A stretch of 64,000 nt of DNA from NCBI RefSeq assembly GCF_000337375.1, contig NZ_AOJG01000040.1, positions 15,792-79,791 on the forward strand, in the 5' to 3' direction. Below the pieces are notes generated by a model. That model was given only the letters and a program-made list of their open reading frames with translations. It ran no database searches and was not told the origin of the DNA. Made by a program: the position numbers and the translations under genes. Source of the DNA: Halorubrum lipolyticum DSM 21995 (GTDB taxonomy: Archaea; Halobacteriota; Halobacteria; Halobacteriales; Haloferacaceae). Shown here piece after piece: positions 1-64,000 of the stretch (position 1 is the stretch's first letter; each line of letters starts with the position of its first letter).

Positions 1-95
1 CCGCACCTGCCATTTATAAACGATCATTTCCGTCGCTCATGTCTTTTTAAATACGATCTTGCCACCACCGATCTGCAATACTCACTCCCGCTATC
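1..95 (-). mobile_element. Partial copy (left-edge) of a dispersed MITE-like repeat
   Basis: Read on the minus strand, this stretch begins with a terminal motif containing GATAGCGGGAGTGAGTATTG (near 76-95), then ATTTAAAAAG, GAGCGACG and GTTTATAAATG. The same ordered motifs with the same spacing open the two complete copies at 25427-25723 and 45398-45879. The element continues past the window edge, so its other end cannot be seen. It lies just downstream of, and outside, the ribonucleotide reductase gene. I see no coding potential. That it is mobile is inferred from copy number and inverted ends, not from a transposase. Confidence 0.75.
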
Positions 96-122
96 TCTCA
101 CGTCCGCGTCCGCACAGATCTC

Positions 123-128
123 AAAAAA
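123..128 (-). terminator. Oligo-T terminator candidate after nrdJ
   Basis: On the minus strand a run of six T follows a GC-rich stretch about 40 bases beyond the nrdJ stop codon. Archaeal RNA polymerase terminates at T-rich runs without needing a hairpin. It lies between nrdJ and the repeat element at the left edge. Confidence 0.45.
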
Positions 129-167
129 TCCCGGCGTCAACCGCTCGTTACCGCAGGCCCGATCCGT

Positions 168-3100
168 CTAACACTCCGACCAGCCGCACGACTCGCACGT
201 CTTGCAGCCCTCGGAGTAGTAGAGGTTCATCCCGCCGCAGTCGGGACACTCGGGCGACTCGCCCGCCGCGATGAGCTCCTGCATCGCGTCGTCCGCGCCG
301 GCCGCGTCGTCGTCGGCCGCCGGACCGGGGCCGTTCGCGCTCGGGACATCGGTCGCGGCATCGGCGTCGACCGCGCCGCCGTCGGTCTGACTCGGCGGCT
401 CGGCGGCGCCCTCCACGTCGTCGAGGCTCTGCTGTTGGGGGATCCCCTTGTCGATCTCGTCGTCGAGGTAGCGGCGGAGCGCGGTGCCGATCGCGTCCGG
501 GATCGACTGGATCTGCTCGCCCTTGTCCCACGCGACCTTCGGACTCCGGGTGCCCTGCAGCTCGTCGACGATCTCCTCGGGGTCGACGCCCGAGCGGAGC
601 GCCGTCGAGATGACCTTCGCGAGCGCCTCCGTGAAGGAGTTGGTGTAGCCGCCGGAGTGGCCGATGTTCGCGAACAGCTCGAACGGGAGCCCGTTCTCGT
701 CCTCGTTGATGGTGACGTACAGCTTACCGTACCCCGTCTCGACGCGCTGGGTGACGCCGTTCAGGGAGTCGGGGCGCGGGCTGCGCTCGCTGTAGTCGAT
801 GCGGGGCTGCTCGCTGGCTTCGAGCAGGTCCGCGATCTCCGCGTCGATCGCCTGCTGGACGTCTTCGTTGTCGAGGAACGCCTCGATGCCGCCGAACACC
901 TCGCCGATCTGCTCGACGATGGCCTCGGCCGCCTCGCTCTCGTCGGCGAACTCCGTGTTCTTCGCACGCGTCGTGAGCACCTGCTTCGAGCGGGTGCCGT
1001 CGCGGTAGACGGTGACGCCCTTCCCACCGTGGTCGTAGATGTAGCGGTACACCTCTTCCATCTCCTCGGCGGTGGCGTCGTTCGGGAAGTTACACGTCTT
1101 CGAGATGGCGGAGTCGACGCCCTCCTGGCAGGCGCACTGGACCGACGCGTGCTGCTTGCCCGAGAGGTCGCCGGTGACGACGAACAGCTCGCCGATCGCG
1201 TCCGGGACCGTCTCCAGCCCGTCCACGCCGTCGAACTCGTTCGCGGCCATCTGCTCCTGCGCCTCCCGCTTGACGGCGTCGACGTCGACGTCGTTCTCCT
1301 CTAAGGTCCGCAGGAAGTAGTCGTCGAACTCGACGAGCATCTCGTCGCCCTGCACGTCGTCGGAGACGTTCTTGTAGTAGGCGACGTTGTAGATGGGCTC
1401 ACAGCCGCCGGTGGTGTTGCCGATCATCGACGTCGTGCCCGTGGGCGCGATCGTCGTCGTGTTGTGGTTGCGGATCGGGAAGCCGTCTTCCCACTCGTCG
1501 GCGTCGAGCCCGGTGTAGTGCTCGAACCACTCGCGGTACTCGGTGGGGTCCGCGTACTTCGAGTCCTCCCAGTCGTTGAACGTCCCGCGCTCCGTCGCGA
1601 GCTCGTGGGAGGTCTGTTTCGACGCGTGGTTGATGTGGGTCATCAGCTGGCGGGCGACCTCGTTGCCCTCCTCGGTGCCGTACTGGATGCCAAGCTGGAT
1701 GTACAGCTGTGCCAGCCCCATGACCCCGAGCCCGATCTTCCGCATGTCGCGGACCTTCTGCTCGATCTTCTCGACCGGGAAGTCCGACATCGTCACGACG
1801 TTCTCGAGGAAGCGAGTGCCGTAATCGATCCGCTCGTCGAACTCCTCGAAGTCGATCGCCTCCTCGAGGAACGCCGACATCGCCGCCTCCTGCGACTCGT
1901 ACTCGTCGGCGTGCTCGGCAGACCAGACGCGCCAGTCCGGGGCGTCCCGCGCCGCGAGCGTCGAGAGGTTGATGTGACCGAGGTTACAGGCCTCGTACTC
2001 CTCGAGCGGCTGCTCGCCGCAGGGGTTCGTCGCGAGGATTCTGTGGTCGGGGTTCTCCTCCACGTCGAACGAGTGTTCCTTGTTCACCCGTTCGAGGTAG
2101 ATGACGCCCGGCTCGCCGTTCTCGTGGGCGCCCTCGATCATGTCGTCCCACAGCTCCTGGGCCGGGATCGAGAGGACCTCGCCGACCTCGACGTGCTCGC
2201 CGAGGCCGAACATGTCGTAGATCTCCTTCGTCTCCGGCGTCGCGACGTGCGGCTCCTCCGTGCGCGGGTTGGTGAAGGTGAACTCCTCGTCGTTGTACAG
2301 CGCCTCCATGAAGTCGTCGGTGACGCCGACGCTGATGTTGAAGTTCGACAGGTGGCCCTCGACGGCGTTCCGGAGGTGCTCGGGCACCTTCCCGTCCTCG
2401 TCGATGAGGTCGCGGGCCTCCTCCAAGGCGTCCGCGAAGGAGTTGTGCGTGAAGTCGTCGGGGTCGTTCAGGCGCAGCGAGTGGGCCAGCGAGACGTCCT
2501 TGTTCTTCGAGTGGATGAACTGGATGACGTCCGGGTGCGAGACGCGCATGACGCCCATCTGGGCGCCGCGGCGCGCGCCGCCCTGCGCGATCGTCTCGCA
2601 CATCTGGTCGAACGTCCGCATGAACGTGATCGGGCCGGAGGCGATGCCGCCCGTCGAGCCGACGGAGTCGCCGTAGGGGCGGAGCTTCCAGAACGCGTAC
2701 CCCATGCCGCCGCCGGACTGGAACACCTCGGCCGCCTCCTTGGCGGTCTGGTGGATGTCGGTGATGTCGTCGCCGGGGGAGTCGACGAAGCAGGCGGAGA
2801 GCTGCTGGAGCTCGTCGCCCGCGTTCATCAGCGTCGGCGAGTTCGGCATGAAGGAGAGCTGCTCCATCCCGTCGCGGAAGCGGTCCGCGGTCGCCTCGAC
2901 GTGCTCGCGCACACTCTCGGGGAGCTCGGGGACGACGGTGTCGTACGCGAACTTGTTGACGTTGTGCGCGGTGAGCGTCGTCTCAGCGTTGTCCTCGGCC
3001 GTGGTCCCTGCGCCGAAGACCTCTTCGGCGAGCTCGTCGCGGCGCGGGTGGTCGGGCTTCAGCTGGTCGGGCGTGACCGTGACCTCGACGTCCTGGTTCT

Positions 3101-3320
3101 CGGCCTCGAAGACCGCCTCCGCGAGCGCGACGTTGCGCGCGACGCGGTCGAACAGCTCCTCGGGGTCTTCGATCGGCTCCCCGTCCGCGTTCTTCCGGAG
3201 GTAGCGCGCGGGCAGGATGTTGTGGTAGGCGTTGGCCGTGAGGCGCTCCTCCATCGTCTCGCCCGTGGTGCGTTTGATCGGCAGTTCGAGTTCGTCGGCG
3301 GCGACGCCGTCGCTGCTCAT
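168..3320 (-). CDS. nrdJ: Adenosylcobalamin-dependent (class II) ribonucleoside-diphosphate reductase
   Basis: The 1050-residue protein reduces ribonucleotides to deoxyribonucleotides using a B12-derived thiyl radical. The sequence shows the class II/NrdJ core: the substrate-side Cys in QLSACFVDS (Cys177), the radical-site NPCGEQPLEEYEACN (Cys434 and Cys445), and a C-terminal Cys cluster in the last 26 residues (CPDCGG, CKTCESCGWSEC) that serves as zinc/redox tail for re-reduction. An acidic Ala-rich linker precedes the tail. Many haloarchaeal nrdJ genes carry inteins; this one is uninterrupted. ATG at 3320 is the best start because a TATA-like CATATCTC lies about 30 bases upstream. It stands alone; no metal-dependent NrdB partner lies nearby, consistent with class II. 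Confidence 0.95.
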   Translation of the reverse strand: MSSDGVAADELELPIKRTTGETMEERLTANAYHNILPARYLRKNADGEPIEDPEELFDRVARNVALAEAVFEAENQDVEVTVTPDQLKPDHPRRDELAEEVFGAGTTAEDNAETTLTAHNVNKFAYDTVVPELPESVREHVEATADRFRDGMEQLSFMPNSPTLMNAGDELQQLSACFVDSPGDDITDIHQTAKEAAEVFQSGGGMGYAFWKLRPYGDSVGSTGGIASGPITFMRTFDQMCETIAQGGARRGAQMGVMRVSHPDVIQFIHSKNKDVSLAHSLRLNDPDDFTHNSFADALEEARDLIDEDGKVPEHLRNAVEGHLSNFNISVGVTDDFMEALYNDEEFTFTNPRTEEPHVATPETKEIYDMFGLGEHVEVGEVLSIPAQELWDDMIEGAHENGEPGVIYLERVNKEHSFDVEENPDHRILATNPCGEQPLEEYEACNLGHINLSTLAARDAPDWRVWSAEHADEYESQEAAMSAFLEEAIDFEEFDERIDYGTRFLENVVTMSDFPVEKIEQKVRDMRKIGLGVMGLAQLYIQLGIQYGTEEGNEVARQLMTHINHASKQTSHELATERGTFNDWEDSKYADPTEYREWFEHYTGLDADEWEDGFPIRNHNTTTIAPTGTTSMIGNTTGGCEPIYNVAYYKNVSDDVQGDEMLVEFDDYFLRTLEENDVDVDAVKREAQEQMAANEFDGVDGLETVPDAIGELFVVTGDLSGKQHASVQCACQEGVDSAISKTCNFPNDATAEEMEEVYRYIYDHGGKGVTVYRDGTRSKQVLTTRAKNTEFADESEAAEAIVEQIGEVFGGIEAFLDNEDVQQAIDAEIADLLEASEQPRIDYSERSPRPDSLNGVTQRVETGYGKLYVTINEDENGLPFELFANIGHSGGYTNSFTEALAKVISTALRSGVDPEEIVDELQGTRSPKVAWDKGEQIQSIPDAIGTALRRYLDDEIDKGIPQQQSLDDVEGAAEPPSQTDGGAVDADAATDVPSANGPGPAADDDAAGADDAMQELIAAGESPECPDCGGMNLYYSEGCKTCESCGWSEC

Positions 3321-3772
3321 TCGACGGCCACCCCGCTGGGTCGGTGTGAGATATGGATCATCTGTAGTGTTGGTGTACTAGCGAGGCGGGCCCTTGTACG
3401 TTCGGATGTTCGGACCCGACAGCGTTCATGTACGATTCGTTATGCAAGTTCGTTCCGCGCGTCTGACGCCGGATTTCGGTACGTCGGCAAGGAACGGACT
3501 CCGGACACATAAGCGTAGCTAGACCGGAGTGAAACTGAACCGTGCTCGAGAAAAGCGCGACAGGACGGCGTCTTCCCACCGGAACAGAAGGGGGGTTGTT
3601 TCCCGAGAAGTTTCGCGGTAACGGAGTCCGTCGGCGGCCTCGCCGCGGCCACTCCGGTGATCGATCGTCTGGCTTCACGGCAGTTCTCGCCACAAACCTA
3701 TCAGAATCACAGAACCGGATCGGTCGGTCTCGTCCCCACAAGCTTATGCCCGGCCTCGCCGTGGCCCCGGAC
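3321..3772. other. Gene-free stretch between nrdJ and a small membrane protein gene
   Basis: About 450 bases hold the two divergent promoters. On the minus side a TATA-like element lies near 3348-3356; on the plus side AAGCTTATG at 3739-3747 sits about 26-34 bases before ATG 3773. Open frames here have no recognisable domain and read through repetitive basic codons, so I do not call a gene. I see no tRNA or clear hairpin. Confidence 0.5.
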
Positions 3773-3985
3773 ATGACCGCTTCGCTCGCCGCCTTGGCAT
3801 CGTCGCTTCCCGTGCAGGCCGGACTCCTCGCCAGTCAACCGGGGCAACTGCTCGTCGCGCTCGTCGCCGTCGCCATCATCATCGTCGTCGGGAAGTTCGT
3901 GTTGAAGCTCGCGTGGCGGCTCGTCACGATCGGGATCGTCGTCGTCGCCGCGTTCTTCCTGCTGTCGACGGCGGGACTCATCTAA
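3773..3985 (+). CDS. Small hydrophobic membrane protein, function unknown
   Basis: This 70-residue protein begins with a mildly hydrophobic stretch and continues with two adjacent predicted membrane segments, roughly residues 25-42 (LLVALVAVAIIIVVG) and 50-68 (LVTIGIVVVAAFFLLSTAG), separated by a short basic KFVLKLAWR loop. The basic loop suggests that it faces the cytoplasm. I chose ATG 3773 because the TATA-like AAGCTTATG lies 26-34 bases upstream, fitting a leaderless transcript; ATG 3746 would lie inside that promoter. It is convergent with the cdc48 gene, only 31 bases away. I do not recognise a family. Confidence 0.7.
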   Translation: MTASLAALASSLPVQAGLLASQPGQLLVALVAVAIIIVVGKFVLKLAWRLVTIGIVVVAAFFLLSTAGLI

Positions 3986-4016
3986 AAAACGCGGCTCCGA
4001 CGACCCGGCGTTCCGA

Positions 4017-6284
4017 CTACTGGAACGCGGTGCCGGGCTCGGTCTCCGCGCGGTCGACCTCCGACCGCCGGAACTGCTTTTCGATCTCCTCGTAGCGCTC
4101 GCGCGTCTCGGGGGTGACGCTCGGGTTCACCTCGTCGAGCGCGTCCTCGAAGTGCTGCATCGTCACGCGGACGTTCCCCACGGACTCGCCCACCTCCTCG
4201 CGCGACACGCTGCCGATGAACTCCCGGGAGGCGTTCATCGACGCCTCGCGGGCCACCGCCTCGATGTCGGCGCCGACGTACCCCTCGGTCTTCCGGGCGA
4301 TCGCGTCGAGGTCGACGTCGTCGGCCAGCGGCTTGTCCCGAGTGTGGACCTCCAGGATCTTCCGGCGCGCGTCCTCGTCCGGTACGGGGACGTGCACGTG
4401 GCGGTCCAGCCGGCCGGGCCGGAGCAGCGCCGAGTCGATCAGGTCCGGGCGGTTCGTCGTCGCGATGACGACCACGTCCTCCAGCGACTCGAGCCCGTCG
4501 AGCTCCGTCAGCAGCTGGGAGACGACGCGCTCGCCGACGCCGGAGTCGCCGGAGTTCTTGCCGCGCTCGGTCGCGATCGAGTCGATCTCGTCGAAGAACA
4601 CGATCGTCGGCGCGTTCTCGCGGGCCTTGCTGAACACCTCGCGGACGCCCTTCTCGGACTCGCCCACGAACTTGTTCAGCAGCTCCGGCCCCTTGATCGA
4701 GATGAAGTTCGACTCCGCCTCGTTGGCGACGGCCTTCGCGAGCAGGGTCTTCCCCGTGCCCGGCGGACCGTACATCAGCACGCCCTTGGCGGCCTGCATG
4801 TCGAGCTCCTCGAACACCTCGGGGTACTCCAGCGGCCACTGGATCGTCTCGCGGAGCCGCTCTTTGGTCTCTTCCAGGCCGCCGACCTGGTCCCAGCTCA
4901 CGTCGGGGACCTCGACGAACACCTCGCGGAGCGCGGAGGGCTCGATCCCCTTCATCGCCTCCTTGAAGTCGGACTCCGTGACCTGGATGGAGTTCAGCAC
5001 GTCGGCGTCGATCTCGTCGCTCTCGAGGTCGATCTCGGGGCGGATGCGCCGCAGCGCGTGCATCGCCGACTCCTTCGCCAGCGACTCCAGGTCCGCGCCG
5101 ACGAAGCCGTGGGTGTTGTCGGCGTACTCGTCCAAGTCGATCTCGTCGACCAGCGGCATGTTCCGCGTGTGGACCTGCAGGATCTCCTTGCGGCCGTCGC
5201 GGTCGGGGACGCCGACCTCGATCTCGCGGTCGAACCGGCCGCCGCGCCGGAGCGCGGGGTCGATGGCGTCGACGCGGTTCGTCGCCCCGATGACGACGAC
5301 CTCGCCGCGCTCCTCGAGCCCGTCCATCAGCGAGAGCAGCTGGGCCACGACGCGGCGCTCCACGTCGCCGCCGGCGTCCTCGCGCTTGGGCGCGATCGAG
5401 TCGAGCTCGTCCATGAAGATGATCGCGGGCGACTCCTCGGACGCCTCCTCGAACACTTCACGGAGCTTCTCCTCCGACTCGCCGTAGTACTTCGACATGA
5501 TCTCCGGGCCGGAGATCGTGTGGAAGTTCGCGTCGATCTCGTTGGCGACGGCCTTCGCGATCAGCGTCTTCCCGGTGCCCGGCGGCCCGTGGAGCAGAAC
5601 GCCCTTCGGCGGGTCGATGCCGAGCCGCTTGAACAGCTCCGGGTGCCGCATCGGCAGCTCGATCATCTCGCGGACCTGTTCGAGCTCGCTGTCGAGCCCG
5701 CCGATGTCCTCGTAGGTCACGTCGGGGCCCTCGCCCGAGCCGTCGCCCCCGTCGCTCCGGTCGGCCAGCTCCTCGGCGGGGACCTCCGAGATCTCGATCT
5801 CGGTGTCGTCGGTGATGACGACGGTCCCCGAGGGAGTCGTCGAGGCGACCTTCATCGGCACCGCCTGCGACTGCCCGCCCATCAGGCCGAAGCCCATCGA
5901 CGTGCGGATCGTCTGCCCCTCGGTCACCGGCTGGCCGGAGAGCTTGTCGCGGATGAACGGCGCGATCTGTCCGCGGACGCGGAGCTGGCTCGGGAACGCG
6001 ATCGTCACCGACTCGGCCCGCGAGACGTCGACCGACTCGACGGTCACGCGGTCGTCGATCCCGACGTCGGCCTCCTGGCGGAGCCGGCCGTCGATGCGCA
6101 CGACGCCGGTCCCGTCGTCCTCGGGGTAGCCGGGCCAGACGCGCGCGATCGCGGCGCCGTCCTGTCCCTCGACGCGGACGATGTCCCCGCCGGAGAGCCC
6201 GAGCTCCTCGGCCGCGACGCGGTCGATCGCCGCGAGGCGACGCCCGGCGTCCTTCTGCTTGAGGGGCCTGACCGTGAGTTTCAT
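4017..6284 (-). CDS. cdc48: Cdc48/p97-type AAA+ ATPase (CdcH)
   Basis: The 755-residue archaeal Cdc48 is a hexameric unfoldase that extracts or unfolds proteins for the proteasome. The N-terminal double-psi-barrel and four-stranded domain span roughly residues 1-180. AAA D1 has Walker A GPPGTGKT at 233-240 and Walker [10 protein letters not shown] near 288-296. AAA D2 has Walker A at 506-513 and Walker [10 protein letters not shown] near 561-569. The C-terminus ends EPGTAFQ without an obvious hydrophobic HbYX tail. ATG 6284 is chosen because the N-terminal [10 protein letters not shown] matches the family and the codon overlaps the upstream Hsp20-like gene's TGA as ATGA. The two genes therefore form a coupled operon. 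Confidence 0.95.
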
Positions 6285-6532
6285 CGCTGGCCCTCCACGG
6301 TGACCACGCCGTTCTCGACGGTGACCGAGTCGGCGTCGCCCGGGAGCTCGAACTCCGACTCGACCGGCTCGCCGTCGCCTTCGATCACGACGATCGCGGT
6401 CTCGCCGACGGTGTCGACGGAGACGTCCTCGGCGTCGGCGCCCAGATCGGCGGCGACGATCCACCCGTCCTCGTACTCGAACCGGCGGAGCAGCGGACCG
6501 TCGCCGGTCGATCGGGTCTGTTGGTGATTCAT
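6281..6532 (-). CDS. Small Hsp20-like protein coupled to Cdc48 (DUF7127-type)
   Basis: The 83-residue protein has an alternating beta pattern reminiscent of the alpha-crystallin core ([20 protein letters not shown], then [10 protein letters not shown], and a final [15 protein letters not shown] strand). It lacks the full Hsp20 domain length and the I-x-I tail. Its TGA overlaps the ATG of cdc48, so translation is probably coupled. A palindromic TATA element TATTTAAATA lies about 26-35 bases upstream, with an inverted repeat between it and the start codon. I recall haloarchaeal annotation as DUF7127. A role as an adaptor or small chaperone for Cdc48 is inference from context only. Confidence 0.8.
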
Positions 6533-6533
6533 G

Positions 6534-6567
6534 CTAACTACAAGTTAGGCGCGAGAGTATTTAAATA
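6534..6567 (-). promoter_or_regulatory. Promoter and operator-like dyad of the Hsp20-like/cdc48 operon
   Basis: TATTTAAATA at 6558-6567 is a strong palindromic TATA box for the minus strand, placing the start of transcription next to ATG 6532. CTAAC-TACAA-GTTAG at 6534-6548 is a perfect 5-bp inverted repeat lying between the TATA box and the start codon, where a repressor would block initiation. No regulator gene is visible nearby. Confidence 0.55.
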
Positions 6568-6755
6568 TATCGCTAAAAACCGCATGACGTGAGATATTAC
6601 GGGCGCATCGGTAGTGTTGCGGTTCGGGGTCGTCGACGCCCGGATCCGTCTGCCGATCCGCGTCCGGTGGCGGGGCCGTCCGCCGTCGGATCGCCCGTCC
6701 GCGACGGCGCCGCCGCCCGCCGGACGTTTATGAACTCCCGCGCGGGAGAACGGGT

Positions 6756-7598
6756 ATGAAGCGGGTCACGCACCACGGCCGCGACACGGCCTACCGGGTC
6801 TCCGACCGCGGCGGCGACGGACCGACGGTCTGTCTCGTGCACGGGAGCGGCGGGAGCAAGGACGTCTGGAAGGCGCAGGCACGCCTGAGCGACCGCTTTC
6901 CGGTCGTCGCGCTCGATCTGTCGGGCCACGGCGACAGCGACGACATCGACGGCGGGGATGTCGCCGGCGACGACAGCGGCGGCGACGGTAGCGACGACAG
7001 CGACGACAGCACGGACGGCCCCGCCGGAACCGACGCGCTCGACGCGTACGCGGACGACGTGGTCGCCGTCGCCGAGGCGACGGGCGCGACCGTTCTCTGT
7101 GGCAACTCGCTGGGCGGGGCCGCGGCCCTGCGGGTCGCCTTGGCGCGCGACCTCGCGCTCGACGGCCTCGTCCTCGCGGGCACGGGCGCGAAGCTCGCCG
7201 TCGCCGAGCCTCTCCGCGACGCGCTCGCGACCGATTTCGACCGGGCGATCGACCTGCTCCACGAGCCCGACCGGCTGTTCCACGACGCGCCGCCGGAGTA
7301 CGTCGAGCTGTCGCGCGCCGGAATGCGCGAGTGCGGGCGCGCCGTCACCGAGCGCGACTTCCGCACCTGCCACGCCTTCGACGTCCGCGACCGGCTCGGC
7401 GAGATCGCGGTCCCGTCGCTCGCGGTCGTCGGCGAGCACGACGCGCTCACGCCCGTGGCGTATCACGACTACCTCGCGGACCGGATCGACGACTGCGAGC
7501 GCGCGGTCATCGAGGACGCCGCGCACCTCGCGATGCTCGAACGGCCGACCGCGTTCAACGCGGCGCTGGCGGCGTTCTGCTCGCGGATCTCGGGGTAA
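6756..7598 (+). CDS. Alpha/beta hydrolase fold protein
   Basis: The 280-residue cytoplasmic hydrolase has the usual elements: the oxyanion-side VHGSGGSKDVW near residues 28-38, the nucleophile elbow GNSLGG (Ser118), an acid in VGEHDALTP near residue 232, and a catalytic His in EDAAHLAMLE near residue 263. Residues about 62-92 form an Asp/Gly/Ser-rich low-complexity insert (GDDSGGDGSDDSDDS), a surface loop probably added by codon-repeat expansion. The substrate cannot be deduced. TATA-like CGTTTATGAAC at 6724-6734 fits a leaderless start at ATG 6756. It stands alone as a single gene. Confidence 0.85.
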   Translation: MKRVTHHGRDTAYRVSDRGGDGPTVCLVHGSGGSKDVWKAQARLSDRFPVVALDLSGHGDSDDIDGGDVAGDDSGGDGSDDSDDSTDGPAGTDALDAYADDVVAVAEATGATVLCGNSLGGAAALRVALARDLALDGLVLAGTGAKLAVAEPLRDALATDFDRAIDLLHEPDRLFHDAPPEYVELSRAGMRECGRAVTERDFRTCHAFDVRDRLGEIAVPSLAVVGEHDALTPVAYHDYLADRIDDCERAVIEDAAHLAMLERPTAFNAALAAFCSRISG

Positions 7599-7899
7599 GC
7601 CGGGGAGTCCGGCGTCGCGCGACCGAGGCGGCGCTCGTCGTCGCTACGGTTTAAAAGGATACGGCGAGCGAAGCGGTCGTCCGGGGAGCGCCCCGGGACG
7701 GAGACGCGGCCTGTGCCTGGAAGCCGTCTGGACAGAACTCGACGCGATACCTCTCGATCGTCGATTGGCGTCGGTCTCGGTCTCGGATGTCGTCCGTACT
7801 CACCTCGTGTTATACGTTAACACAGCACTGTACTTAAATCGTTCGGCGCCCCGCCGACCGCCGGCACCATTTTTAAACACCGGCCGCGATCGGTGGCCA
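7599..7899 (+). other. Intergenic region with promoter, hairpin and dyad; possible small RNA
   Basis: A TATA-like GGTTTAAAAGG lies at 7648-7658. About 25 bases on, the perfect hairpin CCGGGG-AGCG-CCCCGG occupies 7681-7696. Farther along is the 17-base dyad GTGTTA-TACGT-TAACAC at 7807-7823, then TACTTAAATC near 7831-7840. TTTTTAAAC near 7870-7877 is the likely TATA box of the gene at 7900. No protein-coding frame is convincing. A small RNA starting near 7680 is possible but unproven. Confidence 0.4.
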
Positions 7900-8625
7900 A
7901 TGGACGGCTCCGGTTTCGACGGCGGTTCCGACCGTTCCGGGTCCCACGAGGGCGACACCGGTTCCGGGTCCGGGTCCCGCGAGGGCGACACCGGTTCCGA
8001 CGCCCCGACGCACGGCCCCGCGGACCCGGACATCAACGACCTGCTCGCGAAGCTCGACGCCCTGAGCGACACCGTCGACGAGGGACACGAGCGCGAGAAG
8101 GTGCGGCAGACCATCTCGCTCGTCGAGCGGATGCCCGGCAGCTCGGCGTTCACGACGCGGATCACGAAGTACACCTCCCGCGACATGGCCGAGGCGTTCG
8201 TGGGCTCGGTCCTCTTCGCGCTGCCGCTGCTCGTCGAGGGGGGCGTCTTCGAGATCGCGACGTGGTTCGCCGCGGTGACGCCGGGCGGCGTGCCGGTCTT
8301 CCTGCTCGCGCACGTGGGGTTCGTGCTGGTCATGACCGCCGGGCTGCTGTACTTCGCCGACTTCCGGCAGATCGAGATCAGCCACCCGATACTCGGCGTC
8401 GTCCCGCGGCGCTACGCCGGGACCCTGCTCGTCTCCCTCGTCACGTCCGCGTTCATGCTGTCCCTCTGGGGCCGGCTCCACGAGGGGGATCCCACCGCGC
8501 TCGAACGGGTCTCTCGCGTGGCGGTCGTCTGGTCGGCCGCCGCGTTCGGCGCCGGGCTCGGCGACATCCTCCCGGGCGAGTCACAGGGCGCGGACCTCAG
8601 CGAGATCGACCTCGATTTCGACTGA
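7900..8625 (+). CDS. DUF2391-type integral membrane protein
   Basis: The 241-residue protein has an N-terminal hydrophilic tail made of two near-identical Gly/Ser/Asp-rich blocks (EGDTGSGSGS, EGDTGSDAP), then a conserved helical region (DINDLLAKLDALSDTVDEG). About four membrane segments follow between residues 100 and 225, including AEAFVGSVLFALPLLVEGG, FLLAHVGFVLVMTAGLLYF and YAGTLLVSLVTSAFMLSLWG. It resembles the DUF2391 (TIGR02587-like) membrane family, function unknown. ATG 7900 is 25 bases downstream of TTTTTAAAC, supporting this start. A longer upstream reading frame has no conserved content. Confidence 0.8.
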   Translation: MDGSGFDGGSDRSGSHEGDTGSGSGSREGDTGSDAPTHGPADPDINDLLAKLDALSDTVDEGHEREKVRQTISLVERMPGSSAFTTRITKYTSRDMAEAFVGSVLFALPLLVEGGVFEIATWFAAVTPGGVPVFLLAHVGFVLVMTAGLLYFADFRQIEISHPILGVVPRRYAGTLLVSLVTSAFMLSLWGRLHEGDPTALERVSRVAVVWSAAAFGAGLGDILPGESQGADLSEIDLDFD

Positions 8626-8691
8626 GCCGGCCCGATCGGACCCGTTCGCCCTTTCCACACCTTTTTCGCCGCGGCGACCGTACCCGTGTGC

Positions 8692-9111
8692 ATGTCAGCG
8701 TTACGCGACGCGCTCCGGGATCTCCCGGACGCGGTGTTTGCGGACCTGCTCGAATCCGACGAGGGCTACGTGCTCGTCGTCGACCTCCCGGGCGCCACCG
8801 CCGAGACCACCGAGGTCCTCGCGGAGGACGGCCGGATCGTCATCGAGGGGCGCCGGGAGAAGGGGGTGCCCGAGGGGTTCCGCTACGTGCGCGAGGACCG
8901 GCCGCTGTTCCTCGACGCGGAGCTTCCCCTCCCGGGCGACGCCGACGGCAGCGGCGCCGACGCCGAGATGGACCGCGGGGTCCTCGAAGTGACGATCCCC
9001 AAGCGGACCGACGGCGCCTCCCGCACGATCCCGGTCGACGAGGCGGACGGCGGCGTCGACGCCGGCTCCGACGCGGATACCGACGAGGCGGCCGGCGACG
9101 GCACCGCCTGA
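8692..9111 (+). CDS. Hsp20/alpha-crystallin family small heat shock protein
   Basis: The 139-residue protein carries a shortened alpha-crystallin domain at about residues 18-105, with recognisable strands (YVLVVDLPGATAETTEVLA, GRIVIEGRREK, RPLFLDAELPLPGDAD) and the closing GVLEVTIPKR motif. The C-terminal 30 residues are an acidic Asp/Ala tail. It should bind unfolding proteins and prevent aggregation. ATG 8692 is preferred to the GTG two codons earlier. The stop is followed within three bases by the GTG of the UbiB-type kinase gene, so the two are likely co-transcribed. Confidence 0.85.
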   Translation: MSALRDALRDLPDAVFADLLESDEGYVLVVDLPGATAETTEVLAEDGRIVIEGRREKGVPEGFRYVREDRPLFLDAELPLPGDADGSGADAEMDRGVLEVTIPKRTDGASRTIPVDEADGGVDAGSDADTDEAAGDGTA

Positions 9112-9114
9112 CGG

Positions 9115-10788
9115 GTGGTCACGCTGGTGAACCTCCGCGCCTACTGGCGGTTCGTCGTCGTCATGCGACAGTTCTCGCCGCTGATCGTCGCGTACTGGCG
9201 AGACCGAAAGCGATACTTCCTGTTCGGCGGCGGCCGCGAGGTCGACGCCGAGACGCAGCGCGAGCGCGCCGCCGTCCTCCTCGACATCCTGCTCACGCTC
9301 GGCCCGACGTTCATCAAGCTCGGCCAGATCCTCTCGACCCGGCCGGACATCCTCCCGCCGGCGTACATCGAGGTGTTGGAGGGGCTCCAGGACGACGTTC
9401 CCCCGGCCCCGTGGGAGGAGTCGAGGGTCGTCCTCGAAGACGAGTTCGGCCCCGTCGACGAGACGTTCGACGACTTCGACCGGGAGCCGATAAGCGGCGC
9501 GAGCCTCGGACAGGTGTACACCGCCCGCTACGAGGGGACCGACGTGGCGGTGAAGGTCCGTCGGCCGGGGATCGAGTCGCTCGTCGAGGCCGACCTCCGG
9601 ACGATCCGGTGGTCGATCCCGCTGGTCCGGCGGTTCATCGGTAGCGGGCGGGCGTTCTCCCTGGAGAACCTCGCCGACGAGTTCGCGAAGACGATCCGCG
9701 AGGAGATGGACTACAAGCGCGAGCGCGAGATGCTCGAAGAGATCCGCGCCAACTTCGCCGACGAGGACCGGATCCGGATCCCCACCGCCTTCGAGGCGGT
9801 CTCCGGCCCGCGCGTCCTCACGATGGAGTACGTCCCCGGGACCAAGATCAGCGACGTCGACGCCCTCGACGAGGCGGGGACAGACCGGAACGCCATCGCC
9901 GAGACGCTCCAGGAGGTGTACCTCCAGATGATCATCGAGGACGGCGTGTTCCACGCCGACCCCCATCCGGGGAACCTCGCCGTCGACGAGGACGGGCGAG
10001 TGATCTTCTACGACTTCGGGATGGCGGGGCGGGTGGACCCGTTCATCCAGGGGAAGATCGTCGACTTCTACGTCGCGGTCGCCCGGCAGGACATCGACGG
10101 CATCCTCGACACGCTGATCGCGATGGGCACCCTCTCGCCGGAGGCCGACCGCGAGGTGATGGGGAACGTGATGGAGCTGGCCATCGCGGACGCCAGCGGC
10201 GAGGACATCGAGCAGTACCAGGTGAACCAGATCATCGAGCAGGTGGAGTCGACCATCTACGAGTTCCCGCTCCGACTCCCGCCGAACCTCGCGCTCGTGT
10301 TGCGCGTCGCCACCGTCGTCGAGGGGGTCTGCGTCACGCTCGACCCCGAGTTCGACTTCATTTCGACCGCGACGGAGTACCTCAAGGAGGAGGGGTACTA
10401 CGAGCAGACCGCCCGCGACCTCGCCGAGGACGCCGGCCGGCAGGCCCAGAAGACGGCGGAGGCGCTGTTCACGGTCCCGCCGAAGGCGGACGACTTCCTC
10501 GAGCGTGCGAACCGCGGCGACCTCCACGTCGACGTCACGATCGAGGACGACTCGAACGTCCTCGACAAGCTCGCGATGCGGATCGCCTACTCGGTGCTGC
10601 TCGCGGTCGGCGTCCTCTCCGCGACGATCCTCTACTCGTTCGCCGACGCGTGGCGGCTCGCGGGCGTCGTGCTACTGCTCGCGGTCCCGCTGGCGATCGC
10701 GCTCTACCGCTCCTTCCGGAAGAAGCGCGGGCTCCGGACCACGCCCCAGTTCACCAGACAGGGGATGAAAAATCGGCGCGACGACTAG
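9115..10788 (+). CDS. ABC1/AarF/UbiB-family atypical kinase
   Basis: The 557-residue protein shows all UbiB/ADCK hallmarks: the KLGQILSTRPDILP (KxGQ) motif near residues 65-78, the Ala/Gly-rich loop GASLGQVY in place of the P-loop, the VAVKVRRPG lysine, EEMDYKRE, the catalytic FHADPHPGNLAVD and the metal-binding YDFGMAG. Two membrane segments follow near residues 495-535. Relatives support quinone or isoprenoid lipid metabolism by ATPase-like activity; haloarchaea make menaquinones, so a role in lipid or quinone homeostasis is likely but inferred. The GTG start lies three bases after the hsp20 stop, indicating an operon. Confidence 0.9.
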   Translation: MVTLVNLRAYWRFVVVMRQFSPLIVAYWRDRKRYFLFGGGREVDAETQRERAAVLLDILLTLGPTFIKLGQILSTRPDILPPAYIEVLEGLQDDVPPAPWEESRVVLEDEFGPVDETFDDFDREPISGASLGQVYTARYEGTDVAVKVRRPGIESLVEADLRTIRWSIPLVRRFIGSGRAFSLENLADEFAKTIREEMDYKREREMLEEIRANFADEDRIRIPTAFEAVSGPRVLTMEYVPGTKISDVDALDEAGTDRNAIAETLQEVYLQMIIEDGVFHADPHPGNLAVDEDGRVIFYDFGMAGRVDPFIQGKIVDFYVAVARQDIDGILDTLIAMGTLSPEADREVMGNVMELAIADASGEDIEQYQVNQIIEQVESTIYEFPLRLPPNLALVLRVATVVEGVCVTLDPEFDFISTATEYLKEEGYYEQTARDLAEDAGRQAQKTAEALFTVPPKADDFLERANRGDLHVDVTIEDDSNVLDKLAMRIAYSVLLAVGVLSATILYSFADAWRLAGVVLLLAVPLAIALYRSFRKKRGLRTTPQFTRQGMKNRRDD

Positions 10789-10820
10789 CTCCACCGCGCG
10801 AGATCAGCGAGACGGACTCC

Positions 10821-11972
10821 TCACGTCGAGATGACCTCGATCGGAACGAGGAGGAAACAGAGCGCCCCGACGGCGAAGGTCCCGAGCCCGACGGCGAGCC
10901 GGAGCCACCCGAGCCGCTCCTCGTCCGCGGGGTTCGCGGGACCGTTGAACGCGATCACGAGCGAGAACACGCCCCAGAACGCCCACAGCCCCACCGACTG
11001 GTCGATCCCGAAGCCGCGCCAGAAGTAGAGGTACGCGGCGATCGAAAAAAGGGCGCCGGGGACCAGCGCCGCGACCGTCTCCTGCCGCGGGCCGAGCATC
11101 GCCCGGACCATGTGGCCCCCGTCGAGCTGGCCGACCGGCAGGAGGTTGAGCAGGGTGAAGAACATCCCGACCCAGCCGCCGATCACCACCGGGTGCGCGG
11201 TGAGTCCCGGGTCGTCGTACGCCGTCGGCTGGCCGACGAGATCGGCGATGATTCCCAGGAGGGGCGGGTTGTTGAAGCGGATCACCGACCCCGAGGCGTT
11301 CGCGAGCTCGGCCGGGACGCGGATCGGGTCGAGCGAGAGCCCGATCGCGGTGACGGCGACGGTCGCGACCAGCCCCGCGATCGGGCCGGCGACCCCGATG
11401 TCGAACAGGGCCTTTCGGGAGGGCATCCGTCCCCGCATCCGGATGACGGCTCCGAGGGTGCCGAACGGGAAGATAAATGGGATGACGTACGGCAGCGAGA
11501 CGTCGACGCCGTGGTATCGTCCGGCGACGTAGTGGCCGAGCTCGTGGGTCATCAAGACGCCGAGCACCGCGGCCGTGAACGGCCACGCCCGCAGCATAAC
11601 CAGCGGGTTCGCCGCGATCGCCTCCCAGCCGATGTAGTACCACCCGTACGCGCCCACGAACAGCGTCGACAGAATCGTCGCCGCGAACATGGCCACGTTG
11701 ACCCACGGGACCCCGTCTCGACCGCGGGTGAACGGGGTCGCGACGACGACGTGGCCGCCCTCGACCGCCTCCACGTCGACGTCGTACCCGGCGTCGCGGA
11801 ACCGCGGGACCAGCTTCCGCAACAGCGTGCGCTCCGGGATGTACGACTCCCCGACGTACCGAACACGGCCGTCCTCCCGGCGGATCTCGTCGATCCGGAA
11901 GAACGTCCGAAGCGGCTCCGGACGCGGAACGTCGGACGGCCCCGACGGCTCCCCGTCCTCGTGTTCTGACAT
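10821..11972 (-). CDS. Site-2 protease (M50) intramembrane zinc metalloprotease
   Basis: The 383-residue polytopic protease cleaves substrates within the membrane. Its N-terminal about 120 residues form a soluble domain (FRIDEIRREDGRVRYVGESY). The core has the zinc motif HELGH in GVLMTHELGHYVAGRYHG and the second metal-ligand motif LLPVGQLDGGHM. Six or more hydrophobic segments follow the usual S2P order, including a C-terminal one ending LVPIEVIST. It is convergent with the UbiB-type gene, 32 bases apart. Archaeal S2Ps can release membrane-anchored regulators, but no substrate is visible here. The ATG at 11972 precedes a clear Asp/Glu-rich N-terminus. Confidence 0.9.
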   Translation of the reverse strand: MSEHEDGEPSGPSDVPRPEPLRTFFRIDEIRREDGRVRYVGESYIPERTLLRKLVPRFRDAGYDVDVEAVEGGHVVVATPFTRGRDGVPWVNVAMFAATILSTLFVGAYGWYYIGWEAIAANPLVMLRAWPFTAAVLGVLMTHELGHYVAGRYHGVDVSLPYVIPFIFPFGTLGAVIRMRGRMPSRKALFDIGVAGPIAGLVATVAVTAIGLSLDPIRVPAELANASGSVIRFNNPPLLGIIADLVGQPTAYDDPGLTAHPVVIGGWVGMFFTLLNLLPVGQLDGGHMVRAMLGPRQETVAALVPGALFSIAAYLYFWRGFGIDQSVGLWAFWGVFSLVIAFNGPANPADEERLGWLRLAVGLGTFAVGALCFLLVPIEVIST

Positions 11973-12190
11973 CGTCGGTCGTAGCTGGTCGGCGAGTATA
12001 AACCCCGCGTCGGGCGAGGCGTCCGCCCGTCGCTTCGAAAGGAGGGCCGAATGGCGCGTGCCGATCGAGGAGAAGGCGAATAGCGGAGCGGTGGGGCCGG
12101 TCGCCAGCGGGGGGAAGAACGTCGAAGGGGGTTAGCAGTCAGTGCGGGGACGCGCGCGAGCGCGCTGTTCGGCGGCGGCGCTTCCGGCGG

Positions 12191-12451
12191 TCAGGCGGGC
12201 TCGACGCGCCAGGTCGTCGCGCCCGTGTACGACCACTTCTCGACGGTGAGCTCCGTGGCGGAGTCCCGGAGCTTCACCATCAGCGCGCCGATCTCTTTCG
12301 GCGAGAGTTCGACGTCTTCGGAGATGAACTTCCCTTTGAAGTACATCTCACCGTCCTCGGCGCGGTCGAGCAGGTACCGCTTCAGCCGCTCTTCCTTGCT
12401 GAGGTCGTCGGTCGCGGTCGCGGTCGTGGAGGGATTTGCAGTCGCGCTCAT
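12191..12451 (-). CDS. Small conserved haloarchaeal protein (DUF7123-type)
   Basis: The 86-residue protein has a Thr/Ala-rich start and then a compact domain (LSKEERLKRYLLDRAEDGEM, FKGKFISEDVELSPKEIGAL, ATTWRVEPA) whose predicted helix-helix-strand layout resembles a small winged-helix. It may be a DNA-binding protein, but no biochemical role is known to me; I recall it as DUF7123. TTTATAAC on the minus strand (12481-12488) lies about 30 bases upstream, so the message is probably leaderless and well expressed. Confidence 0.8.
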   Translation of the reverse strand: MSATANPSTTATATDDLSKEERLKRYLLDRAEDGEMYFKGKFISEDVELSPKEIGALMVKLRDSATELTVEKWSYTGATTWRVEPA

Positions 12452-12787
12452 GGTACACTCACCGCTTGTCCTCGGAGGGTGTTATAAAGGTACGACCGTT
12501 GGAGGGTGTTCAGTGGCTTTCATGGCGTTTCAGGCCGCGACGAGGAGCTAAAAGGTGTCAGACGAATCGTTCATAACGGTTTCAGAACGCCGTAGACATT
12601 TCATAACGACTAGAGAACAGTTCGATTCGGACTACTCGCGTTCGGTCAGATCCGGCGCTGTCGGCTCGGAGATCCGCCATTTCCCGGCAACAATTGCGCC
12701 ATCTGGGCGTCCGAAGCGTTCGTCCGCGCGCGCTCGACGCCGCCTTCCGAGCGATCGCGACGCGCCGCCGCCGCGCGTCCGCCCCGC
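12452..12787. other. Gene-free stretch upstream of the DUF7123-type gene
   Basis: Apart from the TATA element CCTTTATAAC (minus strand, 12481-12490), I see no conserved structure. Short imperfect repeats of TTCATAACG (near 12570 and 12599) stand out. No tRNA cloverleaf or long coding frame is supported. The rightmost part borders the MoaE gene's stop. Confidence 0.4.
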
Positions 12788-13675
12788 CTATTCCCGGCGA
12801 TGGACCCAGAACTCCTCGGCCTCCGTGGCCTCCTTTTTGAATATCGGCACCTCGTCTTTCAGCCGGTCGATCCCGTCCTCGACCGTCCGGAACGCCTCCC
12901 GACGGTGCCCGGCGAGGACGACGACGAACACGATGTCCTCGCCCGCCTCGATAACGCCCGTCCGGTGGTGCATCCGGACCTCGAACACGCCGTCGCGCTC
13001 CGCTAACTCGGCCGCGATGGCGTCCATCCGCTCCGCGGCGACCCCCTCGTACTTCTCGAACGCGAGGTGAGTCGTCCGGTCGTCGTCCGGGGCGTCGCGC
13101 GCCCGGACGCGTCCGGTGAACGTCGCGATAGCGCCGGCGCGGTCCGCGTCCGCGGACGCCTCCACCCGGCGGACCAACGCCTCTCGAGTGATCCACGGCT
13201 CCGCGTCGGCCAGGTCCCCGACGAGTCGATCGAGGTCGACGCCGTCTGGCGTATCCGCGGCGGCGACGACCGAGCCTGGCACGTCCGACCGCTCCGCGCC
13301 CGCGCCGAGCAGGACCGTCGGGAGGCGCAGACGGGACTCGCCGACGGCGACGAGGGAGTCGTGATCGGGCGCGAGTCCGTCGAGGAGGTCGTCGAGCCCG
13401 TCGACGCGGCCGCGACCCGTCCAAGAGCCGTCGGCGTCGAGCGCGATCGCCGTGTCGGCGGTCGTGTCGGGCCTGCCTCCGTCCCCGTCGAATCCGCGTT
13501 GTCCCGCCGTGACGCCCCCGTCTGTCGCCTCGGGATCGGCCGTCTGTCCGGAGGTGTCGCCGTCGCCGTCGGCTGTTCCCCCGCAGTCGACGACCGCCAC
13601 CCGCCCGTCGAGTCGGTCCGCGAGCGACGCCGCGAGGTCGGGCGCCCCCGGGCCGACGATCGATATCGGTTGCAT
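12788..13675 (-). CDS. moaE: Molybdopterin synthase large subunit MoaE with N-terminal MobB-like domain
   Basis: The 295-residue fusion has a MoaE domain from about residue 155 on. It shows TFTGRVRARD, LAFEKYEG, the RMHHRTGVI loop, VLAGHRREAF and PIFKKE, whose lysines are the expected active-site residues for sulfur transfer to precursor Z. The N-terminal 150 residues begin ISIVGPGAPDLAASLADRL, which aligns with a MobB-like P-loop protein, but the G-x4-GK(S/T) lysine is missing, so nucleotide binding is doubtful. Acidic low-complexity linkers join the parts. The product acts with a MoaD-like protein not encoded here. A TATA-like GCCTAAGCC lies about 26-31 bases upstream of ATG 13675. Confidence 0.88.
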   Translation of the reverse strand: MQPISIVGPGAPDLAASLADRLDGRVAVVDCGGTADGDGDTSGQTADPEATDGGVTAGQRGFDGDGGRPDTTADTAIALDADGSWTGRGRVDGLDDLLDGLAPDHDSLVAVGESRLRLPTVLLGAGAERSDVPGSVVAAADTPDGVDLDRLVGDLADAEPWITREALVRRVEASADADRAGAIATFTGRVRARDAPDDDRTTHLAFEKYEGVAAERMDAIAAELAERDGVFEVRMHHRTGVIEAGEDIVFVVVLAGHRREAFRTVEDGIDRLKDEVPIFKKEATEAEEFWVHRRE

Positions 13676-13789
13676 ACCCGAGAGCGGGCTGCGAGCGGCT
13701 TAGGCGTTTCCCGGGAGACAGGGGGCAGCCGGAAGCGACCCGGTCTCGCTTGATAATCCTTAAGACCGCGACAGGGATATTCGACGGTA

Positions 13790-14515
13790 ATGAGAGTCGT
13801 CGTTTCTATCGGCGGGAGCGTGCTCGCGCCCGATCTGGACCCCGACCGGGTGGCCGCCTACGCCGAGGCGATCGAGCGACTAGCGGCCGACGGCTGCGAG
13901 GTCGGCGTCGTCGTCGGCGGGGGCGGCGTCGCGCGAGAGTACATCGAGACGGCGCGCGATCTGGGCGCGAACGAGGTCGAGCTCGACCAGCTCGGCATCG
14001 GGACGACCCGACTCAACGCCCGGCTGCTGATCGCCGCGCTCGGCGACCGCGCGAACCTCTCGCCCGCGGCCGGGTACGACGAGGCCGTGGCGGCGCTCCG
14101 CCGCGGAGAGGTCGCGGTGATGGGCGGCGTGACTCCCGGACAGACCACCGACGCCGTCGCCGCCGCCTTCGCGGAGTCGGTCGACGCCGATCTCCTCGTG
14201 TACGCTACGAGCGCCGACGGCGTCTACGACGCCGATCCCAACGTCGACGACGACGCGACCCAGTTCGCGTCGCTGTCCCCCTCCGAGCTCGTCGACATCG
14301 TCCTCCCGATGAGCCGGAACGCGGGGGCGTCCGCCCCCGTCGACCTGCTCGCGGCCAAGCTGATCGACCGGGCGGGGATCCGCTCGATCGTCCTCGACGG
14401 CACCGATCCGAGCGCGGTCGTCGACGCCGTGCTGCGCGGCGAGCACACCGGTACCGACGTGGTTCCGACCGGGAGCGGGGAGCCGACCTACTGGACGGGG
14501 GCGGGCGACGCGTGA
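13790..14515 (+). CDS. pyrH: UMP kinase
   Basis: The 241-residue amino-acid-kinase-fold enzyme phosphorylates UMP to UDP. It shows the N-terminal VVVSIGGSVLAPDL, the glycine-rich VVVGGGGVAREYI, a GTTRLNARLL substrate segment and the GGVTPGQTTDAVAAAFAE loop typical of archaeal PyrH. Length matches the family. CCTTAAGAC at 13758-13766 is a TATA box placing transcription at ATG 13790 (leaderless). Its TGA overlaps the GTG of the downstream lysS by GTGA, so the two are translationally coupled. This pyrH-lysS pairing is common in haloarchaea. Confidence 0.95.
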   Translation: MRVVVSIGGSVLAPDLDPDRVAAYAEAIERLAADGCEVGVVVGGGGVAREYIETARDLGANEVELDQLGIGTTRLNARLLIAALGDRANLSPAAGYDEAVAALRRGEVAVMGGVTPGQTTDAVAAAFAESVDADLLVYATSADGVYDADPNVDDDATQFASLSPSELVDIVLPMSRNAGASAPVDLLAAKLIDRAGIRSIVLDGTDPSAVVDAVLRGEHTGTDVVPTGSGEPTYWTGAGDA

Positions 14516-16257
14516 GCGCCGGCGACGCCCCCGACGCGACGGCGGACTCGACGCCCGACGACTCCCCGCACATCCTCTCCGAACAGGCACGCGGGGCCGA
14601 CGGCGCGACGGGCGACGGAACCGAGGGCGACGAGGGCGAAGACAGGGGGTTCCGCGCCTTCTGGGCCGACGTGGTCGCCGACGAGATCGAGGCGCGCGAC
14701 CCCGACGAACCGATCGTGATCAAGGGCGGCGTCTCACCCTCGGGGGTCGCGCACCTCGGGAACTTCAACGAGATCATCCGCGGCTACTTCGTCGCGGCGG
14801 TGCTGCGCGAGCGCGGCCACGAGGTCCGGCAGGTGTTCACCTCCGACGACAAGGACCCGCTCCGGAAGCTCCCGCGGAAGCTGGCGAACGCCGACGGGGA
14901 GATCGTCGGGCTCGGCGAGGTCGACGCCGGCGCCCTCGGCCGGAACCTCGGGAAGCCGTACACCGCGATCCCGGACCCGTTCGGCGAGCGCGACTCGTAC
15001 GCCGCCCACTTCGCCGCCCTGCTGAAGGCCGACGCCGAGCGGCTGGAGATTCCGGTCGAGATGGTCTCGAACACGGAGCTGTACGCCGACGGCGCCTTCG
15101 ACGACGTGACCCGGACCGTCCTCTCGGACCTCGACGGCGTCCGCGAGGTGCTCTCGACGTACCAGGACAAGGTCGACGGTGAGTACGTCCCCTTCAACCC
15201 GGTGTGCGCCGAGTGCGGGAAGATCACCGAGACGGTGACGAGCGTCGACCTCGACGCCGAGACCGTCGAGTACGTCTGTACCGACATGGAGGTCGGCGAC
15301 GAGGTCATCCAGGGGTGCGGCCACGAGGGGACCGCGACGTTCCGCGAGGGGAAGCTCCCGTGGCGGCTGGAGTGGCCCGGCCAGTGGGACGTGCTCGGCG
15401 TCGACTTCGAGCCGTTCGGGAAGGACCACGCGGAGGGGTCGTGGCCCTCCGGCGTCGACGTGGCCCGGAACGTCCTCGGGATCGAACCGCCCGTTCCGAT
15501 GGTGTACGAGTGGTTCACGCTCAACGGCGAGCCGCTCTCCTCGTCGGCCGGTAACATCGTCACCGTGCCTGAGCTGCTCGACCTGCTCGAGCCCGCGGTG
15601 CTCCGGTACTTCTTCGCGCTCCACCCGAAGAAGGCCCGCGACCTCGACGTCGAGCGCCTCGACCAGCTCGTCGACCGGTTCGACCGGTTCGAGCGCGCCT
15701 ACTTCGGCGAGGTCGACGACGAGGACCTGACCGCCTTCGCCGAGCGCGCCTACCCGTTCGTCGTCGGGCGTGCGGACGACCCGCCCACCGAGAAGCCCGT
15801 CCGGCTCCCGTACACGTTCGCGGCCGTGCTCGGGATGGTCGACGACCCCGACTTCCGCGAGCGGCTCGCCCGCGACGAGGGACACATCCCCGACGACGCC
15901 TCCGACGAGACCGTCGCGGCCGCGCTGGCCCGCGTCGAGAAGGCGCGAAACTGGGCGGAGCGCACCGGAAACGAGTACGATTATCGGCTCCAAGCGGAGC
16001 TGCCCGACGCGGAGTTCGACGAGGCCGTCGCGGCCGCGCTCGACGACCTCGCCGACTTCGTCGCCGCGGGCCACGACGGCGACGCGATCCAGGCGGAGAT
16101 GTACGAGACGGCGCGCGCGCACGACGTGGAGGTGAGCGACTTCTTCGCGGCGGGCTACCGGCTCTTCTTCGACGACACGCAGGGACCGCGGCTCGGCGAG
16201 TTCCTCGGCGAACTGGAGCGCGACTACGTCGTTGCGCGGCTCCGGCGGGAGGCGTAG
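14512..16257 (+). CDS. lysS: Lysyl-tRNA synthetase, class I
   Basis: The 581-residue enzyme charges tRNA-Lys. It is the archaeal class I type: HIGH-equivalent PSGVAHLGNFNE near residues 77-88, KMSKS-equivalent LSSSAGN near residue 343, and a zinc-like CAECGKIT with a later CGHEG. The first about 45 residues are an acidic low-complexity extension (DATADSTPDD) before the conserved FRAFWADVVADEI. The GTG start at 14512 overlaps the pyrH stop. A reading frame continuing upstream inside pyrH is the shadow of that gene. The stop is directly followed by ATG of the next small gene (16258), so all three form one operon. Confidence 0.95.
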   Translation: MSAGDAPDATADSTPDDSPHILSEQARGADGATGDGTEGDEGEDRGFRAFWADVVADEIEARDPDEPIVIKGGVSPSGVAHLGNFNEIIRGYFVAAVLRERGHEVRQVFTSDDKDPLRKLPRKLANADGEIVGLGEVDAGALGRNLGKPYTAIPDPFGERDSYAAHFAALLKADAERLEIPVEMVSNTELYADGAFDDVTRTVLSDLDGVREVLSTYQDKVDGEYVPFNPVCAECGKITETVTSVDLDAETVEYVCTDMEVGDEVIQGCGHEGTATFREGKLPWRLEWPGQWDVLGVDFEPFGKDHAEGSWPSGVDVARNVLGIEPPVPMVYEWFTLNGEPLSSSAGNIVTVPELLDLLEPAVLRYFFALHPKKARDLDVERLDQLVDRFDRFERAYFGEVDDEDLTAFAERAYPFVVGRADDPPTEKPVRLPYTFAAVLGMVDDPDFRERLARDEGHIPDDASDETVAAALARVEKARNWAERTGNEYDYRLQAELPDAEFDEAVAAALDDLADFVAAGHDGDAIQAEMYETARAHDVEVSDFFAAGYRLFFDDTQGPRLGEFLGELERDYVVARLRREA

Positions 16258-16527
16258 ATGCCCGAGGACCGCTCGCTCGACGAGTTCGGTGGGGTCGACG
16301 CCGACGGCGCGGACGGTGAGGCAACCGCCGACGCCGACGGCGCCGGCTCGTCATCTGAGCCGGCCGACGCCCCGGACGACATCCCGGCCGTCGACGACCC
16401 GACCCCCGCGACGGCGACGGCGACGTGGACCGCCGGCGGGGCCGACTGCGAGCGGTGCAGCGAGCGCGCCGAGCGGCGCTGGCTCGACGACGGCGACCGC
16501 GTCTGTCCCGATTGCAAGTCGTGGTAG
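16258..16527 (+). CDS. Small zinc-finger protein (DUF7573-type)
   Basis: The 89-residue protein has an acidic, Asp/Ala-rich N-terminal 55 residues and a C-terminal zinc-ribbon: CERCSERAERRWLDDGDRVC followed by PDCKSW, giving two CxxC knuckles. Its ATG begins immediately after the lysS stop (no gap), so it is the last gene of the pyrH-lysS operon. It may bind nucleic acid or a protein partner. I recall it as DUF7573 but am not certain. Confidence 0.75.
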   Translation: MPEDRSLDEFGGVDADGADGEATADADGAGSSSEPADAPDDIPAVDDPTPATATATWTAGGADCERCSERAERRWLDDGDRVCPDCKSW

Positions 16528-16558
16528 TTCGAGTCAAGGTTTAAGACGGAACGGGGAG

Positions 16559-16575
16559 TGTCGTTAGTTACGACA
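16559..16575. promoter_or_regulatory. Inverted repeat upstream of a histidine kinase gene
   Basis: TGTCGT-TAGTT-ACGACA is a perfect 6-bp-arm dyad centred about 38 bases before ATG 16605 and just after the TATA-like GGTTTAAGA (about 16539-16547). It is a candidate operator for the kinase gene. Confidence 0.4.
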
Positions 16576-16604
16576 ACGAACGCGTGACGTTTAGTGAAAT
16601 ATAA

Positions 16605-17594
16605 ATGAAATTAGAACCCGACTTCGTCTTCGGCCGGTCTCCGCGGCAGCTCGCCGTCGCGTATCTCTGTCTCGGAGCGCTGTTCGTCGGCGTCGCCGAC
16701 CTCGCGGTCGCGGTCGCGGTCGGGTCGCTCTCGGCGTGGACGCCGATCCACGCCGTCGACGGGTGGGTGTTCGTCGGCGCTTCGTCGCTGGTCCTCTACG
16801 GCGCGACGGCGTACCAGCGGCGCCGCGCGGTCGCCGCTCGGAGCGAACTCGAAACGTCGAACCAGCAGTTGCAGGTGTTGAGCCGGGTGTTCCGGCACAA
16901 CGTGCGGAACGACCTCAACGTGATTCAGGGGTACACGGACCTGCTCGCCGACCGGATCGACGACGAGCGGGGGCAGGAGTGTCTGGCGACAATCCGGGAG
17001 ACGACCGACGACGTGGTCGAGATCAGCGAGAAGCTGCGCGTCATCGAGGACGCTTCGCCGGCCCCGCCGAGCGGGCGGATCGACCTCGTCGACGCGGTCC
17101 GCGAGGCGGCCGCGGGCGTCGACCGCGCGGACGTGTCTCTCACCGTCGACGCGCCCGCCGAGGCGTGGGTCCGCGCGGACGAGTCGATCGAGTACCCGAT
17201 CCGAGAGGTGTTCGAAAACGCCGTCACGCACAACGACGAGTCGGTGCGCCGGGTCGACGCTCGCGTCACGGAGAACGGGTCGACGGTCTGCTTGGAGGTC
17301 CGTGACAACGGTCCGGGGATCCCCGACGACGAGCGGGCGGTGTTGCGCGCCGAGGAGGAGACGCCGCTGTCGCACGCGAGCAGTATCGGGCTGTGGCTCG
17401 TCAAGTGGATGTGCGAGACGCAGGGCGGGACGGTCGGGTTCGAGACGACCGACGACGGGACGACGGTCCGGCTCCGATTCGAGTCGACCGACGGCCCGAC
17501 AGCGCCTGCCGTCAGCACGGAAAGAGAGACGCGAAGCGAGCCCCAAACGAAAATCCGGGGCGAAAAACGAGACCGATCCGGGACGCGACCCTAG
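16605..17594 (+). CDS. Membrane histidine kinase
   Basis: The 329-residue sensor kinase has two N-terminal membrane segments (about residues 16-42 and 53-70), a short linker helix, the dimerisation/phosphoacceptor box RVFRHNVRNDLNVIQGY (His98) and an HATPase domain with N box FENAVTHND, G1 box DNGPGIPDDE and a later SSIGLWLVKWM. No PAS or other input domain is present, so sensing must be through the membrane segments. No response regulator lies adjacent, as is common in haloarchaea. Its TAG lies in the palindrome CTAG shared with the convergent small gene at 17591. Confidence 0.88.
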   Translation: MKLEPDFVFGRSPRQLAVAYLCLGALFVGVADLAVAVAVGSLSAWTPIHAVDGWVFVGASSLVLYGATAYQRRRAVAARSELETSNQQLQVLSRVFRHNVRNDLNVIQGYTDLLADRIDDERGQECLATIRETTDDVVEISEKLRVIEDASPAPPSGRIDLVDAVREAAAGVDRADVSLTVDAPAEAWVRADESIEYPIREVFENAVTHNDESVRRVDARVTENGSTVCLEVRDNGPGIPDDERAVLRAEEETPLSHASSIGLWLVKWMCETQGGTVGFETTDDGTTVRLRFESTDGPTAPAVSTERETRSEPQTKIRGEKRDRSGTRP

Positions 17595-17725
17595 TCGAGC
17601 TCCGTGATCGTCACCGCGTACACCGCGCCGCAGCTGCCGCATTCGACGTGGACCCCGCGGCTCGTCTCCCCGCGGGTGAACTCGGAGATCTCCTCCGAGC
17701 ACGAGCACTCGAACTGGACTTTCAT
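17591..17725 (-). CDS. Very small zinc-ribbon-like protein
   Basis: This 44-residue gene reads MKVQFECSCSEEISEFTRG and ends VECGSCGAVYAVTITELD, giving a CxC plus CxxC arrangement like a minimal zinc ribbon. It is too short for many gene callers, but its codon composition and Cys spacing are convincing. A TATA-like TTTAAATAC lies upstream at 17748-17756, fitting a leaderless ATG at 17725. It is not S27ae, whose CxxC pairs and length pattern differ. Its stop codon TAG shares the CTAG palindrome with the histidine kinase stop. Confidence 0.7.
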   Translation of the reverse strand: MKVQFECSCSEEISEFTRGETSRGVHVECGSCGAVYAVTITELD

Positions 17726-17838
17726 TACTCCGAGTACACGGTTCTAGTATTTAAAAGAAACCGTCCCGAAATCGCGTTTGAAAATCGAGGCGCGGCGGTC
17801 GGAAACGAGCGCCGTCACCGGCGGTGGGTCGTCGACGC

Positions 17839-18132
17839 TCAGTCGTCGTCGACGATCACTTCGACCGGTTCGTCGCTCGCGTCCGCGTCGTCGTCGGGCG
17901 CGCCCGCGGCCCCGCCGGACTGCGTCTGCTGGTAGTAGAGCCCGCCGGCGACGGCGAGGACGATCCACGAGCGCCAGTTCGCGAGGTTCAGCGTGTAGCC
18001 GATGCCGAACGGCTTCTCCACCAACATCCCCTTGCCGGGCTGCCAGTACGACGAGAGCAGCCGGCCGAGGCTCGGCCGCTCGAAGTTGTACGGGATCCCC
18101 AGGATCTCCCCCGAAGACGGTTTGTCTGCCAT
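17839..18132 (-). CDS. Single-span membrane protein (DUF5808-type)
   Basis: The 97-residue protein has a conserved soluble N-terminus (SSGEILGIPYNFERPSLGR, then a YWQPGKGMLVEKPFGIGYTL segment), one membrane helix WRSWIVLAVAGGLYYQQ near residues 53-69 and an acidic C-terminal tail. The Lys/Pro-rich loop and single helix match haloarchaeal proteins I recall as DUF5808. The function is unknown. A TATA-like TTATATGC lies on the minus strand near 18155. Confidence 0.8.
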   Translation of the reverse strand: MADKPSSGEILGIPYNFERPSLGRLLSSYWQPGKGMLVEKPFGIGYTLNLANWRSWIVLAVAGGLYYQQTQSGGAAGAPDDDADASDEPVEVIVDDD

Positions 18133-18222
18133 ACCGGTACATCACTCGCCGGGCATATAAAGCGTGGCGCAACTCGCCGTCGCCCGAGGCCCGCCGACGC
18201 CCCGGTCGTCCCCTGCAGCGGC

Positions 18223-19965
18223 TCACCGGTACCGGCCGCGCCCCTCCACGTCGCGGAGTCGGGCGAGAACGTCGTCGTCGCCGACGGCCGCGTACCCCGC
18301 CTCGAACGCCTCGATCAGCGGGTCCGGGTCGCTCGCGGTCGCGCGGACCGACCCCTCGAACACGTGGAGGTCCATCGCGTGGTCCTCGACGTGGCCGGTG
18401 TGGTACGCGAGTCCGAAGTCGATGAGCGAGGTTCGGTCGTCGTCGGTCGGTCCGTCGGTCGCGACCGTCGATCTCCCGTCGGATCCCCCCGACCCGACCC
18501 GCACGTTCCGCGTGGTCGGGTCGCCGTGGACGATCCCCGCGTCGTGGAGCCGCGCGAGATGACGGCCCACCGACGCCGCCCGTTCGGTCCCCCCGTCGAG
18601 GGCCGCGGCGAGGTCGCGGTCACCGACGTGCTGGAGCGTCAGCGTCGCCTCCGGCACGTCGACGTCGTACACCAGCGGCGTCGGCACCCCCGCTCGACGC
18701 GCCTCGCTCGTCAGCCGTGCCTCCGCGACGGTCCGGTCGCGCCTGAGCGCCCGGTCGAGTTCGGGGTGGCGGTACGCCTTCCGGACGCGGCGCTTGATCA
18801 CGCGACGGTCGGCCGCGGCGCCGCTCCGATCGCCGCCTCCGCTTCCGTCGCCTCCCTCACCGACCGCGACGATCTCCACCGTCGCTTCGGCACCCCGCCG
18901 GTCGGCGTCGGTTCCGTCGCTCGCTCCGGGAGCGCGCCCGCGGGCGACCGACCCGTCGCTCCGCCACGTCACGGGCACCTGATCCGGGCGGAAGTTCGGG
19001 TCGATCGCGGACTCCGGGATCGAGAGCGTGTCGCCCGCGGCCGTCATCTTCGCGCCCAACACGGCGATCATCCCGGCGTTGTCGCGGAGGAAACGGGGCT
19101 CCGGCGCGTGGAACTCCGCGCCGCGGGCCGCGCACATCGACGCCAGCATCTCGCGGAGCCGGTCGTTCTGCGCGACCCCGCCGCCCAACACGAGCTCGTC
19201 CGCGCCCGTCAACGAGAGGGCGCGCTCCGAGACCTCCGTTAGCATCGCGAACACGTGCTCCTGGAGCGAAAAGCAGATCTCCTCGACGGGGACCCCGTCG
19301 TCGGACGCGTCGTTGGCGGCGGAGCTGATCCCGGAGAAGGAGAAGTCCATCCCCTTGACGACGTACGGGAGGTCAAGGAGGTCGCCCGGGCCGTCGCTCC
19401 CCGCCGCGTACCGCCGCGCCGCCGCCTCGACCTTCGGCCCGCCGGGGTGGTCCCAGCCGACGTGGCGCGTGAACTTGTCGATCGCGTTGCCGACGCCGGC
19501 GTCCATCGTCTCCCCGAGCACGCGGTAGCGCCCGTCGTGGTAGCCGAGCAGGTGGGCGTTCGCGCCGGAGGCGTTCAGACACACCGGGTTCTCGAAGCCG
19601 GAGCGGTGGCGACCGATCTCCAGGTGCGCGACCATGTGGTTGACGCCGACGAGCGGCACGTCGAGCGCTCCCGCGAGCGAGCGAGCGGCGGTGGCGACGG
19701 TGCGGAGACAGGGGCCGAGTCCCGGTCCTCGAGAGAACGCGACCGCGTCGATCGCGTCCGGTCCGTGGTCCTCCTCGGCCGCCGTGAGAACGGCGTCGAC
19801 GACCTCCGGGATCGCCTCGGACATGTGTTCGGCGGCCTCGCGCGGATGAATGCCGCCGCTGTCCGGCTCGTACGGGTTCGATTCGATGAGAACGGAGTCG
19901 GTCTCGGCGTCGTACAGGGCGGCGCTCGCGCACCACGCGGTCCCCTCGATGCCGAGAACGCGCAT
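18223..19965 (-). CDS. kae1-bud32: Bifunctional KEOPS subunits Kae1 and Bud32 (tRNA t6A synthesis)
   Basis: The 580-residue fusion joins two KEOPS subunits. Residues 1-330 are Kae1/TsaD, with the iron-binding HMVAH motif, FSRGPGLGPCLR and ELVLGGGVAQNDRLREML; it transfers threonylcarbamoyl to A37 of ANN-decoding tRNAs. Residues about 385-580 are the small kinase/ATPase Bud32, with VIKRRVRKAYRHPELD, the catalytic HGDPTTRN and metal-binding IDFGLA. An acidic linker (residues 345-385) joins them. The fusion is standard in haloarchaea. ATG 19965 lies only 10 bases after the S24e stop, so both are in one operon. Confidence 0.95.
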   Translation of the reverse strand: MRVLGIEGTAWCASAALYDAETDSVLIESNPYEPDSGGIHPREAAEHMSEAIPEVVDAVLTAAEEDHGPDAIDAVAFSRGPGLGPCLRTVATAARSLAGALDVPLVGVNHMVAHLEIGRHRSGFENPVCLNASGANAHLLGYHDGRYRVLGETMDAGVGNAIDKFTRHVGWDHPGGPKVEAAARRYAAGSDGPGDLLDLPYVVKGMDFSFSGISSAANDASDDGVPVEEICFSLQEHVFAMLTEVSERALSLTGADELVLGGGVAQNDRLREMLASMCAARGAEFHAPEPRFLRDNAGMIAVLGAKMTAAGDTLSIPESAIDPNFRPDQVPVTWRSDGSVARGRAPGASDGTDADRRGAEATVEIVAVGEGGDGSGGGDRSGAAADRRVIKRRVRKAYRHPELDRALRRDRTVAEARLTSEARRAGVPTPLVYDVDVPEATLTLQHVGDRDLAAALDGGTERAASVGRHLARLHDAGIVHGDPTTRNVRVGSGGSDGRSTVATDGPTDDDRTSLIDFGLAYHTGHVEDHAMDLHVFEGSVRATASDPDPLIEAFEAGYAAVGDDDVLARLRDVEGRGRYR

Positions 19966-19975
19966 TCAGCGAGCG

Positions 19976-20284
19976 TTAGGCCTCTTCGGCGTCCGCGTCG
20001 CCCTCGCCGCCGATCTTGTTACGTTCGAGCATGTACTCCTGCTCGACGTCGAGCGCGTCCTCCGCGGTGTCGTACGCCTTCGCGTAGCCGATCGTCTTGC
20101 GCATGCCGAACTTCGTGTCCAGCTCGTGGACGACGACCTCCTCCGAGCCCTTGTCCAGCTTGGCCGCGAGCGAGTCGCGGACCGACAGACGGGAGGGCGT
20201 CGCCTCCTCGTGGGTCGTCTCGAAACGGATGTCCGTGCGGTGCAACATCGGGTTCTCCTCCTCGGAGATGATATCGACGTCCAT
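19976..20284 (-). CDS. rps24e: 30S ribosomal protein S24e
   Basis: The 102-residue archaeal/eukaryotic small-subunit protein starts MDVDIISEEENPMLHRTDIR and has the conserved FGMRKTIGYAKAYD segment. The acidic tail (GEGDADAEEA) is a halophile feature. It is followed after 10 bases by kae1-bud32. In several haloarchaea, as I recall, the small gene rps27ae lies between these two; it is absent here. The TATA region is not sharp: CTTTTACAG near 20315-20323 (minus strand) is the best candidate. Confidence 0.95.
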   Translation of the reverse strand: MDVDIISEEENPMLHRTDIRFETTHEEATPSRLSVRDSLAAKLDKGSEEVVVHELDTKFGMRKTIGYAKAYDTAEDALDVEQEYMLERNKIGGEGDADAEEA

Positions 20285-20442
20285 GGTTCAGTTAGGCGTA
20301 TATCCCCTCGAAAGCTGTAAAAGGATTTCGAAGCGGGGGTGCGGCCGGGATCGCTTCCCTCACGGCCGCGATCTCCGATCCGTCGCTCCCGATCGCTCAC
20401 CGGAGACACGGTTTAGTCCGGCCGGGACGAACCGTCGATCGG

Positions 20443-21030
20443 ATGTCCGGCGACACGGATCCGTTCGTCGAGCCCGCAGAGCGGACCCGATACGACCTGC
20501 TGCGGTCGAAACACGTCATCGTTCCGCTGTCCCTCCAGCGGAAGCTCCGCCTGTGCGGTCTCATCGCGCTGTTGGCGGCGCTCGGCGGACCGATCGCGGC
20601 GACGCTCCCGGGACCCGTCCGAGAGACGTACTTCGCGGGAGACCCGACGACGACTCGGCTCGGGGCCGCCGCGGCCGTGCTCGTCGGCACCGCCGCTCTG
20701 ACGGCCGCGGTCGTCGGACTCACCGCGGTCGCGCTGTACCTCGACCGCCATCCAGATCCGCCGGATTCGGCGGTGTGGACGCTGATAGCCGCCGAAGACG
20801 CGGCTTCCGGATTCGGCTTCGTCACCGGGACGTTGGGCGTCGTCTGCGGCGGCACGCTCCTCGCGAGCGGCCACTGGGGGACCGCCGCGGTCCAGCGACT
20901 GATCGGCCTCGGGATCCAGCCGTACCTCGTCTACGAGCAGATTCCGGCCACGCCGCGGATCGCCGCCGTCGCCGGACTCGTCGTCGGCCTCGGCGCCCTC
21001 GCGTCGAGCGTGTACGTCGGCTCGCAGTGA
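20443..21030 (+). CDS. Four-helix membrane protein, function unknown
   Basis: The 195-residue protein has a charged N-terminus (FVEPAERTRYDLLRSKHVI) and about four membrane segments near residues 35-55, 68-95, 122-145 and 170-190 (AVAGLVVGLGALASSVYVG). It resembles no family I can name. It lies on the opposite strand between S24e and the dephospho-CoA kinase, interrupting the leftward information-gene block. GGTTTAG at 20410-20416, about 27-33 bases upstream, supports a leaderless start at ATG 20443. The insertion here may be lineage-specific. Confidence 0.7.
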   Translation: MSGDTDPFVEPAERTRYDLLRSKHVIVPLSLQRKLRLCGLIALLAALGGPIAATLPGPVRETYFAGDPTTTRLGAAAAVLVGTAALTAAVVGLTAVALYLDRHPDPPDSAVWTLIAAEDAASGFGFVTGTLGVVCGGTLLASGHWGTAAVQRLIGLGIQPYLVYEQIPATPRIAAVAGLVVGLGALASSVYVGSQ

Positions 21031-21077
21031 GTCGGCTCGGAAGCGGACGGGACGAGCTCGGCGCCCCCGGTCACCGG

Positions 21078-21656
21078 CTACCGACCGTCTTCGGGAACGC
21101 GCCCGAGCAACCCGTAGGCCGCCTCGACGTCGCCGTCGAGCGCCTCGAACAGCTCTCGCGCCTTCGCGCGTGACTCGGGCGTGACCGCGACGCGGACCAT
21201 TCCCTCGCCGGGCTGGCCGTAGACGACGCTCGCGCCGTCGGGCGCGGCGAGGATCGCCGGCAGGGCGGCCAGGTCCTCCTCGCCGGTCACCTCGATGATG
21301 ACGGGGTCGGCGTCCGAGAGCGCCTCGCCGAGCGCCTCGAGTAAGTCCGCCGACAGCGACGCGGCGGGGTTTTCGACCCGGATCCGGCGGTCGTCAGCGG
21401 CCGCGAGCGCGGACTCGATCGCCGCGTCGACGGCCTCCCGTTCGGTCTTCCCGTCGATCAGCGCGACGTCGGGGACGCGACCCGCCTCCCGCAGGTGGTA
21501 CGTGACCACGTCGCCCACCGCGATGACGGGGGCGTCGGGCGCGGCCCGCTCGCCGCGGGTCTCCGCCGCGTCAGCGAGCAGTTCGTCGGCGTCCGTCGTC
21601 ACCGGGCCGAGCGGCTCCTTGAACGCGTCGCGCATGGAGTCTGGAAGAGTGAGCAT
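21078..21656 (-). CDS. GTP-dependent dephospho-CoA kinase (DUF359 family)
   Basis: The 192-residue enzyme catalyses the last step of archaeal coenzyme A synthesis, using GTP. The DUF359 core is seen in IAVGDVVTYHLREAGRVPDVALI, DGKTERE, RIRVENPAASLSADLLEAL, IEVTGEEDLAALPAILA and VVYGQPGEGMVRVAV. Length is typical. It sits downstream of spt4 on the same strand, an order conserved in Euryarchaeota. Its start ATG 21656 lies about 37 bases after the spt4 stop. Confidence 0.92.
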   Translation of the reverse strand: MLTLPDSMRDAFKEPLGPVTTDADELLADAAETRGERAAPDAPVIAVGDVVTYHLREAGRVPDVALIDGKTEREAVDAAIESALAAADDRRIRVENPAASLSADLLEALGEALSDADPVIIEVTGEEDLAALPAILAAPDGASVVYGQPGEGMVRVAVTPESRAKARELFEALDGDVEAAYGLLGRVPEDGR

Positions 21657-21692
21657 GGAATGTGAAACCTCGACGCTACCGTTTCGGGGTCG

Positions 21693-21890
21693 CTACCGAA
21701 CCTTCAGCGCGTACGAGCCGGCCTTCGTGACGTTCATCTCCTCGGCGATCTGGCTCTCCTCGGGCTGGGTGATGATGACGTAGCCCGCCCAGTCCTCGGT
21801 GAGCGACGACGACCCGCAGTGCTCGCAGGTCTGGGAGTCCGGGTCGTTGACGTGGTGACACTCACGGCACGCCAGGCGGTCCTCGGCCAT
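21693..21890 (-). CDS. spt4: Transcription elongation factor Spt4 (RpoE'')
   Basis: The 65-residue zinc protein has two CxxC knuckles (LACRECHHV and QTCEHCGSSS) followed by LTEDWAGYVIITQPEES, the Spt5-binding face. Spt4 pairs with Spt5 to hold RNA polymerase processive. It ends in LKVR. Its ATG at 21890 overlaps by a single base the TGA of rpoE1 (stop 21890), so the pair is translationally coupled. Confidence 0.95.
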   Translation of the reverse strand: MAEDRLACRECHHVNDPDSQTCEHCGSSSLTEDWAGYVIITQPEESQIAEEMNVTKAGSYALKVR

Positions 21891-22465
21891 CAGTCGGCCT
21901 CCTCACCGGTCTGTTCGCGGTGCTGTCGCTGGCCCTCCAGCCACTCGTGTTTCCCGAGGCCGGGCTGTTTCGCGGTGAGCCCGATCTTCGAGTCGCGCGG
22001 GTTGCGCTCGTCGATGCTCTTGGTCACCACGCGGACTCGGACGGCGTCGTCGACGCCGAGGGTCTTATCGGAGTCCGAGGAGGCGAGCTGCTGGTTCGCC
22101 CCGTCGAACGTGAGGTACTCGTCGGTGATCTGCGAGACGTGGAGCAGGCCGTCGACCGGGCCGATGCCGACGAAGGCACCGAATTCGACCGTCTCGACGA
22201 CCGTCCCGTCGGCGACCTCCTGCATGTCGGGGTCGTACGTCAGCGCGTCGAACTCCGCCTCGTAGTAGACGCCGGGGCGGTTGTGTAACACCGCGCCGTC
22301 GCCGATGTCGTGGACCTCGATGACGCTCACGACGCTCCCCACGTCCTCGTCCATTCGTCCTTCCAGTTTGTCCTGCAGCAGGGCTTTCACCCGCTCGTCG
22401 GTGACGTCCGCCAGGTGTTTCGGCGGTACCTCGACCGTATCCTTGAGTCGAACTCGTTTGTACAT
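21890..22465 (-). CDS. rpoE1: DNA-directed RNA polymerase subunit E' (Rpo7)
   Basis: The 191-residue subunit forms the RNA polymerase stalk with Rpo4. It begins MYKRVRLKDTVEVPPKHLAD (tip domain) and has an S1/OB domain at about residues 82-160 (GTVVETVEFGAFVGIGPVDG, LLHVSQITDEYLTFD). The C-terminus KQPGLGKHEWLEGQ is the usual SKK-less archaeal tail. It binds nascent RNA and aids promoter opening. It lies upstream of spt4 and 19 bases after the PIN-domain gene. Confidence 0.95.
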   Translation of the reverse strand: MYKRVRLKDTVEVPPKHLADVTDERVKALLQDKLEGRMDEDVGSVVSVIEVHDIGDGAVLHNRPGVYYEAEFDALTYDPDMQEVADGTVVETVEFGAFVGIGPVDGLLHVSQITDEYLTFDGANQQLASSDSDKTLGVDDAVRVRVVTKSIDERNPRDSKIGLTAKQPGLGKHEWLEGQRQHREQTGEEAD

Positions 22466-22484
22466 GATTGGTTGTCCGCGTCCG

Positions 22485-22973
22485 CTAGGGTTCCGTTATC
22501 GCCAGTGCGTTCCGACCCCTTAAACCGATTACTGGTGCGCCCGCCTCCAGCACCCGGTTCGCCAGCGGTCGATCGTTGGTGACGACGCCGTCGATCCGGC
22601 CCTCGGTGACCAGCTCGACTAACGCGTCGTCGGCGTACGATTCGTCCGTTGCCACCGCCTCCGCCCGCCCCGCGAGGTCCGCGCCCACGCTCGCCGCGGT
22701 CGCCTCCGCGCCGTTCCCGCCCTGCAGCCGGTCTAACTCCGACACGACCGCGGTCGGGACCACGGCGTCGTAGCCCCCGAGGAGCCGGTCAAGCTCTTCG
22801 AACAGCCGCAGGTTCGCCTCGACCGGCGCCATCAGCGCGCTCGCGTCGAGCGCGACGACCGGAGCGCCGTCGGGGCCGTCTCCGGTGAGCGCCTCGAGAC
22901 GGGCGTCGTCGGCCTCGGTGCCGCCGCCACTGAGGTCGGCGTCCGATCCGTCCGCGCGGGCGTCGTCGGTCAC
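22485..22973 (-). CDS. PIN-domain ribonuclease-like protein (FCF1-type)
   Basis: The 162-residue protein has an acidic N-terminal 35 residues, then the PIN fold with conserved acidic residues: VVALDASALMAPVEANLR, VPTAVVSELDR and DDALVELVTEG, VVTNDRPLANR. Its position next to aIF2 gamma is conserved in haloarchaea. A role in rRNA processing (Fcf1/Utp24-like) is inference. I chose the GTG at 22973, which overlaps the aIF2 gamma end closely; upstream codons in the same frame belong to the aIF2 gamma shadow. Confidence 0.85.
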   Translation of the reverse strand: MTDDARADGSDADLSGGGTEADDARLEALTGDGPDGAPVVALDASALMAPVEANLRLFEELDRLLGGYDAVVPTAVVSELDRLQGGNGAEATAASVGADLAGRAEAVATDESYADDALVELVTEGRIDGVVTNDRPLANRVLEAGAPVIGLRGRNALAITEP

Positions 22974-22974
22974 G

Positions 22975-24219
22975 CTACGACAGCGTCCCGACGCCGATGA
23001 GCCTCCAGCGCGCGCCGACGCGCCGGTTGATCGCGATCTGCGCACCCTCCTCGGCGCAGACCGGGCGTTTGAGCTTCACCTCGCACTCGCCGTCGCGCGC
23101 GCTCGTCACCGCGCCGACCGTGGTCGCGGTGCCGACCGTGAGCATCAGCGGCTCGCCGGTGTTGATCTCCTCGATGTCGCTCTCGCCGCTCTCGTCGTCC
23201 TCCTTGCCGACGACGCGGTCGAGGAGGTCGACCTGCATCTCGAACTCGTTGCGGGTCGGCGGGAGCGTGCCGGGCTCGCCGGCGACCTGGCCGGCGAGCG
23301 CGTCGCCCTTCGTCAGGCTCGGGTCGAGCCCGGTGCCGACGCCGAGCAGCCCGCCCGGCCGGGCGGACTCCACGTCGTTGCTGCCGGCCTGCAGCGAGCG
23401 CACCGTCGTTTCGAGGGGGCGCCACTCCGTCTGGCCCTCCTCGTCGACCTCGCGGCCCGGTCGGATCTCCAGCCCGTCGCCGACCGACAGCTCGCCGCTG
23501 ACCAGCGAGCCGCCGACGACGCCGCCCTTGAGGTCCGCCGCGGTCGCGCCCGGGCGGTTGATGTCGAACGAGCGGGCCGCGTACATCCGGGCGTTCTCGC
23601 CGGGGTCGCGGTCCGGGGTCGGGATCTCCGTCTCGATCGCGTCGATGAGGAGGTCCATGTTGACCTCCTGTTGCGCGGAGACGGGGACGATCGGCGCGTC
23701 CTCCGCGACGGTGCCCTCGACGAACGCCTGGATCTGCCGGTAGTTGTCGACGGCGCGGTCGCGGTCGACCAGGTCGACCTTGTTCTGCGCGATCACGACG
23801 TTCTCGATCCCGATGAGGTCGAGCGCCATCAGGTGCTCTTCCGTCTGCGCCTGCGGGACGTCCTCGGTCGCGCTCACGACGAGCACGGCCCCGTCCATGA
23901 TCGAGGCGCCAGAGAGCATCGTCGCCATCAGCGTCTCGTGGCCGGGGGCGTCGACGAACGAGACCGTCCGGACCGGCTCGCTCTCGGAGCCGTCCTCGCA
24001 CTCCTCGTCGACGGTGTAACACTCGGGCGCGTCGACGCCGGGACAGCGCCGGAACGTCGCGTCCGCGTATCCCAGCCGGATCGAGATGCCGCGTTTCATT
24101 TCCTCGCTGTGCTGGTCGGTCCACGAGCCGGACAACGCCTGCACGAGCGTCGTCTTCCCGTGGTCGACGTGACCGACGAGACCGATGTTCACCTCCGGTT
24201 GTGTGTTGGCTTCAGTCAC
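22975..24219 (-). CDS. eif2g: Translation initiation factor aIF2 subunit gamma
   Basis: The 414-residue GTPase binds initiator tRNA and delivers it to the small subunit. It shows the P-loop [10 protein letters not shown] (residues 16-25), switch I/zinc region [33 protein letters not shown] and three beta-barrel domains. The GTG start at 24219 is set by a strong Shine-Dalgarno GGAGGT six bases upstream; the frame upstream of this has no family match. It begins the leftward block aIF2 gamma - PIN - rpoE1 - spt4 - dephospho-CoA kinase. Confidence 0.95.
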
Positions 24220-24225
24220 TGTTGG

Positions 24226-24231
24226 ACCTCC
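24226..24231 (-). promoter_or_regulatory. Shine-Dalgarno site GGAGGT of aIF2 gamma
   Basis: GGAGGT on the minus strand lies six bases before the GTG at 24219 and decides the start. Such a strong site is unusual in this window, where most first genes look leaderless, and implies a real 5' leader here. Confidence 0.75.
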
Positions 24232-24388
24232 TAACGGAGTAGTCTTACCCGAATTTCGCCCCGTGCGAGTGATAAAGTTGCTGTTATAGGTGCGAGGGAG
24301 GCTCACGGGAGCGCCGGCGGGCCCGTCGCCGCCTCCGTGAAAACGGTCCGACGCCGATTTACGCCTCACGCGCCAACTCCGGCTCACA

Positions 24389-24865
24389 ATGGGATACGCG
24401 TGCCCCGTCTGCGACACCCCGCAGCGCGACGGCGAACACCTCGCGCATCACCTCGCGTTCACGGCGATGCTACACGCCGGCGACCACGAGGCGTGGCTCG
24501 ACGAGCGCGTCCCCGACTGGAGCGACCGGGAGCCCGCGGGGCTCGCCGCCGAGGTGACCCCCCACGCCGAGGACGCCGAGTACCACGAGGTGTTCGAGGA
24601 CACCGTCGACCGCGGACGCCCGGACGTCGACCTCGGGGCGCACGACGGCGTCGGGTCGGGCGGTCACGACCACGCCGGTCACGGACACGCGGGTCACACC
24701 GCGGACGGCAGGTCCGGCGCCGTCGACGTGACCGGCGAGACCAGTCCGGAAGTGGCCGACGCTATCCGCGAGGCCCGCGAGATGGCGCAGGAGGCGAGAG
24801 GCGGTGAAGACGACGCGGGCGACGGGGACAGCGAAAGCGACGACCCCGACGACCCGTCCGCGTAA
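24389..24865 (+). CDS. Zinc-finger-like protein (DUF5810-type)
   Basis: The 158-residue protein has an N-terminal [20 protein letters not shown] region, where two Cys and two or three His suggest a C2H2-like zinc site, then [21 protein letters not shown] central His/Gly run ([17 protein letters not shown]) may bind metal. The rest is acidic. I recall DUF5810 as the family name. It lies on the same strand 36 bases before the DUF5809-type gene. GATTTACGC, about 26-32 bases upstream of ATG 24389, is a TATA candidate. Confidence 0.82.
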
Positions 24866-24901
24866 CGGAACGCCCTTTTCAGTCGACGGCGAACGGCGGG
24901 T

Positions 24902-25339
24902 ATGCACACCAGAGGCACGTTCGCCCCGGAGACGCGCGCCGACGCGCTCGAGCGCTACGAGGAGGTCGGCCCGGTCGCGCAGGTCGTCGTCCGCGAGGCG
25001 ACGAAGGCGATGTCGTTCGACGCCGACGAGTACGACGAGCGGGTCACGCCCGAGGTGATCCGGACCGCGCGCGACGCGACGTTCGCCGAAATGCTCGCGG
25101 TCCACGTCGGCGAAGACGGGGAGTTCGACGAGTGGCTCGCCGACAGCGAGTTCGACGCGGACGACGTGGTCCGGATCGGCTCCGACAACGTCGACAACGT
25201 CGTGTGGCACCCGATCCCGTTCGCCGACACCGTGATCGCGGCGACGTTCCAAGACGAGCCCGACGCGGCCGCCAGCACCCTCCGCCGGAACGCGTTCGGA
25301 CGGGTGTACCGCGAGGAGTTCTACGAGTCCGGGCGGTAG
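24902..25339 (+). CDS. Conserved haloarchaeal protein (DUF5809-type)
   Basis: The 145-residue soluble acidic protein begins MHTRGTFAPETRADALERYE and contains VGPVAQVVVREATKAMSFD and a C-terminal FGRVYREEFYESGR. It lacks recognisable catalytic motifs, Cys or His pairs. I recall DUF5809 as the family name. It probably forms a functional pair with the DUF5810-type gene directly upstream. CCCTTTTCAG, 22-30 bases before ATG 24902, could give its own leaderless start. Confidence 0.8.
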   Translation: MHTRGTFAPETRADALERYEEVGPVAQVVVREATKAMSFDADEYDERVTPEVIRTARDATFAEMLAVHVGEDGEFDEWLADSEFDADDVVRIGSDNVDNVVWHPIPFADTVIAATFQDEPDAAASTLRRNAFGRVYREEFYESGR

Positions 25340-25426
25340 GCGAGAATATATAAAGGGAAGCCGTTGAAATCCTTCGTCGACGATCCGTCCAGACCCGGCT
25401 GCGGTCAGTACGGACACAGCGGTGAA

Positions 25427-25723
25427 CGATAGCGGGAGTGGGTATTGCAGATCGGTAGCGGCGATACAGTATTTAAAAAGGGATGAGCGAGCGCGACGAT
25501 CGGTTATAAATGAACGAGGCGGTGGCGTGCGCCTGCGAGCGCCCGAAGGACGCGAAAGAGCACCGTTCGAGGGAGTCGATCGCCACAGGCGACCGACGAG
25601 GCTGGGGCTTTGGAGGTGTTCACCGAAGCGGCGTCGATCACCGATACACAGCCGCCAGCAACATTACTCGATCGTTTATAAATAACCGCTTCACCAATTC
25701 GCTATACCCGCTCCCGCAATCGA
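25427..25723 (+). mobile_element. Complete MITE-like repeat, copy B (about 297 bp)
   Basis: The left end CGATAGCGGGAGTGGGTATT (25427-25446, continuing GC) and the reverse complement of the right end (25702-25723) agree at 19 of 22 positions, forming terminal inverted repeats. Inside are TATTTAAAAAG, GGTTATAAATGAACG, GCTGGGGCTTTGGAGGTGTT (25601-25620) and TCGTTTATAAATAACC, all also found in copy C at 45398-45879. There is no transposase or long coding frame. I cannot see a target-site duplication. It fills most of the 480-base gap between the DUF5809-type gene and dpsA. Confidence 0.72.
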
Positions 25724-25821
25724 TCGAGAAGCGGTCTTCGACAGTCGGCTGTGTCTGACGAAAAAACGGGGAGATTCGGGGCCGCAACCGCGGGATACGG
25801 CTACCGGAAGGTCGCCGACGC

Positions 25822-26370
25822 TTACTCGAGCGTGCCCTGCGTGACGAGGGTGTCGTCTTCCAGGTAGTGCTCGATGTGGTGGCCGTGTTCCTCGACGTCC
25901 ATGAGGACCTCGCGGAGCTGCTCTTCGGTGTTGTAGTCGCCGAGGTTGTTGGCGAGCCGGATGTGCTCGCGGAGCTGCTCGGTGATGTCGCCGAAGATCT
26001 CCAGGTCGTTCTCCAGCGAGGTGCGGATGTCGTAGGCGTCGGCGTCCTCGGGGCTCACCGGCGCGTGCTCCTCGTAGTTCGCGCCGCCCGAGAGGGGCAC
26101 GCCGCCGAGCGCCTGCGCGCGCTCGGCGATCACGTCGGCGCCCTCCTCGAGGTCGGCGGCCACCTCACCGAGGTAGAGGTGGATGTCGTGGAACTCGGCG
26201 CCCTCGACGAGCCAGTGGTGCTTTTTCACCTGGTGGTAGAGGACGTACGTCGCCGCGAGGTCGGAATTGAGCGCGTCGACGAGCTGCTCGGCCTTCTCTT
26301 CCGGGATACGAAGCGCTTCGCTCTCGTGAACGTCACCGTACCGTTGTCGGGCCTCTTTCTGCGTGCTCAT
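25822..26370 (-). CDS. dpsA: DNA-protecting ferritin-like protein DpsA
   Basis: The 182-residue Dps forms a 12-subunit shell that oxidises and stores iron and protects DNA from Fenton damage. Ferroxidase ligands are visible in YHQVKKHHWLVEG (His52) and LEEGADVIAERAQ (Asp79, Glu83). A C-terminal HIEHYLEDDTL segment follows. TATA-like CCATTAAGTG on the minus strand (26396-26405) lies about 26-35 bases upstream, giving a leaderless message. An AT-rich inverted repeat lies farther upstream (26432-26448). Confidence 0.95.
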   Translation of the reverse strand: MSTQKEARQRYGDVHESEALRIPEEKAEQLVDALNSDLAATYVLYHQVKKHHWLVEGAEFHDIHLYLGEVAADLEEGADVIAERAQALGGVPLSGGANYEEHAPVSPEDADAYDIRTSLENDLEIFGDITEQLREHIRLANNLGDYNTEEQLREVLMDVEEHGHHIEHYLEDDTLVTQGTLE

Positions 26371-26431
26371 GTCTACCTGAACGTACGCGCGCTGGACACT
26401 TAATGGTTTTTACTATAACAAGGCATGTTCT

Positions 26432-26448
26432 AAATATCGAAAATATTT
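26432..26448. promoter_or_regulatory. AT-rich dyad upstream of dpsA
   Basis: AAATAT-CGAAA-ATATTT is a perfect 6-bp-arm dyad, 62-78 bases upstream of the dpsA start and upstream of its TATA box. It stands out as low-GC. It could bind an iron- or redox-responsive regulator. Confidence 0.45.
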
Positions 26449-26540
26449 TTTCTATGCTTACAACGCCGGTCGGCGTCGCCGCGTCGACTCCGCCCGCGAA
26501 GGGAAACGTCTTAATGGACTACGCGCGCAGTTCGTGGTGT

Positions 26541-27989
26541 ATGAGCAACGGCGACGACGACCCGGCCGACGCCTCCGAGGGGGCCGACGCCGCGGACGAC
26601 GCGGAGGAGGCGGGCGGCGCCGGCGAGTCGACGGACGCGGCCGCCGCGCCCACGCTTCCCGACGAAGCGACCGAGGAGTCCCTGAACGAGTACCTCGACG
26701 AGATCGCGGAGCGCCTCGACGACGCCGAGACCGAGGCGGATCTCGACGACGTCGAGGCGCTCCTCGACGACGCCGAATCGGGGCTCGACGAGGCCGATCT
26801 CCCCGAACCGGACGAGGACGACGAGGACGCCGACGACCCGCGCGGCGACCTCGAAGACCGGATCGCGGAGCTCCGCGACGGCGTCGAGGAGGCCCGCGGC
26901 CCCTACGCCGACGACGTTGTCGACGCGATCGAAGCGGCGGCCTCGACGCTCGAGGAGACCGAGTGGACCGCCGCCGGGCGCGACGACGCCGCCGACGCGG
27001 TGGTCGCGTTCGTCGACGCGGCCGCTGACGCCGTCGACGACGAGGTCGACGCGGCCGGGATCGATCCGGACACGGTCGATACGGACGCGACCGACGCGGA
27101 GGACCCCGACGGGGCCGCCGAGGAGACCGACGACGACCGGCTCGCAGACCTCGTCGCGGCGCTCGACGCCGTGGCCGAGGCGGTCGCGGACGCCGGCCTC
27201 GACCCCGACGACGACAGCGACACGATCGCGGCGCTCCTCGACGCGACCGACGAGCTCGAAGCGGGACTCGACGAGGCCGAGGAGTGGGACGACCTCGAGA
27301 CCCACGAGCAGCTCCGCGCGCAGGGGTACTACGACGTGCTCGGCCACTACAAGGACTTCCCGGTCGAGTGGGCCGCGCTGAAGGAGCACGAGGCGCGCGG
27401 CAACGTCGACATGATCCTGCTCGCGCTCGACTCGCTGCAGTCCGACTTCATGGAGCGCCACTGCCTCGAGGCCCTCGAACGCATGGGGAAACGCGGGAAG
27501 ACCGAGGCGTCGGTCGAAGAGCTGCTCGGCCGCGCCGAGAAGCGCGACCGACCGGCCATCCGTATCCTCGGCAAGATGGCCGCCGAGGAGGCGACCGAGA
27601 CCCTCGTCGAGTACGTTCCGGAGGACTCGAACCCGCAGCTCCAGAAGACCGTGTTCAAGGCCCTCGGCGAGATCGGCGCCGCGGATGCGGTCCAGCCGCT
27701 CGCGAACCAGTTAGACCCCGAGGGCGACACCGAGGACCTCGTCCGGCCCCACGCCGCCCGCGCGCTCGGCCTCATCGGCGACACCCGCGCGATCGATCCC
27801 CTCGCCGACGCGCTCGCCGGGGACGACTCCGACGACGTCCGCGCCGCCGCCGGCTGGGCGCTCCGCCAGATCGGCACGCGCGAGGCGCTCGAAGCGGTCG
27901 CCGAGTACGGCGACGAGCACTCCTTCATCGTGTCCACCGAGGCCGAGAAGGCCGAGCGCGCGCTCGACGAGGCGGCACCGACCGCCTGA
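26541..27989 (+). CDS. HEAT-repeat protein with acidic N-terminal region
   Basis: The 482-residue protein has an extremely acidic Asp/Glu/Ala region (residues 1-250), then an armadillo/HEAT-type alpha solenoid from about residue 255 (LRAQGYYDVLGHYKDFPVEW) to the end, with repeats such as AIRILGKMAAEEATETLVEY, VFKALGEIGAADAVQPLANQ, ARALGLIGDTRAIDPLADAL and AAGWALRQIGTREALEAVAE. It is likely a scaffold or PBS-lyase-like binding protein. The start ATG 26541 lies 26 bases after CTTAAT, suiting a leaderless start; earlier ATGs in frame would be inside the promoter. Confidence 0.82.
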   Translation: MSNGDDDPADASEGADAADDAEEAGGAGESTDAAAAPTLPDEATEESLNEYLDEIAERLDDAETEADLDDVEALLDDAESGLDEADLPEPDEDDEDADDPRGDLEDRIAELRDGVEEARGPYADDVVDAIEAAASTLEETEWTAAGRDDAADAVVAFVDAAADAVDDEVDAAGIDPDTVDTDATDAEDPDGAAEETDDDRLADLVAALDAVAEAVADAGLDPDDDSDTIAALLDATDELEAGLDEAEEWDDLETHEQLRAQGYYDVLGHYKDFPVEWAALKEHEARGNVDMILLALDSLQSDFMERHCLEALERMGKRGKTEASVEELLGRAEKRDRPAIRILGKMAAEEATETLVEYVPEDSNPQLQKTVFKALGEIGAADAVQPLANQLDPEGDTEDLVRPHAARALGLIGDTRAIDPLADALAGDDSDDVRAAAGWALRQIGTREALEAVAEYGDEHSFIVSTEAEKAERALDEAAPTA

Positions 27990-28001
27990 ATCCTCGGCCC
28001 G

Positions 28002-28088
28002 ACACCGGCCGTCCGAGCTCAGTCCGGCACCGGCCGTCCGAGCTCAGTCCGGCACCGGCCGTCCGAGCTCAGTCCGACACCGTCCGTC
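28002..28088 (+). repeat. Tandem 25-bp repeat, three full units plus a partial
   Basis: The unit (A/G)CACCGGCCGTCCGAGCTC followed by AGTCCG repeats at 28002-28026, 28027-28051 and 28052-28076, then a partial unit to about 28088. The copies are almost identical, so the array is recent or under conversion. It lies 12 bases after the HEAT gene stop and ahead of the PLD gene. There are no spacers, so it is not CRISPR. Confidence 0.85.
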
Positions 28089-28131
28089 ATTCGACCGATC
28101 GTTCTTATCTAATGCCGCGGGCAGACCCCCC

Positions 28132-29916
28132 GTGTCGCCTGATTCGCCCCGTCCCGCGAGCGAGTCGACCGCGAGCGTCGCCGCCGTCGCGCTCGCGCTG
28201 CTCCTCCTGACGGGCGCCGCGCCGATCGCGGCCGCGAATGACGGCGGAACGGGTGGGGCGCTCGCCGGGACCGATCCCGGAGGCGTCGTGGCACAGTCGA
28301 ACGACGGGCCGGAGAACCGGACGCTCGTGGCGATGCAGCCGCGGATCGTCGAGCTCTTTCCGAACCCGACGGCGGCGGAGAATCGCGGCGAGTACCTCGT
28401 CGTCCGGCTCCCCGAGCGCGGGAACTGGTCGCTCTCGGACGGCTACCACGAGGCGGAGATCCCGGCGAACGCGAGCGGCGTCGTCGCGCTCTCGATGGAC
28501 CCCGCGAACACGACGGCGCTGCTCGACGACGAAAACGCGATCGCTGGCAGCGGCGGCGTCGGGGAACCGGCGCTCCGCGCGCTCGACGGCTACTTCCCGC
28601 TCGCCGCGTCCGGCGACCGGATCGAGCTTCGCCGAAACGGGACGGCGGTCGCCGTGGTCGAGTACGACCGCGCGCCAGAGGGACACCGCTGGCGCGCGGA
28701 CTGGGGCGAGTGGCGACCGCGGGGGTACGACTCGCGGCCCGCGACCGAAACGGAGAACGCGACCGTGAGACCGTTCGTGCTGCCGGACAGTCCGGGGATG
28801 CCGGTCGATCCGCTGCGCGCGGCCGACGATCGTCTGCTGCTCGCCGGCTACACGCTCGGGTCGGAGCGCGTCGCCGACCTGCTCGTCGCCGCCGCCGACC
28901 GCGGCGTCGACGTGCAGGTCCTCGTCGAGGGCTCGCCGGTCGGCGGTTTTTCCGCCCGGAGCGCGCGCCTACTCGACCGGATCGCGGCCGCCGGCGTCGA
29001 GGTCCGCGTGCTCGACGGCGACCCCGAGCGGTTCCGCTTCCACCACGCCAAGTACGCGGTGGCCGACGACCGCGCGGTGGTCCTCACGGAGAACTGGAAG
29101 CCGTCCGGGACGGGCGGGCGAACCAACCGCGGGTGGGGCGTCGTTACCGGGGGTCCCCGGTCTTCGGGCGGGGACGAGACAGCCGCGGACGAGACGGCCA
29201 CGAACGAGACGGCCACGAACGAGACGGCCGCAGACGACCTCGCCACCCTCTTCCGGGAGGACGCCGCGGCCCCCGACGCCCGCTCGTGGTCGTCGTTCCG
29301 AAACGAGACCGAGTTCCACGCGTCGGGGGCGGCAAACGGGTCGTATCCGACGCGATTCGAGCCGCCGGCGGCGACGACGGCGGACGTCGAACTCCTGACG
29401 ACCCCGGGCAACGCCGCCGATCGGCTGGTCGAGCGGATCGACGCCGCCGACGACCGCGTGTTGGGCGTGGTCCCGCAGACGGGCGGACCGGACAACCGGA
29501 TCGTCCGCGCGCTCCGACGGGCCGCCGACCGCGGCGTCGACGTCCACCTCCTGGTGTCCGGCGCGTGGTACGACCGGGAGACGAACCGCGCGCTCGTCGA
29601 CGAGCTCGACGACGAGCCGATCGAGGTGACTATCTCGGAGCCGCGCGGCCGATTCGGAAAAGTCCACGCGAAGGGACTCGTCGTCGACGACGACGCCGTG
29701 GTCGGGAGCCTCAACTGGAACGAGGGCGCGGCGACGGAGAACAGAGAGGTGTTACTCGCGGTCGAGGACGAAGCGGTCGCCGATTTCTACGCTCGGGCGT
29801 ACGCGGCGGACTGGCGCGGCGGCGGGGTCCACCTGCCGATCGGGTTGCTCGGCGGGTTGGCGACCGCCGTCGCGGGTGCCGGCGCTGTCGCGCGACGGGA
29901 GGTGACGTTCGCGTAG
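28132..29916 (+). CDS. Exported phospholipase D-like protein with lamin-tail-like domain
   Basis: The 594-residue protein has an N-terminal signal-like helix (SVAAVALALLLLTGAAPIAA), then a lamin-tail-like beta domain (about residues 64-190; IVELFPNPTAAENRGEYLVV), and two PLD HKD motifs: HHAKYAVADDRAVV near residue 304 and VHAKGLVVDDDAVVGSLNWN near residue 511. Between them a 15-bp in-frame DNA repeat encodes ETAADETATNETATN. A C-terminal helix (LPIGLLGGLATAVAGAG) followed by RR suggests membrane anchoring. It likely cuts phosphodiesters outside the cell. The GTG start lies 22-30 bases after a TATA-like TTCTTATCTA, so it is leaderless. Confidence 0.85.
   Translation: MSPDSPRPASESTASVAAVALALLLLTGAAPIAAANDGGTGGALAGTDPGGVVAQSNDGPENRTLVAMQPRIVELFPNPTAAENRGEYLVVRLPERGNWSLSDGYHEAEIPANASGVVALSMDPANTTALLDDENAIAGSGGVGEPALRALDGYFPLAASGDRIELRRNGTAVAVVEYDRAPEGHRWRADWGEWRPRGYDSRPATETENATVRPFVLPDSPGMPVDPLRAADDRLLLAGYTLGSERVADLLVAAADRGVDVQVLVEGSPVGGFSARSARLLDRIAAAGVEVRVLDGDPERFRFHHAKYAVADDRAVVLTENWKPSGTGGRTNRGWGVVTGGPRSSGGDETAADETATNETATNETAADDLATLFREDAAAPDARSWSSFRNETEFHASGAANGSYPTRFEPPAATTADVELLTTPGNAADRLVERIDAADDRVLGVVPQTGGPDNRIVRALRRAADRGVDVHLLVSGAWYDRETNRALVDELDDEPIEVTISEPRGRFGKVHAKGLVVDDDAVVGSLNWNEGAATENREVLLAVEDEAVADFYARAYAADWRGGGVHLPIGLLGGLATAVAGAGAVARREVTFA
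29176..29235 (+). repeat. Four in-frame 15-bp repeats inside the PLD gene
   Basis: GAGACGGCCACGAAC repeats at 29191-29205 and 29206-29220, with diverged units at 29176-29190 and 29221-29235. The unit encodes ETATN/ETAAD and lies in the linker between the two HKD domains. Its length is a multiple of three, so copy-number change would keep the frame. Confidence 0.8.
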
Positions 29917-29949
29917 CGACGGTTGGTGAATCGGTCGGCGAGACGGAGA

Positions 29950-31896
29950 TTAGTCGTCGATCGCGGCGGTCGACGAGAGCGCCTCGTCGATCTCCGCCTC
30001 GGCCATCTTCTCGACGAGCGTCTCGATGACGGCGCTTCGGCGTCCCTTCACGAACTTGATCGAGCCGACGACGAGGTGGCCGCCGCCGGAGACGCCCGCC
30101 TCGGGGAGCTCCTCGTTCAGCTCGGTCACCATGTTCGGGATGTCGAGCCGAACGCCGTCGGACCGAAGCACGCAGAAGTCGGGACCGTAGCCGATGGTGA
30201 TGACGGGGTCTCCCGTCTCCTTGACCCGAGTGTCGTGGAGCTCGCCCGTCGTCTTCCCGGGCGCGGGGTAGGTGAACCGGTGGGCGTACTCGTCGAGGTC
30301 GATGCGGTAGAGGTGCGCCCCGGAGGCGAGCCGCTCGTGTTCGACGTGGTCGTCGACGGCGTCGAGCTGGCGCTGCACGTCGCGGTCGGCCCGCTCGGAG
30401 AGGAACTCGACGAGCTCCTCGTGGCGCTCCTCGTCCTCGCAGCCGACGTTGAGCGCGTCGTTGACGAGGGTCTTCCCCTCGGAGTAGCGCAGCCAGTGGG
30501 CGGCGTAGTCGAGCGCCTCGCCGATGTCGAACAGGTCCGACTTGTCGTAGCCGGCCTCCTCGGCGAGCGCGACGTAGTCGTCCATCGCCTCTGCCTTCGA
30601 GCGGTCGGAGAGCCCGGCGACGGCCGGGACGTGCTCCAGCTCCTCGGTGATCGACGGGTCGATCAGTCGGGCGAGCTCGACGCACATCATCCCCGTCGTG
30701 ACCCGGTAGTCCTCGCCGTGGAGATAGGGGTTGACGTGGGCGTCGAGCAGCGGTTCGACGGCCTCGGGGTCCGGGTGGTGGTGGTCGACGGCCGCGATGG
30801 GGATGTCGTAGTGCGCGAGGTTCTCGTAGGCGGGCACGTCCTCCTCGGTCGACCCGTTGTCGAGCATCAGGAGGAAGGGGAGCTTCTGGCCGTGGCGGGC
30901 GCGTCCCTCCAAGGCGAAGTTCAGGTCGCGGGTCACGTCCTCCATCTCGTAGTACGGCGCCTTGCTCGGGAGCCGCTTGAACAGGTGGCGGGCCGCGTCC
31001 GGGTCCTCGTGTACGTCACGGACGAAGTTCTCCAGGGCGAGCTGAACCGGGATCGCCGCGCACATCCCGTCGCCGTCCGCGTGGTGACGGACGCGGATCG
31101 GGCGGCCGGCGAGCACGGTGCGCCGGAGCAGCCGCGCCAGCTCGCGGAGGTCGTCGTGGATCGGCTCGAACGCCTCCCACTCGACGAGGGGGTCGACGTC
31201 GGCGGGCGCGGCGCGCTCGTCGAGGGCCGCCTCGAAGCGCTCGCGGGCCTCGGTCGCCCGCTCTTCGGGGAGCCGCTTCAGCGAGTCGACCTCCAGCTGG
31301 AGGGCGTTCTCGCGGGTCTCGATCGTCCCGCTGACGTGGACCATGTCGCCGACCGCGACCTCGGGGTACGCCCGGACGCCGGCCTCCTCGAAGGCGGCAC
31401 ACGAGACGACGCCGGAGGCGTCCGCGACGGCGAATATCGTCGGGCCGCCCGTCTGTTTCGCCTGCACGACCTCTCCCTCGACGGTGACCTCGTCGCCGGG
31501 CGAAAGCCCGCGGACGCGGGAGACCGTCGGCTCGTGGGCGACGGTCTCGGTCCGGTAGTCGTCGAGGTCCTCGTCGTCGAACGCCACGTCGCCGTTCCCT
31601 TTCACCTCGGTCAGCCGGACGACGAGCCGGTCGCCGACGGCGTAGGTGCCGTCGAGGTTCGACTCGTGGACGAGCCCGCTCACGGCGTCCGAGACGTCGA
31701 CGAAAATTCCGTAATCGACGACGCCGTTGACCTCGGCGTGGTACAGCGCGTCGACCTCGGCGTCCTCGAGGGTGCAGTCCGGTGCCAGATCGTAGACGGT
31801 CGGCCGGTCGTCGGCCGCCCCCTCCGCCGCGTCGGCGTCGGGTTCGAGGCTCGAATCGCCCCGCGTGCCGGAATCCCCGGCGGTGTTCTCGCTCAT
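29950..31896 (-). CDS. DHH-family phosphoesterase with S1 and OB-type domains
   Basis: The 648-residue protein is a RecJ-like archaeal phosphoesterase. Residues about 35-110 form an S1 domain (YHAEVNGVVDYGIFVDVSDA), followed by an OB-like segment (VSRVRGLSPGDEVTVEGEVV). The DHH core has RHHADGDGMCAAI near residues 270-282 and AAVDHHHPDPEAVEP near 367-381, plus ATGAMMCVE-like TTGMMCVELAR. Such proteins degrade single-stranded nucleic acid or small oligonucleotides. S1/OB domains imply RNA or DNA binding. It ends with EALSSTAAIDD. It is convergent with the PLD gene. Confidence 0.88.
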   Translation of the reverse strand: MSENTAGDSGTRGDSSLEPDADAAEGAADDRPTVYDLAPDCTLEDAEVDALYHAEVNGVVDYGIFVDVSDAVSGLVHESNLDGTYAVGDRLVVRLTEVKGNGDVAFDDEDLDDYRTETVAHEPTVSRVRGLSPGDEVTVEGEVVQAKQTGGPTIFAVADASGVVSCAAFEEAGVRAYPEVAVGDMVHVSGTIETRENALQLEVDSLKRLPEERATEARERFEAALDERAAPADVDPLVEWEAFEPIHDDLRELARLLRRTVLAGRPIRVRHHADGDGMCAAIPVQLALENFVRDVHEDPDAARHLFKRLPSKAPYYEMEDVTRDLNFALEGRARHGQKLPFLLMLDNGSTEEDVPAYENLAHYDIPIAAVDHHHPDPEAVEPLLDAHVNPYLHGEDYRVTTGMMCVELARLIDPSITEELEHVPAVAGLSDRSKAEAMDDYVALAEEAGYDKSDLFDIGEALDYAAHWLRYSEGKTLVNDALNVGCEDEERHEELVEFLSERADRDVQRQLDAVDDHVEHERLASGAHLYRIDLDEYAHRFTYPAPGKTTGELHDTRVKETGDPVITIGYGPDFCVLRSDGVRLDIPNMVTELNEELPEAGVSGGGHLVVGSIKFVKGRRSAVIETLVEKMAEAEIDEALSSTAAIDD

Positions 31897-32046
31897 GGAC
31901 GCTCATCGGGAACGGCCGGTGTTAAGCCTGTTCTCTCGCGTCTCCGCAGTCGTCGCGGATGCGCGGCCGACGCACCGCGGTAGCGTCCGGGGTCGTCCGC
32001 TCCGCGGTCCGGAATCCATATGGGGCGACGGCGCCTTCCCTCGCGT

Positions 32047-32568
32047 ATGCGACTGTTCCGCTCGGACGAACTCCTCGGGATCGCTCGGGAGACCATGGAG
32101 TTCGTCCTCGAGGCGAGCGAGGAGAGCCACCCCAACGAGTACATGGGGTTCCTCCGCGCGGACGACGCCCGGAAGCTCGACCTCGACCGAGACGGACAGG
32201 TGATCACCGACGTGCTCGTCATCCCGGGCACGGAGTCGAACCCGACGAGCGCCAGCGTCCGCACCCACATGAAGCCGAACGACATGCGCGCGGTCGGCTC
32301 GGTTCACTCCCACCCGAACGGCGTGCTCCGGCCGAGCGACGCCGACCTCGCGACGTTCGGACAGGGGCAAGTCCACATCATCGTCGGCGCTCCGTACGGG
32401 TGGGGCGACTGGAAGGCGTTCGACAACGAGGGGAACCAGACGACCCTCGACGTGCTCGACGTGGAGGTCCCCGACGAGCACTTCTTCGACTTCACGCAGG
32501 AGGACATCGACCGCGAGATCGGCGAGGAGCGACGCGAGGGCGGCGGCTTCCTCTCGTGGTTCCGATGA
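32047..32568 (+). CDS. JAMM/MPN-domain metalloprotease-like protein
   Basis: The 173-residue protein carries a complete JAMM motif: Glu31, then [14 protein letters not shown] (His87, His89, Ser97, Asp100), matching the HxHx7Sx2D zinc site. Archaeal JAMM enzymes remove SAMP ubiquitin-like modifiers from proteins or activate sulfur carriers; which applies here is not visible. The start ATG 32047 fits CCATATGGG, about 21-29 bases upstream. Its TGA overlaps the ATG of ribL (ATGA), so the two are coupled. Confidence 0.9.
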
Positions 32569-33056
32569 CTCGGGTCGTCGCGCAGGGGACCTTCGACCTG
32601 CTTCACCCGGGCCACGTTCACTACCTGGAAGACGCGGCGACGCGCGGCGACGAGCTCCACGCCATCGTCGCCCGCCGCACCAACGTCACGCACAAGCCGG
32701 CGCCGGTCCTCTGTGCCGAGCAGCGCCGCGACATGGTCGCCGCGCTCGCCGCGGTCGACGAGGCGCACCTCGGTCACCCCGAGGACGTGTTCGTTCCCAT
32801 CGAGCGCCTCGATCCCGACGTGATCGTGTTGGGGTTCGACCAGCACCACGACGAGGCCGACATCGCCGACGCGCTCGCGGAGCGCGGCATCGACTGCCGG
32901 GTCGAGCGCGCGTCAGGACGCGATCCCCGGTACGAGGACGAGCTCCTCTCCAGCGGGGATATCGTCGATCGGGTCCTGAAGCGGCGCGGAGCCGGCTGCG
33001 ACGGCGACCGCGACGACCGCGGCCACCGCGACGAGGCGGGAGAGCGACCGCAGTAG
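32565..33056 (+). CDS. ribL: FAD synthase (RibL-type adenylyltransferase)
   Basis: The 163-residue nucleotidyltransferase joins AMP to FMN to make FAD. It has the cytidylyltransferase-like HPGH motif ([16 protein letters not shown], His14 and His17) and the C-terminal DDI-less but archaeal-typical [16 protein letters not shown]. The last 25 residues are a Arg/Asp-rich tail ([19 protein letters not shown]). Translation starts at ATG 32565, overlapping the JAMM stop. Family is well known from Methanocaldococcus RibL. Confidence 0.9.
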
Positions 33057-33088
33057 CAGCGACGGCCGCGATCGATGCGGCGAAGCGC

Positions 33089-33110
33089 GGAACCTATATG
33101 GATCGGTTCC
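33089..33110. promoter_or_regulatory. Inverted repeat around the ctaA-ctaB TATA box
   Basis: GGAACC at 33089-33094 and GGTTCC at 33105-33110 are perfect inverted arms with a ten-base spacer TATATGGATC. CTATAT lies inside and is 24-30 bases before GTG 33124. Binding here would occlude the promoter, so it is a candidate repressor site. Confidence 0.5.
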
Positions 33111-33123
33111 TAAAATCGTACAA

Positions 33124-34527
33124 GTGACGATACCAGACCGATTCCCCGCGGTTCTCGCGGCGGCGGCGATGGGCGTGTACCTGCTCATCGTCGTCGGCGC
33201 CACCACCTCGCTCACGGAGGCGACCGCGGCCTGCACGGGCTGGCCCGCCTGCGGCAACGGGGCCGCGCTCCCCGTCGAGACCGCCGGGTGGGTGGCGCTC
33301 GGCCACCGCCTGCTCGCGGTCGTCGTGGGGGCCCTCGTGGCGCTGTCCGCCGCGCTCGCGTGGCGAGACGGGACGAGCCGCCGGATCCGAGCGGCGCTCA
33401 CCGCCGCCCTGCTCGTGTACCCGGTGCAGGCCGGCGTGGGCGCGCTCGTCGCCGTCGGCGGGCTCCCGGCCGCGCTGGGATCCCTTCACCTCCTCCTCGG
33501 CGTGGCAATCTTCGCGGCCGTGCTCGCCGGACTCGCGTGGTGGCTGGAGGCCGAGACCGGCGACCCGGACGACGCCCCGGTCGATTTCCAGCCCGGGACC
33601 GACGACCTCCCGCCGGTCGAGGAGGCGCCGGATCCGGACGTGCCGACTGCGACGGTTCCCCGGTTGAAGGCGACCGCCGCGGCGTACTTCCGGCTGATGA
33701 AGCCGCGGCTGATGTGGCTGCTCTGTCTGGTCGCCGCCGCCGCGATGGCGCTGGCCGGCGGCCCCGGGTTCACGCCGTACGCGGTCGCCGCGACGCTCGT
33801 CGGCGGCGCGCTCTCGATCGGCGCCTCCGGGACGTTCAACCACGTGCTCGAACGCGACGTTGACAAGCGGATGCAGCGCACGAACGACCGCCCGCTGGCG
33901 ACCGACCTCGTGCCGGTCCCGAACGCGCTCGCGTTCGGCGGGCTCCTGACGTTCGTCTCCGTCGGCCTGTTCTGGACGGTCAATCTCCTGACGGCGGCGC
34001 TCGGCCTCGTCGCGATCGTGTTCTACAGCGTCGTGTACACCCTCATCCTGAAGCCGAACACAGTGCAGAACACCGTTATCGGCGGGGCCGCCGGCGCGCT
34101 CCCGGCCCTCATCGGTTGGGCCGCCGTGACCGGTGAGGTCGGCGGCGGCGGGCTGTTGCTCGCGCTGGTCATCTTCCTGTGGACGCCCGCGCACTTCTAC
34201 AACCTCGCGCTGGCCTACAAGGACGACTACGAGCGCGGCGGCTTCCCGATGATGCCCGTGGTCCGCGGAGAGACGACGACGCGCCGGCACATCGTCTGGT
34301 ACCTCGGCGCGACGCTCGTCGCCGCGGTCGCGCTCGCGGCGGTCGCCGAGCCGCTCGGCGCGCTCTACGCCGCCGTGGGCGTCGCCGTCGGCGCCCTGTT
34401 CCTCTGGATGGTCGTCCGGCTTCACTACGAGCAGACCGAGGCCGCGGCGTTCCGCGCGTTCCACGCGTCGAACGCCTACCTCGGCCTCCTGCTGTTCGCC
34501 GTCGTGTTCGACGCGCTCGTGGTCTGA
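33124..34527 (+). CDS. ctaB: Heme O synthase fused to a CtaA-like heme A synthase segment
   Basis: The 467-residue polytopic protein has two parts. The first about 160 residues resemble part of a CtaA/COX15-type heme A synthase (ACTGWPACGNGAALP, GHRLLAVVVGALVALSA, HLLLGVAIFAAVLAG). From about residue 180 it is the CtaB/UbiA prenyltransferase, with the Asp-rich NHVLERDVDKRMQRT and the second DDYERGG/YKDDYERGGFPM. CtaB farnesylates heme B to heme O for the oxidase. GTG 33124 is leaderless by its TATA position. The fused CtaA part is short, so its activity is uncertain. Confidence 0.9.
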   Translation: MTIPDRFPAVLAAAAMGVYLLIVVGATTSLTEATAACTGWPACGNGAALPVETAGWVALGHRLLAVVVGALVALSAALAWRDGTSRRIRAALTAALLVYPVQAGVGALVAVGGLPAALGSLHLLLGVAIFAAVLAGLAWWLEAETGDPDDAPVDFQPGTDDLPPVEEAPDPDVPTATVPRLKATAAAYFRLMKPRLMWLLCLVAAAAMALAGGPGFTPYAVAATLVGGALSIGASGTFNHVLERDVDKRMQRTNDRPLATDLVPVPNALAFGGLLTFVSVGLFWTVNLLTAALGLVAIVFYSVVYTLILKPNTVQNTVIGGAAGALPALIGWAAVTGEVGGGGLLLALVIFLWTPAHFYNLALAYKDDYERGGFPMMPVVRGETTTRRHIVWYLGATLVAAVALAAVAEPLGALYAAVGVAVGALFLWMVVRLHYEQTEAAAFRAFHASNAYLGLLLFAVVFDALVV

Positions 34528-34589
34528 TCGCGGCGCGACCGTCATCGAGTGCCGTCGATTTCTCGGGCGTGATACCCGATCGTGTGCCG

Positions 34590-34598
34590 TTTATATAG
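34590..34598 (+). promoter_or_regulatory. TATA box of the second histidine kinase gene
   Basis: TTTATATAG at 34590-34598 lies about 27-35 bases before ATG 34625, the spacing expected for a leaderless haloarchaeal transcript. Confidence 0.6.
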
Positions 34599-34624
34599 CT
34601 CCGCGAGAAAGCCGTGGTAATCGA

Positions 34625-35701
34625 ATGGACGTATCGCCGAGAGCGGCCACTCGATCGCTGTGGCCCGTCTGGACTCTCGGCGTCGTGCTCACCGTCTCGC
34701 TCGTCGCGGAACTCGCGACCGTCTCGCTCGGGACGGTTCCCGTTCCCAGCGGCTACTGGGTGGGATATCTCTCGTCGGTCCTCGTCGTGTTCGGGTTCGG
34801 GTACGTCGTCCGCTGGATCCCCGCGTCCGAACTCTCGGCCGCGCGGTATCCCCGGCTCAACCAGTGGTGTTTCGCTGGCGGGAGCGTATTCCTGCTCATC
34901 AACGTCGGATTCATGGCGACGCTACCGACGGAGTCGACGTTTCAAGTGTTCGGCTGGGCCCGCTGGGCGGTCGGGTTCGGCGGCGGGATCGGACTGCTCA
35001 TCGGGCTGTTCGAGGCGAGAGCGATCGAACGCGAGGTCACGGCGGAGCGGAGTCGCGTCCGACAGGCCGAGCTCCGCCGCGAGCGGGACCGGCTCGAGGA
35101 GTTCGCGAGCGTCGTGTCGCACGACCTCCGGAACCCGCTCAGCGTCGTCCGCGGTCGCGCCGACCTCGCCGCGCGGGCGCACCCGGACGACGAACACTTG
35201 GCCGAGATCGAGCCCGCGCTCGATCGCATGGACGAGATCATCGAGGAGACGCTCACGCTCGCCCGCGAGGGAAAGAGCGTCGACGAGGTCGAGGACGTCG
35301 ACCTCGCCGAGTGTGCGCGCGAGTGCTGGTCGCGCGTGGACACGGCGGACGCGACGCTCCGCGTGGACCGCTCGGTCACGGTTCGAGCCGACCGCGACCG
35401 GCTGTCGCACGTCTTCGAGAACCTCTTCCGGAACAGCGTGGAACACGGCGGCCGAGACGTGACCGTCCGCGTGGGCGCGCTCGACGGCGAAGACGGCTTC
35501 TACGTCGAGGACGACGGCGCCGGAATCCCGGAGTCGGATGTCGATCGGGTGCGTGAGACCGGGTTCACGTCGTCGCCCGACGGGACGGGGTTCGGACTCG
35601 CGATCGCGGACCGGATCGCCGAGGCACACGGGTGGAAGCTGCGGGTCGAGGATGGAGACGAGGGGGGCGCGCGGTTCGTGATTCGCGGCATCGATCGGTG
35701 A
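34625..35701 (+). CDS. Membrane histidine kinase, four transmembrane segments
   Basis: The 358-residue kinase has about four membrane helices in residues 13-130, a coiled linker (AERSRVRQAELRRERDR), the phosphoacceptor box FASVVSHDLRNPLSVVRG (His166) and an HATPase domain with N box FENLFRNSVEHGG, G1 box DDGAGIPESD and G2 box DGTGFGLAIAD. No response regulator lies adjacent. The four-helix sensory domain has no periplasmic loop, so the signal is probably membrane- or ion-related, though unknown. Confidence 0.9.
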   Translation: MDVSPRAATRSLWPVWTLGVVLTVSLVAELATVSLGTVPVPSGYWVGYLSSVLVVFGFGYVVRWIPASELSAARYPRLNQWCFAGGSVFLLINVGFMATLPTESTFQVFGWARWAVGFGGGIGLLIGLFEARAIEREVTAERSRVRQAELRRERDRLEEFASVVSHDLRNPLSVVRGRADLAARAHPDDEHLAEIEPALDRMDEIIEETLTLAREGKSVDEVEDVDLAECARECWSRVDTADATLRVDRSVTVRADRDRLSHVFENLFRNSVEHGGRDVTVRVGALDGEDGFYVEDDGAGIPESDVDRVRETGFTSSPDGTGFGLAIADRIAEAHGWKLRVEDGDEGGARFVIRGIDR

Positions 35702-35813
35702 GGATAGGGACCGGCAAACGGAGGGGAGCGGGCGGAGGACCGGCGAGGGGAGGAGTCAACGACGGCGCGCAGCGGTGCGTTTTTAAGTTCGTTCGGTGCG
35801 AACACGAGGCCGT

Positions 35814-36056
35814 ATGACCCGCATCGAAGTCGAGTACTGCGTCCCGTGTGGCATGTTGAATCGCGCGCAAGACGTCTCGGAGGCGGTCCTCAAGCAGTTC
35901 GGCGAGGAGATCGACGAAGTCGCGTTAGTGACCGGCGACGACGGCGTGTTCGTCGTGCGCGCCGACGGCGAGGTCGTCTTCGACAAGACGGAAGACGAGT
36001 ACGACGTGGACGCCATCGTCCGCGCGGTCAAGCCGTACGTCGGCGCGGCGGCGTGA
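35814..36056 (+). CDS. SelW/Rdx-family thioredoxin-like protein
   Basis: The 80-residue small protein has the thioredoxin-like start IEVEYCVPCGMLNRA with a CxxC redox pair (Cys9 and Cys12), and the Rdx-typical end with VRADGEVVFDKTEDEYDVDAIV. It is a Cys homologue of the selenoprotein W/Rdx family; no UGA codon is used. ATG 35814 lies about 28-34 bases after TTTTTAAG (35780-35787), supporting this start. A redox role in thiol chemistry is likely; a partner is unknown. It is convergent with the copper ATPase gene. Confidence 0.85.
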   Translation: MTRIEVEYCVPCGMLNRAQDVSEAVLKQFGEEIDEVALVTGDDGVFVVRADGEVVFDKTEDEYDVDAIVRAVKPYVGAAA

Positions 36057-36135
36057 CTTCTCCCTCGACTGAACTCGTGGGCTTTCCCCTCGAATCGCTG
36101 TAACGGGGCGACGCCCTCGCAGTCGCCTCCTTCCG

Positions 36136-38604
36136 CTACTTGCCTTTATAAACGGCTCGCGCGGAGTTCGACACCACGAGAAGGCTGCTCGTCGCCATCG
36201 CGACCGCGGCAAAGAGCGGGTTGAGGACACCCGAGACGGCCATCGGGATCGCGACCGCGTTGTAGACGAACGCCCACCCGAGGTTCTGCTTGAGCCGGCG
36301 GTTCGTCCCGCGGGTGACCGCGAACAGCTCCGGGATCGCCGAGAGGCGGTCCTCCAGCAGGACGGCGTCGGCGGCGTCGGCGGCCAGGTCGGTCCCGCTC
36401 GCGACGGAGATCCCGATGTCGGCCGCCGCGAGCGCCGGCGCGTCGTTGCTCCCGTCGCCGACCATGGCGACGCGCTCGGTCGCGGTCAGCCGCCGGACCG
36501 TCTCGGCCTTCGCCTCCGGCGGGACCTCCGCGAACGTCTCGTCGATGGCCGGGTGCTCCTCGAACTGCCGGGCCGCGGCCGGCGAGTCGCCGGTGAGCAC
36601 GACGACCCGGCGCCCGTCCGCCGCCAGCTCGTCGACGACCGACTCCCAGCCGTCCCGCACCTCGTCGCCGACGACGAGCACGCCCCTGACGGCTCCTCCC
36701 CAGCCCACGTACGCGGGGACGAGACCCGCCTCGCGGGCATCCGTACCGGCCGCGTCGAGCCGCTCGGGAACGCTCCACGCGTCCCCCCCGAACAGCGAGC
36801 GGTGCCCGACGACGACCTCGTCGCCGTCGATCCGCCCGGAGACCCCCCTGTCCGTGACCGTCACGTCCGCGGCGGCGGGGGACGGCTCGGTCGGGGTCGC
36901 CGCGTCGCCGTCGGTCGTGGTACCGTCGTCGGGTGACGGTCCCTCGTCGACCACCGCGCCGCCGTCGGTCGCCGAAGCCGGGCGGGCGGCGGGGGCGTCG
37001 CGGTCCGGCGCATCACCGTACACCCCGTCCACGATCGCCTCGGCGATCGGGTGGACCGAGGCGCGCTCCAGCGCCGCGGCCCGCGTCCGGACGGTCTCCG
37101 GGTCAGACCCGTCCGTCTCGGTGTCGAGCAGCCGCATCTCTCCGTCGGTGAGGGTACCGGTCTTGTCGAGCACGACCGTGTCGACGTCGGCGGCCTCCTC
37201 GAAGACGGCGTCCGAGACGATCACGATCCCCCGCCGGGCCGCGTCCCGGATCCCGGCCGCGACCGCGAGGGGAGTCGCGAGCCCGAGCGCGCAGGGGCAC
37301 GAGACGATGAGCACCGTGAGCCCGACCAGCGCCGCCTCGACGGGCGCGGCGCCGAGCGCGAGCGTCGCGCCGGCCGCGAGGACCGCGACGGCGACGACGA
37401 GGGGGACGAACACCGTCGCCAGCTTGTCGACGAGCCGCTGGATCCCCGACCGCGAGCTCTGGATCTCCCACAGCATCCGCACGAGCGTGTCGAGGGTGCT
37501 CTCGGCGTCCTCGCCCACCGCGACGACCACCGGTGCGTCGGTGACGACGGTGCCGCCGCGGACCGCGTCGCCCTCCCGTTTCGTCGCCGGGAGCGACTCG
37601 CCGGTGACCAGGGCCTCGTCGACCGCGGCGCTCCCCTCGACGACGGTCCCGTCGAACGGGACGCGCTCGCCGGGGCGCACGAGCAGGCGGTCCCCCGGGT
37701 CGACCGCGTCGGCCGCGACCGTCTCGCCGGCCTCGGTCCGGACCTCCCGGTCCGCCGCGGTCGTCAGCTCCGACAGCGCGCCGGTCGCGCGGCGTTTTAT
37801 CAGCGACTCGTAGTGGTTCCCGGCGGTGACTACCAGGATGACGGCGATCGTCACGTCGAAGTAGAGGTCGGTCCGACCGAGAAACATCGCGAGGGTGCTG
37901 TACGCGTACGAGCTCACCGCCGCGAGCGACACCAACAGATCCATGTTCGGCTGTCGCGCGCGGAGGCTCACGTAGGCGCCTCGCAGGATCGGGTATCCCG
38001 TGTAAAACAGGACGATGGAGGCGAACACCCAGATCTGCGTGAACAGGTACAGCCCCGAGACCCCGCCCAGATCGAGGAAGGGGTCGTAGCCGAAGTAGGT
38101 GGGGTAGAGGAAGACGACGTACCACAGCATCGCCATCATCCCGAAGAAGCCGCCGCCGATCAGGAACCGGACGACGGCGTCGTCGCTCTCCGAGTCCGGG
38201 TCGGCCCGGTTGCTCGCCGAGTACCCGGCGACCGAGAGGCGCTCGGGGAGCTCGTCTGCGCCGACGGCGTCCGGATCGTAGTCGACCCGGATCGTGTCGG
38301 TGGCGTAGCTCGCCTCCGCGGCCGCGACCCCGGGCTGTTCGCCCGCGGTCATCTCCAGGAACGACTCGCAGGTCGCGCAGTGCATCCCGTCGACGTGGAG
38401 GAACGCCGTCTCGCCGTCGAACTCGTCGTCCGGCTCCGCGTCCGGGCGGCGTTCCTCGACCTCGTCGAGGCCGTCGAGCCCCTCGGCGTCGCCGAGCGAC
38501 CGCGCGACCGCGAGACAGCCCCGACAGCAGAACTCGCCGTCGACGTCCGGGGCCGTGTGGGGGTCGTCCCCGGTCGGCAGGTCACAGAGTGTACAGGGTG
38601 GCAT
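36136..38604 (-). CDS. copA: Copper-transporting P-type ATPase (CopA/FixI-type)
   Basis: The 822-residue P1B ATPase has a Cys-rich N-terminus (CTLCDLPTGDD, FCCRGCLAVAR), an HMA metal-binding domain with GMHCATCE (residues about 72-135), eight membrane helices, the metal-site CPCALG in helix 6 (about residue 434), and the phosphorylation motif DKTGTLTDG (about residue 478). The C-terminus ends NSARAVYKGK. The cap Cys cluster plus location beside the ba3-type oxidase genes suggests supply or export of copper for the oxidase, as with FixI/CcoI; direction of transport is not provable here. Confidence 0.93.
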   Translation of the reverse strand: MPPCTLCDLPTGDDPHTAPDVDGEFCCRGCLAVARSLGDAEGLDGLDEVEERRPDAEPDDEFDGETAFLHVDGMHCATCESFLEMTAGEQPGVAAAEASYATDTIRVDYDPDAVGADELPERLSVAGYSASNRADPDSESDDAVVRFLIGGGFFGMMAMLWYVVFLYPTYFGYDPFLDLGGVSGLYLFTQIWVFASIVLFYTGYPILRGAYVSLRARQPNMDLLVSLAAVSSYAYSTLAMFLGRTDLYFDVTIAVILVVTAGNHYESLIKRRATGALSELTTAADREVRTEAGETVAADAVDPGDRLLVRPGERVPFDGTVVEGSAAVDEALVTGESLPATKREGDAVRGGTVVTDAPVVVAVGEDAESTLDTLVRMLWEIQSSRSGIQRLVDKLATVFVPLVVAVAVLAAGATLALGAAPVEAALVGLTVLIVSCPCALGLATPLAVAAGIRDAARRGIVIVSDAVFEEAADVDTVVLDKTGTLTDGEMRLLDTETDGSDPETVRTRAAALERASVHPIAEAIVDGVYGDAPDRDAPAARPASATDGGAVVDEGPSPDDGTTTDGDAATPTEPSPAAADVTVTDRGVSGRIDGDEVVVGHRSLFGGDAWSVPERLDAAGTDAREAGLVPAYVGWGGAVRGVLVVGDEVRDGWESVVDELAADGRRVVVLTGDSPAAARQFEEHPAIDETFAEVPPEAKAETVRRLTATERVAMVGDGSNDAPALAAADIGISVASGTDLAADAADAVLLEDRLSAIPELFAVTRGTNRRLKQNLGWAFVYNAVAIPMAVSGVLNPLFAAVAMATSSLLVVSNSARAVYKGK

Positions 38605-38701
38605 GTGGATTCGCGTCCGGGGGTTCGCGGGGACGGTCCGCGTCTCGAGTCCCCGAGTCTCGATCGGGGGAGTTCCGTCGGCGCGGCGTCAGTTCGAGCG
38701 A

Positions 38702-38908
38702 CTACGCGTGTTCGTGGTCCGGCGCGTCGTCGTCGCCGCCGATCCCCGGCAGGCTTCCGCCGGTCGCGATCCGGAGACTCGCCCAGATGAGCAGCACGTT
38801 CACTAGCGTGATCGCAACGAAGACCTCCGCTCGGTCCGCGATGAACACCGCCGCGGGGACGAGTCCGCCGAGCACTAAGAGCACGGCCTGTTGAAGCGAG
38901 AAGTTCAT
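38702..38908 (-). CDS. Small two-helix membrane protein near the oxidase
   Basis: The 68-residue protein has two hydrophobic helices (AVLLVLGGLVPAAVFIAD and FVAITLVNVLLIWASL) and an acidic, His-containing tail (DDAPDHEHA). It is divergent from the oxidase operon and 97 bases upstream of copA on the same strand. TTATATATGC at about 38931-38940 on the minus strand gives a TATA box 24-33 bases upstream of ATG 38908. It may be an accessory oxidase subunit or copper-related helper; that is inference. Confidence 0.75.
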   Translation of the reverse strand: MNFSLQQAVLLVLGGLVPAAVFIADRAEVFVAITLVNVLLIWASLRIATGGSLPGIGGDDDAPDHEHA

Positions 38909-39005
38909 GCCGTAACAAACGGCCCGCTGGGCATATATAACACCCGTGTTTTCAGGGTTCGAGAACGGGTAGACATTATATGGTTGTTTATCAATAATGC
39001 GCTCT

Positions 39006-39182
39006 ATGGGCCGGAACGAGACCGCACACGCGCCCGCGGACGACGTGAGCGGTGACACAGAAGAGTTCGATCCGATCGGCACTCTCACGCTCATCGGGAT
39101 CTACTTCGTGATCCTGGTGCTCGCGTGGGTGTACATCTACTACATCGAGTTCCTCGGCCGTGATCTCGTCGTCGTGGGGTGA
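39006..39182 (+). CDS. cbaD: Small subunit of ba3-type oxidase (CbaD-like)
   Basis: The 58-residue protein has a hydrophilic N-terminus and one membrane helix (LTLIGIYFVILVLAWVYIYY) ending in FLGRDLVVVG. It matches the short subunit IIa of ba3-type oxidases by size and position. ATG 39006 is preferred over ATG 38997 because the TATA-like CATTATATGG (38974-38983) lies about 25-32 bases upstream. It opens the oxidase operon; its stop precedes subunit II by seven bases. Confidence 0.8.
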   Translation: MGRNETAHAPADDVSGDTEEFDPIGTLTLIGIYFVILVLAWVYIYYIEFLGRDLVVVG

Positions 39183-39189
39183 TCACGAC

Positions 39190-39705
39190 ATGCATATACA
39201 CGCCTACGAGAAGCTCTGGCTTGCGGCGTCGGTGCTGTTAATACTGCTCCTCCTCGGATCGGTCACGTACGGCGCCGTCGGTCCCGGCGTGGCGATGGTG
39301 AGCGACAGCGAGCCGGCGATCGACGCCGGCGGGCTCGACGAGGACGAGCGGTTCTCGGAGCCCCGCGTCGAACAGGTCGGCGAAAATGAGTACGAGGCGT
39401 ACGTCGTCGCCTTCCAGTTCGGGTTCCAACCCGACCCGATCGTGGTTCCGGAAGACAGCACGGTGACGTTCTACGTGACCTCGCGGGACGTGATCCACGG
39501 GTTCGAAGTCGCCGGGACGAACGCCAACACGATGGTCGTTCCCGGCGAGGTCGCGGAGATCACCGTGGAGACCGACGGCGCGGCCGAGTACGGGATCGTC
39601 TGTAACGAGTACTGCGGCGCCGGCCATCACGGGATGGAGGGCAAACTGGAAGTCGTGAGCCAGTCCGAGTTCGACGACCGGACGAGCGGGGGTGACGGCG
39701 AATGA
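39190..39705 (+). CDS. cbaB: ba3-type cytochrome c oxidase subunit II
   Basis: The 171-residue protein has an N-terminal membrane anchor (LWLAASVLLILLLLGSVTYG) and a cupredoxin domain with the CuA site VCNEYCGAGHHGMEG (two Cys, His and Met) and an upstream ligand His in SRDVIHGFEVAG. CuA receives electrons, probably from a halocyanin-like donor, and passes them to subunit I. The start ATG 39190 is chosen because the protein then begins MHIHAYEK as expected. Its stop overlaps subunit I by ATGA. Confidence 0.93.
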   Translation: MHIHAYEKLWLAASVLLILLLLGSVTYGAVGPGVAMVSDSEPAIDAGGLDEDERFSEPRVEQVGENEYEAYVVAFQFGFQPDPIVVPEDSTVTFYVTSRDVIHGFEVAGTNANTMVVPGEVAEITVETDGAAEYGIVCNEYCGAGHHGMEGKLEVVSQSEFDDRTSGGDGE

Positions 39706-41495
39706 GCGAGGCGATCGAGGGCGACCGAACCTTCGCCGACAAGTTCCCGGAGGAGGCGCGGATCGTCCGCGCCGCGCTGCTCGGGTCGTTCCTCGCGCTC
39801 ACGCTCGGCGCGATCTTCGGGATCATCCAGACGCTCCACCGGACCGGGATCTTCCGGGGGCTCATCGACTCCACCGACTACTACACGTCGCTCACCGCAC
39901 ACGGCGTGTTCCTCGCGCTCAGCTTCACGACGTTCTTCCTCGTCGGGTTGTTCACGTGGGCCGTCGTGCGGAGCCTCGACCGACCGCTCCTCAACACCAA
40001 GATCACCTGGACGTGGTACGGACTCATGGCCGCCGGGATGACGATGACCGGTATCTCGATCCTCGCCGGCTTCACCGACGCGATCGACATGAGCGCCGAC
40101 GTGCTCTTCACCTTCTACGCCCCGCTGCAGGCGCACCCCATGTTCTACGCGGGGCTCGCCGTGTTCATCGTCGGGTCGTGGATCGCCGGGGCCGACTGGT
40201 TCCGCACGTGGCTCGCGTGGAAGCGCGAGCACCCCGACGAGCGGATCCCCCTGCAGACGTTCATGGTGCTGACGACGATGGCGATGTGGTACATCGCGTC
40301 GTCCGCCGTGGCGGCCTCGGTGCTGATATTCTTACTGCCGTGGTCGCTCGGGCTGATCGACCAGGTGAACCCGACGCTGACCCGGACGCTGTTCTGGTTC
40401 TTCGGCCACCCGGTGGTGTACTTCTGGCTGATGCCGGCGTACCTGCTCTGGTACACCGTGCTCCCGAAGATCGCCGGCGGGCGGCTGTTCAGCGACCCGC
40501 TCGCTCGGGTCGTGTTCGTGCTGTTCCTCCTGTTGTCGACCCCGGTCGGGATCCACCACCAGTACCTCGATCCGGGGATCGCGGAGGGGTTCAAGTTCAT
40601 CTCGATGACGAACACGATGTTCCTGCTGTTGCCGAGCCTGCTCACCGCGTTCACGGTGGTCGCGAGCGTGGAGTACGGCGCCCGCCGGCGCGGCGGGAGC
40701 GGCCTCCTCGGCTGGCTCACCGACCTCCCGTGGCGGGACCCGGCGTTCACGGGGATGATGCTCGCCGGGCTGATGTTCGCCGCCGGTGGATTCTCCGGGA
40801 TGGTGAACGCCGGGATGAACATCAACTACATGATCCACAACACGATCTGGGTCCCGGGCCACTTCCACCTCACCGTGGGGACCGCCGTCGCGCTCACGTT
40901 CATGGCGGCGACCTACTGGATCTGGCCGCAGATCACCAACAAGCCGATCTACAGCCGAGCGATCGGGCTGTTCCAGGTCGTGCTCTGGTTCATCGGCATG
41001 GCGCTGATGTCGAACGCGATGCACGCGCAGGGGATCATGGGCGTCCCGCGACGGACCGCCGAGCCGGAGTACTCCGGGTTCGACTACCCGACGATGTTCG
41101 GCGGGTTCGAGGAGCTCAACGTCCAGATCGCGATCGGCGGGACGCTGCTTTTCGTCTCGACGGTCCTGTTCATCGGGAACCTCGTCCTCACGATGGGGAA
41201 CCCGAAAGTCTCCGGGCTCGCCGAGACGCTGCCGCCGGCCCTGTCCGGTCCCGACGACTCGCCGAAGGTGCTCGACAACCTCCGTCTGTGGGTCGGCATC
41301 GCGCTCACGCTCGTCGTGCTCGCGTACGCGCTCCCGCTGGCGGCGATCATCAACCGTGGCGGACTGCTGGGGCCGGGCGTCGGCACGTATCCGGTGTGGC
41401 TCTCGCCCGCGCTCGACGCACTCGCGAACGCGGCGGCCTCGGTGCTCGGCGCTGTCGGCGACGCGTCCGCCTCGCTCGTCGAGGTGGTCCGATGA
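39702..41495 (+). CDS. cbaA: ba3-type cytochrome c oxidase subunit I
   Basis: The 597-residue heme-copper oxidase subunit has about 13 membrane helices. Heme/copper ligands are visible in TAHGVFLALSF (low-spin heme), WFFGHPVVYFWLMP (CuB and the His-Pro-Val-x-Tyr cross-link motif) and VPGHFHLTVGTA (heme ligands). It belongs to the B-type family. It reduces oxygen and pumps protons. The ATG overlaps the subunit II stop and its TGA overlaps the next ATG, so the operon is tightly packed. Confidence 0.95.
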   Translation: MSEAIEGDRTFADKFPEEARIVRAALLGSFLALTLGAIFGIIQTLHRTGIFRGLIDSTDYYTSLTAHGVFLALSFTTFFLVGLFTWAVVRSLDRPLLNTKITWTWYGLMAAGMTMTGISILAGFTDAIDMSADVLFTFYAPLQAHPMFYAGLAVFIVGSWIAGADWFRTWLAWKREHPDERIPLQTFMVLTTMAMWYIASSAVAASVLIFLLPWSLGLIDQVNPTLTRTLFWFFGHPVVYFWLMPAYLLWYTVLPKIAGGRLFSDPLARVVFVLFLLLSTPVGIHHQYLDPGIAEGFKFISMTNTMFLLLPSLLTAFTVVASVEYGARRRGGSGLLGWLTDLPWRDPAFTGMMLAGLMFAAGGFSGMVNAGMNINYMIHNTIWVPGHFHLTVGTAVALTFMAATYWIWPQITNKPIYSRAIGLFQVVLWFIGMALMSNAMHAQGIMGVPRRTAEPEYSGFDYPTMFGGFEELNVQIAIGGTLLFVSTVLFIGNLVLTMGNPKVSGLAETLPPALSGPDDSPKVLDNLRLWVGIALTLVVLAYALPLAAIINRGGLLGPGVGTYPVWLSPALDALANAAASVLGAVGDASASLVEVVR

Positions 41496-41707
41496 CCGTG
41501 GACGTGAGCCGCGGCGGACTCCTCGTCACCCTCGCGATCTTCGGCGTGATCGTCTACGAGCTCCGGACGGTGCTCGACTTCGTCGGCGTCGAGCTGCCGC
41601 TGATCCCGTACATGGCCGCCGTCTTCATTCTCGCCGGCGTCACGATCTGGTTCGTCACGCTGAAGGGCGGCTGGCGGACCGATCCCGAGGGCGACGAGCC
41701 GGCGTAG
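41492..41707 (+). CDS. Small membrane protein of the oxidase operon (CbaC-like)
   Basis: The 71-residue protein has two helices (LLVTLAIFGVIVYELRTVLD and PYMAAVFILAGVTIWFVTL) with an acidic C-terminal tail. Its ATG overlaps the cbaA stop, so it is co-translated with the oxidase. I recall a CbaC-like name for such proteins in haloarchaeal ba3 operons. It may help assembly; its function has not been shown here. Confidence 0.75.
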   Translation: MTVDVSRGGLLVTLAIFGVIVYELRTVLDFVGVELPLIPYMAAVFILAGVTIWFVTLKGGWRTDPEGDEPA

Positions 41708-41808
41708 CGCCGCCGACCGGTCTCGGTCCGGCGGCCGACCGTCTCCGCCCCGTCGACGACGGCGCCACCGATCGCGACAGTTATGTTAAAGTAGTACAAT
41801 CTTGATCC

Positions 41809-42060
41809 ATGAGCGGAACGCGCGTCGCGGTCCGGTGTGGCGACTGTTCGTTCGCGGCGACGTACGACCGGCTCCGCGACGCTCGGACTGCGGTGGACGA
41901 CCACGAGTCGACGACCGGCCACGGCGTCGACTGGGACATCGAGTCCCTCGACGCGGGCGTCTCGCGGGCGGGCGCCGACGCCGGCGTCTGCGGTCGCCCC
42001 GAGTGCGCGAACGAGGACTCTCCCCTCGTCGACCACGCACCGTCGGAGCCGGAGTCGTAG
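41809..42060 (+). CDS. Small zinc-binding protein (DUF7542-type)
   Basis: The 83-residue protein begins VAVRCGDCSFAATYDRLRDA, with one CxxC, and ends AGVCGRPECANEDSPL with another CxxxxC. A DHESTTGH segment adds His residues. The four Cys suggest a zinc knuckle. I recall DUF7542 as the likely family. GTTATGTTAAAG lies about 20-29 bases upstream of ATG 41809. Confidence 0.78.
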   Translation: MSGTRVAVRCGDCSFAATYDRLRDARTAVDDHESTTGHGVDWDIESLDAGVSRAGADAGVCGRPECANEDSPLVDHAPSEPES

Positions 42061-42130
42061 GCGGAGCCGCGACCGGAGCCGCCGCCACCGGCGACGGCCG
42101 AGAACGCGGGCGGACCCGTGAGCCGGCACG

Positions 42131-42187
42131 GGTATAAATATTTTCGACTAGCATCCCAATATAGTGGGATAATCATACAATATTAAT
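42131..42187 (+). promoter_or_regulatory. Promoter and dyad of the TusA-SQR operon
   Basis: GGTATAAATATT at 42131-42142 is a strong TATA element. ATCCCA-ATATAG-TGGGAT (42153-42170) is a perfect 6-bp-arm dyad where transcription from it would start. A second AT-rich element, AATATTAAT (42179-42187), lies 31-39 bases before ATG 42218. The dyad core CCA-N6-TGG also occurs before the second tusA (46852-46863). Confidence 0.6.
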
Positions 42188-42217
42188 GCCGTAGGGAGCG
42201 AACGATCGGTCGTACCC

Positions 42218-42460
42218 ATGTCCGATATCGACATCGAACCCACTGACACGGTCGACGCCCGCGGAGCCGCCTGCCCCGGACCGCTGATGGACCTCATCGG
42301 CCGTGTTCGGTCCGCGAGCCCTGGCGACGTGATCGTGCTTTTAAGCGACAACGACCAGTCGCTGACCGACGTCTCCGAGTGGGTCGACGAGACCGACAAC
42401 GAGCTGCTGGCGATCGACGAGTCGGGCGACGACTACGGCTTCTACGTGGAGGTCCCGTGA
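42218..42460 (+). CDS. TusA-family sulfur carrier protein
   Basis: The 80-residue protein has the TusA signature TVDARGAACPGPLMDLIGRV with the persulfide-carrying Cys19 of the CPxP motif. The fold ends with DYGFYVEVP. TusA passes sulfane sulfur between enzymes. It directly precedes an SQR-like flavoprotein (ATG one base after the stop), so it probably accepts sulfur from it. This is one of two TusA genes in the sulfur cluster. Confidence 0.92.
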   Translation: MSDIDIEPTDTVDARGAACPGPLMDLIGRVRSASPGDVIVLLSDNDQSLTDVSEWVDETDNELLAIDESGDDYGFYVEVP

Positions 42461-42461
42461 G

Positions 42462-43607
42462 ATGGCCGACCGAATCGCGATCCTCGGCGGCGGCACGGGC
42501 GGCACGGTGCTCGCGAACACCCTCGCGGAGCGGCTCGCCCCGGAGATCGACGCCGGCGACGTCGAGGTGACGCTGATCAACGACGACCCGGACCACGTGT
42601 ACAAGCCGGTGTGGCTGTACGTCCCGTTCGGACAGCGCGAGCCCGCCGACGGACGCAGACCCCTCCGCGACCTCGTCGACGGTCGGATCGACCTCGCGAT
42701 CGACCGGGTGACCGAGATCGACACGGACGCCAAGGAGCTCGCGCTGCGCGAGGGCGACGACCCGCTCGGCTACGACCACCTCGTCGTCGCGACGGGCTCG
42801 ACGCTCGCCGCCGACGAGATCCCGGGGCTCGCGGAGGCGGGCCACGACTACTACTCGGAGTCCGGCGCGCTGGAACTGCGGGAGGAGCTCCTCTCGATGA
42901 CGGAGGGACACCTCGTGGTGAGCGTCGTCGGGACACCGCACATGTGTCCGGCGGCGCCGCTGGAGTTCGCGTTCATGGCGGACGACTGGTTCCGCGAGCG
43001 CGGGCTCCGCGACGACATCGAGATCACGTACACGTACCCGATCAACCGCGTCCACGGGAACCCCCACATCGGCGAGTGGGCGGAGCCGATGATGGCGGAC
43101 CGAGATATCAACACGGAGACGTTCTTCAACGCCGAGTCGGTCGACCCGGACGCGGAGACGATCACCTCCATGGAGGGGACGGAGCTCGATTACGACCTGT
43201 TGGCCGCGATCCCGCCGCACCGCGGCGTCGACGTCGTCGAGGCGGCCGACCTCGGCGACCGCGGGTGGGTCGACGTCGACAAGCACACCTTAGAGGCCGA
43301 GCGCGCCGACGACGTGTACGCGCTCGGCGACGCCGCGACCACCGGGGTCCCGAAGGCCGGCAGCGTCGCCCACTACCAGGCGGGCGTCGTGGCGCAGCGG
43401 CTCGAAAGCGAGGTCCGCGGGCGGCCCGCGACCGCGACGTACGACGGGAAGACGCTCTGTTTCATCGAGACCGGGACGGACGCCGCCTCGTTCGTCGAAT
43501 TCGACTACGAGAACCCGCCGTCGCCCGCGCCGCCCTCCGAGAAGCTCCACTGGTCGAAGCTGGCGTACAACGAGGCCTACTGGCTCACCGCACGGGGGTT
43601 GCTCTGA
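42462..43607 (+). CDS. SQR-like FAD-dependent oxidoreductase
   Basis: The 381-residue flavoprotein has the N-terminal ILGGGTGGTVLAN dinucleotide fold, an ATGSTLAADEIPG segment and YALGDAATTGVPKAGSVAH. It resembles sulfide:quinone oxidoreductases. Cys162 in TPHMCPAAPLE and Cys333 in GKTLCFIETG sit where SQRs place their redox pair; there is no third Cys near residue 128. The C-terminal half lacks an obvious membrane anchor (KLAYNEAYWLTARGLL). It likely oxidises sulfide to persulfide. The adjacent DUF1641 gene starts one base downstream. Confidence 0.88.
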   Translation: MADRIAILGGGTGGTVLANTLAERLAPEIDAGDVEVTLINDDPDHVYKPVWLYVPFGQREPADGRRPLRDLVDGRIDLAIDRVTEIDTDAKELALREGDDPLGYDHLVVATGSTLAADEIPGLAEAGHDYYSESGALELREELLSMTEGHLVVSVVGTPHMCPAAPLEFAFMADDWFRERGLRDDIEITYTYPINRVHGNPHIGEWAEPMMADRDINTETFFNAESVDPDAETITSMEGTELDYDLLAAIPPHRGVDVVEAADLGDRGWVDVDKHTLEAERADDVYALGDAATTGVPKAGSVAHYQAGVVAQRLESEVRGRPATATYDGKTLCFIETGTDAASFVEFDYENPPSPAPPSEKLHWSKLAYNEAYWLTARGLL

Positions 43608-43608
43608 G

Positions 43609-44256
43609 ATGACGGGTGACGAATCCGAGAACGGAGGCGAGACCCTCGACCGCGACGACCTCGAATCGATCGTCGCCGAGAACCCCGAGGCGGTCGCGGC
43701 GTTCGTCGACCGGCTCGACGCGGTCAACGAGCTCCTCGACGTGGTCGCTCTCGGCGAAGGCGCGCTCACCGACGAGATGGTCGTCGAACTGGCGGGCACC
43801 GCCTCGACGCTCGCGGAGTCGGCGGACGGCCTCGCGACCGACGAGACCGTGGCGCTCGCCGAGACCGTGGGCGGCAACGGCGCGGAACTCCAGGAGGCGA
43901 TGGAGACGCTGATCACGCTCCAGCGGAGCGGCACGCTGGACGAGCTCGCGGAGGTCGCGGAAGTGGGGTCGCTCGCGACCGCGGCGCTCGATGACGAGAT
44001 GGTCCGCTCGCTGGCCGGAACGGGCGCCGCGCTCGGCGAGGTGGCGGACACCGCCGCGGACGACGACGCCCGCGACGGACTGAAGACGCTGTTAGCGGGG
44101 GTCGGCACCGCCCAGCGGAGCGATCCGGAACCGGTCGGCGCCCTCGGACTCGCGCGCGCTGTCCGCGACCCGGAGATCCGGTACGGCCTCGGCTACGTGC
44201 TCGCGATCTCGAAGGCGATCGGACGAGAGCGCGCGGAAAGCGCCGACGACGCGTGA
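43609..44256 (+). CDS. DUF1641 protein paired with the SQR-like enzyme
   Basis: The 215-residue acidic protein has repeated helical segments (ELLDVVALGEGALTDEMVVE, DELAEVAEVGSLATAALDDE) and ends with GLARAVRDPEIRYGLGYVLA, the DUF1641 signature. DUF1641 proteins commonly accompany flavoproteins of the SQR/NDH type. It begins directly after the SQR stop (ATG 43609). It may anchor or regulate the enzyme; the function is unproven. Confidence 0.85.
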   Translation: MTGDESENGGETLDRDDLESIVAENPEAVAAFVDRLDAVNELLDVVALGEGALTDEMVVELAGTASTLAESADGLATDETVALAETVGGNGAELQEAMETLITLQRSGTLDELAEVAEVGSLATAALDDEMVRSLAGTGAALGEVADTAADDDARDGLKTLLAGVGTAQRSDPEPVGALGLARAVRDPEIRYGLGYVLAISKAIGRERAESADDA

Positions 44257-44347
44257 GATCGGCGCCGTCCGTGTCGGCCGTCCCCCGCGGTCGGGCGCGA
44301 CGGTCGAACCACCCGACTTTTTGATCGTCCGGAGCGTCGGCGGCGCC

Positions 44348-45346
44348 ATGGCGACATCCGACGATCGGCTCACCTTCGGCGTGCTCGGGACGGCGGGGAT
44401 CGCGCGGAAAGCGGTCGTACCGGCGATCGCGGCGAGCGACCACGCGCTCGGCGCGGTCGCGTCTCGCGACGGCGGGCGCGCGGAGCGGTTCGCCGAGGAG
44501 CACGCGATCCCGCGGAGCTACGCCTCCTACGAGGCGCTGCTCGAAGACGACGGGATCGACGCGGTGTACGTTCCACTCCCGAACGGGCTCCACGCCGAGT
44601 GGACGAAGCGGGCGGCCGACGCGGGGCTCGACGTGCTCTGTGAAAAGCCGCTCGCGGTCGACGCCGCGGAGGCGCGCGAAGTGACCGACCACTGCGAGGA
44701 CCGCGGCGTCACCCTGATGGAGGGGTTCATGTACCGGTACCACCCGCGCACGGAGCGCGCTCTCGAACTGGCCGAGCGGGAGTTAGCCGACGTCCGCACG
44801 GTGACCGCGACGTTCCGGTTCCCGCTGTACGACCGGCCGAACGACGTACGGCTGGATCCCGACCTCGCGGGCGGGTCGCTGATGGACGTGGGATGTTACC
44901 CCGTCTCGCTCGTCAGAGCGGTGCTCGGGGCGCCCGACCGGGCGTACGCGCACACGCACGACACCCGCGACGCCGGCGTCGACACGGAGCTTGCGGGCGT
45001 GCTGGAGTACGAGGACGGTCGGTCGGCGCGCGTCGCCTCCGGCTTCGACACGCAGTTGGTCCAGCAGTATCGGATCGACGCGACCAACGGCTGGATCGCG
45101 GTCGAGCGAGCGTTCGACGCGCCCGCCGACGAGCCCGTGGAGCTGACCTACGAGATCGACGGCCGGCGCGGCGTCGAGACGTTCGACCCCGTCGATCAGT
45201 ACCGACTGCAGGTGGAGCACTTCGCCGAGCGCGTCGCGGACGGCGCCAACCCGTTGACCGACGGGAAAGAGGCCGTCGCGAACATGCGGGTCATCGACGC
45301 GCTGTTCGAGAGCGCCGCCGGAACCGAATCGGTACCGATCGAGTGA
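44348..45346 (+). CDS. Gfo/Idh/MocA-family sugar dehydrogenase (xylose dehydrogenase-like)
   Basis: The 332-residue NAD(P)-dependent enzyme has a Rossmann start FGVLGTAGIARKAVVPAIAA, the CEKPLAVDAAEAREV motif (active-site Lys) and DVGCYPVSLVRAVLG in the C-terminal domain. It resembles D-xylose 1-dehydrogenase of haloarchaea, which oxidises xylose. The exact sugar is not provable. CTTTTTGA, 24-31 bases upstream of ATG 44348, marks its own promoter. It lies inside the sulfur cluster but has no obvious link to it. Confidence 0.85.
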   Translation: MATSDDRLTFGVLGTAGIARKAVVPAIAASDHALGAVASRDGGRAERFAEEHAIPRSYASYEALLEDDGIDAVYVPLPNGLHAEWTKRAADAGLDVLCEKPLAVDAAEAREVTDHCEDRGVTLMEGFMYRYHPRTERALELAERELADVRTVTATFRFPLYDRPNDVRLDPDLAGGSLMDVGCYPVSLVRAVLGAPDRAYAHTHDTRDAGVDTELAGVLEYEDGRSARVASGFDTQLVQQYRIDATNGWIAVERAFDAPADEPVELTYEIDGRRGVETFDPVDQYRLQVEHFAERVADGANPLTDGKEAVANMRVIDALFESAAGTESVPIE

Positions 45347-45397
45347 GCGATCGGAGTTCGGTCCGAAGAGGCCGGTCGATGGGGACGGCTTCCCGAC

Positions 45398-45879
45398 CGA
45401 TAGCGGGAGCGGGTATTGCAGATCGGTGGTGGCGATCCAGAATTTAAAAGCACACGAGCGACAGCGACGATAGTTTATAAATGAACGTGGCGGTGGCGCG
45501 CCCCGGTGAGCGGCCCGGAAGGCCGCGAACCGACGGCGCGAGGGAGTCGCGAGCAGAGAGGGACCTCCGGTCCCTCATGAAGCCGGCGCGCAGCGCCGGC
45601 GACGAAGCGAGCGACGAGGTTGGGGAGGCGTGAGGCTGTGCGGTCAGGGTGGGACTCAAAGGGGCAGCCGGCGAGGCGGGCACAGGCGACGCAAGCACTG
45701 GAAGGAGCGAGCCTGCGAGCGACTGAAGCGCGCAGCGAGCGTGCGCCCGCCTCGCCGGCTGGGGCTTTGGACGTGTTCACCGTAGAGTCGTCGGTCGTTT
45801 ATAAACAGCCGACAGCAACACCACTCGATCGCTTATAAACAACCACGCCCCCAACGTGCTATACCTACTCCCGCTATCG
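45398..45879 (+). mobile_element. Complete MITE-like repeat, copy C (about 482 bp)
   Basis: The left end CGATAGCGGGAGCGGGTATT (45398-45417, continuing GC) and the reverse complement of the right end (45858-45879) agree at 19 of 22 positions. Like copy B it contains AATTTAAAAG, AGTTTATAAATGAACG, GCTGGGGCTTTGGACGTGTT and TCGCTTATAAACAACC. It is longer by about 185 bases in the centre, adding GGGACCTCCGGTCCC (45568-45582), GCCGGCGCGCAGCGCCGGC and a 16-bp stem (45666-45681 with 45745-45760). It fills most of the 634-base gap between the sugar dehydrogenase and the DsrE gene. No transposase is present. Confidence 0.72.
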
Positions 45880-45980
45880 CTCGCCGTTGCGTCCGTACCG
45901 ATCGCTACAGGGACGAGTCTCTCGGCGGTTGAGCGTTTCAACGGAGCGATCGACGACGAGAAACGGGTGGAAATCCGTCG

Positions 45981-46568
45981 TCAGACCAGCAGCTGGATGT
46001 CGGCGTCGACCATGTCTTGGAACGCCGAGGCGGCGCCGACGCCGGTCGTGACGCCGTCGTAGAAGTCGTCCTCGTCGTAGCCGAGCAGGTCGATCGTCAT
46101 CTGACACGCCTGCAGTTCGACGCCGCTGGCGATCGACGTCTCGATGAGTTCCTCCACCGACGCCACGTCGTTGTCCTCGATCTTGGTGCGCATCATGCGC
46201 GTGGTCATCCGGTCCATCCCGGGGAGCGCGGCGATCGCGTTCGGAACGGGCATGTTCGGGTTCCCCACGGAGCTGAGCTGGAGGTTCTTCGAGTTCTCCT
46301 CGTGGAGGATCTCGAGCCCCCAGAACGTGTGGAAGACGGTGACGTCGTAGCCGAAGGCGGCCGCCGTGCTCGCGAGGATCAGCGGCGGGTACGCCATGTC
46401 GAGCGTCCCCTTCGTGGCGATGATCACCATTTTCTGGGAGCCGCCGTCGTCGACCTCGGTCCGGAGGTCCGACACCTCGGTCTCGAGCGCGTCGATACGG
46501 GCCTGCAAGTCGGCGACCGCTTCGGGATCGAGGTCGTCGTCGGGCGACGCCGGTGTGTCCGCGCTCAT
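45981..46568 (-). CDS. DsrE/DsrF-like sulfur-relay protein
   Basis: The 195-residue protein has an N-terminal coiled-coil-like region (residues 15-42), then a DsrE fold: MVIIATKGTLDMAYPPLILA, GYDVTVFHTFWGLEILHE and VELQACQMTIDLLGYDEDD, where Cys155 is the only Cys and the likely sulfur acceptor. Related DsrE-like proteins hand sulfane sulfur to TusA. It starts one base after the TusA stop on the same strand, so the two are co-translated. The stop is followed by the MITE-like element. Confidence 0.9.
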   Translation of the reverse strand: MSADTPASPDDDLDPEAVADLQARIDALETEVSDLRTEVDDGGSQKMVIIATKGTLDMAYPPLILASTAAAFGYDVTVFHTFWGLEILHEENSKNLQLSSVGNPNMPVPNAIAALPGMDRMTTRMMRTKIEDNDVASVEELIETSIASGVELQACQMTIDLLGYDEDDFYDGVTTGVGAASAFQDMVDADIQLLV

Positions 46569-46569
46569 C

Positions 46570-46824
46570 TCACTCGGTCTTCCGGACGTAGTGTTTGTAC
46601 ACGTCCCGACCGCCCTCGGTCGCTTCCTCCTGATCGACGAGCTCGGCCCCGTCGGTCGACTCCGCCCAGCCCGCGATGTCGCTCACGCTCCCGGAGTCGG
46701 TGGCGACGACTTCGAGCACCTCGCCGGCGGCGATGCCGTCGAACGCGCCTTTGGTCTTGATCACGGGCATCGGGCAGTTCTGTCCCGTCACGTCCAGCGT
46801 CTCGGCTGCGGTTTCCGTACTCAT
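46570..46824 (-). CDS. TusA-family sulfur carrier, second copy
   Basis: The 84-residue TusA has the signature ETLDVTGQNCPMPVIKTKGA with the active Cys17. It ends in GGRDVYKHYVRKTE. ATG 46824 is chosen; a TTG start farther upstream at 46857 lies in the promoter region. It is the first gene of the tusA-dsrE pair and probably exchanges sulfur with the DsrE-like protein. Confidence 0.9.
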   Translation of the reverse strand: MSTETAAETLDVTGQNCPMPVIKTKGAFDGIAAGEVLEVVATDSGSVSDIAGWAESTDGAELVDQEEATEGGRDVYKHYVRKTE

Positions 46825-46841
46825 TGTTTGGTCCCCCGTGT

Positions 46842-46863
46842 TGGGGTTACCCCACAATACTGG
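46842..46863. promoter_or_regulatory. Dyads in the tusA-dsrE promoter
   Basis: TGGGG-TTA-CCCCA (46842-46854) is a perfect 5-bp-arm dyad. Overlapping it, CCA-CAATAC-TGG (46852-46863) repeats the CCA-N6-TGG layout seen before the first tusA operon. On the minus strand CAGTATTG lies 30-38 bases before ATG 46824 as a TATA-like element. Confidence 0.5.
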
Positions 46864-47029
46864 TCAGATCGCCATAAGTGTGTCGATACTTGTGGTTATT
46901 CTGAACTACTGACGAACAGGTGGCCGGATTTCGCGCTCGCGATACACAGTAGGAACGCTCGCTCCTCCTTCGCGCCTGCAAGTGCGATATGGGCAGTTTT
47001 CGACTCATCAAGCCGATCTTCTATATTGT

Positions 47030-47061
47030 GTATATAGTGAATTACTATACGAACTCTTAAG
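47030..47061 (+). promoter_or_regulatory. Promoter and dyad of the rhodanese-PDO gene
   Basis: GTATATAGTGAATTACTATA with a final C (47030-47050) is an imperfect inverted repeat with GTATA/TATAC ends. TCTTAAG at 47055-47061, about 29-35 bases before ATG 47090, is the TATA element. The dyad touches the BRE position, so a regulator bound there would control initiation. Confidence 0.5.
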
Positions 47062-47089
47062 TCACTCCCTCCGTTACGACTGGGTGTAC

Positions 47090-48292
47090 ATGGACGCAGA
47101 CGAGATGGACTTCCCGACGCCGGAATCGGACGTCGACTCGATCGCCCCCGAGACGCTCAAGAGCCGAATCGACGACGGCGAGTCAGTGACGCTGCTCGAC
47201 GCCCGGATGTCGAGCGACTACGAGGAGTGGCGCATCGACGGGCCGACCGTCGACTCGATCAACGTGCCGTACTTCCAGTTCCTCGACGAGGAGATCGACG
47301 ACGACGTCCTCGCCCGCATTCCCGACGACGAACACGTCACGGTGCTCTGTGCGAAGGGCGGCGCCAGCGAATACGTCGCGGGCGCGCTCGCCGACCGCGG
47401 CTACGAAGTCGACCACCTCGAGGACGGGATGAACGGCTGGGCCTCGATCTACGAGACCCGCGAGGTGACGGGCTACGACGGCCCGGGGACGCTCCTGCAG
47501 TACCAGCGCCCCTCCAGCGGCTGTCTCGGCTACCTGCTGTACGACGGCGGCGAGGCCGCGATCGTCGACCCGCTCCGGGCGTTCACCGACCGCTACCTCG
47601 CCGACGCGGAGGAGCTCGGCGTCGACGTGACGTACGCCTTCGACACGCACGTGCACGCCGATCACATCTCCGGGCTCCGCGACCTCGCCGAGGAGGGGGT
47701 CGAGGCGATGCTCCCGTCCGCCGCCGCCGACCGCGGCGTCACCTACGCCGACGCGGTCACGCTCGTCGAGGACGGCGACGAGTTCGCGGTCGGCGACGCG
47801 ACCGTCGAAACGGTGTTCACGCCCGGACACACGACCGGGATGACCTCGTACCTGCTCGGCGACAGCCTGCTCGCGACCGGCGACGGGCTGTTCGTCGAGA
47901 GCGTCGCCCGCCCCGACCTCGAAGAGGGCGACGAGGGCGCGCCCGAGGCCGCACGGCTGCTGTACGACTCGCTACAGAACCGCGTGCTGACGCTCGACGA
48001 CGACGTGCTCGTCGGCGGCGCGCACTTCAGCGACGCCGCGGAGCCGGCGGCGGACGGCACTTACACCGCGCCGATCGGCGAACTCCGCGAGCGGATGGAC
48101 GCGCTCTCGGTCGACGAGGCCGAGTTCGTCGACATCGTCCTCGCCGACATGCCCCCGCGTCCGGCCAACTACGAGGACATCATCGCGACGAATCTCGGGC
48201 AGAACGCCGTCGACGACGACGAGGCGTTCACACTCGAACTGGGGCCGAACAACTGCGCCGCGAGCCAGGATGCGCTCACGAGCGACGACTGA
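47090..48292 (+). CDS. Persulfide dioxygenase-like MBL protein with N-terminal rhodanese domain
   Basis: The 400-residue protein has an N-terminal rhodanese domain (residues about 18-128) with the active loop VLCAKGGASEYV (Cys87), followed by a metallo-beta-lactamase domain with FDTHVHADHISGL (His187, His189, Asp191, His192), TPGHTTGMTSY (His247) and TGDGLFVES (Asp265). This resembles the ETHE1/PDO family that oxidises glutathione-type persulfide with oxygen; the natural thiol in haloarchaea is unknown. The rhodanese could supply or receive sulfane sulfur. The C-terminus ends in a long acidic helix-rich region. It is followed by two YeeE genes. Confidence 0.9.
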   Translation: MDADEMDFPTPESDVDSIAPETLKSRIDDGESVTLLDARMSSDYEEWRIDGPTVDSINVPYFQFLDEEIDDDVLARIPDDEHVTVLCAKGGASEYVAGALADRGYEVDHLEDGMNGWASIYETREVTGYDGPGTLLQYQRPSSGCLGYLLYDGGEAAIVDPLRAFTDRYLADAEELGVDVTYAFDTHVHADHISGLRDLAEEGVEAMLPSAAADRGVTYADAVTLVEDGDEFAVGDATVETVFTPGHTTGMTSYLLGDSLLATGDGLFVESVARPDLEEGDEGAPEAARLLYDSLQNRVLTLDDDVLVGGAHFSDAAEPAADGTYTAPIGELRERMDALSVDEAEFVDIVLADMPPRPANYEDIIATNLGQNAVDDDEAFTLELGPNNCAASQDALTSDD

Positions 48293-48359
48293 TCCGACCG
48301 TGACCCCACCGCACCAGCGTCTCCGGACCGATACGCAGACCGGCACACCCACCGCGTCT

Positions 48360-48366
48360 GGAGGTG
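48360..48366 (+). promoter_or_regulatory. Shine-Dalgarno site before the first YeeE gene
   Basis: GGAGGTG lies seven bases before ATG 48374, a strong ribosome-binding site. It indicates translation from an internal operon position after the rhodanese-PDO gene. Confidence 0.7.
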
Positions 48367-48373
48367 AACACCG

Positions 48374-48898
48374 ATGATCGACGCCGCCTTCGCCGACCTG
48401 CTCGGGCCCCAGACCGTCGACGCGCTGTTCCCGAACGGCGTGTCCCGGTACGCGATCGGGGGGATGCTCGTGGGGCTCGGGACCGTCCTGATCTACCTCG
48501 GAACGGGGATCACGGCCGGCGCGAGCACGTTCCTCGAATCGACCCTCTCGTACGTCTCGGGTCGCTCCCGATTCGCGCAGTACCGCCCGTCCCGCGACTG
48601 GCGCGTCGTGTTCACCGTCGGGATCATCGGCGGTGCCGCGGTCTACGCGGTGATCTACCAAGGCGATCCGTGGTCGATCGCGGGCAGCGGCTGGACCACC
48701 GAGGTGTCCGCGTGGCGGCTGTTCGTCGGCGGGATCCTCGTCGGGATCGGCACCCGGGTCGGGAAGGGATGTACCTCGGGCCACGGGATCTGCGGCGTCG
48801 GCTCGGTCTCCCGCACCTCGCTGGTCGGCGTGGCGACGTTCCTCGTCGTCGCGATCGTGACCGCGAACGCGGTCTCCGCGCTGGGGGTGGGGCTGTGA
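48374..48898 (+). CDS. YeeE/YedE-family sulfur transport protein, first half
   Basis: The 174-residue membrane protein has about four helices and the conserved GTRVGKGCTSGHGICGVG motif (Cys133 and Cys140), which in TsuA-type transporters lines the thiosulfate path. Its TGA overlaps the GTG of the next gene. The pair probably makes one thiosulfate or sulfur uptake system, equivalent to the two halves of a single TsuA. Confidence 0.88.
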   Translation: MIDAAFADLLGPQTVDALFPNGVSRYAIGGMLVGLGTVLIYLGTGITAGASTFLESTLSYVSGRSRFAQYRPSRDWRVVFTVGIIGGAAVYAVIYQGDPWSIAGSGWTTEVSAWRLFVGGILVGIGTRVGKGCTSGHGICGVGSVSRTSLVGVATFLVVAIVTANAVSALGVGL

Positions 48899-49350
48899 GC
48901 CGGCATCCGCTGTTCATGCCGCTGGTCCTCGTCGGCGGACTCGTCTTCGGCTTCGGACTCGGCTTCAGTCACATGGCCCGTCCGGAGGTCGTTATCGACT
49001 TCCTGACGTTCGACGACTTCGGGCTCCTGTTCGTGATGTTCGGCGGCTCGATCGTCGCTGGGATCGCGTTCTGGACGCTCCCGAAGCTGCGCGGGTCGGC
49101 GCCGCTCACCGGTCGCCCGTACGGCCGTCGTCTGAAGTCGTTCGATCGCAACGTCCTCATCGGCGGCTCCGTCTTCGGTGTCGGCTGGGGGCTGTCGGGA
49201 ATCTGCCCGGGCGCCGCCTACGCCAGCCTCGGCGTCGGCAACTGGCCGATCCTCTACGCGATCGGCGGGATGTTCGTCGGCGCCTACGCGCAGGGCGCCT
49301 GGCGGAGCCACGACGCGGACGACCCCGCGGCGGCTCCGAGCGACGACTGA
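48895..49350 (+). CDS. YeeE/YedE-family sulfur transport protein, second half
   Basis: The 151-residue membrane protein begins HPLFMPLVLVGGLVFGFGLG and has a GVGWGLSGICPGAAYAS motif (Cys104), the counterpart of the Cys motif in the first half. It ends with an acidic tail. It starts at GTG 48895 overlapping the previous stop. A frame that continues through from upstream is a shadow of the first half. Confidence 0.88.
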   Translation: MSRHPLFMPLVLVGGLVFGFGLGFSHMARPEVVIDFLTFDDFGLLFVMFGGSIVAGIAFWTLPKLRGSAPLTGRPYGRRLKSFDRNVLIGGSVFGVGWGLSGICPGAAYASLGVGNWPILYAIGGMFVGAYAQGAWRSHDADDPAAAPSDD

Positions 49351-49475
49351 CGAGCGCCTCCGGACCGCGGAACCGACTCGCCGGCAACGCTCGTCGGCGG
49401 ACGCCGGTTCATTTACCGTACCCGTAGATCTACTACGACCCGTTCGTCTACCCGGTACCGCTCGCGTTCCACACC

Positions 49476-50849
49476 ATGACACACGACCCATCAGACACGG
49501 ACGAACCGACCGACGCGACCGCGAAGGACGCGACCGCGAAGGACACAGCATCGAAGGACACGGCGACAACGGGCGCCGCTGCCGCCAGCGACGTTCCGCC
49601 GGTCCCGACCGACCGCGTCGTCGACATCGCGACCGATTTGCTCGCGATCGACACGCAAAATCCGCCGGGCGACGTCCGCGCGGCGATCGAGTACGTCGAG
49701 TCGCTGTTCTCGGCCGCCGGCTTCGACACCGAGCGCGTCGCGACCGATCCCGCGAAACCGAACCTGATCGCGACCCTGCCGGGCGAGTCCGACCGGACCC
49801 TGCTGTACAACGGCCACGCGGACACCGTCCCCTTCGACCGCAAGATGTGGAACCGCGACCCCCTCGGCGAGCGCGACGGTGACCGGGTCTACGGCCGCGG
49901 TGCGACCGATATGAAGGGGCCGCTCGCGGCGATGCTCGCTGCCGGCGAGGCGCTGGCCGCGGCCGACCGCGCCCCTCCGGTATCGATCGCGTTCGCGGTC
50001 GTGAGCGACGAGGAGACCGGCGGCGCCGCGGGCGTCGACACCCTCGTCGAGCGCGGCGCGCTCGACCGGCTCGCGCCCGACGGGTGCGTCATCGGCGAGA
50101 CGACCTGTTCGCGCGGGCGACACTCGGTCACCGTGGCGGACCGCGGGAGCATCTGGCTGACGCTCCGCGCGTCGGGTACCGCGGCGCACGGGTCCCGGCC
50201 GTCGCTCGGCGACAACGCGATCGACCGGCTCTGGGAGGCGACCTCGCTGATCCGCTCGCGGCTCTCAGCGCGTGAGTTTCGGCTGGACGCGACGCTACGG
50301 CCGATCGTCGAGGAGTCCGTCTCGTTCTACGAGCCGACGCTCGGCGCGGACGCGGCCCGCGACCTCTTTGAACACCCGACCGTGAACCTCGGGACGATCG
50401 AGGGCGGCGACGCGGTGAACACCGTTCCCGATTCGGCGACGGCCCGCCTCGACATCCGACTCACCGCCGGCGTCGACACCGCGGACGTGCTCGCCGACAT
50501 CCGTGAGTGTCTCGCCGACTTCCCGGCGGTCTCCGTCGCCGACGCGAGCTGGTCGGTCGGGAGCTACGAGCAAGTCGAGAGCCCGCTCGTCAAGGCCGTG
50601 ACGCGGACCGCCGAGGGCGTCGCCGGCGACCGGATACACCGGCGGAGCGCGACCGGCGGCGGCGACGCGAAGACGTTTCGCCACGCCGGAGTCTCGACCG
50701 TCGAGTTCGGCTTCGGCACCGACACCGTCCACGCCGTCGACGAGTACACCACCGTCGAAGCGCTGCGGCGTAACGCGGCGGTCTACGCCCGCCTCCCGAC
50801 CGCGTGGGACGCGCTGTTCTCGGAACCGCAAGAACGAAGCGAGCGGTGA
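49476..50849 (+). CDS. M20-family metallopeptidase/deacylase (ArgE/DapE-like)
   Basis: The 457-residue enzyme has the M20 signature: metal-binding NGHADTVPF, GATDMKGPLAA, the catalytic SDEETGGAAG and later ATGGGDAKTF and GTDTVHAVDEY. Substrates of ArgE/DapE relatives are N-acyl amino acids; the exact one is not visible. The first about 40 residues are low complexity, built from three or four 15-bp DNA repeats that encode DATAK/DTASK. The start ATG 49476 is chosen as the first in-frame ATG with the Asp/Thr-rich tail typical of haloarchaeal proteins. Confidence 0.88.
   Translation: MTHDPSDTDEPTDATAKDATAKDTASKDTATTGAAAASDVPPVPTDRVVDIATDLLAIDTQNPPGDVRAAIEYVESLFSAAGFDTERVATDPAKPNLIATLPGESDRTLLYNGHADTVPFDRKMWNRDPLGERDGDRVYGRGATDMKGPLAAMLAAGEALAAADRAPPVSIAFAVVSDEETGGAAGVDTLVERGALDRLAPDGCVIGETTCSRGRHSVTVADRGSIWLTLRASGTAAHGSRPSLGDNAIDRLWEATSLIRSRLSAREFRLDATLRPIVEESVSFYEPTLGADAARDLFEHPTVNLGTIEGGDAVNTVPDSATARLDIRLTAGVDTADVLADIRECLADFPAVSVADASWSVGSYEQVESPLVKAVTRTAEGVAGDRIHRRSATGGGDAKTFRHAGVSTVEFGFGTDTVHAVDEYTTVEALRRNAAVYARLPTAWDALFSEPQERSER
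49512..49571 (+). repeat. In-frame 15-bp repeats at the start of the M20 peptidase gene
   Basis: GACGCGACCGCGAAG occurs at 49512-49526 and 49527-49541, followed by diverged units at 49542-49556 and 49557-49571. They encode DATAK, DATAK, DTASK and DTATT. The unit keeps the reading frame. Confidence 0.75.
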
Positions 50850-51156
50850 TCGGCCGAGCGTTCCCTCGAGGCGCGGTCGAGAGGTAGATGACAGAGCGTG
50901 GACACGTGAACGGCGGATCAAATAAAAAGCTGCGTCAGGAACGACCGTTTCGCCTACTTGTTCTCGAATATATGTCACATGAAAAAGAGATATATTCAGT
51001 TACTGAACATAGCGGTGAATTAGTCCTGATATGCTTTGTCGCCTGACCTGTTCCAAATCAAGAGATGCGGCAGAACTCGAATAGCCAATTTCAAATTAGC
51101 CAATTTTAGAATAGTCTATTCGGAAGTATTATCCCCGGCCACAGTGGGGTAGGTGT
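50850..51156. promoter_or_regulatory. AT-rich intergenic region with direct and inverted repeats
   Basis: TAGCCAATTT occurs twice (51082-51091 and 51097-51106). GAATAG-T-CTATTC is a perfect dyad (51109-51121), and CGAATAG (51079-51085) pairs with CTATTCG (51116-51122). GTATTATCC near 51126 is a TATA candidate 26-31 bases before ATG 51157. The base composition is visibly more AT-rich than the flanks, like the gene that follows. Confidence 0.5.
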
Positions 51157-52539
51157 ATGGACTGCTTCGTGAATCGGGATGACGAACTCTCTCGGCTACG
51201 CGGATGCTACGAGTCCGACGGCGCAGAGATGGTCGTCGTTTTCGGTCGGCGACGCCTCGGGAAGACACAGCTCGTCCAGCACTCGCTCTCCGACCGTGAC
51301 GACGCAGTCGTCTATCAGGCCACGGAGACCACCTCCCAGATACAGCTCGACGAGTTCGTCGATGTCGCCTCCGAAAACTTCTCCGGCATCACGCAAATCA
51401 AACAGAACTGGGAAGCGCTGCTCGGATATCTGGGGGATCAGGACGGAATCGTGGTCCTTGACGAATTTCCCTACCTCATCGACGCCGACGAGAGCCTCCC
51501 GTCCGTCATTCAGCGACTGTGGGACCAGCGGCTCCAGAGCACCTCGGGAACGCTGGTTCTGATCGGGTCGTCGATCAGTATGATGGAAGAAGCAACCCTT
51601 CTCGGGAACAGTCCCTTATATGGACGATTCACGGAACGACTTGACCTCCGGCCTCTCAACTTCGCTGCTGCACAGGAGTTCCTTCCGGACGAGTATGTGC
51701 CCGAAGAGCGGATTTTTATGTGGGGAATCTTCGGTGGCGTTCCGTACTATCTCGATGGCGTCGATCTTGGACGAGACCTCGGAACAGTTCTCACCGAGGA
51801 AGTGCTCTCCCAGAAGGGATACCTCCATAACGAACCGGAGTACGTGCTCCGCACCGAACTCACGGACCCGAACCGATACTTTGCGATCCTCACCGCGATC
51901 GCCGCGGGAAAGACGACGTCGAACGAGATCGCCCAAGCGATAGGGATCGACGGGAAGCAGATCTCGACGTACACACAGAAGTTGGAGCGTCTGCGGCTCA
52001 TCGAGCGAGAGGTCCCGATCACTGAAGAGAAGGCAAAGTCACGCCGGGGGCGCTATCGAATCCTCGATCCGTTATTCCGATTCTGGTTCCGCTTCGTCTA
52101 CGGCAGGGAAGATCGATACGAACGACTCGGAGAGAACGCCTACGACGCGGTCATTGAGCCGGAACTTCCAGACTTCGTGAGTCACGAGTTTGAGCGGCTT
52201 TGCCAAGACGCACTCCCGGGCCTCTACCCCGCAGAGACGTTCCTCGATATCGGTCGCTGGTGGTACAAGCAACACGAGGTTGACGTCGTCGGCTTCACCA
52301 TAGACGGGACGATGGTCGTGGGGGAATGCAAGTTCACGAACGCACCGCTTGATTACGGAGCCCTCGCTTCTCTCGAAGACCACGCCGCCGAGATACGCTG
52401 GACGCCGGACGGCGATGAGAGGAACACTGAGTACGCCTTATTCGCCCGGAATGGTGCGACACAGTCCGTTCAGGAAGCCGTGTCCGAGCGCGATGACGTA
52501 CAACTGTTCGAACTCGGAGATATTACGAAACACGCGTAG
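51157..52539 (+). CDS. Archaeal ATPase with DUF234 domain
   Basis: The 460-residue protein has a Walker A FGRRRLGKTQLVQHS (residues about 28-42), a Walker B GIVVLDEFPYLID, a winged-helix part (ITQIK and SNEIAQAIGIDGKQIS regions) and a C-terminal DUF234 nuclease-like domain, with VDVVGFTIDGTMVVGECKFT resembling the D-ExK of PD-(D/E)XK nucleases. Such ATPases occur widely in archaeal genomic islands, with roles unproven. Codon use is less GC-biased than in neighbours, which suggests horizontal transfer. Confidence 0.85.
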   Translation: MDCFVNRDDELSRLRGCYESDGAEMVVVFGRRRLGKTQLVQHSLSDRDDAVVYQATETTSQIQLDEFVDVASENFSGITQIKQNWEALLGYLGDQDGIVVLDEFPYLIDADESLPSVIQRLWDQRLQSTSGTLVLIGSSISMMEEATLLGNSPLYGRFTERLDLRPLNFAAAQEFLPDEYVPEERIFMWGIFGGVPYYLDGVDLGRDLGTVLTEEVLSQKGYLHNEPEYVLRTELTDPNRYFAILTAIAAGKTTSNEIAQAIGIDGKQISTYTQKLERLRLIEREVPITEEKAKSRRGRYRILDPLFRFWFRFVYGREDRYERLGENAYDAVIEPELPDFVSHEFERLCQDALPGLYPAETFLDIGRWWYKQHEVDVVGFTIDGTMVVGECKFTNAPLDYGALASLEDHAAEIRWTPDGDERNTEYALFARNGATQSVQEAVSERDDVQLFELGDITKHA

Positions 52540-52614
52540 GGGTGCCATCAAACACGAAGGAGGAGAGAGGTTCGATGGCTGATGCTCGGAATCGAGCGAG
52601 CCGCAGAATAAACT

Positions 52615-52638
52615 ACGTGATTTCAATGAAATCAACGT
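52615..52638. terminator. Near-perfect inverted repeat downstream of secY
   Basis: ACGTGATTTCA (52615-52625) and TGAAATCAACGT (52627-52638) form inverted arms around one A, with one base inserted. It lies about 40 bases beyond the secY stop and 75 bases beyond the DUF234 stop, so it could serve as a bidirectional terminator or mark an island boundary. Confidence 0.45.
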
Positions 52639-52678
52639 AAGAACGCCTAGAACGCCCGTTTGCGTTCCAGAACTGTTC

Positions 52679-54154
52679 TTACTCGTTTCCGAACATCTGG
52701 CGCATCATCGGGTGCATCTCCATCAGCTGCTCCTCGGCGATCTCCTCGTACAGCTTGTACGTGATGGAGACCGCGAGCAGCAGTCCGGTACCGGAGACCT
52801 GACCGATGGTTCCGAGTAGGTTCGCCATGACGGCGAGCAGCCCGACGAGGGCGCCGCCGATGACGGTCACCTGCGGGATGTACCGCTCCATGACCTTCTC
52901 GACGACCTGCGGATTCCGCCGGAATCCGGGGATCTGCATCCCGGAGTTCTGGATCTGTTTCGCCGTCGCCTCCGGACCCATCCCGGTGGTCTCGACCCAG
53001 AAGATGGCGAAGATCGCGCCGCCGACGACCATGAAGGTGAGGTCGATGGTCAGCCGAACCGCGATCATCCACGGTTCGACCGACGCCGGGATCTCACCCA
53101 GGAACCACATCCAGTCGGTTCGGCGCTGAATCGGGTTCAGGTAGTAGAACAGCCCGGAGATGGGCTGACCTTGGTCGCTGTAGATGCCGAGCCATCCCGG
53201 CATCCCCGCCCACTGCGAAGAGAGAAGCTGGCCGAGGAACTGGATGTTCGCCTGCAGCGCGCGAACGAGGATCATCGGCAGGACGGACGCGTAAATGAGC
53301 TTCACCGGGAAGCGTCCGCGAGCGCCCTTCACCCGCGCGTGCGAGAGCGGGATCTCGACGCGGACCGACTCCGCGTACACGACGATCCCGAAGATGAACA
53401 GCGTGGTGAACAGCGCCAAGATGTTCCCGGGATCGAACAGCAGGTTCTGGAGCCCCTCCGCGGTGAACGGCGACAGCGACACCGGCACGTCGCCGACGAT
53501 GATGCCGTACCAGCTCGCGAAGAAGCCGGACGCACCGAGCGCCGAGAAGCTGAAAAAGCCTCCGACGATCTGCTGGCTCACGGCCGCGATGATGAACAGC
53601 CCGACGCCGGAACCGACGCCCCACTTGCTCACGATTTCGTCCATGAACAGGATGAGGATGCCGCCGACGAACACCTGCGCGAAGATCAGCAGTTCGACGC
53701 CGAACGTGCTGATTCCGAGCGCCCCCGCGACCGCCTGATCCGCTGGAAGGAACTCGCCGGTGAACACCATCGGCGCCGCCGTCAGGGCGGTGACGATGAT
53801 CACCAGGAGCTTCTGGAGGCCCTGGTACAGGACCTGGTCGCGCGGGTCGTCGGTGTCGAGCCCCAGCAGGTTCGCACCGCCCAACAGCTGGAGGACGATG
53901 GACGCCGTGACGATCGGTCCGATACCGACCTGCAACAGCGAGCCGGACGAGCCGGCGAGCACCGACCGGAACTGCCCGAAGAAGTCCGACCCGCCGGTCG
54001 CCAACCCGAACGGGTTGATGTTGGTCAGGAAGAAGTAGACGACCAGGATGCCGGCCGTCCACATGAGCTTCCGCTTGAACGGAACGTGACCCGCGGGTCG
54101 CTCCACGACGGGCATCCGCGTGAGCACCGGTTCGGCGACCTCCTTCCAACTCAT
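52679..54154 (-). CDS. secY: Protein translocase subunit SecY
   Basis: The 491-residue channel protein has ten membrane helices and forms the SecYE-beta pore. It begins MSWKEVAEPVLTRMPVVERP and contains VRVEIPLSHARVKGARGRFP and ends EMHPMMRQMFGNE. It is the last gene of the ribosomal operon, three bases after the L15 stop, as in most archaea. Helix boundaries and length match family members. Confidence 0.95.
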   Translation of the reverse strand: MSWKEVAEPVLTRMPVVERPAGHVPFKRKLMWTAGILVVYFFLTNINPFGLATGGSDFFGQFRSVLAGSSGSLLQVGIGPIVTASIVLQLLGGANLLGLDTDDPRDQVLYQGLQKLLVIIVTALTAAPMVFTGEFLPADQAVAGALGISTFGVELLIFAQVFVGGILILFMDEIVSKWGVGSGVGLFIIAAVSQQIVGGFFSFSALGASGFFASWYGIIVGDVPVSLSPFTAEGLQNLLFDPGNILALFTTLFIFGIVVYAESVRVEIPLSHARVKGARGRFPVKLIYASVLPMILVRALQANIQFLGQLLSSQWAGMPGWLGIYSDQGQPISGLFYYLNPIQRRTDWMWFLGEIPASVEPWMIAVRLTIDLTFMVVGGAIFAIFWVETTGMGPEATAKQIQNSGMQIPGFRRNPQVVEKVMERYIPQVTVIGGALVGLLAVMANLLGTIGQVSGTGLLLAVSITYKLYEEIAEEQLMEMHPMMRQMFGNE

Positions 54155-54157
54155 TGG

Positions 54158-54655
54158 TTACGCCTCGTCGTCCTCGTCGTCGGAAGTGTTTTCCGGTTCG
54201 TCAGCGGCCTCCTCGGCGCGCTCGGAGAGCGTCGCCTCGCCGCCGGCTTCCTCGATGAGTTCGACCGCACCCGCGGTGAACGCGTCGGCGGTGACTCGGA
54301 GTTCGCGACGGACCTGTCCGCCGCCGAGCACCTTCACGACGTCGGCGTCGTGGCCGTCCTCGACGACATCGCGCGCGTCGATAACGTACGCGTCACCGTC
54401 CTCTTCGGCGAGGTCCTCCGCGGCGTACACCGCCGCGTCCTCGTCGAGCTTCTGGACCTTCACTTCGAGGACCTCGGTCTGCGCGCTCTCGGGGCGCTTG
54501 AAGCCGTACTTGCCGAGCGGACCGTAGTTGTGGAACTCGTGTTTCGCGCGGCCGGCCGCGCCGCGGCCGCCGCGGTGACCGGCGCCGCGCCGGTTCTTGT
54601 GCGTTCCGCCGCCGTGCGTCCGGGAACCGCGCTGTCGACGTTTCTTACTCGTCAT
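54158..54655 (-). CDS. rpl15: 50S ribosomal protein L15 (uL15)
   Basis: The 165-residue protein begins MTSKKRRQRGSRTHGGGTHK and has the Gly/Arg-rich RGGRGAAGRAKHEFHNYGP loop. A long acidic C-terminal tail (ERAEEAADEPENTSDDEDDE) is a halophilic extension. Its ATG overlaps the L30 stop by ATGA. It binds near the peptidyl transferase centre of 23S rRNA. Confidence 0.95.
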   Translation of the reverse strand: MTSKKRRQRGSRTHGGGTHKNRRGAGHRGGRGAAGRAKHEFHNYGPLGKYGFKRPESAQTEVLEVKVQKLDEDAAVYAAEDLAEEDGDAYVIDARDVVEDGHDADVVKVLGGGQVRRELRVTADAFTAGAVELIEEAGGEATLSERAEEAADEPENTSDDEDDEA

Positions 54656-55116
54656 CGCATCGCCTCCAGGAGACCGTCGATCTCCTCGGTGGTGTGTTTC
54701 CCGAGTTCGCCGCCCTCGATCACCGGGTGCTTGATGCCTTCGTGACCGCCCCGGGGGGCGTGGAGCCGGAGCGTCGGGGAGAGACCCTGCTCGCGCAGCG
54801 TCGTCTCCTCGTCGACGAGCGCCTCGGCCAGCGCCTCCAGGTCGGCGTAGTCGGTGTTATCGTCGATCCACTCGTCGTCGATGTCGGCCGAGCCCTCCAG
54901 GGGCTCGCCGCGTCGCGCGACGGTGGTCGCGACCGCGTCGACGCTCGGTTCCCCGAACGCGACGACGTCGTTCACCTTGGTGATCATGCCGCGGTACGAG
55001 TCCGTCTCGGGGACGAGCGTCGCGTGGTTGACGCGCCCGATGTTCAGCATATCGAGCGTGTCCTCGACGCCGTACTCGAGGTTCACGTCGCCGCGGAGCT
55101 GGACGATCGCTTGCAT
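54652..55116 (-). CDS. rpl30: 50S ribosomal protein L30 (uL30)
   Basis: The 154-residue archaeal L30 begins [20 protein letters not shown] and ends GKHTTEEIDGLLEAMR. The start ATG 55116 is chosen because the protein then has its family N-terminus, and because it overlaps the S5 stop (TGATG). A longer frame upstream is a shadow of S5. Confidence 0.95.
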   Translation of the reverse strand: MQAIVQLRGDVNLEYGVEDTLDMLNIGRVNHATLVPETDSYRGMITKVNDVVAFGEPSVDAVATTVARRGEPLEGSADIDDEWIDDNTDYADLEALAEALVDEETTLREQGLSPTLRLHAPRGGHEGIKHPVIEGGELGKHTTEEIDGLLEAMR

Positions 55117-55763
55117 CACTCGCTCACCTCGTCGTAGTGGACCTCGCGCGCGTGCTGCGGAGTGCGGGACTGCGCCGCGTTCTCCAGCGCGTTGAAGGTC
55201 GCCTTCGCGAGGTTCACCGTCGTGCGGGTGTTGCCGTCGGAGTTCGTCCAGGCGTCCTCGACGCCGGCGAGCTCCAGGATGTTCCGAACCGTCTCCGCCG
55301 CGGCCAGCCCGAGCCCCTGCGGGGCGGGCTGGATCTCGACGGTGACGGAGCCGGCCTTCCCCTCGGCCTTGCGGGTGAGGGAGTTCGTGCCGCCGGGCTG
55401 GTCCTCCCAAGACCCGGAGCCGCGGTCGACCGCGATGATGTTCAGCTTCGCCACGTCGATCGCCTTCTGAATGGCGCCGCCGACCTGGTCGTCCCGGGCC
55501 TGCGCGTAGCCGAGGTAGCCGTCGCGGTTACCCACGGCGACCACGCAGCGGAACTTCACGCGGCGTCCGGAGTCGGTCATGCGCTGGACCATGTTGATGT
55601 CCAGCACCTCGTCTTCCAGCCCCGGGAGGAGCTGGTCGACGATCTCGGCCTCCTTCAGCGGGAGACCGGAGTCGAGCGCCTGTTCCATCGACGAGATGTC
55701 GCCGTTCTGTACCTTGCGGCCGAGTCGCGTCCGCGGTTCCCAGCCGTCGTTGTGTCTACTCAT
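55116..55763 (-). CDS. rps5: 30S ribosomal protein S5 (uS5)
   Basis: The 215-residue protein begins [20 protein letters not shown] and contains the S5 double-stranded RNA-binding fold ([20 protein letters not shown]) and [23 protein letters not shown] 55763 is chosen; it overlaps the L18 stop by eight bases, so the two are translationally coupled. S5 takes part in decoding accuracy. Confidence 0.95.
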
Positions 55764-56313
55764 GGTCCTCCTGGATTGTCGCGAGCACGTCGTCGAAGTG
55801 CTCGGGTAGGTCGGCCGCGTCGAAATCGCCGCCGTACAGCGGCTCGTCGAGCTGCTCGGCGTACGCGGCGATGTGTTCGCCACGCGTGCGCGACCAGTCG
55901 GCCAGCACGTCGTCGTTGTGCGGGATTTCGAGGCCGGCGTCGATCGCTCCTTCCTGTACTGCGAACGTCTTGTTGCCGGGCGTCGCCGTGTTGAGCCCGA
56001 TGTCGAGGACGGCCTCGTCGAGGCCGGCGTCGACGGCGCGGGCGCCCGCGAGGTACCCGGTGAGGTACGCGCTGGGGAGGTTGCCCGTGGGGGCGTCCCA
56101 GCCGTACTCGCCGAGCTCCTCGCTGGAGGCGGCCGCGTGGGTCTCGTCGCCGTCGGATCCGGGAGTTACCAGCTGCGCCCTGACGTGAGCGTTGCTCACC
56201 CGAGCGACCAGGCGAGGCTTGCCCGATTTCAGCAGGCGCAACCTCTGGTGGTAATCCGTCCGGACCTCGCGGCGGCGCCGCATCGGCACCTTGTATCGTG
56301 GTCCTGTCGCCAT
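55756..56313 (-). CDS. rpl18: 50S ribosomal protein L18 (uL18)
   Basis: The 185-residue archaeal L18 begins [20 protein letters not shown] and has [20 protein letters not shown] and LASAYLTG-like [19 protein letters not shown]. It binds 5S rRNA. Its ATG overlaps the L19e stop by one base (TAATG). Confidence 0.95.
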
Positions 56314-56774
56314 TAGTCCGTCACCTCGTAACCGTACTGCGTCTGGATGTACGCCTCCAGTCGCGCGACGTCCTCGAACTCGCCACCGCTCGCCTTGTTG
56401 TAAAGCGTGCGGTACTCGCTGGCGTCGAGCACGTCCGCCTCGTCGCGGAGCTCCTTCAGGCGGGCGCGCTGTGCGCGGATCCGCGCCTTCCAGTCGTCCT
56501 TCGTGTTCTGTCGCGCACCGGCCTTCCCCTTGCGGGTACCGGCGCCCGACTGATGGCCGTACGAGCGCTTCTCGGCGCGCTCGCGGGCCCGACCGCGCGA
56601 GTTCGTCTTCGCGTCAGTCGCGCGGATGGTGCCCTGTTCGATGAGCTCGCGGACGTCCTCTCGCGTGATGGCGTCCTCGATCTCCTCCTGTGCCTCGGGG
56701 TCGAGCCAGACGCGACCCTTGCCGACGTCGAGCTCGTCCGCTGCAAGCCGCTTCTGCGCTTTCAGGTCACTCAT
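56313..56774 (-). CDS. rpl19e: 50S ribosomal protein L19e (eL19)
   Basis: The 153-residue protein begins [20 protein letters not shown] and contains the conserved [20 protein letters not shown] and [20 protein letters not shown] segments. It is a eukaryote/archaea-specific large-subunit protein with a long helix. Its first codons overlap the L32e stop by eight bases. Confidence 0.95.
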
Positions 56775-57477
56775 CGCTGACCTCCACTTCGACGTAGGTC
56801 GGGTTCAGCACGCGGATCTCGCGCTCCTCTGCCTCGTCTTCGATCAGTTCGCGCTTGCGGCCGCCGACCTTCGAGGCGATACGCACCGCCTGCGTGTCGC
56901 CGTCGACGCCCTCGAGGTCGTCCGTGTTGTGCACGCGGACCTCCTCGAAGCCGCTCGGGTGCAGGTCGCGCGACGCCTTGGGCGACCGGAACCCCGCCTC
57001 GACGACGGGGCCCTTCGCCTTCATGCGGCGGCGCTGCTTGGAGAGCCCGCCGCGCGGCTTGCGCCACGACGTCGGGATCCGCTTTTTCTTGTGGTAGTCC
57101 TGCCGGTTGAACTGCGGTTTCCCCTCGCGGTGCTTCTGTGCGAGCGCGCGAGCGGTCTCGTCGTCCAGTGCCGGCGTCTTATCGGCGTGACCGCGGGGGC
57201 GAAGCTCCGTCTCGACGTCCTCGTCGGCGTCGGCCTCGTCGGCCTCCTCCTCCTCGTCCGTCTCGTCTTCGATCTCCGCGTCCGCCTCCTCGTCGACCTC
57301 CAGCCCGCCGACGTCGGCCTTGATACGCGCTGCGAGCGCGTTGCCGACGCCGTCGACCTCGGAGAGCTCCGACTGGGAGGCGGCCTTCACGTCCTCGACC
57401 GTCTCGTAGCCGGCCTCGCGAAGGGCGTCCGCCTTCGAGGGACCGACACCGCTGATGTCTTCCAGTTCGTCTGCCAT
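56767..57477 (-). CDS. rpl32e: 50S ribosomal protein L32e (eL32) with N-terminal HhH extension
   Basis: The 236-residue protein has the core L32e region at about residues 95-236 ([40 protein letters not shown]). Residues 1-65 form a helix-hairpin-helix extension ([37 protein letters not shown]) and residues 65-90 an acidic linker ([20 protein letters not shown]). The extension is typical of haloarchaeal L32e. It stands between L6 and L19e. Confidence 0.95.
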
Positions 57478-57480
57478 TGG

Positions 57481-58014
57481 TTAGGCACCTCCGGTGGGCT
57501 TCTCGACGATGTACACGCCGTCTTGGAAAACGCGCGTGTCCTTGTCGGTCACCTTCGTCAGCTGTTCGATGTCGGCGGCGGTCTGCCCCACCGCCTCCTT
57601 GTCGGAGCCCGTGAGCGTGACCGTCTCGCCGTCGATCTGTACGTCCGTGTCCCCGCGGATCGGGGTGCGTCGCTGTGCTCGCTCGCCGAGGAAGTTCTCG
57701 ATGACGACCTCGTCGCCCTCCGTGGTCACCTGCATCGGGAAGTGGGCGTAGTACACTTCCATCGTGTACTCCCATCCGTCGGTGACGCCGTGGATCATGT
57801 TGGCGACGTGGCTCTCGAAGGTGCCGACCGTGGCGTTTGTCTTCGCGTCCTCGTTCTCGGAAGCGATCGCGACGACACCGTCCTCGACCGTGACCTCGAC
57901 ATCGGGGTACCAGAGGCGTCGCGTGACGCTCCCGTTGGGACCCTCGACGGTGAGTTCGAGGTGGTCGGTCTCGGCGGAGACGTCGTCCGGAATCTCGATT
58001 TCGACTCTGTTCAT
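57481..58014 (-). CDS. rpl6: 50S ribosomal protein L6 (uL6)
   Basis: The 177-residue protein begins MNRVEIEIPDDVSAETDHLE and has the two L6 repeats with LTVEGPNGSVTRRLWYPDVE and FPMQVTTEGDEVVIENFLGE. It contacts the sarcin-ricin loop region near the factor-binding site. The stop lies three bases before the L32e start. Confidence 0.95.
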   Translation of the reverse strand: MNRVEIEIPDDVSAETDHLELTVEGPNGSVTRRLWYPDVEVTVEDGVVAIASENEDAKTNATVGTFESHVANMIHGVTDGWEYTMEVYYAHFPMQVTTEGDEVVIENFLGERAQRRTPIRGDTDVQIDGETVTLTGSDKEAVGQTAADIEQLTKVTDKDTRVFQDGVYIVEKPTGGA

Positions 58015-58016
58015 TG

Positions 58017-58409
58017 TTAGTAGACGTATGCGATCACTTGGCCGCCGATACCCGCTTCGCGGGCCTCGTAGTGGCTCATGACGCCGTGGCTCGTCGTGAC
58101 GATGAGCGTCCCGTAGTCACGGGCGGGGAGGTATCGCTTCTCCCACTTCTCGAACTCGTCCGCACCCGCGGAGTAGCGGGGCTTGACGGCGCCACACTCG
58201 TTGATCGCGCCTTTCAGTTCGACCTCGAATTTCCCGGCTTTCCCGTCGTCGACGTACTCGAAGCCGTCGACGTACCCGCGGTCGTAGAGGACCTCGAGGA
58301 CGGAGCCGATGATGTTGGAGGCGGGCTCAACCGTGTACGACAGGTGGCCAACGCTCTCGGCGTTGTCCATGCCGGCCAGCGCGTTGGTGAATGGATCGTT
58401 TCCCGTCAT
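58017..58409 (-). CDS. rps8: 30S ribosomal protein S8 (uS8)
   Basis: The 130-residue protein begins MTGNDPFTNALAGMDNAESV and ends HYEAREAGIGGQVIAYVY. The archaeal-type end with REAGIGGQVIAYVY matches family members. ATG 58409 lies two bases after the S14 stop. It binds the central domain of 16S rRNA. Confidence 0.95.
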   Translation of the reverse strand: MTGNDPFTNALAGMDNAESVGHLSYTVEPASNIIGSVLEVLYDRGYVDGFEYVDDGKAGKFEVELKGAINECGAVKPRYSAGADEFEKWEKRYLPARDYGTLIVTTSHGVMSHYEAREAGIGGQVIAYVY

Positions 58410-58411
58410 GA

Positions 58412-58585
58412 TCAGCTGTACTTCTCGAATCCCATGTCTCGGGCGACCTCGCGGAAACACTGCCGGCAGAGGTTGATGTCGTACTTGCCGACAAGCCCCT
58501 GCTCGCGGTCGCACCGCCGGCACGTGTGCCGGGAGTCGGTGCGTTTCGCCGCGTGCTCGCCCGTGTCGTTGTTCGCTTCGCTCAT
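58412..58585 (-). CDS. rps14: 30S ribosomal protein S14 (uS14), zinc-binding
   Basis: This 57-residue gene is easy to miss. It reads [20 protein letters not shown] then [37 protein letters not shown], with four Cys in two CxxC pairs for a zinc ion. ATG 58585 overlaps the L5 stop as ATGA. It sits between L5 and S8 exactly as in the archaeal spc operon. Its N-terminus is longer than in bacteria. Confidence 0.93.
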
Positions 58586-59106
58586 TCCGTTACCTCAACG
58601 TCGAAGTTCGTTTCGAGGAACGCGGCCGCGTCCTCGGCGGTCATCCGGTGTTTCGAGGGGATCGAGGCCGTTCCCTTGTCCCGCTTCGACACGCGGTAGC
58701 CGGGACGGACGATCGTCGTCGTCACGTCGAGGCCGTAGATGCCGATGTTCGGGTTGTACTCCTGGCTCGGGAAGTCGGTGTGGTCCTCGACCCCGAAGCT
58801 CAGGTTGCCCGTGTCGTCGAACTGGCTCTGCGAGACGTCGACGATGTCGAGCGCGGTCGCGAGGAACTCGTGTGCGTCCTCGTCCCGCAGCGTCACCTTG
58901 ACGCCGATCGGGTCGCCCTTGCGGATCCCGAACTCGGCGATGGTGCGCTTCGAGGTGGTCCGGACCGACTGCTGGCCCGTGATCTCCTCGATGATCTCCT
59001 CGGCGTCAGCGAGCGGCTCACCGCCCTGCCCGACGCCCATGTGGACGACGACCTTCTCCAGGTACGGCTCGCGCATCTCGTGGGACGCGCTCTCGGATTC
59101 ACTCAT
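58582..59106 (-). CDS. rpl5: 50S ribosomal protein L5 (uL5)
   Basis: The 174-residue 5S-rRNA-binding protein begins [20 protein letters not shown] and contains [20 protein letters not shown] and [23 protein letters not shown] 59106 overlaps the S4e stop. The C-terminus ends FDVEVTE; TGA overlaps the S14 ATG. Confidence 0.95.
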
Positions 59107-59824
59107 CCGAACCACCCGTCTCGTCGGCGTCGTCGCCGGCGAAGTTCTCGTCGATGACGACGAGGTACTCCTCGACCGTCTCGTAGCCGTCCTCGTCGTC
59201 GCCGACGAAGACCGTGTTCGAGCCGGAGCCGAGCGTCACGTCGATGTCGGCCACCTCGCCGATGCGGCCGGCGTGCTGGCCGGCGACGGCGGTGACTAAG
59301 GCGCCCTCCTCGTACTCGAAGTGGGCGACGATCTCCTTCGACTCGTTGTCGACGACGATCGAGTCCTTCGTGTCGTACTCGGTGTCGGCGTCGACGAGGA
59401 CGTTCGTCCCGTCGTGGAGCGTCAGCTGAGCGTCGCCGCCGGGGACGACGGACTTGTTCGTGATCTTCCCGAGCCGGCTTCCGGCGGCCTCCTCGTCGAC
59501 GGGGGTCAGCGCGAGCCGACCGCCCTCGTCGGGGAAGACGCGGAAGAACTCCCCGCGCTCGGGGAACGCCAGGATGTCGAACATCCCGATCGGACGCTGC
59601 TCGTCCGAGATGGCGTCCCCGTTGACGAGGACCGAGTCGTTGTTCAGCGCGTAGCGCGCCTCCTTCGTCGAGTCGACGTAGCCGAGCACGTCCCGCAGCA
59701 GGACGACGAGCGGAACGCCCGCCTCACCGTGCGGGCCGGCGCCGGCCTTGACGGTGAACGTGTTCGTCTTTCGCTCGACCGGCCAGGAGTTCGGTACTGC
59801 CAGTCGCTTCTGATGTCGCGTCAT
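59099..59824 (-). CDS. rps4e: 30S ribosomal protein S4e (eS4)
   Basis: The 241-residue protein begins [20 protein letters not shown] and has an S4-like RNA-binding region ([40 protein letters not shown]) and a C-terminal KOW-type barrel ([20 protein letters not shown]). ATG 59824 overlaps the L24 stop. It is archaeal/eukaryotic-specific. Confidence 0.95.
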
Positions 59825-60177
59825 TCGTTATCCTCCTGGAGCCGCGCCTCCCGGCGCTCGTCTTCCAGGTCCAGTTCGGTCACCCGGACGTTGCTCGCCG
59901 GGATGGGACGGGGAACCTCCTCTCCGTCCGCCTTCTCGACGGTGACGTCCTCGACGGTGATCCGTTCCGCGGACAGGTCGACCGAGATGACCTCGGCCTC
60001 CGTGTCGGCCGCGTCGCCGCGAAGCACCTCGACGGTGTCGCCGGCGTTGACGCGGACGTTCCGCTGGCCGTACTCCTCGCGGAGCTCGTCCGTGAGGGTG
60101 GCGCGGACCTGGTTCTGCCGCTCGTGGAGCGGCGCGGTCTCCGACCGTTTTCGCTGTTTGCGTGGCTGTTTCGTCAT
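59821..60177 (-). CDS. rpl24: 50S ribosomal protein L24 (uL24)
   Basis: The 118-residue protein begins [20 protein letters not shown] and has the KOW motif region [20 protein letters not shown], lacking the central Gly of many relatives only in detail. It ends [12 protein letters not shown]-like [14 protein letters not shown]. Its ATG 60177 lies two bases after the L14 stop. It is an early 23S rRNA assembly protein. Confidence 0.95.
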
Positions 60178-60179
60178 GG

Positions 60180-60578
60180 TTAGACGATCATCGTCGCGGT
60201 GGAGGCGATGCTCCCGAATCGTTCGGCGACCTCGCGGGCGACGGGGCCTTTGATCTCCGTGCCCCGCGGCTCGTCGAGGTCGTCGATGATGACGGCCGCG
60301 TTGTCCTCGAACTTCACGCGCGTGCCGTTCGGACGGCGGATCGGCTTGCGCTGGCGGACGACGACCGCCTCCAGCACCTGCCGCCGCATCTCCGGGGTCC
60401 CTTTCGTGACCGAGACGGTCACTTTGTCGCCGATACCTGCCTTCGGGTGGCGGTTCTTGGTGCCGGAGTAGCCGGCCACCGAGATCACCTTCAGCTCACG
60501 GGCGCCGGTGTTGTCGGCGCACGTGATGAGCGAGCCCTTCGAGAGCCCCTGCGTGACGTCGGCCTTGAGCGCCTCCAT
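60180..60578 (-). CDS. rpl14: 50S ribosomal protein L14 (uL14)
   Basis: The 132-residue protein begins [20 protein letters not shown] and has the highly conserved [18 protein letters not shown] and [20 protein letters not shown] segments. ATG 60578 is chosen; the GTG one codon earlier belongs to the overlap with S17. It overlaps the S17 stop by one base. Confidence 0.95.
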
Positions 60579-60922
60579 CACTGATCACCCGACAGGTTCT
60601 CGACGACGACGTGGGACTTCGTCTTCGAGAGCGGTCGCGTCTCCGCGATTTTCACTTCGTCACCGACTTCGAGCGAGTCGAGCACGCCCGGCACGTGGGC
60701 CGGGATGCGCGAGCGACGCTTCATGTACCGGTCGTATTTCGGTACGAACACGTCGTATTCTCGCTCGACGATGACGGTCTTTTCCATATCCGTCGACACG
60801 ACCGTTCCCTCACGGGTCTGGCCGCGGACGGAGAGCTGCCCGTAGAACGGGCACTTCTCGTAGTCGTAATCCTCCGGGTTGTCTGGCTCCGGAGGCGTGG
60901 GTACGTCGATTCCTATCGCCAT
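60578..60922 (-). CDS. rps17: 30S ribosomal protein S17 (uS17)
   Basis: The 114-residue protein begins [20 protein letters not shown] and has an OB fold ([40 protein letters not shown]). ATG 60922 overlaps the Rpp29 stop region. It binds 16S rRNA early in assembly. Confidence 0.95.
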
Positions 60923-61371
60923 TGTGTGACACCTTGTTCGGTGCGTTCGGCGGGTCGATACCGCAACCGATCGCCATCCACCGTTACGTAGACCGCGTCT
61001 TTGCACTCGCCGCGATGGCTCGCCGGACCCGCGTCGTCACCGGTGACGACGCTTGTGGACCCGGACGGGCCAGACTGACGGGGGCGGACCCCCGTAGTAT
61101 CCGACCCGAGTTGGGACGCGGACCCCGACGACTGACCGTCGTCGGCGGCTTCATCTGTGCGAGCGGTCGGGACATCGACGACCGCGAACTCCAACGTCGC
61201 GCCCGATTTGGGCACGCGTTTGTCCCCCGACCCCGTCCGCACCACGAGGGTGCCGAACGTCTCGGACAGCACGCGACCGGCGATGCCCACGTGGGCGTCG
61301 CTGTCGGCGTCGACCACCCGAACCGGGAGGCCAACGAGTTCGTGCCGGACGAGCGTGTCGGGGGAGATCAT
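60913..61371 (-). CDS. rnp1: RNase P protein component 1 (Rpp29/Pop4)
   Basis: The 152-residue protein begins MISPDTLVRHELVGLPVRVV and has the Sm-like barrel strands DADSDAHVGIAGRVLSETFG, TLVVRTGSGDKRVPKSGATL and, near the end, AVYVTVDGDRLRYRPAER. Between these, about residues 72-122 form a Ser/Gly/Asp-rich insert (DDGQSSGSASQLGSDTTG) not seen in shorter archaeal Rpp29 proteins of about 95-100 residues. It is part of tRNA-processing RNase P. Its place between L29 and S17 is conserved in Archaea. Confidence 0.93.
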   Translation of the reverse strand: MISPDTLVRHELVGLPVRVVDADSDAHVGIAGRVLSETFGTLVVRTGSGDKRVPKSGATLEFAVVDVPTARTDEAADDGQSSGSASQLGSDTTGVRPRQSGPSGSTSVVTGDDAGPASHRGECKDAVYVTVDGDRLRYRPAERTEQGVTQWR

Positions 61372-61373
61372 CG

Positions 61374-61586
61374 TTATTCGTCGTCGAAGTCGCCTTCTTC
61401 CGCCTGGATCGTCTTGATCCGCGCGATCGTCTTCTTCAGCTCCTTGACGCGGCCGGGGCTCTCCGGCATGCCGCCGGCGGCCCGCTGCGCCTTCGAGTTG
61501 AGCAGTTCGGTCTCGAGCTCGTCCAGTTCGACCTGTCGCTCGGCCGCGGTCATGTCGCGGATCTCGTCGGTGTAGAGGATCGCCAT
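61374..61586 (-). CDS. rpl29: 50S ribosomal protein L29 (uL29)
   Basis: The 70-residue protein begins MAILYTDEIRDMTAAERQVE and has the two-helix coiled pair with LDELETELLNSKAQRAAGGM. It stands three bases after the S3 start-side neighbour and directly before Rpp29. It binds near the exit tunnel. Confidence 0.93.
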   Translation of the reverse strand: MAILYTDEIRDMTAAERQVELDELETELLNSKAQRAAGGMPESPGRVKELKKTIARIKTIQAEEGDFDDE

Positions 61587-62531
61587 CTATTCGTCCTCCT
61601 CGTCTTCGTCCGCAGCCTCCATCTCCGCGACGAGGTCTGCGGCCTCCTCTTCGATCTCCTCGTCGAGCTCCTCGACGTCGTCGGCGTCGACGTCCTCGTC
61701 GCCGACCGGTTCCTCGGCGGCGACGTCGGTCGCCTCCGTGGCCGTGTCCTGGGTCTCCTCGGCGACTTCCTCGACGACCTCCTCGTCGATGACGTCGGCG
61801 GGGTCCTCGTCGGGCACCTCGACGTCATCGTCGGCGCCCACGTCGGGCACCTCGTCTGGCTCCTCTTCGAGGAGCGACTCGACGCCCTCGTCGGCGTCGG
61901 CGCCGACCGCCGCCTGCTCGACCTCCGGGACCTCGGCGTCCTCGCGGATGTCGAAGTCGTCCGGGAGCTGCGCGCCCGGCGGGATGATCTTCACGTTGAC
62001 ACCGATCGTCCCGAGCTTCATCACCGCGACGCCCTGGCCGTGGTCGACGACCTCCTCCGCGGGCTCGCCGTTGTGCTTGATGTAGCCGCGGTTGAACTTC
62101 TCGACGCGCGAGCGCGCGCCGGTGACCTTCCCGCTGAGGACGATCTCGGCGCCCAGCGCGCCGGCATCCATGATCCGGTCGATGGTCGTGTGACCGGCCT
62201 TCCGGAAGTACCAGCCGCGCTCTAAGGCGTTCGCGAGGCGGTCCGCGACGATCTGTGCGTTCAGGTCGGGCTCGTCGACCTCCTGAACGTCGATCTGCGG
62301 GTCGTCCATGTCGAAGCGGTCCTCGAGCTCGGTGGTGATCTTGCGGATGTTCTTCCCGCCCTTCCCGATCACCATGCCGGGCTTTTCGGCCTTCAGGACG
62401 ATCTGCGTCCCCATCGGCGTCTGAGCGACGTCCATGCCGCCGTAGCCGGCGCGACCGAGCTCGTCCGCGAAGAACTCGTTGATCTGTGAACGGCGCAGGC
62501 CGTCCTCGATGAATTGGTGTTCGTCAGCCAT
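61587..62531 (-). CDS. rps3: 30S ribosomal protein S3 (uS3) with acidic C-terminal tail
   Basis: The 314-residue protein has the KH domain ([20 protein letters not shown]) and C-terminal S3 domain ([20 protein letters not shown]). From about residue 205 on it is a 100-residue Asp/Glu/Val-rich tail ([20 protein letters not shown]). The core is about 205 residues, as in shorter relatives. It shapes the mRNA entry tunnel. ATG 62531 overlaps the L22 stop. Confidence 0.95.
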
Positions 62532-62995
62532 TATTCGTCAGCCTCCGGGTCCTCGATGATGAGTTCGACGTCGGCGAGCGTGGTGTTCCACTGGGTCGCG
62601 CCCGCGGCTCGCGGGTTTCGCCCCGGTCGTTCGCCGACCTTGTGGGGGGCGACGTGTTTGATAATCATCTCGTCGCCGTCGAATCCCTGTTCGGTCGCGT
62701 TGTTCTTGACGTTCTCCAGGAGCTTCAGGAAGTCCTTGGCGGCCTTCTCGGGGTAGCGCCCCGCGTCCCAGCCGTCGATGTCGGAGCGGTGGCCCGCGCC
62801 GGCGTTGTGCTGGCGCATCGGCACCGAGGTCTCCTCGTCGATGACTTCCTGCAGGAACTCCTCGGCGTCGGCGACCGTCTCGCCTTTGATCTCCCGGGAG
62901 ATCTCCTTGCTGTCCTTCACGCTGATGGGCCGGTCGCGGAGCATCCCCTTGGCGGTGGTCTCCGGGTCGGCCTCGACGCTGTAGTTGATTCCCAT
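62531..62995 (-). CDS. rpl22: 50S ribosomal protein L22 (uL22)
   Basis: The 154-residue protein begins [20 protein letters not shown] and has [20 protein letters not shown] and the tunnel-loop region [23 protein letters not shown] 62995 lies three bases after the S19 stop. Length and order match other archaeal operons. Confidence 0.95.
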
Positions 62996-62998
62996 GGG

Positions 62999-63424
62999 TT
63001 ACTTGAGGGGCACGAACTTCGAGGACCGGGTCGCGCCGATGCCGGCCTGACCGTGTTCGACGGTGCTTCGAGTCAGGTGGAACTCGCCGAGGTAGTGACC
63101 GATCATCTCGGGTTCGACCTGCACGCGCTCGAAGCTGTGTCCGTTGTACACGGAGAAGGTGACGCCGACGAACTCCGGAAGGACCGGCATGTCGCGCAGA
63201 TGCGTCCGGATCGGGTCGTCCGCCGTCGTCTCCTTGTCGCGGCTCCGGACCGTCTCCAGCAGCTTCTGCTGTTCGGTGCCGAGTCCGCGAACGATGCTTC
63301 GCCGCTGGCGTGCGGGGAGCAGTTCCGCCACTTCGTCTACGTCCATCTCCTGCAGCTCGTCGAGCGAGTGACCGCGGTAGGCGAACTCCTTGCCCTCGCG
63401 GCCTGTTCGGTAATCAGAACTCAT
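62999..63424 (-). CDS. rps19: 30S ribosomal protein S19 (uS19)
   Basis: The 141-residue protein begins [20 protein letters not shown] and has the conserved [20 protein letters not shown] and [17 protein letters not shown] segments. ATG 63424 overlaps the L2 stop as ATGA. It binds the head of the small subunit. Confidence 0.95.
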
Positions 63425-64000
63425 TTGTTGCCACCTCGTCCGGTGCGCTTGGATGCGATGTCACCGACCTTCCGTCCCGGCGGGGCGTCCCGCGAGACCG
63501 ACTTCGGCTGGCCGGGGTGTTGGCGACCGCCCCCACCGAAGGGGTGGTCGACGGCGTTCATCGCGACGCCGCGCACGCGCGGGTACTTGGTCCCGCGCGC
63601 CTTCATTTTGTGGTACTTGTTACCGGCCTTGACGAAGGGCTTCTCCGTCCGTCCGCCGCCCGCGACCACGCCGATCGTGGCGCGACACTGCGGGTCGAGC
63701 CGCTTCACTTCCCCGCTGGGAAGCTGGACGACCGCGACGTCGCGGTCGTGGGTGAGAAGCGTCGCCGACACGCCGGATGCGCGCGCGAACTTCCCGCCGT
63801 CTCCGCGGTTACTCTCGACGTTACAGACCGGAACGCCCTCGGGGATCTCCGCCAGCGGGAGCGTGTTCCCGGGCTTGATCTCCGCGCTCACGCCGACCTG
63901 AATCGTCTCGCCCACGCGCACGCCTTCCGGCGCGAGCACGAGCCGACGGTCGTCGTCCTCGAACTCGATCTCCGCGAGCGGAGCCGAGCGAGCGGGGTCG
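63421..64000 (-). CDS. rpl2: 50S ribosomal protein L2 (uL2), N-terminus cut by window edge
   Basis: The C-terminal about 192 residues are present; the frame runs off the right edge, starting at [20 protein letters not shown]. It contains the conserved [20 protein letters not shown] and [12 protein letters not shown] with the peptidyl-transferase-linked His. The full protein in haloarchaea is about 240 residues. It begins the operon segment in this window. Confidence 0.93.

Follow-up and report, generated by a model that had tools for sequence, protein, structure and literature searches.

The 64-kb window analysed here (the whole stretch of DNA) contains three dispersed repeats, copies A, B and C, and the question that this locus raises is what such repeats are. 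The initial annotation inferred that they move in the manner of MITEs and allowed as another possibility that they encode an RNA. The ordered blocks said to be shared by the three copies were all found at the coordinates given for them, and the 22-mers of copies B and C do pair at 19 of 22 positions in each, when read from the C preceding GATAG. Within the window GCTGGGGCTTTGGA occurs 2 times compared with 0.12 expected, and the 29-base end occurs 3 times compared with 0 expected, a value that no shuffle attains. The suggestion that three copies in 64 kb point to a high-copy family was borne out. With copy B as the query, a search of the host genome (G000, 3.43 Mb in 41 contigs) returned 106 BLAST pieces, which resolve into about 40 dispersed elements with copies A, B and C among them, each with a left and a right module on either side of a variable middle. 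At position 1 of the window (G000:C40:15791), as at many other loci in this genome, a single N is flanked on both sides by the same sequence of about 90 bp. These duplications are assembly-gap artefacts, which mimic tandem copies and double termini.

The 22-bp repeats had been taken for the ends of the element, a reading that has to be revised, since conserved sequence runs on outward for 50-70 bp on both sides. When the ends are aligned, the conservation outward of GATAGCGGGAG resolves into two types, which we have named S and K. Both terminate in GGCTCTGTTGAAAYCC, which forms 16-bp terminal inverted repeats, so that the 22-bp repeats turn out to be an inner pair on either side of the interior, referred to below as the cargo. 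Because the conservation continues outward to GGCTCTGTTGAAAYCC, copy C is placed at about 45347-45948 and copy B at about 25357-25793. With up to 2 mismatches allowed, the 16-mer has 40 matches in the host genome and its reversed control has 0. The 22-bp inner repeats were not seen in the ends of the partner insertion sequence and of the cassettes with other cargo, both described below. No transposase gene lies inside the elements, as had been claimed; the roughly 600 bp are taken up by the cargo. The features of the three copies are as follows, in window coordinates.

45347..45948, + strand: copy C, whole cassette, with a K-type end on the left (outermost terminus eroded) and an S-type end on the right; its flanks abut in the relative G016 at 45347/45958.
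45933..45948, - strand: copy C right terminus, type S, a relative of GGCTCTGTTGAAATCC (CGCTCCGTTGAAACGC on the minus strand).
45398..45419, + strand: copy C inner inverted repeat, left 22-mer, pairing at 19/22 with its partner.
45858..45879, - strand: copy C inner inverted repeat, right 22-mer.
45474..45480, + strand: copy C TTTATAA, TATA-box-like, 16 nt before the cargo start.
45490..45787, + strand: copy C cargo, the full structured element from GCGGTGGCG to GTGTTCACCG, supported by covariation.
45651..45664, + strand: copy C block GGGACTCAAAGGGG, 5' side of the central CAAAG/CUUUG helix.
45758..45771, + strand: copy C block GCTGGGGCTTTGGA, 3' side of the central helix.
25357..25793, + strand: copy B, whole cassette, with an S-type end on the left and a K-type end on the right, both termini diverged.
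25357..25372, + strand: copy B left terminus, GAAGCCGTTGAAATCC.
25427..25448, + strand: copy B inner inverted repeat, left.
25702..25723, - strand: copy B inner inverted repeat, right.
25519..25627, + strand: copy B cargo remnant, its second half gone between two GGCTGGGG repeats, with the join at about 25600-25607.
1..160, - strand: copy A, left part only, the rest cut off by the window edge; the remainder is at G000:C40:15304-15791, beside an assembly gap.

The complete copy A corresponds to about G000:C40:15304-15886. Copies C and B both sit between convergent reading frames.

A comparison of the ends with the transposases of the same genome, which had been proposed as a check, identified a likely partner. 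The GGCTCTGTTGAAAYCC 16-mer brackets a transposase gene at G000:C39:63803-64621, whose product belongs to the IS5 family (NF033579 transpos_IS5_2, 2.4e-62, above the cut-off; PF01609) and has homologues in 45 of 53 genomes of the genus. At the loci of this insertion sequence in related species, one end adjoins the transposase start and the other is of K type in many copies. The K sides of the insertion sequence and of the RNA cassettes are 0.77 identical over 60 bp, compared with 0.57 after shuffling. Perfect 8-bp duplications surround copies of the insertion sequence at eight loci in related species; no target duplication was found around the copy in G000 itself. We presume that the partner belongs to the ISH1-like group of IS5. 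It is most likely that this transposase moves the cassettes in trans, an inference from the shared ends, to which it would bind in order to mobilise the cassette. A likeness of GGCTCTGTTGAAA to IS26-type ends had raised IS6 as a candidate partner, which was rejected: PF13610 has no match in G000, and complete IS6 copies do not carry such termini at their ends. A 1610-bp element in a Halovenus MAG (L326:5659-7269) shares the 16-bp termini of the cassettes and is flanked by a perfect duplication, TCAGGTTT; it was left untyped because its gene is masked.

Do these elements in fact move? A search for target duplications made without fixed ends gave no excess, and an excess emerged once the termini were known. 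Among the elements with the best-preserved termini, the flanking 8 bp agree at 8/8 positions in L389 (AAATCGGT), at 7/8 in L411 and L407 and at 6/8 in L401. Over all rows with acceptable termini (18 rows representing about 10 elements, many entered in both orientations), the mean agreement of the flanks is 4.33 of 8, versus 2.40 for mispaired flanks and 1.9-2.6 for frame-shifted ones. Duplications are seen only in well-preserved elements; copies B and C are too diverged to show one. For copy C the evidence comes instead from an empty site, the test for mobility that had been suggested. In G016 the genes that flank it lie side by side, and the flanks are 90% and 95% identical to those in the window. 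The same site is nearly empty in G017 and G038, with only 12-14 bp between the flanks, and near-empty sites were also found in G017 for the cassette copies L062 and L068. A search of the genomes of the genus, likewise proposed at the outset, found the 29-base end in 20 of 53, with a patchy distribution: 49 matches in G037, 24 in G014, 16 in the host genome and 0 in most others. An 8-bp duplication on insertion, taken together with this patchy amplification, implies that the cassettes are mobile DNA. The inference of MITE-like mobility is thus supported by the 16-bp termini, the target duplications, the empty site, the uneven copy number and the resident IS5-family transposase. These repeats meet the criteria for MITEs, in that they are short, multi-copy, without coding capacity for a transposase and equipped with the termini of a known transposon. 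With mobile insertion cassettes (MICs) they share the bracketing by inverted repeats of an insertion sequence, GGCTCTGTTGAAAYCC being common to the cassettes and to the IS5-family transposase gene, as well as the lack of a transposase gene and, in the best-preserved elements, the target duplication. A MIC also has a passenger gene; cassettes with other cargo hold protein genes, whereas for the RNA cargo its standing as a gene depends on covariation and a TATA box. We conclude that they are transposase-less cassettes of MITE/MIC type, presumably moved in trans.

Cassettes of G000 with the same kinds of ends also hold small protein genes, one of them TrmB-like. Around three of them, with ORFs of 136, 88 and 63 codons, no duplication was found.

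G000:C41:15332-16357 (= L140:1432-2458): cassette with a TrmB-like regulator gene, duplication 7/8.
C31:29945-30715, C8:19568-20037 and C28:46329-46743: small-ORF cassettes.

The cargo of the cassettes in question is of another kind, a folded element of 200-500 bp. From its 5' side the order is TTTATAA, 13-17 nt, GCGGTGGCGCG, a hairpin, GCGCGAGGGA, a second hairpin and GAGGCTGGGGAGGYGTGAGG, followed by a linker, GGTGGGACTCAAAGGGGCAG, a long hairpin and CTGGGGCTTTGGAGGTGTTCACC. In an independent MAFFT alignment of 14 copies, 14 of the 28 base pairs have changed on both sides, and 0 of 500 shuffles scored as high. With 38 copies drawn from many genera, 24 of 28 pairs have changed on both sides (again 0/500 shuffles), there are 187 cells compared with 54 after shuffling, and pairing reaches 94% compared with at most 43% in slid versions; this second alignment was made to fit the model and so leans towards the structure. 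In Halorubrum the central helix reads CAAAG/CUUUG, elsewhere GAAAG/CUUUC. An outer helix of GCGGTG with CACCG, taken from one fold, was discarded, as by eye its 3' side changes without a matching change. The TATA box stands at a fixed spacing in 22 of 28 cassette copies and in about half of the others, versus 0.4% of random points.

Several variations on this architecture were noted. In several genera the cargo is often repeated in its 3' part (GGCTGGGGCTTTGG.. with TTTATAA), as tandem units of about 50-70 bp; examples are L050, L055 and L059 and, outside the genus, the loci L252 and L261. At L129, L130 and L264 the cargo contains a further domain of two hairpins whose linkers are conserved (GTGGTTCG..CGTCATCACGA..CGAACGACAG), and this domain was found in two different haloarchaeal families. 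At L299, L309, L325, L326 and L328 two GGTGGGACTSAAAGGGGC motifs stand head to head, about 45 bp apart. In the genus g71 (L240, L249, L256, L264) a palindrome like TTTACAA..TTGTAAA replaces TTTATAA upstream of the cargo and is possibly an operator. The halves of the cargo were also found separately, at L246, L254 and L260 in G179 and at L255 and L263 in G175. Because the first and second halves occur apart, the cargo may consist of two separable modules.

The cargo is not confined to the cassettes. In the host genome GCTGGGGCTTTGG has 98 exact matches (reversed control 1) and GGGACTCAAAGGGG has 99 within one mismatch (control 0), counts that exceed the number of elements because the cargo also exists outside cassettes. 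The GCTGGGGCTTTGGA block, which the initial annotation had listed as part of the repeat, is indeed present in the copies and belongs to a cargo far more widespread than the transposable element. We count about 95 copies of the cargo in this genome, of which about 40 lie in cassettes; assembly-gap duplications account for some copies that appear to be additional. An RNA model built from 14 copies (R1) found copies in 47 of the 47 genomes of the genus sampled in a search of the class, as well as in another 34 genomes of that class. No well-assembled genome tested in the genus lacks the cargo. Targeted scans gave 78 copies in G179, 78 in G226, 32 in G072, 20-30 in four genomes of other families and single matches in others. 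The core motif is held by Halorubrum, Haloparvum, Halobaculum, Haloarcula and Haladaptatus, and further by Natrinema, Halostagnicola, Halorussus, Halopiger and Natronococcus. Among 393 sampled genomes of the phylum, none beyond this order gave a match to the cargo. The 18-base core motif was met with in one Bacteroidales MAG contig (L280), probably by chance, since the RNA model has no match there. It is absent from a viral contig collection, plasmid and phage records being outside the scope of that search, and a viral vehicle for the cargo was set aside on this ground only. In Rfam no family scored above its gathering score and none was plausible by E-value, and no description was located in the open-access literature, in agreement with the earlier remark that no described family matches. 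When 48 cargo copies from the host genome are placed on a tree, 6 changes suffice to explain which of them lie in a cassette, versus 13.5 for shuffled labels. Branch support in this tree is modest and the alignment takes in some bases after the cargo. The result would fit a cargo captured mainly once between the ends, then spread along with them, with a few further events. Outside cassettes the cargo seems to persist in many haloarchaeal genera by a route of spread that is undetermined.

It remains to consider what the cargo is. The suggestion of an RNA-encoding repeat is supported by the covariation across genera and by the TATA box at fixed spacing, in the absence of any RNA data. We regard the RNA reading as likely, not as shown; transcription, which might start from the cargo's own TATA box, is inferred, and any function is hypothetical. 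Mobility and an RNA product are both supported and do not exclude one another. Our main reading, to which we assign a probability of roughly 75%, is that the repeats are non-autonomous cassettes of the IS5 family (MIC/MITE type) with a structured cargo, most likely a noncoding RNA gene. On the broader proposition, that the cargo represents an undescribed, large and modular class of haloarchaeal noncoding RNA, present in tens to about 100 copies per genome and spreading in part with IS5-type cassettes and in part by independent means, we are evenly divided.

The pattern of base changes also bears on a different explanation, in which the cargo is a hairpin repeat at the DNA level, REP/BIME-like or made of nested short mobile repeats, and the cassette a plain MITE that acquired it. 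Template switching, recombination or the use of cruciforms would then keep the arms complementary. Almost all pairs are Watson-Crick with few wobbles, as this explanation would have it, and small perfect hairpins are nested in the cargo loops; in Haloquadratum, short mobile repeats (SMRs) are known to insert into palindromes (PMC3119063). The copy number is high, and many genomes lack the cargo. In a count of unique contexts there are 45 G-U versus 23 A-C, with no single hairpin significant. Because this G-U signal is weak, a DNA-level hairpin repeat is still possible. We nevertheless consider it unlikely: the linkers that separate the hairpins show strong conservation on one strand from genus to genus, the stems change freely, a TATA box lies upstream at fixed spacing, and G-U outnumbers A-C in 2 of 3 hairpins.

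We are also doubtful that the cargo moves by itself, as an RNA-based or single-strand element (retroelement-like, or akin to the guide RNAs of TnpB) with the IS5 cassette as only a secondary vehicle. High copy numbers in other genera, where the cassette ends were not examined, would agree with such self-mobility, as would the occurrence of 3' tails as tandem units and, at some G017 sites, of lone tails without a body, which are equally explained by deletion between repeats. No partner protein was noticed beside the copies in an unsystematic look, and the copies outside cassettes show no defined insertion motif or duplication. Large structured RNAs in many dispersed copies are known in the HEARO/omega RNAs of IscB and TnpB; the cargo, in contrast, has no Rfam match, and the cassette ends are of DDE type with 8-bp duplications.

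That the repeats are instead fixed, immobile features of the host, for instance transcription terminators at convergent gene pairs, is very improbable. The position of the clusters would agree with it: within 800 kb of G017, with gene calls that rest on a simple GC-position rule, 31 of 33 fall outside the called genes, and 14 of 33 separate convergent genes, as do 46 of 218 intergenic gaps. Orientation relative to co-directional neighbours shows no bias (6 same, 7 opposite), which speaks against a terminator role, and the 8-bp duplications and empty sites, with 0 to 49 copies between species of the genus, already contradict a fixed feature.

The main reading, a cassette of IS5 type with a structured cargo, has precedents in part. 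MICs such as MIC231 of IS231 and the qnrD and qnrS2 mic elements are a known arrangement, mobilised in trans by an IS transposase, and share with the present cassettes the IS ends, the lack of a transposase, a passenger between the ends and the target duplication (PMC3913671). Unlike MICs, the present cassettes are archaeal, reach tens of copies per genome and have as passenger a structured noncoding element, not a protein gene. The MITEs of Haloquadratum walsbyi are likewise haloarchaeal, shorter than 1 kb and without transposase, have the terminal repeats of known transposons and show target duplication, and have mostly been described as noncoding with no conserved function (PMC3119063). Here, in contrast, the interior folds, the fold is conserved and it is also present independently of MITE ends. 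Insertion sequences of the IS5 family that make 8-bp duplications share with the cassettes those duplications, the 16-bp termini and the K-type end; the cassettes differ in lacking the transposase, and the S-type end replaces the transposase-side end. The Haloquadratum SMRs share inverted repeats, high copy number and palindromes nested in palindromes, and are about 110 bp long with no target duplication (PMC3119063), whereas our cassettes measure about 600 bp and have 8-bp duplications.

As a whole, the mobile part is a mobile insertion cassette of IS5 type with a noncoding cargo, and the cassette type itself was already known. The cargo, whose fold is conserved across haloarchaeal families, which reaches up to about 100 copies per genome and which is missing from Rfam, may be a new class of RNA, although there are no expression data. 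Insertion cassettes have been known as carriers of protein genes; a cassette able to transport and amplify a structured noncoding element would give RNA genes an additional means of spreading.
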